A DNA stretch of 13,891 nucleotides from Gulosibacter sediminis. GTDB lineage: Bacteria; Actinomycetota; Actinomycetes; Actinomycetales; Microbacteriaceae. Below, piece after piece: positions 1 through 13,891 of the stretch. Within the stretch, counting starts at the first letter, position 1; every line of letters begins with the position of its first letter. The stretch covers positions 3,411 through 17,301 of the forward strand of contig NZ_JACXJG010000006.1 of the NCBI RefSeq assembly GCF_014904065.1. Reading direction: 5' to 3'. The position numbers and the translations under genes are program-made. Under the pieces are notes generated by a model. It made no database searches. It had not been told where the DNA came from and saw only the letters and a program-made list of their open reading frames with translations.

Positions 1-605
1 GCACGTACCAGGGCCACTCCGGCATCACGTTCAGGGCGGATGCGGTCGCCGGCTTGTGCGCGAGGAACCCATAGTTGCCTCCTGAAACCACATTCCCGAC
101 CCCCGCGACGACCGCCCACACCACCGCCGAGCCGAAGGCCCACCAGTACTCGCGCCACGTGGGTCGATACCCATAGCCCCAAACGATCACGATCGCCGCG
201 AGCTGCACGAGCAGATGAAAGCTCCAGTAATCGACAAACTCCGCCGGGGCCGACACGTAGTAGTTCAGCGACGGGGTCACGACTGCCTGCAGGTTCAGCG
301 TGAGACCCCAGAAGAACAGCAGCGCAAGCCACAACCTCCGCCGCGTGATCAGTGCCAAAGCGGCAATGAGCCGCAGCGCATCCGAGTAGTGCAGCGGCAG
401 CGACTCCCCCGGGTTCCAGTTCTCGGGCAGCACCCCCCCAGCCCCACCACCCGATCGACCAGGCGAGCAGCACCCACCCACACCTGCGATACACGCGCGC
501 CTCGCGCTCAGTACCGCGGATGCGTCGGGCCAGCGGCACGCATACGGCCACGAGGACGACGAGCAATGCCAGCATCAACCAGTGCGCTGCCCCGTAGCTC
601 GGCAT
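1..605 (-). pseudogene. TIGR02206/YwaF-type integral membrane protein, frameshifted, 3' end outside window
   Basis: Minus-strand translation from the ATG at 605-603 starts MPSYGAAHWLMLALLVVLVA, a hydrophobic first helix with the Y-G-x-x-HW opening I associate with this family. The frame is then lost at a run of seven G (plus-strand C at 433-439). Dropping one G restores a clearly homologous sequence: LPENWNPGESLPLHYSDALR, then FFWGLTLNLQAVVTPSLNYY, GYGYRPTWREYWW, and NYGFLAHKP followed by PEWPWYV at the window edge. These match the family's sLPLH, WGLxxNLQAxxTP, RPTW and NYxxLxxKP/PWP motifs. Both frames stay open to position 1, so no internal stop marks the break. The gene starts 35 nt after the acetyltransferase stop and is probably the last gene of that operon. 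I see no clear Shine-Dalgarno site. The cellular role of the family is not known to me. The break may be a real mutation, a phase-variable tract or a base-calling error. Confidence 0.75.
433..439 (-). other. G7 homopolymer causing +1 frameshift
   Basis: Seven C on the plus strand (G7 on the coding strand), in coding-strand context GCT-GGGGGGG-TGCTG. Upstream codons read in one frame (…GWWGWG) and downstream family-like residues (VLPENWNPGES) in the next. Six G instead of seven would join them without loss. The position of the break is clear from the two matching protein halves; its cause is not. Confidence 0.8.
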
Positions 606-640
606 CGAGCCGGAAATCTCGCGCAGGGCCGCCGCCCGAA

Positions 641-1276
641 CTACGCGAGCGGTCCCGTTTCGGGCCGCACCGCGACCCGCTCGTCGACCTGGCCCGCCCG
701 CCAGCGCGCCAGCACTCCCTGCGGCACCTCATCGCGCACGAGCCCGAAGCAGTAGTGGTCGCGCCAGTCACCATCGATGTGGATGTATCGGTCGCGGCGC
801 CCCTCGTATCGAAACCCCAGTTTCTCGACGACCCGCAGCGACGGACCATTCTCGGGACGAATGCAGATCTCGACCCGGTGCAGGCCCAACGCGCGAAAGC
901 CGTAGTCGGTGGCCATCGCCACGGCGCTCGGCGTGAACCCGCGACCCGCAACGCTCTGCGAGACCCAGTACCCAATCGTGCCCTGCAGCACGGCGCCCCA
1001 CTGGATGTTCGACATCGTCAGCTGGCCTACCAACTGCCCTTCAGCCTCGAGTACCCACGGCACCGCAACGCGTTGCGCCGACTGCTCGAGCAGCGAGCGC
1101 ACCGCGCCCCGCACGTTCCAATTACCGGAGCCACCCGGCAGCGTTGCTTCCCAGGGCTGCAGCCACGGCCGGTTCTCGAGCAACACACGTTCGAGCTCCC
1201 GCGCATCGCGGGTGCGAAGCGGGCGCAGCGTGAGCTCGCCGTCGTTCAGCGCGGGATGCTCCACCCCGGCGAACAT
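641..1276 (-). CDS. GNAT-family N-acetyltransferase, RimJ/RimL type
   Basis: A 211-aa protein that probably transfers an acetyl group from acetyl-CoA to an amine, such as a protein N-terminus; the substrate cannot be told from sequence. The N-terminus has the ELTLRPLRTRDARELERVLL pattern of RimJ-like enzymes (residues 14-33). Residues 101-119 (IGYWVSQSVAGRGFTPSAV) hold the acetyl-CoA pyrophosphate-binding loop, R/Q-x-x-G-x-G/A-like. Residues 140-155 (RPENGPSLRVVEKLGF) are the conserved N-x-x-S-x-x-x-x-E-K-x-G-F motif. I chose the ATG at 1276, 2 nt after the galU stop, because it starts directly before the domain; the longer frame to 1333 would overlap galU. The SD site is weak, suggesting translational coupling to galU. 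In mycobacteria rimJ lies in the same galU neighbourhood, which supports the name, but I leave the symbol blank because the family is broad. Confidence 0.88.
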   Translation of the reverse strand: MFAGVEHPALNDGELTLRPLRTRDARELERVLLENRPWLQPWEATLPGGSGNWNVRGAVRSLLEQSAQRVAVPWVLEAEGQLVGQLTMSNIQWGAVLQGTIGYWVSQSVAGRGFTPSAVAMATDYGFRALGLHRVEICIRPENGPSLRVVEKLGFRYEGRRDRYIHIDGDWRDHYCFGLVRDEVPQGVLARWRAGQVDERVAVRPETGPLA

Positions 1277-1278
1277 GA

Positions 1279-2220
1279 CTAGTTCCCGTTCTTCGTCTGC
1301 TGCGCGAGCTGCTGCGCGTACTGCTGAATCCACTCGCGCACCGCGGGGCCGTGCTCAGCGTTCGCGATCGCGAGCTCGACGTTCGCCTTGAGGTACTCGA
1401 ACTTGTTGCCGGTGTCGAAGCGGCGGCCACCGTAGACGAGGGCTACGACACCGCCGGTTTCCTCACGGTTCGCGGCCATCTCGACGAGGGCGTCGGTGAG
1501 CTGAATCTCGCCGCCGCGCCCGGGAGGAGTGTTCTCGAGAATCTCGAACGCCTCTGGGCGGAGCACGTAGCGACCAATCACCGCGAAGTTCGACGGGGCA
1601 TCCTCAACGGCGGGCTTCTCGACGAGCGAGTTGACCCAGTAGGTCGGCCACTCGAAGTCGCCGGCGCTCTTGAACTCGCCGTCGACGAGCTGCGGGGCGA
1701 CGACGCCATACGACGACACCTGCTCCTGCGGCACCTCCTGCACCGCAACAACGCTCGCGCCGGTCTCGCGGTGCACGCGCACCATCTCGCGCAACAGCTG
1801 ACCGCCCTCGGCAATGATGTCGTCACCAAGCAGCACGGCAAACGACTCGTCGCCGACGTGCTGGTGGGCACGGTACACGGCGTGGCCGAGGCCAAGCGGG
1901 CTGCCCTGGCGCAGGTAGTGCACATCGGCGAGGTTGCTCGCCTGGCGCACGGCCTCGAGCTTGTGCTGGTCGCCGCGCTCCTCGAGCGCCGACTCGAGCT
2001 CAAGCACGCGGTCGAAGTGATTCTCGAGCGGCGTCTTGTTGCGCCCCGTCACCATGAGAATGTCGGTCAGGCCCGCCTCAACGGCCTCCTCGACCACATA
2101 CTGGATCGCGGGCCGGTCGACGACCGGAAGCATCTCCTTCGGCATCGCCTTCGTTGCCGGCAAGAATCGGGTGCCGAGACCAGCTGCGGGGATGACCGCC
2201 TTGTTCACCTCAAACGTCAT
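1279..2220 (-). CDS. galU: UTP--glucose-1-phosphate uridylyltransferase
   Basis: Makes UDP-glucose from UTP and glucose-1-phosphate in the cytoplasm, feeding cell-wall and exopolysaccharide glycosylation and trehalose/glycogen-related routes. The 313-aa length fits bacterial GalU. Residues 11-30 (PAAGLGTRFLPATKAMPKEM) are the nucleotide-binding signature G-x-G-T-R with the catalytic-site lysines. Further motifs are VTGRNKTPLENHFD (57-70), QGSPLGLGHAV (105-115), LLGDDI (130-135), SLVEKP (198-203), GRGGEIQLTDAL (234-245) and FDTGNKFEYLKAN (268-280). The start at 2220 gives the standard N-terminus MTFEVNKAVIPAAG; the open frame continues 8 codons further but those residues are not typical. A TAGGAT hexamer lies 7 nt before the ATG and can be read either as a -10 element for a leaderless mRNA or as a weak AGGA ribosome site. 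The gene heads the galU-acetyltransferase-membrane protein run and is divergent from the cyclo-ligase gene. Confidence 0.97.
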   Translation of the reverse strand: MTFEVNKAVIPAAGLGTRFLPATKAMPKEMLPVVDRPAIQYVVEEAVEAGLTDILMVTGRNKTPLENHFDRVLELESALEERGDQHKLEAVRQASNLADVHYLRQGSPLGLGHAVYRAHQHVGDESFAVLLGDDIIAEGGQLLREMVRVHRETGASVVAVQEVPQEQVSSYGVVAPQLVDGEFKSAGDFEWPTYWVNSLVEKPAVEDAPSNFAVIGRYVLRPEAFEILENTPPGRGGEIQLTDALVEMAANREETGGVVALVYGGRRFDTGNKFEYLKANVELAIANAEHGPAVREWIQQYAQQLAQQTKNGN

Positions 2221-2263
2221 ACCGTGCATCCTAACCATCCGCATTGACCGCTAGCGTTATCTC
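2221..2263. promoter_or_regulatory. Compact divergent promoter region galU / 5-FTHF cyclo-ligase
   Basis: Only 43 bp separate the two divergent starts. On the minus strand TAGGAT (2228-2233) ends 7 nt before the galU ATG. On the plus strand TAGCGT (2252-2257) ends 6 nt before the cyclo-ligase ATG. Both fit the actinobacterial -10 pattern TANNNT at the spacing expected for leaderless transcripts. No good -35 match is seen at 17-18 bp for either. The promoters must overlap, so the two genes may compete or share a regulator; that is inference. Confidence 0.45.
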
Positions 2264-2845
2264 ATGGCAAGCAAGTACGAGCTCCGCGCAACGGTGCGCG
2301 GCATGCGGCGGATGCGCGGCGAGACCGCCACCGCGGCCCTCGCCAGCAACCTCGCCGAGCAACTGCGGGGCCTCACCCGCATGTTCGACACCCGCGTGGT
2401 CGCCTGCTTCGCGTCGACGACCCTCGAGCCGCCTACCGGGGCCTTCCTCACCTGGGCGCGCGAGCACGGCGTGCGGGTGCTCCTCCCCCGCGCCTCCTCC
2501 GAAACCACCCTCGAGTGGTGCATCGACACGGGCGAGCTCACCGAGCATCCGCGGCTGCGCGTGCCCGAACCGCTCGGCCCAGCCCTCGCATCCGGCCTCG
2601 ACACCGCCGAACTCCTGCTGCTGCCCGCGGCCGCGGCCGACCGAAGCGGCACGCGCCTCGGCTGGGGCGGCGGCTACTACGACCGGGCCCTCGCCGTGCT
2701 CGAGCCCGAGCAACGGGCCCGCCTCATCGCGGTCGTGCACGACGACGAGGTGTTCGAACGACTGCCCAGCGAGCCCCACGACGTGCGCGTGGCGGGCATC
2801 GTGACCCCATCGATGTATCTCGATACACGCGCCAATTCCAGCTAG
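2264..2845 (+). CDS. 5-formyltetrahydrofolate cyclo-ligase (MTHF synthetase)
   Basis: Catalyses the ATP-dependent conversion of 5-formyl-THF to 5,10-methenyl-THF, returning the inhibitory 5-formyl form to the one-carbon pool. The protein has 193 aa, the usual family size. The diagnostic motif is at residues 131-141 (RLGWGGGYYDR), preceded by LLLPAAAADRSGT (118-130), equivalent to the family's vPglaFd-x-x-G. The N-terminal K-x-x-LR pattern (residues 4-8), VRVLLPR (70-76) and the VPEP segment (100-103) also fit, as does the C-terminal AGIVTP (177-182). The ATG at 2264 has no SD site; a TAGCGT hexamer 6 nt upstream suggests a leaderless transcript. Divergent from galU, as its counterpart is in mycobacteria. 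mscL follows 169 nt downstream on the same strand. No terminator is seen after the stop, so read-through into mscL is possible. Confidence 0.93.
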   Translation: MASKYELRATVRGMRRMRGETATAALASNLAEQLRGLTRMFDTRVVACFASTTLEPPTGAFLTWAREHGVRVLLPRASSETTLEWCIDTGELTEHPRLRVPEPLGPALASGLDTAELLLLPAAAADRSGTRLGWGGGYYDRALAVLEPEQRARLIAVVHDDEVFERLPSEPHDVRVAGIVTPSMYLDTRANSS

Positions 2846-2883
2846 CCAGCGACCCAAATTCCGATGAACTGTGCGGCGTGTCG

Positions 2884-2912
2884 CACTTGTTTATTCAGCG
2901 CAGGGTTATGCT
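2884..2912 (+). promoter_or_regulatory. Possible mscL promoter
   Basis: In the 169-bp gap before mscL, TATGCT (2907-2912) resembles a -10 element, with CACTTG (2884-2889) 17 bp upstream as a poor -35. A start near 2919 would leave an untranslated leader of about 95 nt. The rest of the gap shows no strong hairpin or known riboswitch pattern by eye. Confidence 0.25.
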
Positions 2913-3014
2913 CAGACCGCTGCTGCGATGATTGCGCCCGGCCGCAAACTCGGCGGGTGCGCCCTCTCCCCGGTAGCCGGACATCACGATATTTCCGACT
3001 CACAAGGAGGAGCC

Positions 3015-3410
3015 ATGCAAGGCTTCAAAGAATTCATCATGCGGGGCAATGTCGTCGAACTTGCCGTCGCGGTCATCATCGGCACTGCATTCACTGCGAT
3101 CGTCAACGCGCTCGTTGAGGGCATCTTCAACCCGCTCATCGCCGCAATGTTCAACGCTGACCAGCTCGCCAGCGCCGTGTGGCAGGTTGGCCCCGTCGCC
3201 TTCGGCGTCGGCCAGGTCATCGCCGCCGTCATCAACTTCCTGCTCATCGCGCTCGTCGTCTACTTCGTCATCGTCCAGCCGATGAACAAGTTGAACGAAG
3301 CCATGTACATCCGCAAGCACGGCCACCGCCCAGAAGAGGAAGAGGCCGTGGCGACCGAGACCGACCTGCTCGTCGAGATCCGCGACCTGCTCGCAACCCG
3401 TCAGCAGTAG
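3015..3410 (+). CDS. mscL: Large-conductance mechanosensitive channel MscL
   Basis: Inner-membrane homopentameric channel that opens under membrane tension and releases solutes during hypo-osmotic shock. The 131-aa protein begins with the family signature MQGFKEFIMRGNVVELAVAV (1-20), where the short amphipathic helix is followed by the R-G-N-V-x-x-L-A-V-A-V gate region of TM1 (about 11-35). Residues 36-62 form the periplasmic loop. TM2 runs about 68-88 (VIAAVINFLLIALVVYFVIV), ending in QPMNKL. The C-terminal helix (about 107-131, charged EEEE, then LLVEIRDLLATRQQ) is the usual cytoplasmic bundle. The ATG at 3015 is fixed by a near-perfect ribosome site GGAGG (3006-3010); a longer open frame to 2871 is not needed. 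Convergent with the MFS gene, stops 7 nt apart. Confidence 0.97.
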   Translation: MQGFKEFIMRGNVVELAVAVIIGTAFTAIVNALVEGIFNPLIAAMFNADQLASAVWQVGPVAFGVGQVIAAVINFLLIALVVYFVIVQPMNKLNEAMYIRKHGHRPEEEEAVATETDLLVEIRDLLATRQQ

Positions 3411-3417
3411 TCACTGC

Positions 3418-4728
3418 TTACCGCACTGGGCTCGGCCGTTGGCCGGGCCCAGTTTCATGTCCGGGCAAGGTGTCGCGCGTGAATGCCCAGGCGATCCCAG
3501 GCAGCAACAGCACGACCGCCGCGACGACAAAGGCAAGTTCATAGCTCACGAAGTCGATGAGCAGGCCAGCGATCATCGGCCCCGCGATCTGCCCGAGGTC
3601 CTGCAGCATCTGGAACAGCGACAGCGCCCGCCCGCCCGAGCGGTTCGGCCCGATGATGTCGCCGACCGCGGCCTGCGACACCGGCCCGCAGAGCCCGCTG
3701 CCGATGCCGGCGACGAAGCTGACCAGCAGCACCACCCAAAGTTCGTGCGACCACACCATGGCGACCATCGCGGCCGACGACACGACGAGCCCGGCGAGAA
3801 TAAGCGGTCGACGACCACGGTGGTCGCTCGCGCGGCCTGACCACTGCAGGATAAGCACCATGCCGATCGCCGCTGCGGCAACCACGAGGCCCGCGGCATA
3901 CGGCTCGTCATTGACGACCTGGCTCACGAACAGCGGAATTACCGCCGCCCGCATGCCGAGGTTCGCCCAGCCATTCGCAAAGCCAAACAGCAGCGAGGTG
4001 CGATAGGCCGGAATCGCCAACGCCTCGGCGAACGTCATCGGCGGCAACTTCACCGCGCCAGCGCTCGCGCGCGACCGGCCGCCGCGCAGCAGCACGGCGA
4101 CGATCACCGCAGCGACGACGAGCGCGCAGCCATACACAAAGAATGGCACGCTCATACCGGCCTGACCGAGGATCCCGCCGAAGATCGGCCCCGAGATGTT
4201 GCCGATGAGAAAGGTGCCCGACCACAGCGACGTGACGCGACCGCGGATGCGCGGGGGCGAGAACTTCACGACCATCGCCGACGCCGAGAGGGTAAAGAGC
4301 GCCGAGCCGATGCCGCCGAGCCCGCGGAAGATGAGCAGTTCGACATAGCTGCTCGCGAAGGCGGAGGCGAAGCTCGAGCCGGCGACGATGAGCAGGCCGG
4401 CGATGTACATCGGCCGCTCGCCAAAGCGGTCGACAAGGATGCCACCGACGGGCGCCGTGATGAAGCGCATGAACGCAAACGCGCTCACCACCACCGAGAC
4501 GAGGAACGCGCCGACCCCGAAGCTCTCGGCATACTGCGGCAGCACGGGCACGACGAGCGCGAAGCCCACGGCCACGAAGAACGTCGCGCCGATGAGAATC
4601 CAGATCTCGCGCGGGATGCGGTCGGCCTGCTTCGCGGCGGCGGCGATCTCATCAAGTGGAATCTGCCCGGTCTCGGCGGCGACGAGTTCACGTTCTTCGT
4701 CGTCGCGCTCGGGGTGACGCGTGCTCAT
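3418..4728 (-). CDS. MFS transporter (DHA1-like, drug/metabolite efflux type)
   Basis: A 436-aa integral membrane protein of the major facilitator superfamily with about 12 hydrophobic segments after a roughly 40-residue hydrophilic, acidic N-terminal tail. The first transmembrane segment is about 42-64 (IWILIGATFFVAVGFALVVP). Loop 2-3 carries motif A as GGILVDRFGERP (about 95-106), the G-x-x-x-D-R-x-G-x-R-P hallmark; a related copy, GRASDHRGRRP, sits in the second half. An RGRVTSLW motif follows TM4/5. Substrate unknown; the proton-antiporter DHA1 group is the best guess. I prefer the ATG at 4728, with AGGTG just upstream; an in-frame GTG at 4734 directly abuts the stop of the 63-aa gene. 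It is the last gene of the helicase - small protein - MFS run. Its final codons contain the hairpin that acts as mscL terminator on the other strand. Confidence 0.9.
   Translation of the reverse strand: MSTRHPERDDEERELVAAETGQIPLDEIAAAAKQADRIPREIWILIGATFFVAVGFALVVPVLPQYAESFGVGAFLVSVVVSAFAFMRFITAPVGGILVDRFGERPMYIAGLLIVAGSSFASAFASSYVELLIFRGLGGIGSALFTLSASAMVVKFSPPRIRGRVTSLWSGTFLIGNISGPIFGGILGQAGMSVPFFVYGCALVVAAVIVAVLLRGGRSRASAGAVKLPPMTFAEALAIPAYRTSLLFGFANGWANLGMRAAVIPLFVSQVVNDEPYAAGLVVAAAAIGMVLILQWSGRASDHRGRRPLILAGLVVSSAAMVAMVWSHELWVVLLVSFVAGIGSGLCGPVSQAAVGDIIGPNRSGGRALSLFQMLQDLGQIAGPMIAGLLIDFVSYELAFVVAAVVLLLPGIAWAFTRDTLPGHETGPGQRPSPVR
3426..3452 (+). terminator. Intrinsic terminator of mscL, inside the MFS gene's 3' end
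   Basis: A 12-bp stem (CTGGGCTCGGCC / GGCCGGGCCCAG, one G-U-type pair) with a GTT loop is followed by TTT. It starts 15 nt after the mscL stop. The hairpin lies within the last codons of the MFS gene and encodes part of its GPGQRP tail. It could act in both directions, although in minus orientation only a short uneven T-rich stretch follows. Confidence 0.75.
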
Positions 4729-4734
4729 CGACAC

Positions 4735-4926
4735 CTAAACGTTCACGTTGTGTGGCGGCACGTTGTCGCGCAGCCGGTCATCGTTGGCGGAGTCTTCCGC
4801 CTTGCGCGGCGCATCCCCCCACTGCTCGGGGCGGTCTTCGCCCGCGAGCTCGCGATAGGTGTCGGCCGGCTGCGGATCGCTGCCAGCGGGTGGCTCGGTG
4901 ATCACCCGCCGATGCTTGCGCGTCAC
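4735..4926 (-). CDS. Small hydrophilic protein coupled to the giant helicase-like gene
   Basis: A 63-aa protein, function unknown. The GTG start overlaps the helicase stop by 4 nt (GTGA), a standard arrangement for translational coupling, and its stop lies directly before the MFS start. The sequence is charged and Pro-rich, without membrane segment or cysteine: basic start (TRKHRRVITEPPAGSDPQP), then an acidic middle and an ending of DDRLRDNVPPHN. I recall similar short actinobacterial proteins ending in an ND-x-RL-x-x-D-x-PPH motif, but cannot verify that here. Probably disordered. It may be a partner of the helicase-like protein given the tight linkage; that is inference. The tight packing on both sides and sensible codon use argue that it is a real gene. 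Confidence 0.7.
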   Translation of the reverse strand: MTRKHRRVITEPPAGSDPQPADTYRELAGEDRPEQWGDAPRKAEDSANDDRLRDNVPPHNVNV

Positions 4927-7900
4927 TCCGCCTCCGCTCGAGGCAGCTGCGGCTTGCCGCGCGTGAGCTCGGGCAGATCGGCCGCATCCTCGTCGGGGAT
5001 CGGCACGTCAAGTGCGATCGCGATGCGCCGGGCCACGGCCTCGGGGTTCGCGAACAGCTCGAATGCGCGCACGCGCAGGTAGTACCAGCCGAGGCGCTTC
5101 AGCAGCTCGGGGCGCAAGCGCAGCGACTCGCGCAGCGTCGTGGTCGGCGCCGACTCGCCGGCCGCCACATCCATGTCGATGACAATGGCCCGGTTGCCGT
5201 ACGACGCCGCGAGCGGAATTTCGCCGCGGAAGCCGAGTTCGACGCGCATCCCGAACGACGCGAGGCGGCGCGCGAGGTCGACGAGCATCGGCGCGTCGCC
5301 GCTGCCGTCGGGGTCGGAACCGCCGGGCTGCTCGGTGCGCTCACCGAGCTCGGTGAGGATCTCGGCGAGGCCGACGGTGCCGCGGGTCAGGCGTGACACC
5401 TCGAACTGGTCGGGGCGCACGCAGGTCACGATGACGAGCGAGCGACGCGCGCGTGTCATCGTGACGGCGAGCGCGCGCTCGCCGAGGGGGCTGCCGAGCA
5501 CGCCGAAGTCCGAGAGCACGCGGCCGTGCGGCGTCACGCCGTAGCCGAGCGAGAAGATGACGCGGTCGCGCGCCTGCGCCACCGAGGCCTCGATGGTCGC
5601 GACGGTGAACGGCTCGTTGCGCGGCTTCGTGAAGAACTCGGCGAGGTCGCTGCGCTGCGAGACCGCCGACCAGATCGCCTGCTCGACGCGTTCGGCGTGC
5701 GCCGCCGACGCGCTCACAATCATGAGCGACTCGCGCGGGCGGTGGATGGCGTGGTCGAGCACGAGCTCAACGACGCGCGTCACCTCGGCGTCGGTCGCCT
5801 CGACGGTGCCGGTGCGGCGGTCGGGCAGGCCCGTGCCGCCGGGCACATACGAGTAGGTGAGCGAGGAGTGCCCGAGGAACGCGCCGGCCCAGGGCATCGA
5901 GTGCAGCCGGCCGCCGTAGAAGCGCTCGTTGACGAGCTCAGTGAGGTCTTCACCGCCTGCCCGGTAGGACCGGGTCAGCGAGATGGTTGGCAGGAGCTTC
6001 GCGAGCTGCGCGTGTGCGGTGTCGTCGATGCTCGCCTCGACCTCGGCCTCGCTGCGGTTCACGCCCGGCTGCGGCTCGCTCGGCGGCAGCACGGCCACGC
6101 TGAACGGGGTCGGGTACTGCGTCACCGGGTCGCCGAAGGCGATCACCTGCGTGCCGCGACGGATCGCGCCGACGACCTCGGAGGTCTGCACGGCCGCGGC
6201 ATCGACGAGCAGCACGGCGTCGAACTTCGCGCGCGGGTCGATGCGGGGCACGTCGTAGGGCGTCGTGATCCACACCTGCGACACCGAGCGCGAGAGGCCC
6301 GCCGCCTGGTCCACGAGCTGGCGCGAGGTCAGGCCGGGCGTGCGCAGCAGCTCTCGCAGCGAGTCCGCCTCCTCGGCGCGGTCGACGAGCGCGACCTTCC
6401 ACGCCTGCGCGAGCTGCCAGGCGAGCTGGTCGGCGCTGGATGCGGTGTGCGCCTCGTCGACGACCCGGAAGTCGCTCTCGAGTCGCGTCAGCACGCGCGT
6501 GTTCGCGTTGAGCAGCGCCTTCTCGTTCGCGAGCTGCTCCTCGAGCACCGACTGCCACCAGGCGAGTTCGAGCTCGTCCTCGACCTCGTGGGGCTCGAGG
6601 TGGCGCTCACCGAGGTCGTCGAGCAGTTCGCCGAGGCCCTGGCCACGCAGCTGCTCGTTGAGGGCGAGCCGATCCACGGCGTTGTCGAGCACCTCTGACT
6701 TTGCGGCGAACTGCTGCAGGCGCTCCTCGAGCTCGTCGAGCTTCGTTTCGGCGAGCGTCGTCTTGCCGGCGTCGCCGAGGGGCGCGTCGACGATCTGCAC
6801 GAGCGCATTCACGTCGCGCCACTCCGAACGCATGCGGTCGATGCCGGTCGGCACGTTCGGCTGCGCGGCGTCGCGCACGTAGCGGTGCCACATGATGCGC
6901 TGGCGCTGCACGTACTTGAGCGACTCGTGCAGCTCGTTCACGGTGACGCCGGGGCGCACGAACTCGCGCGAGTAGTTGCGCAGTTCGCGGCGGCGGGAGG
7001 CCGACATGTCGCTGCCTTCGCGGCGCGGGCCGGTCGCCTCGATGAGCTCAGAAAGGTCGGCGTCGAAGATCTCGGGCGTGAAGCGGTCGAGCGTCTCGCG
7101 AATGTCTGCGAGCAGCCGCAGGTAGATGCCGAGCTCAGCAAAGGTCTCGGGGGCGCGGAGGTTCGTCTGCTCGATGAGTTTCTCGCCCGAGCGCAGCAGC
7201 TCGCTCGTGCGGCCGTCGGCGAGGCGAACGGCGGTCGAGTGCACGTGCTCGACCTCGTCGGTGCTCTGGAAGCCGAGCCCGTACCAGGGCGACTCGTCGT
7301 GCGAGAAGCGGAATTCCCCCAGCTCGGCGAGGTCGCGCATCTGCTCGGCGACGCCGGCGCGCTTCGCGGGCTCGCGCAGCGCGACGAGCTGCTCGTGGCC
7401 GAGGCGCGCGGTCGTCGACGGCGGCACATCGCGCAGTTCGAGACGGCTGAGTTCCTCGAGCGCGTCGAGCGGCGACACCCCGAACTCGGGGTGGTCGGTC
7501 GTCAGCGCGCTGCGGTAGTCGGCGAGCACGCGACGCAGGCGCACGAGCGCGTCGTCAAGGTCGGCGGTGTTCGGGCGATCGGCACGCTCGTTGCGCGAGA
7601 TCGCGGCGATGACGTCGCGGCGCAGCGTACGCGACGTCACCGCGAGGCCCTCGAGCCCCACGTGCTTGAGCCGCGCGCGGATGGCCCGAATCGAGGCGAT
7701 GCGAGGCGTCACGACGAGCACGCGACGGTCGCGGTCGACGAGGTGGCCGATCGCGTTGACGACAGTCTGAGTGACACCGGTGCCGGGCAGGGTCTCGACG
7801 ACGAAGCTCGAGCCGCCGAGGATCGCGTCGACGACGCGCTCCTGCTCGGTGTCGGCGTCGAGCAGCAGCCGGTCGGATGCTGGGTCGCGGCGGTCGGGGT

Positions 7901-8981
7901 CGATCGACGTCTCGGCGCTGATCGGCCGCGCGAGCCGCGCCCGCGCATCCCGGTCGCCCGCAAGCGCGTCGAGCACTGGGTGCCGCAGTTGCTTGGCGTC
8001 GTCGAGCATGGCGCCCGAGAAGTCGGCAAAGGTCGAGAGCGCCGCCATCGAGTCAATCTCGAACTTCGGCAGGTTCGCCCCGGCCTCACGCACGTACTCG
8101 AACGCGGCGTCGGGGAACAGCGAGCCCGAGTCGCCGAGCCGGGTCTGCAACTCGCTCGCGCGCACGGTCACGCCGTCGTCGAATAGCGCACGCAGCAGCG
8201 CGATGTTCGGCTGCAGCTTGCCCCGCAGGCGAATCTCATAGTCGCGGCCGAGGCGACGCAGGGTCGCGGTGCGCAGGAAGATCGGGGCGTGGAGCTCCCC
8301 GTCGCTCGAAAGCCAGCTCGCAAACCCGATCGCGAGTTGCACGCAGCTCAGCCCGCGCCCCGCCTCGAGCTCGGCGCCGCGACGCGCGACGAGACCCGCT
8401 GCCTCGAGGGCGGTGCGGAAAGCGATCGGCTCGCGCACGAGACTCGAGAGCATGACGGGGCGCCGCGCAAGCAGCGTCGCGATGCCCGAGGGGTGCGCCG
8501 TCGTCAGGTCGATGTAGGTGCCCCGGCGAGCCGCGAAGTTGCGCAGCGGCGAGGTGCCGCCGAGCTCGGCAATTTCTTCGCGCCAGCGCACGTGCGTGTC
8601 GCCGATGTTGACCGGCTGCGCCGCGACGGGTGACGTCTCGGGTGCGGCAAACTCGCTGTCGGCCGGCGCTTCGGAGCTCGCTTCTGCTTCCCGCTCCTCT
8701 ACCTCGACCGCCGGCAGCGTCGGCATCGGCGCAAACGCGGTGGTGTCGGTCGGCTCGGGCGTCTCGTCGGCAGGCTTGGTCGCCCGGGTGGCGCGCGCCT
8801 GATTAATCCACTCGGTCGGGCGATCACCAACCGCGACGCCGTCCTCGAGTTCTCGCTCGCGCTGCTCGCGTTCGAGAATGGGTTCAGTCGCGCTCGCCTC
8901 CTTGCGATCGCGCTCCGCCGAGACGTCGACGGTTGCTTCGTCGTTGTTCTTGGCGTTCTGCCTCCGGAAAATGCCCCACAC
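4923..8981 (-). CDS. Giant UPF1/DUF4011-like SF1 helicase-related protein with degenerate ATPase motifs and C-terminal endonuclease-like domain
   Basis: A 1352-aa protein from a GTG at 8981. Residues 1-125 are charged and probably disordered; 128-360 are an N-terminal helicase-associated region (WREEIAELGGTSPLRNF). A Q-motif-like DTEQERVVDAIL (377-388) precedes the Walker A position ETLPGTGVTQT (396-406), where Val403 stands in place of the essential Lys. Motif Ia is RRVLVVTPR (419-427). A long helical insert spans about 435-900. Walker B is VLLVDAAAVQ (923-932), with Ala928 in place of Glu. Motif III is FGDPVTQYP (949-957), then LTRSYRAGG (1002-1010), and motif VI is AVTMTRARRSLVIV (1172-1185). 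The tail (about 1231-1320, with IDMD and LLKRLGWYYLRVRAFELF) resembles the restriction-endonuclease-like domain that ends many DUF4011 helicases. Role unknown; nucleic-acid remodelling or defence is plausible. The frame extends to an ATG at 9038, but the GTG has a TAGGTT 7 nt upstream. ATP hydrolysis is doubtful given the two substitutions. Confidence 0.88.
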   Translation of the reverse strand: MWGIFRRQNAKNNDEATVDVSAERDRKEASATEPILEREQRERELEDGVAVGDRPTEWINQARATRATKPADETPEPTDTTAFAPMPTLPAVEVEEREAEASSEAPADSEFAAPETSPVAAQPVNIGDTHVRWREEIAELGGTSPLRNFAARRGTYIDLTTAHPSGIATLLARRPVMLSSLVREPIAFRTALEAAGLVARRGAELEAGRGLSCVQLAIGFASWLSSDGELHAPIFLRTATLRRLGRDYEIRLRGKLQPNIALLRALFDDGVTVRASELQTRLGDSGSLFPDAAFEYVREAGANLPKFEIDSMAALSTFADFSGAMLDDAKQLRHPVLDALAGDRDARARLARPISAETSIDPDRRDPASDRLLLDADTEQERVVDAILGGSSFVVETLPGTGVTQTVVNAIGHLVDRDRRVLVVTPRIASIRAIRARLKHVGLEGLAVTSRTLRRDVIAAISRNERADRPNTADLDDALVRLRRVLADYRSALTTDHPEFGVSPLDALEELSRLELRDVPPSTTARLGHEQLVALREPAKRAGVAEQMRDLAELGEFRFSHDESPWYGLGFQSTDEVEHVHSTAVRLADGRTSELLRSGEKLIEQTNLRAPETFAELGIYLRLLADIRETLDRFTPEIFDADLSELIEATGPRREGSDMSASRRRELRNYSREFVRPGVTVNELHESLKYVQRQRIMWHRYVRDAAQPNVPTGIDRMRSEWRDVNALVQIVDAPLGDAGKTTLAETKLDELEERLQQFAAKSEVLDNAVDRLALNEQLRGQGLGELLDDLGERHLEPHEVEDELELAWWQSVLEEQLANEKALLNANTRVLTRLESDFRVVDEAHTASSADQLAWQLAQAWKVALVDRAEEADSLRELLRTPGLTSRQLVDQAAGLSRSVSQVWITTPYDVPRIDPRAKFDAVLLVDAAAVQTSEVVGAIRRGTQVIAFGDPVTQYPTPFSVAVLPPSEPQPGVNRSEAEVEASIDDTAHAQLAKLLPTISLTRSYRAGGEDLTELVNERFYGGRLHSMPWAGAFLGHSSLTYSYVPGGTGLPDRRTGTVEATDAEVTRVVELVLDHAIHRPRESLMIVSASAAHAERVEQAIWSAVSQRSDLAEFFTKPRNEPFTVATIEASVAQARDRVIFSLGYGVTPHGRVLSDFGVLGSPLGERALAVTMTRARRSLVIVTCVRPDQFEVSRLTRGTVGLAEILTELGERTEQPGGSDPDGSGDAPMLVDLARRLASFGMRVELGFRGEIPLAASYGNRAIVIDMDVAAGESAPTTTLRESLRLRPELLKRLGWYYLRVRAFELFANPEAVARRIAIALDVPIPDEDAADLPELTRGKPQLPRAEAE

Positions 8982-8988
8982 AGGTTTC

Positions 8989-8994
8989 AACCTA
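8989..8994 (-). promoter_or_regulatory. Putative -10 element for the helicase-like operon (leaderless)
   Basis: TAGGTT on the minus strand ends exactly 7 nt before the GTG at 8981, the same geometry as TAGGAT before galU. This supports a transcript starting at or next to the start codon and supports GTG over the upstream ATG. The AGG could alternatively serve as a weak, distant ribosome site. No convincing -35 is seen. Confidence 0.4.
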
Positions 8995-9031
8995 GGCGAC
9001 GTTGCCCGGTGATTGCCGCAGTGCCCGTGGA

Positions 9032-9060
9032 GTTTCATGCATTCGCGGGCCCGCTACGAT
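9032..9060 (+). promoter_or_regulatory. Putative tRNA-Arg promoter
   Basis: TACGAT (9055-9060) is a good TANNNT -10 element placed 8 nt before the mature tRNA 5' end. GTTTCA (9032-9037) lies 17 bp upstream as a weak -35. Confidence 0.45.
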
Positions 9061-9068
9061 TGCAGTGC

Positions 9069-9140
9069 GCCTTCGTAGCTCAGTGGATAGAGCATCCCTC
9101 TCCTAAAGGGTGCGCGCGGGTTCGATTCCCGCCGAGGGCA
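9069..9140 (+). tRNA. tRNA-Arg (anticodon CCU)
   Basis: A complete cloverleaf can be drawn. Acceptor GCCTTCG (9069-9075) pairs with CGAGGGC (9133-9139) with one T-G pair. The D arm is GCTC-AGTGGATA-GAGC (9078-9093). The anticodon arm is TCCCT-CTCCTAA-AGGGT (9095-9111), with anticodon CCT at 9102-9104, which reads AGG arginine codons. The variable loop is 4 nt. The T arm is GCGGG-TTCGATT-CCCGC (9116-9132), and A9140 is the discriminator. CCA is not encoded. The top pair of the anticodon stem (9095/9111) is a T-T mismatch. The perfect terminator 8 nt downstream and the -10 element upstream suggest a single-gene transcript. Confidence 0.96.
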
Positions 9141-9147
9141 CACAGCG

Positions 9148-9185
9148 AAACCGCGGCCCCACTCAAACGAGTGGGGCCGCGGTTT
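9148..9185. terminator. Bidirectional intrinsic terminator between tRNA-Arg and aldehyde dehydrogenase
   Basis: A perfect 17-bp stem (left arm 9148-9164, right arm 9169-9185) encloses an AAAC loop. The stem ends are A3 and T3, so each direction finishes with a short T run (TTTGTT on plus, TTTCG on minus). It lies between the tRNA 3' end and the stop of the convergent dehydrogenase gene at 9200, so it can serve both. Confidence 0.92.
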
Positions 9186-9199
9186 GTTCGTGACGGCGA

Positions 9200-10618
9200 T
9201 TACGCCTTGGGGATCGTGATGACGTGCGGCTGGCCGAGCGCCTTGAGACCGGCGGTGCCGAACTCGAGGCCGTAGCCCGACGCCTTCGCGCCGCCGAACG
9301 GGATGCGCGGGTCGATCGCGCCGTGCGCGTTGATCCACGTCGTGCCGGCCTCGAGCTGGCGGGCGACCTCGACGGCCTTCGCCGTGTCGGAGCTCCACAC
9401 GCTCGAGCCGAGGCCAACCTCGAGGCTGTTCGCCCACTCGATCGCCTGGTCGAGCGAGTCGTACTTGATGATCGGCAGGGCCGGGCCGAACTGCTCTTCG
9501 GCCACGAGCGGGTTGTCGTTGCTGATGTTCGACACGATCGTGGTCGGGTAGAAATAGCCGGGAGCCGACGCATCCGGGTCGCCGCCGACGTTGATCGTCG
9601 CGCCGCCGTCGCGGGCTGCGTTGACGAGGCGGTCCACGACCTCGTACTGGCCCTGGTTCTGCAGCGGGCCGAGCACGTTCTGCTCGTCGAGGCCGTTACC
9701 CATCGGCATGTTCTTCGCGACCTCGACGAGCGCCTCAACGACGTCGTCGTAGATCTCGGCCGGAACGTAGAGGCGCTTCAGTGCAGCACAGGTCTGGCCG
9801 GTGTTGATGAACGCGCCCCAGAAGAGGTCCTCTGCGATTGCCTTGGCATCAACATCGGGCAGCACGATGCCCGCGTCGTTGCCGCCGAGCTCGAGGGTGA
9901 CCCGGGCGATGTTCTCGGCGGCGTCGCGCGCGATGATGCGGCCGACCTCGGTCGAACCGGTAAACATGACCTTACCGATCTTCGGGTGGCCCGTGAGCGC
10001 CGCGCCGACCTTGCTGTTCGCCGGCACGACGATGAGCACGTCCTCGGGCAGCGCCTCGTTCATGACCTTCGCAAGCGCGAGGACCGACAGCGTGGTCGAG
10101 CTTGCGGGTTTCGAGACAACCGTGTTGCCCATGCGCAGCGACGGCGCGAACTGCCAGATGGCGATCATCATCGGCCAGTTCCACGGGTTGATCGCGGCGA
10201 CGACGCCGATCGGGTCGTAGTGGAGCTCGGCACGCTGCGTGTCGTCCTCCATGACGACCTCGGGCTCAAGCTCAAAGGCCGCGGTCGCGCGCAGCCAGCT
10301 CACGCACGCGCCGACCTCGAAGCGGGCGTTTGGGCCGTTGAGCGGCTTGCCCTGCTCGCGCGACAGGAGCACGGCGAGTGCCTCGCTCGACGCCTCGATC
10401 GCATCCGCCGCCTTGTTCAGGTAGTCGCTGCGCTCGGCATGGGACAGCTTGGCCCACGACTTCTGCGCGGCTTCGGCACGGTCGATCGCCGCATCGAGGT
10501 CTTCCGACGCGGCAACGGGCACCTGTGTGAATGCCTCACCGGTGCTCGGATCGATAACGTCTCGACCGCCGCTTGCGGGCTGCAGCGCGGCAATGAGTTC
10601 GTCAGCAGTAGAGAACAT
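9200..10618 (-). CDS. NAD(P)-dependent aldehyde dehydrogenase (ALDH superfamily)
   Basis: A 472-aa soluble enzyme oxidising an aldehyde to the carboxylic acid with NAD or NADP; the physiological aldehyde is not evident. All core residues are present: Asn147 in INPWNWP (143-149), Lys170 in VVSKPAS, FTGSTEVGR (219-227, the coenzyme loop), general base Glu243 in LELGGN, and nucleophile Cys277 in NTGQTCAALKRLYV. EEQFGP (374-379), and FGGAKASGYGLEFG near the C-terminus, complete the fold. The LFWGAFINTGQTC-x-x-x-KRLYV pattern resembles the AldA-type subgroup known from Streptomyces, distinct from succinate-semialdehyde or betaine-aldehyde enzymes, but this is only a resemblance. I start at the ATG at 10618 because GAGGG lies just upstream; an ATG 15 nt further has no ribosome site. 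A TAGGCT hexamer further upstream on the minus strand may be its -10. Single-gene unit ending at the shared terminator. Confidence 0.95.
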   Translation of the reverse strand: MFSTADELIAALQPASGGRDVIDPSTGEAFTQVPVAASEDLDAAIDRAEAAQKSWAKLSHAERSDYLNKAADAIEASSEALAVLLSREQGKPLNGPNARFEVGACVSWLRATAAFELEPEVVMEDDTQRAELHYDPIGVVAAINPWNWPMMIAIWQFAPSLRMGNTVVSKPASSTTLSVLALAKVMNEALPEDVLIVVPANSKVGAALTGHPKIGKVMFTGSTEVGRIIARDAAENIARVTLELGGNDAGIVLPDVDAKAIAEDLFWGAFINTGQTCAALKRLYVPAEIYDDVVEALVEVAKNMPMGNGLDEQNVLGPLQNQGQYEVVDRLVNAARDGGATINVGGDPDASAPGYFYPTTIVSNISNDNPLVAEEQFGPALPIIKYDSLDQAIEWANSLEVGLGSSVWSSDTAKAVEVARQLEAGTTWINAHGAIDPRIPFGGAKASGYGLEFGTAGLKALGQPHVITIPKA

Positions 10619-10741
10619 GGACCCTCGTTTCATCGACGTTGATGGTGTTTGGCCAGCCTATGTCCGCCCCCTGGAGTAATCCGCCTCCACCGCAAGGGGT
10701 GCACCGGCGGGCAAGCAGTGAGCGCACCTGGTCAACGCGTG

Positions 10742-10773
10742 TATAACTTGCTGCAGAACGAAAGGAATACACC
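10742..10773 (+). promoter_or_regulatory. -10 element and ribosome site of the AIM24-SRPBCC unit
   Basis: TATAAC (10742-10747) is a near-consensus -10 element. About 15 nt later comes the ribosome site AAAGGA, spaced 7-8 nt from the ATG at 10774. No clear -35 is present at 17-18 bp. The rest of the 155-bp divergent gap (10619-10773) shows no further strong structure. Confidence 0.5.
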
Positions 10774-11442
10774 ATGCGCAGCCCAATCTTTGACAAGGAC
10801 AACTTTCGCGACCCGTCGACCGACCGTTGGGTGCTCGAGAGCAGCCGACTGCTACGCACGGGCTTCGGCCCCGGTGTGATAGCGCGCAAGGGCGTCATGG
10901 TTGCTTACCGCGGCGGGCTCGACTTCGCCCACCAGGGCTCCAAGTCGGTGGGCCAGTTCTTCAAGAAGCAGTTCACGGGCGAGGGCAAGGGCCTCATGCA
11001 CGTGACCGGCCAGGGCGAGGCATGGTTCGCGAACCGCGCCCAGCAGGTCTTCATGATGGAGGTCGAGAACGAGGGCATCACCCTCAACACCGACCACCTG
11101 CTCGCGTTTGACGACACCCTTCAGTACGAGCCGCGGATGCTCGGCAACGCTGGCTTGCTCGCCGGCGGCCTGTTCAATCTCGAGATCGGCGGCAGCGGTA
11201 CGGTTGCGCTGACGTCTGACGGCACACCCTTCGTGCTCGACGCAAGCCAGGGTCCGGTGTTCACCGATCCGCAGGCCACCGTCGCGTGGTCGGCCAACCT
11301 CCAGCCGACGCTGAAGAATGACTTCAAGATGGGCTCGCTCATCGGCCGCGGCAGCGGCGAGGCGTTCCAGTTGGCTTTCCACGGCCAGGGATTTGTCGTG
11401 ATCCAGCCCTCCGAGGGGTGGCCCGTGCAGGCCGCTTCGTAG
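10774..11442 (+). CDS. AIM24-family protein
   Basis: A 222-aa soluble protein of the AIM24 (mitochondrial biogenesis-like) family, which has a TRAP-like beta-rich fold. Bacterial members have no established function. Recognition rests on the beta-strand and glycine pattern: VMVAYRGGLDFAHQG (41-55) near the start, the GxGEAWFANRAQQVFMMEVE segment (80-99), then GSGTVALTSDGTPFVLD in the middle, and the C-terminal GSGEAFQLAFHGQGFVVIQPSE characteristic of the family. No signal peptide or membrane segment. The start has a good AAAGGA site. The next gene follows after 9 nt, so the two are probably co-transcribed. The divergent neighbour is the aldehyde dehydrogenase, with no evident functional link. 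Confidence 0.85.
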   Translation: MRSPIFDKDNFRDPSTDRWVLESSRLLRTGFGPGVIARKGVMVAYRGGLDFAHQGSKSVGQFFKKQFTGEGKGLMHVTGQGEAWFANRAQQVFMMEVENEGITLNTDHLLAFDDTLQYEPRMLGNAGLLAGGLFNLEIGGSGTVALTSDGTPFVLDASQGPVFTDPQATVAWSANLQPTLKNDFKMGSLIGRGSGEAFQLAFHGQGFVVIQPSEGWPVQAAS

Positions 11443-11451
11443 ACTGGGGGC

Positions 11452-11961
11452 ATGTCGCAGTCGTACGAAGTCACGGCCACCGTTCCACTCACTCCCGAAG
11501 AAGCGTTCGCGCTCGCGCACACGCTCGGTCCCGACCGCACGGCGTGGGACACGCGTGTCGTCAAGCAGCTTCTGCTGCGCGATGCGACGAGACTCGGCAG
11601 CGGCGCGCAGGTGTTCGTGCGGCTCGACGATGGGCTGCGATTGATCCAGGAGTACGACCACTGGATGCCCGGCCAGCTCTCGAGCACGCGGCTCGTCAAG
11701 GGGCCGTGGTGGCTCGAGAGCTACGGTGAGGGCTGGCACTTCGCCCCGACTGACGGTGGCACCCGAGTGACCTGGAAGACGACCTTCCGTCACCGACTCC
11801 CCGTGTTCGGGCCGCAGGCCGAGCAAGTCATGCTCGTGAAGCTCCGCGCGCTGCTCGAAGCACGCATGGACGACTTCCGCGCCGCCGCCCGCGACGTCGA
11901 GCTCGTCGAGCGCGCGACCGCGGGGTCGCTCCCCCACGGCGCGCGCCACCGCGACCGCTAA
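11452..11961 (+). CDS. SRPBCC (START-like) family protein
   Basis: A 169-aa protein with the helix-grip layout of the polyketide cyclase/dehydrase-type SRPBCC superfamily: SYEVTATVPLTPEEAFALAH (4-23) is the opening strand followed by the grip helix. Successive beta strands follow (GAQVFVRL, LIQEYDHWMPGQLSSTRLVK, GWHFAPTDGGTRVTWKTTFRH), ending in a long C-terminal helix. Such proteins bind hydrophobic ligands; no ligand or enzymatic residue can be named here. The last ~20 residues (GSLPHGARHRDR) are basic and probably unstructured. The ATG lies 9 nt after the AIM24 stop, with GGGGG as a weak ribosome site. The stop overlaps the stop of the convergent HNH gene. Confidence 0.75.
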   Translation: MSQSYEVTATVPLTPEEAFALAHTLGPDRTAWDTRVVKQLLLRDATRLGSGAQVFVRLDDGLRLIQEYDHWMPGQLSSTRLVKGPWWLESYGEGWHFAPTDGGTRVTWKTTFRHRLPVFGPQAEQVMLVKLRALLEARMDDFRAAARDVELVERATAGSLPHGARHRDR

Positions 11962-12452
11962 GCCGCGAGGTACGGGGCCCACTCCTCCGAGGAGTCCCGG
12001 TCGACCCCGCGCACGTGCCAGCCGTGGCTCAGTGGCGCCGCCGGGCGACACAGTAGCTGCCAGCCCATCTCCTCGGGCGTACGGTCTCCCTTGACGTTAT
12101 TGCAACGCAGGCAGCACGCTACGAGGTTCTCCCACGAGTCGCGGCCCCCACGTGAGCGCGGCTGCACGTGGTCGATCGTGTTCGCGAAGCGACCGCAGTA
12201 GGCGCAACTGTTGTCGTCGCGACGTAGTACGCCCTTGCGTGACACGGGCATCCGTCGCGCCATGGGGATGCGCACGTAGCGCTTGAGCAGGATCACCCGC
12301 GGCCGGGAGAACTCCTGGTTCGTGGAACGTAGCGGCACTGTATCGTCGGCCTCGAGCAGGGCGGCTTTACCACCCAGCACCAGCACGAGCGCGCGGCGGT
12401 CTGAGACCACGGCGATTGGTTCGTACCCGGCGTTCAAAACGAGAGTTCGCAT
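11958..12452 (-). CDS. HNH endonuclease family protein (conserved actinobacterial type)
   Basis: A 164-aa protein of the small HNH family widespread in actinobacteria; biological role not established. The N-terminal half starts MRTLVLNAGYEPIAVVSDRR, and ILLKRYVRIPMARRMPVSRKG (55-72) leads into the HNH domain. The zinc site is formed by Cys83/Cys86 and Cys114/Cys117. The HNH core is TIDHVQPRSRGG (92-103) with Asp94-His95, Asn109 in SWENL, and CNNVKGDRTPEEMGW (117-131). All expected metal and catalytic positions appear intact, so nuclease activity is plausible. I choose the ATG at 12452, which gives the family-standard N-terminus and has AGGAG 6 nt upstream; the frame to 12491 would start inside the terminator hairpin. 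No promoter fits between that terminator and the ATG, so expression must depend on read-through (see leader features). Confidence 0.92.
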   Translation of the reverse strand: MRTLVLNAGYEPIAVVSDRRALVLVLGGKAALLEADDTVPLRSTNQEFSRPRVILLKRYVRIPMARRMPVSRKGVLRRDDNSCAYCGRFANTIDHVQPRSRGGRDSWENLVACCLRCNNVKGDRTPEEMGWQLLCRPAAPLSHGWHVRGVDRDSSEEWAPYLAA

Positions 12453-12601
12453 GCTTGCTCCTGGAATGCAGACAAAAAATGGCACTGCCACAAGGCAGTG
12501 CCATAACTAGACGCAGGCGCGATTATTCCATGGTGGAAATGGCGCTCGAAACCGGAGCAGGCGCGCGCCTGCGGCCTGACCTGACGACGTTGCAAGGTCA
12601 T
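12434..12601 (-). CDS. Upstream ORF / leader peptide before HNH gene
   Basis: A 55-codon ORF starts with ATG at 12601, preceded by an excellent ribosome site AAAGGAG 5 nt upstream. The peptide begins MTLQRRQVRPQARACSGFER, with four Arg codons in the first 13, including a rare AGG. It then runs through the terminator hairpin and stops at 12434, 19 nt inside the HNH gene in another frame. The later codons (ATA, TCT, AGT, TTT, TTG) are unlike the G/C-ending codons of neighbouring genes, so a stable protein is unlikely; a regulatory leader is the better reading. Ribosomes moving along it would disturb the terminator stem. No homolog is recognised. Confidence 0.45.
   Translation of the reverse strand: MTLQRRQVRPQARACSGFERHFHHGIIAPASSYGTALWQCHFLSAFQEQACELSF
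12473..12504 (-). terminator. Strong intrinsic terminator in the HNH leader (attenuator candidate)
   Basis: A perfect 11-bp stem (12479-12489 with 12494-12504, core GGCACTGCC / GGCAGTGCC) with a 4-nt loop is followed on the minus strand by six T (12473-12478). Its poly-T end is only 20 nt before the HNH ATG, leaving room for the AGGAG ribosome site but not for a promoter. On the plus strand no T run follows, so it acts on minus-strand transcripts. Confidence 0.88.
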
Positions 12602-12639
12602 GACTGCTCCTTTCGGACTCGAGTCACCGGGGTGATCTG
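12505..12639 (-). promoter_or_regulatory. Structured 5' leader RNA of the HNH gene
   Basis: Between the putative promoter and the terminator, the minus-strand RNA has several pairings by eye. The ribosome-site segment (12604-12615) can pair with 12547-12560: 7 bp, a two-base bulge, then 5 bp. CGCAGGCGCG (12564-12573) can pair perfectly over 10 bp with 12512-12521. A 16-nt palindrome (12557-12572) and a small TTCCA-CCA-TGGAA hairpin (12526-12538) also occur. The first two pairings are interleaved, so they form a pseudoknot or exclude each other. No known riboswitch class is recognised. An sRNA gene ending at the terminator is the alternative. Confidence 0.45.
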
Positions 12640-12645
12640 TGGAAG

Positions 12646-12651
12646 ATGCTA
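12646..12651 (-). promoter_or_regulatory. Putative -10 element for HNH leader transcript
   Basis: TAGCAT on the minus strand fits TANNNT and would start RNA near 12639, about 40 nt before the upstream ORF. No good -35 is found. The rest of the 12453-12808 gap, between this element and the terminator at 12752-12793, shows no gene; only a short GACTCGAGTC palindrome at 12616-12625 stands out nearer the leader. Confidence 0.35.
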
Positions 12652-12751
12652 CTGCCCAACGGGCCGGAGTTGCCGATCTTGCCTCGGCGACGCGCGAGCT
12701 CGTCACGCAGAGTTCACGCGTTCGACACCTCGACTGCGCGCTGGGGCGAAA

Positions 12752-12793
12752 ACGCAAACGGGCGGGCACCACTCGAAGAGTGCTGCCCGCCCG
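12752..12793 (-). terminator. Intrinsic terminator of the NlpC/P60-like gene
   Basis: A 16-bp GC-rich stem (12759-12774 with 12778-12793) has one internal mismatch and a 3-nt loop. It starts 15 nt after the stop codon and is followed on the minus strand by TTTGCGTTTT. It separates this gene from the downstream HNH leader. Confidence 0.85.
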
Positions 12794-12808
12794 CATGCGA
12801 TACCGGTA

Positions 12809-13870
12809 CTAGCCGTTGACGCGGATGATGACGTCGTAGAAGTACGGGTCGCCCTGGTACGAGGTGAGGACGTTGTCGTTCTTCGCGCCGTTCCAGCCAC
12901 CGTGGTAGGCCTGGCCGCCACCGGCGTAGACCGAGACGTGGTAGCCGTACTTGATCATGATGTCGCCGGCCTGCGCCTGGCTCGGGTCGATCTGCGTGCC
13001 GAACTGCGTGAAGTCGCCAACACCGTAGTCGTAGCCGCCGTCGAGGCGAGCGGTCGTGAGGCCGGCCGCGGCGAGCGCGTTCTGCACGTAGTCGGTGCAG
13101 TCCATGCCGTACGAACCAAGCATCGACTGGAGGTAGCTCAGCATGACCTGCTGCACGTTGCCGGTCGCGGGGGCGGGAGCCGGAGTCGACGCGGAGCTGC
13201 TGCTGCCGGTGCTGTCGGACGACGAGGCCTCAGTCGAACTCGAGCTCGTGTCGGCGGCAGTCGTGGTCTCTTCGGGCTCTTCGGTCGGCACGGCCACGGC
13301 CGCCGAAGCGACGGTTGCCGAGTCGAACGACTCGATCTCGGTTGCCTCGGTCGACTCGGCAGCGGGAGCCGACTGCTCCTGCGCGGCGGCCTCTTCGGCC
13401 TTCTTGTCTTCGGCAGCCTGGGTCGCGGCGTCGGCGGTTGCGCCGGTGACCTGCGAGTTTACGGCCGAGAGGAGGTCGGCCTGGTGCTGCGTGTCAGCGA
13501 CAACGGCACCCTGACCAGCAACCGTGGTGAGACCAACGGCAGCAAGGGCGGTCACCGAGGCCGCGGCGGCGAAGCCACCCGCGGTACGACGGCGACGCTG
13601 CGCGATGAGCGCTGCAGGGCGGGCGGCGCGGACCGTGAGGCCGCGGGGCGCCTCGGCCTCGGCAGCCGGCTCGCTGAGCTGGTTAATGAGTTCGGTCGGC
13701 AGCACCGAGATGAGCGCGGTCATCTCGTTGCGCTCGATGCGACCGGTGTCCTCGCGGTGGAACGACGAGCCGGGCTCGGCATTTGCCACGGGGCGGACGC
13801 CGGTACGGCGCTCGATCTCACGTGCCTGACGGCGGGTGAGCGTTGCGCCATTCTGAGTGGTGTTGTCCAA
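12809..13870 (-). CDS. NlpC/P60-like (C40) cell-wall hydrolase-type protein, single membrane segment plus Ser/Thr/Ala/Pro linker
   Basis: A 353-aa protein probably acting outside the membrane on peptidoglycan peptides. Residues 1-90 are cytoplasmic-like and include LTRRQAREIERRTGVRPV (11-28), followed by a basic RRRR (92-95). A hydrophobic segment (about 97-119) is a long-n-region signal or membrane anchor. Residues 125-235 are low-complexity Ala/Glu then Ser/Thr/Pro, a wall-spanning linker. The C-terminal domain has the candidate nucleophile Cys258 in MDCTDYVQNALAAAG, His311 in GYHVSVYAGGGQAYHGG, and His323 as a possible third residue. The family's usual Y-x-W-G-G segment before the Cys is missing, and DCTD replaces the common DCSG, so it is a divergent member; a CHAP-type relative is possible. 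The TTG start at 13870 is set by GGAGGG 6 nt upstream. Any promoter lies beyond the right edge. Confidence 0.8.
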   Translation of the reverse strand: MDNTTQNGATLTRRQAREIERRTGVRPVANAEPGSSFHREDTGRIERNEMTALISVLPTELINQLSEPAAEAEAPRGLTVRAARPAALIAQRRRRTAGGFAAAASVTALAAVGLTTVAGQGAVVADTQHQADLLSAVNSQVTGATADAATQAAEDKKAEEAAAQEQSAPAAESTEATEIESFDSATVASAAVAVPTEEPEETTTAADTSSSSTEASSSDSTGSSSSASTPAPAPATGNVQQVMLSYLQSMLGSYGMDCTDYVQNALAAAGLTTARLDGGYDYGVGDFTQFGTQIDPSQAQAGDIMIKYGYHVSVYAGGGQAYHGGWNGAKNDNVLTSYQGDPYFYDVIIRVNG

Positions 13871-13891
13871 TTTCGACCCTCCGCACCGCGG

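Follow-up and report, generated by a model that had tools for sequence, protein, structure and literature searches.

A conserved, apparently undescribed transcription attenuator before an HNH endonuclease gene in Microbacteriaceae, with a uORF marked by the codon AUA

The HNH gene and its leader in Gulosibacter sediminis

The DNA considered here is a 13,891-nucleotide stretch of Gulosibacter sediminis, referred to below as the window. Its minus strand carries an HNH endonuclease gene preceded by a leader with a short upstream open reading frame (uORF) and an intrinsic terminator (Table 1). The encoded protein matches the Pfam models HNH, HNH_5, and HNH_4 above their cut-offs; NCBIfam matches for an HNH family label fall below their cut-offs only, and PADLOC and PDB searches return HNH-domain matches only, in the PDB mainly to IscB/Cas9-like proteins. 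A structure model derived from 13 sequences had a mean pLDDT of 40.8 and was left unused. Orthologues are present in 46 of 60 relatives (E ≤ 0.001), 217 of 249 genomes of the family Microbacteriaceae (E ≤ 1e-30), 100 of 248 genomes of the order (E ≤ 1e-40), and 139 of 198 genomes of the phylum (E ≤ 1e-20). Close relatives among 13 named loci belong to Gulosibacter, [Zimmermannella], and Pseudoclavibacter. The gene is thus widespread in actinobacteria while having no known role, and the attenuator described here offers a concrete regulatory handle on it.

Table 1. Elements of the HNH leader and the gene that it precedes, in window coordinates
Feature	Position	Strand	Basis
-10-like element TAGCAT	12646..12651	-	sequence; TANNNT at the equivalent place in 85/94 family leaders; no -35 recognised
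uORF ribosome site AAAGGAG	12607..12613	-	sequence
uORF, 55 codons, crosses the terminator, stop codon at HNH nucleotides 17-19	12434..12601	-	sequence, family comparison
AUA codon in frame, uORF codon 26, 22 nt upstream of the terminator stem	12524..12526	-	locus L001
Intrinsic terminator: 11-bp stem, TTGT loop, T6	12474..12504	-	terminator scan; family conservation
HNH ribosome site AGGAG	12458..12462	-	sequence
HNH endonuclease gene, 164 aa, putatively controlled gene	11958..12452	-	Pfam and orthologues

The terminator stem, ATGGCACTGCC/TTGT/GGCAGTGCCAT, occupies 12504-12479 of the minus strand with 11 perfect pairs and leads into six T at 12479-12474, the first of which doubles as the last base of the stem. 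A first-pass annotation of this DNA had described a perfect 11-bp hairpin with T6 ending 20 nt before the HNH start; the hairpin and its placement stand, with the distance from the T tract to the ATG (12452-12450) now counted as 21 nt. The HNH ribosome site, the upstream -10-like element, and the 55-codon uORF with its own ribosome site were likewise found as it had reported them. A terminator scan of the window gives 10 sites, compared with 6.2 expected in shuffles, and the site in the HNH leader has the longest stem (11 pairs, the next having 6). The leader also folds better than its shuffles (z -2.33), only 4 of 200 matching or bettering it. A sigma-70-type promoter scan of the window gave no match of at least 9/12, so that the -10 assignment is drawn from TAGCAT and its conservation only.

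The gene upstream of the leader encodes an NlpC/P60 protein and has a terminator-like hairpin of its own, recognized by eye, at 12792-12760. Ahead of the -10-like element, at 12701-12717 of the minus strand, is GTGAACTCTGCGTGACG, a GTnAC-type direct repeat that we take to resemble an MtrA box; a similar repeat occurs in 37 of 97 family leaders, as counted with one pattern and no control. A tRNA-Arg(CCT) gene lies at 9069-9141, 2.8 kb past the 3' end of the HNH gene, and tRNA genes are present in the HNH loci of several relatives (L008, L013, L017, L022, and L028).

Conservation of the leader and of an AUA codon within it

HNH upstream DNA was compared at 112 loci, 109 of them from the family; the three from other families (L018, L021, L027) were dropped for the analyses of the terminator, the -10 element, dN/dS, and a hairpin, P1, described below. 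A strong terminator (at least 8 bp and at least 5 T) precedes the HNH gene in 94 of the 109 family leaders, against 1.3 expected from dinucleotide shuffles. Of 94 leaders, 85 have TANNNT 15-60 nt upstream of the uORF, and only 4 have it in the longer stretch from the terminator to the HNH ribosome site. HNH mRNA must therefore arise mostly by read-through, as had been proposed from the window, where no room was seen for a promoter after the terminator.

Under a rule that required a ribosome site, in a search that by design favoured open frames and ribosome sites, a uORF was called at 98 of the 112 loci and none at the other 14. The uORF frame stays open as far as the terminator in 93 of 94 leaders and the other two frames in 41 and 59, a difference to be read with the preference of the ORF choice for open frames. 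The stop codons of 94 uORFs lie no more than 6 nt before the terminator in 34 cases, inside it in 17, beyond it in 42, and earlier in 1, so that 59 end inside or past the terminator. An IRHS block and a SIxTxDARA start are common to the uORF peptides of many genera, and a dN/dS of 0.43 over 16 close, non-independent pairs points to some constraint on the peptide, for which reason peptide effects may also contribute. The window's uORF peptide has no match in Pfam. The uORF peptides are partly conserved within Microbacteriaceae and unrelated between families. Judged by sequence comparison, the uORF, its ribosome site, the terminator, and the lack of a downstream promoter are all conserved; absence of the hairpin or uORF from close relatives had been named as grounds for abandoning the attenuator, and both extend far beyond that circle.

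The codon ATA is concentrated in the uORF frame. Across 98 uORFs it occurs 101 times in frame and 4 and 6 times out of frame, with at least one copy in 80 uORFs and none in 18. Between codon 15 and the terminator (95 uORFs, 2,109 codons) the corresponding counts are 84, 2, and 3; ATA is missing between codon 11 and the terminator in 24 of 94 uORFs. Elsewhere it is rare: 52 HNH genes contain 3 in 8,528 codons, the genes of the window 1 in 3,938, and 400 kb from a relative 69 in 123,279. TTA is rarer than ATA in that relative (55 of 123,279) and appears only twice in uORF regions. Comparison of 16 close, non-independent uORF pairs shows ATA columns kept in 14 of 14 cases, versus 246 of 305 for other codons. 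Microbacteriaceae uORFs usually have one AUA, and those of a second family, f7, mostly three.

Other Ile codons are not enriched in uORF regions, where ATA makes up 84 of 117 Ile codons (72%) compared with 69 of 5,361 (1.3%) in the genes of a relative. By this measure the uORF is marked by the codon AUA, and the amino acid Ile as the mark is ruled out. A role of AUA as a motif in the DNA or RNA, for example a -10 element, is ruled out by its staying in frame amid unrelated flanks and families. The idea that His codons make up for absent ATA was also rejected, with 0.081 and 0.080 His per codon in uORFs with and without ATA.

A scan of 400 kb of one relative, G008 (about 15% of the genome), found 41 terminators of at least 8 bp, 8 of which precede an ORF; a uORF reaches three of these terminators, and the only one of the three with ATA is the HNH leader. 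A separate scan at a threshold of at least 7 bp listed one other candidate AUA leader and missed that of HNH because the longest HNH ORF starts inside the terminator.

The AUA mark recurs in other families of HNH leaders. In f7, 15 of 18 loci have one to four ATA (13 have three), confined to a single frame that crosses the terminator; another locus, L160, has three ATA and no called terminator, and two loci have no ATA. Of the 15 marked frames, 12 end on the ATGA at the HNH start, 2 inside the terminator, and 1 just ahead of the HNH start; the f7 peptides are unrelated to those of Microbacteriaceae. Four of nine f16 loci have one to three ATA in a frame ending at the HNH start. All four have a further ATA in a different open frame, which makes f16 weak support for AUA; the single ATA of a fifth f16 locus is out of frame with its called uORF. 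The uORFs of f15, and those of two of three f19 loci, are His-rich and contain no ATA, and in f15 His codons may have replaced AUA as the mark. Several f15 hairpins have no T tract. Runs of His codons were noted in the uORFs of f15 loci L172-L176 and L257-L263, for example HHHCVHHHHVHV in L173.

A candidate mechanism and its alternatives

The attenuator before HNH is real, conserved, and apparently undescribed, as the first-pass annotation had surmised, and it appears to be linked to translation. That annotation had also supposed that the leader senses something. The marked step can now be narrowed to AUA decoding in the uORF, and a described riboswitch was not among the Rfam results, which at gathering thresholds comprise nothing but tRNA in the window and in 15 relative loci. 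On balance, the sequence comparisons make it probable that the leader is a translation-coupled transcription attenuator in which prompt decoding of AUA would give read-through and slow decoding termination. RNA polymerase would start upstream of the uORF and then meet the terminator before HNH. A ribosome that passes AUA promptly would reach the terminator during its transcription and hold the hairpin open, allowing HNH to be transcribed. Slow decoding of AUA by the minor tRNA-Ile2, or a polymerase that outruns the ribosome, would let the hairpin fold and transcription end.

The distances in the leader are compatible with such a scheme. Where an ATA is clear of the terminator (77 leaders), 15-94 nt separate the last such codon from it, with a median of 48. 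Given the usual size of a ribosome footprint, a ribosome paused at AUA should leave the hairpin free, and the 5' arm should be covered once the ribosome is at the uORF stop. In 63 of the 77 leaders (14 being too short, and the window's own among those outside), the 5' arm is predicted to pair with upstream RNA less than in shuffles, both with a ribosome at ATA (0.38 versus 0.50) and with no ribosome (0.53 versus 0.57). No antiterminator is therefore visible, and the alternative pairings initially suggested for the leader are not borne out by these relatives. Since 15 nt or more separate the last AUA from the terminator and no antiterminator emerged, opening the hairpin should fall to the ribosome itself. 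Two E. coli studies bear on this scheme. When a stop codon was moved to 5 bp ahead of a terminator, termination efficiency fell from ~90% to <10%, and a terminator within a coding region retained 40% of its efficiency, so that occlusion by the ribosome need not be complete (PMC4824070); a polyproline stall ahead of the pyrL terminator raised termination without EF-P (PMC5021804). From the leader comparisons and these studies together we infer the polarity of the HNH attenuator, with prompt AUA decoding giving read-through and slow decoding termination; its signal is likewise inferred.

The strongest competing account, to which we give somewhat less than an even chance, shares every step above and differs in the signal alone. 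AUA would be a fixed brake, not a sensor, and the attenuator would report the race between polymerase and ribosome, as set by NTP level, DNA damage, or general translation, in the manner of pyrBI. The leader's likeness to the described pyrBI architecture speaks for a brake, as do the single AUA that is enough in most Microbacteriaceae uORFs and the His-rich f15 uORFs that stand in for it. Against it stand the specificity for AUA, the rarer TTA (55 versus 69 of 123,279 codons) being found only twice in uORF regions, and the three or four AUA repeated in f7 uORFs.

Reversed polarity, in which a ribosome stalled at AUA switches HNH on through an unrecognized antiterminator, is distinctly unlikely. 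It would agree with most characterized codon-sensing attenuators, where a stalled ribosome means "on," and one minimum free energy fold of the window leader does contain many alternative pairs; however, the 5' arm is less paired upstream than in shuffles under both conditions given above, and the uORF stops are placed to let a ribosome reach the terminator. A third reading, very improbable, makes the uORF an independent gene for a small protein, ended by an ordinary terminator of its own, and places the HNH promoter elsewhere; here the shared peptide block, the dN/dS of 0.43, and the 34 of 94 uORFs that end just before the terminator are outweighed by the 59 of 94 that end inside or past it, the 12 of 18 f7 uORFs that overlap the HNH start as ATGA, the scarcity of -10-like elements past the terminator (4 of 94), and the unrelated peptides of different families.

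Read as AUA-gated attenuation, the leader has the ribosome-occluded arrangement of pyrBI, with AUA, on the sequence comparison, as the marked codon. In the E. coli pyrBI leader (pyrL), the ORF extends up to an intrinsic terminator or across it, and the hairpin is kept from forming when a ribosome follows polymerase closely, as proposed here (PMC5021804, PMC4824070). The HNH leader differs in its marked AUA, in preceding an HNH gene and not pyrimidine synthesis, in having no known UTP response, and in the P1 and P2 hairpins of relatives. Actinobacterial amino-acid attenuators (trp, ilv, leuS) also place a uORF with marked codons before a terminator (PMC1262725). Unlike these, the HNH leader marks only AUA and not all Ile codons, shows no antiterminator, and precedes a gene outside amino-acid metabolism. 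It would further resemble the Streptomyces TTA codon and bldA tRNA, where one very rare codon and a minor tRNA gate a gene; TTA lies in the gene itself, whereas AUA lies in a uORF and would act through a terminator, and variation in tRNA-Ile2 is hypothetical. In E. coli topAI, ribosome stalling in a uORF reportedly controls the downstream gene. In contrast, no conserved arrest peptide is recognized in the HNH leader, and stalling should switch HNH off.

Neither an attenuator before HNH nor AUA-gated attenuation was found among the open-literature matches listed, and the term "HNH" is absent from the main text of two surveys (PMC1262725, PMC2965389). Rare-codon stalling and premature 3' ends are discussed for Pseudomonas in another paper (PMC8297930). 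As far as is known, the HNH leader would be the first attenuator to single out one synonymous codon and not an amino acid. Changing that single codon should alter HNH expression, by which the role of the HNH protein becomes testable.

Hairpins P1, P2, and P3

The first-pass annotation had called for a search for covarying stems; two, P1 and P2, exist in relatives and are missing from the window's own clade (L001-L003), where the one P1-type match, in L003, precedes the uORF. P2 has at least 6 pairs around NNCC[AG] just ahead of the HNH ribosome site, and occurs in 79 of 109 leaders compared with 0.5 in shuffles. Among 61 sequences, 93.8% of cells are paired in its inner helix and 61.3% in the weaker outer helix, percentages inflated by the choice of sequences for having the hairpin, with the shuffle counts as the control; this choice applies to both alignments, A1 (61 of 63 listed sequences, L005 and L010 out) and A2 (35 of 37, L023 and L077 out). 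Changes on both sides are seen at 7 of 7 inner-helix pairs. The whole-structure score of P2 is 0.400, compared with at most 0.134 when slid, and 0 of 500 shuffles reach it. P1 lies within the uORF in 47 of 97 cases, against 1.9 expected from simple shuffles, and in 45 of the 47 its loop begins 23 nt downstream of the first nucleotide of the uORF. Its covariation score is 0.411 (at most 0.061 when slid), with changes on both sides at 4 of 6 pairs, a count reached by 18 of 500 shuffles, and no variation at 2 of the 6. P1 and P2, whose stems covary and whose loops share NNCC[AG], make up a new RNA motif associated with the HNH gene.

A P2 model applied to 60 genomes, with at most 106 candidates scored per genome, gave 15 matches at E < 1e-3, of which 14, many of them already in the model's alignment, lie directly before HNH and 1 (in G050) elsewhere; P2 as a regulon-wide element was rejected on this basis. 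Pairing of the P2 loop with HNH codons and mimicry of a tRNA-Gly anticodon by P2 were set aside, by eye only.

In the many relatives that have them, P1 might act as a pause that synchronizes polymerase and ribosome, and P2 probably as a second, translational layer. A fuller reading can be imagined around tRNA-Ile2, which bears lysidine and serves a codon almost abandoned in these GC-rich bacteria. HNH would be made only when this tRNA is plentiful, for example because AT-rich foreign DNA such as a phage brings its own copy, and the protein would also bind the NNCCR loops of P1 and P2 and limit its own translation. Such an AUA switch is rather unlikely as a whole, and its foreign-tRNA and self-binding parts are speculation.

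A third hairpin, P3 (for example GGTCGTG CACTGT CACGACC), was noted between AUA and the terminator in L014, L026, L034-L037, L046, L050, and L081, with stems that differ between leaders. Hairpins of the P2 type with the loop AGCC[AG] stand before HNH at 3 of 9 f6 loci and at all 7 loci of f21, a family outside the order, to which P2-like hairpins thus extend. No uORF or terminator was noticed alongside the f21 hairpin, which is identical (CGGCGCG AGCCA CGCGCCG) in L117, L121, L124, L127, L128, L130, and L131 and lies about 25 nt before HNH.
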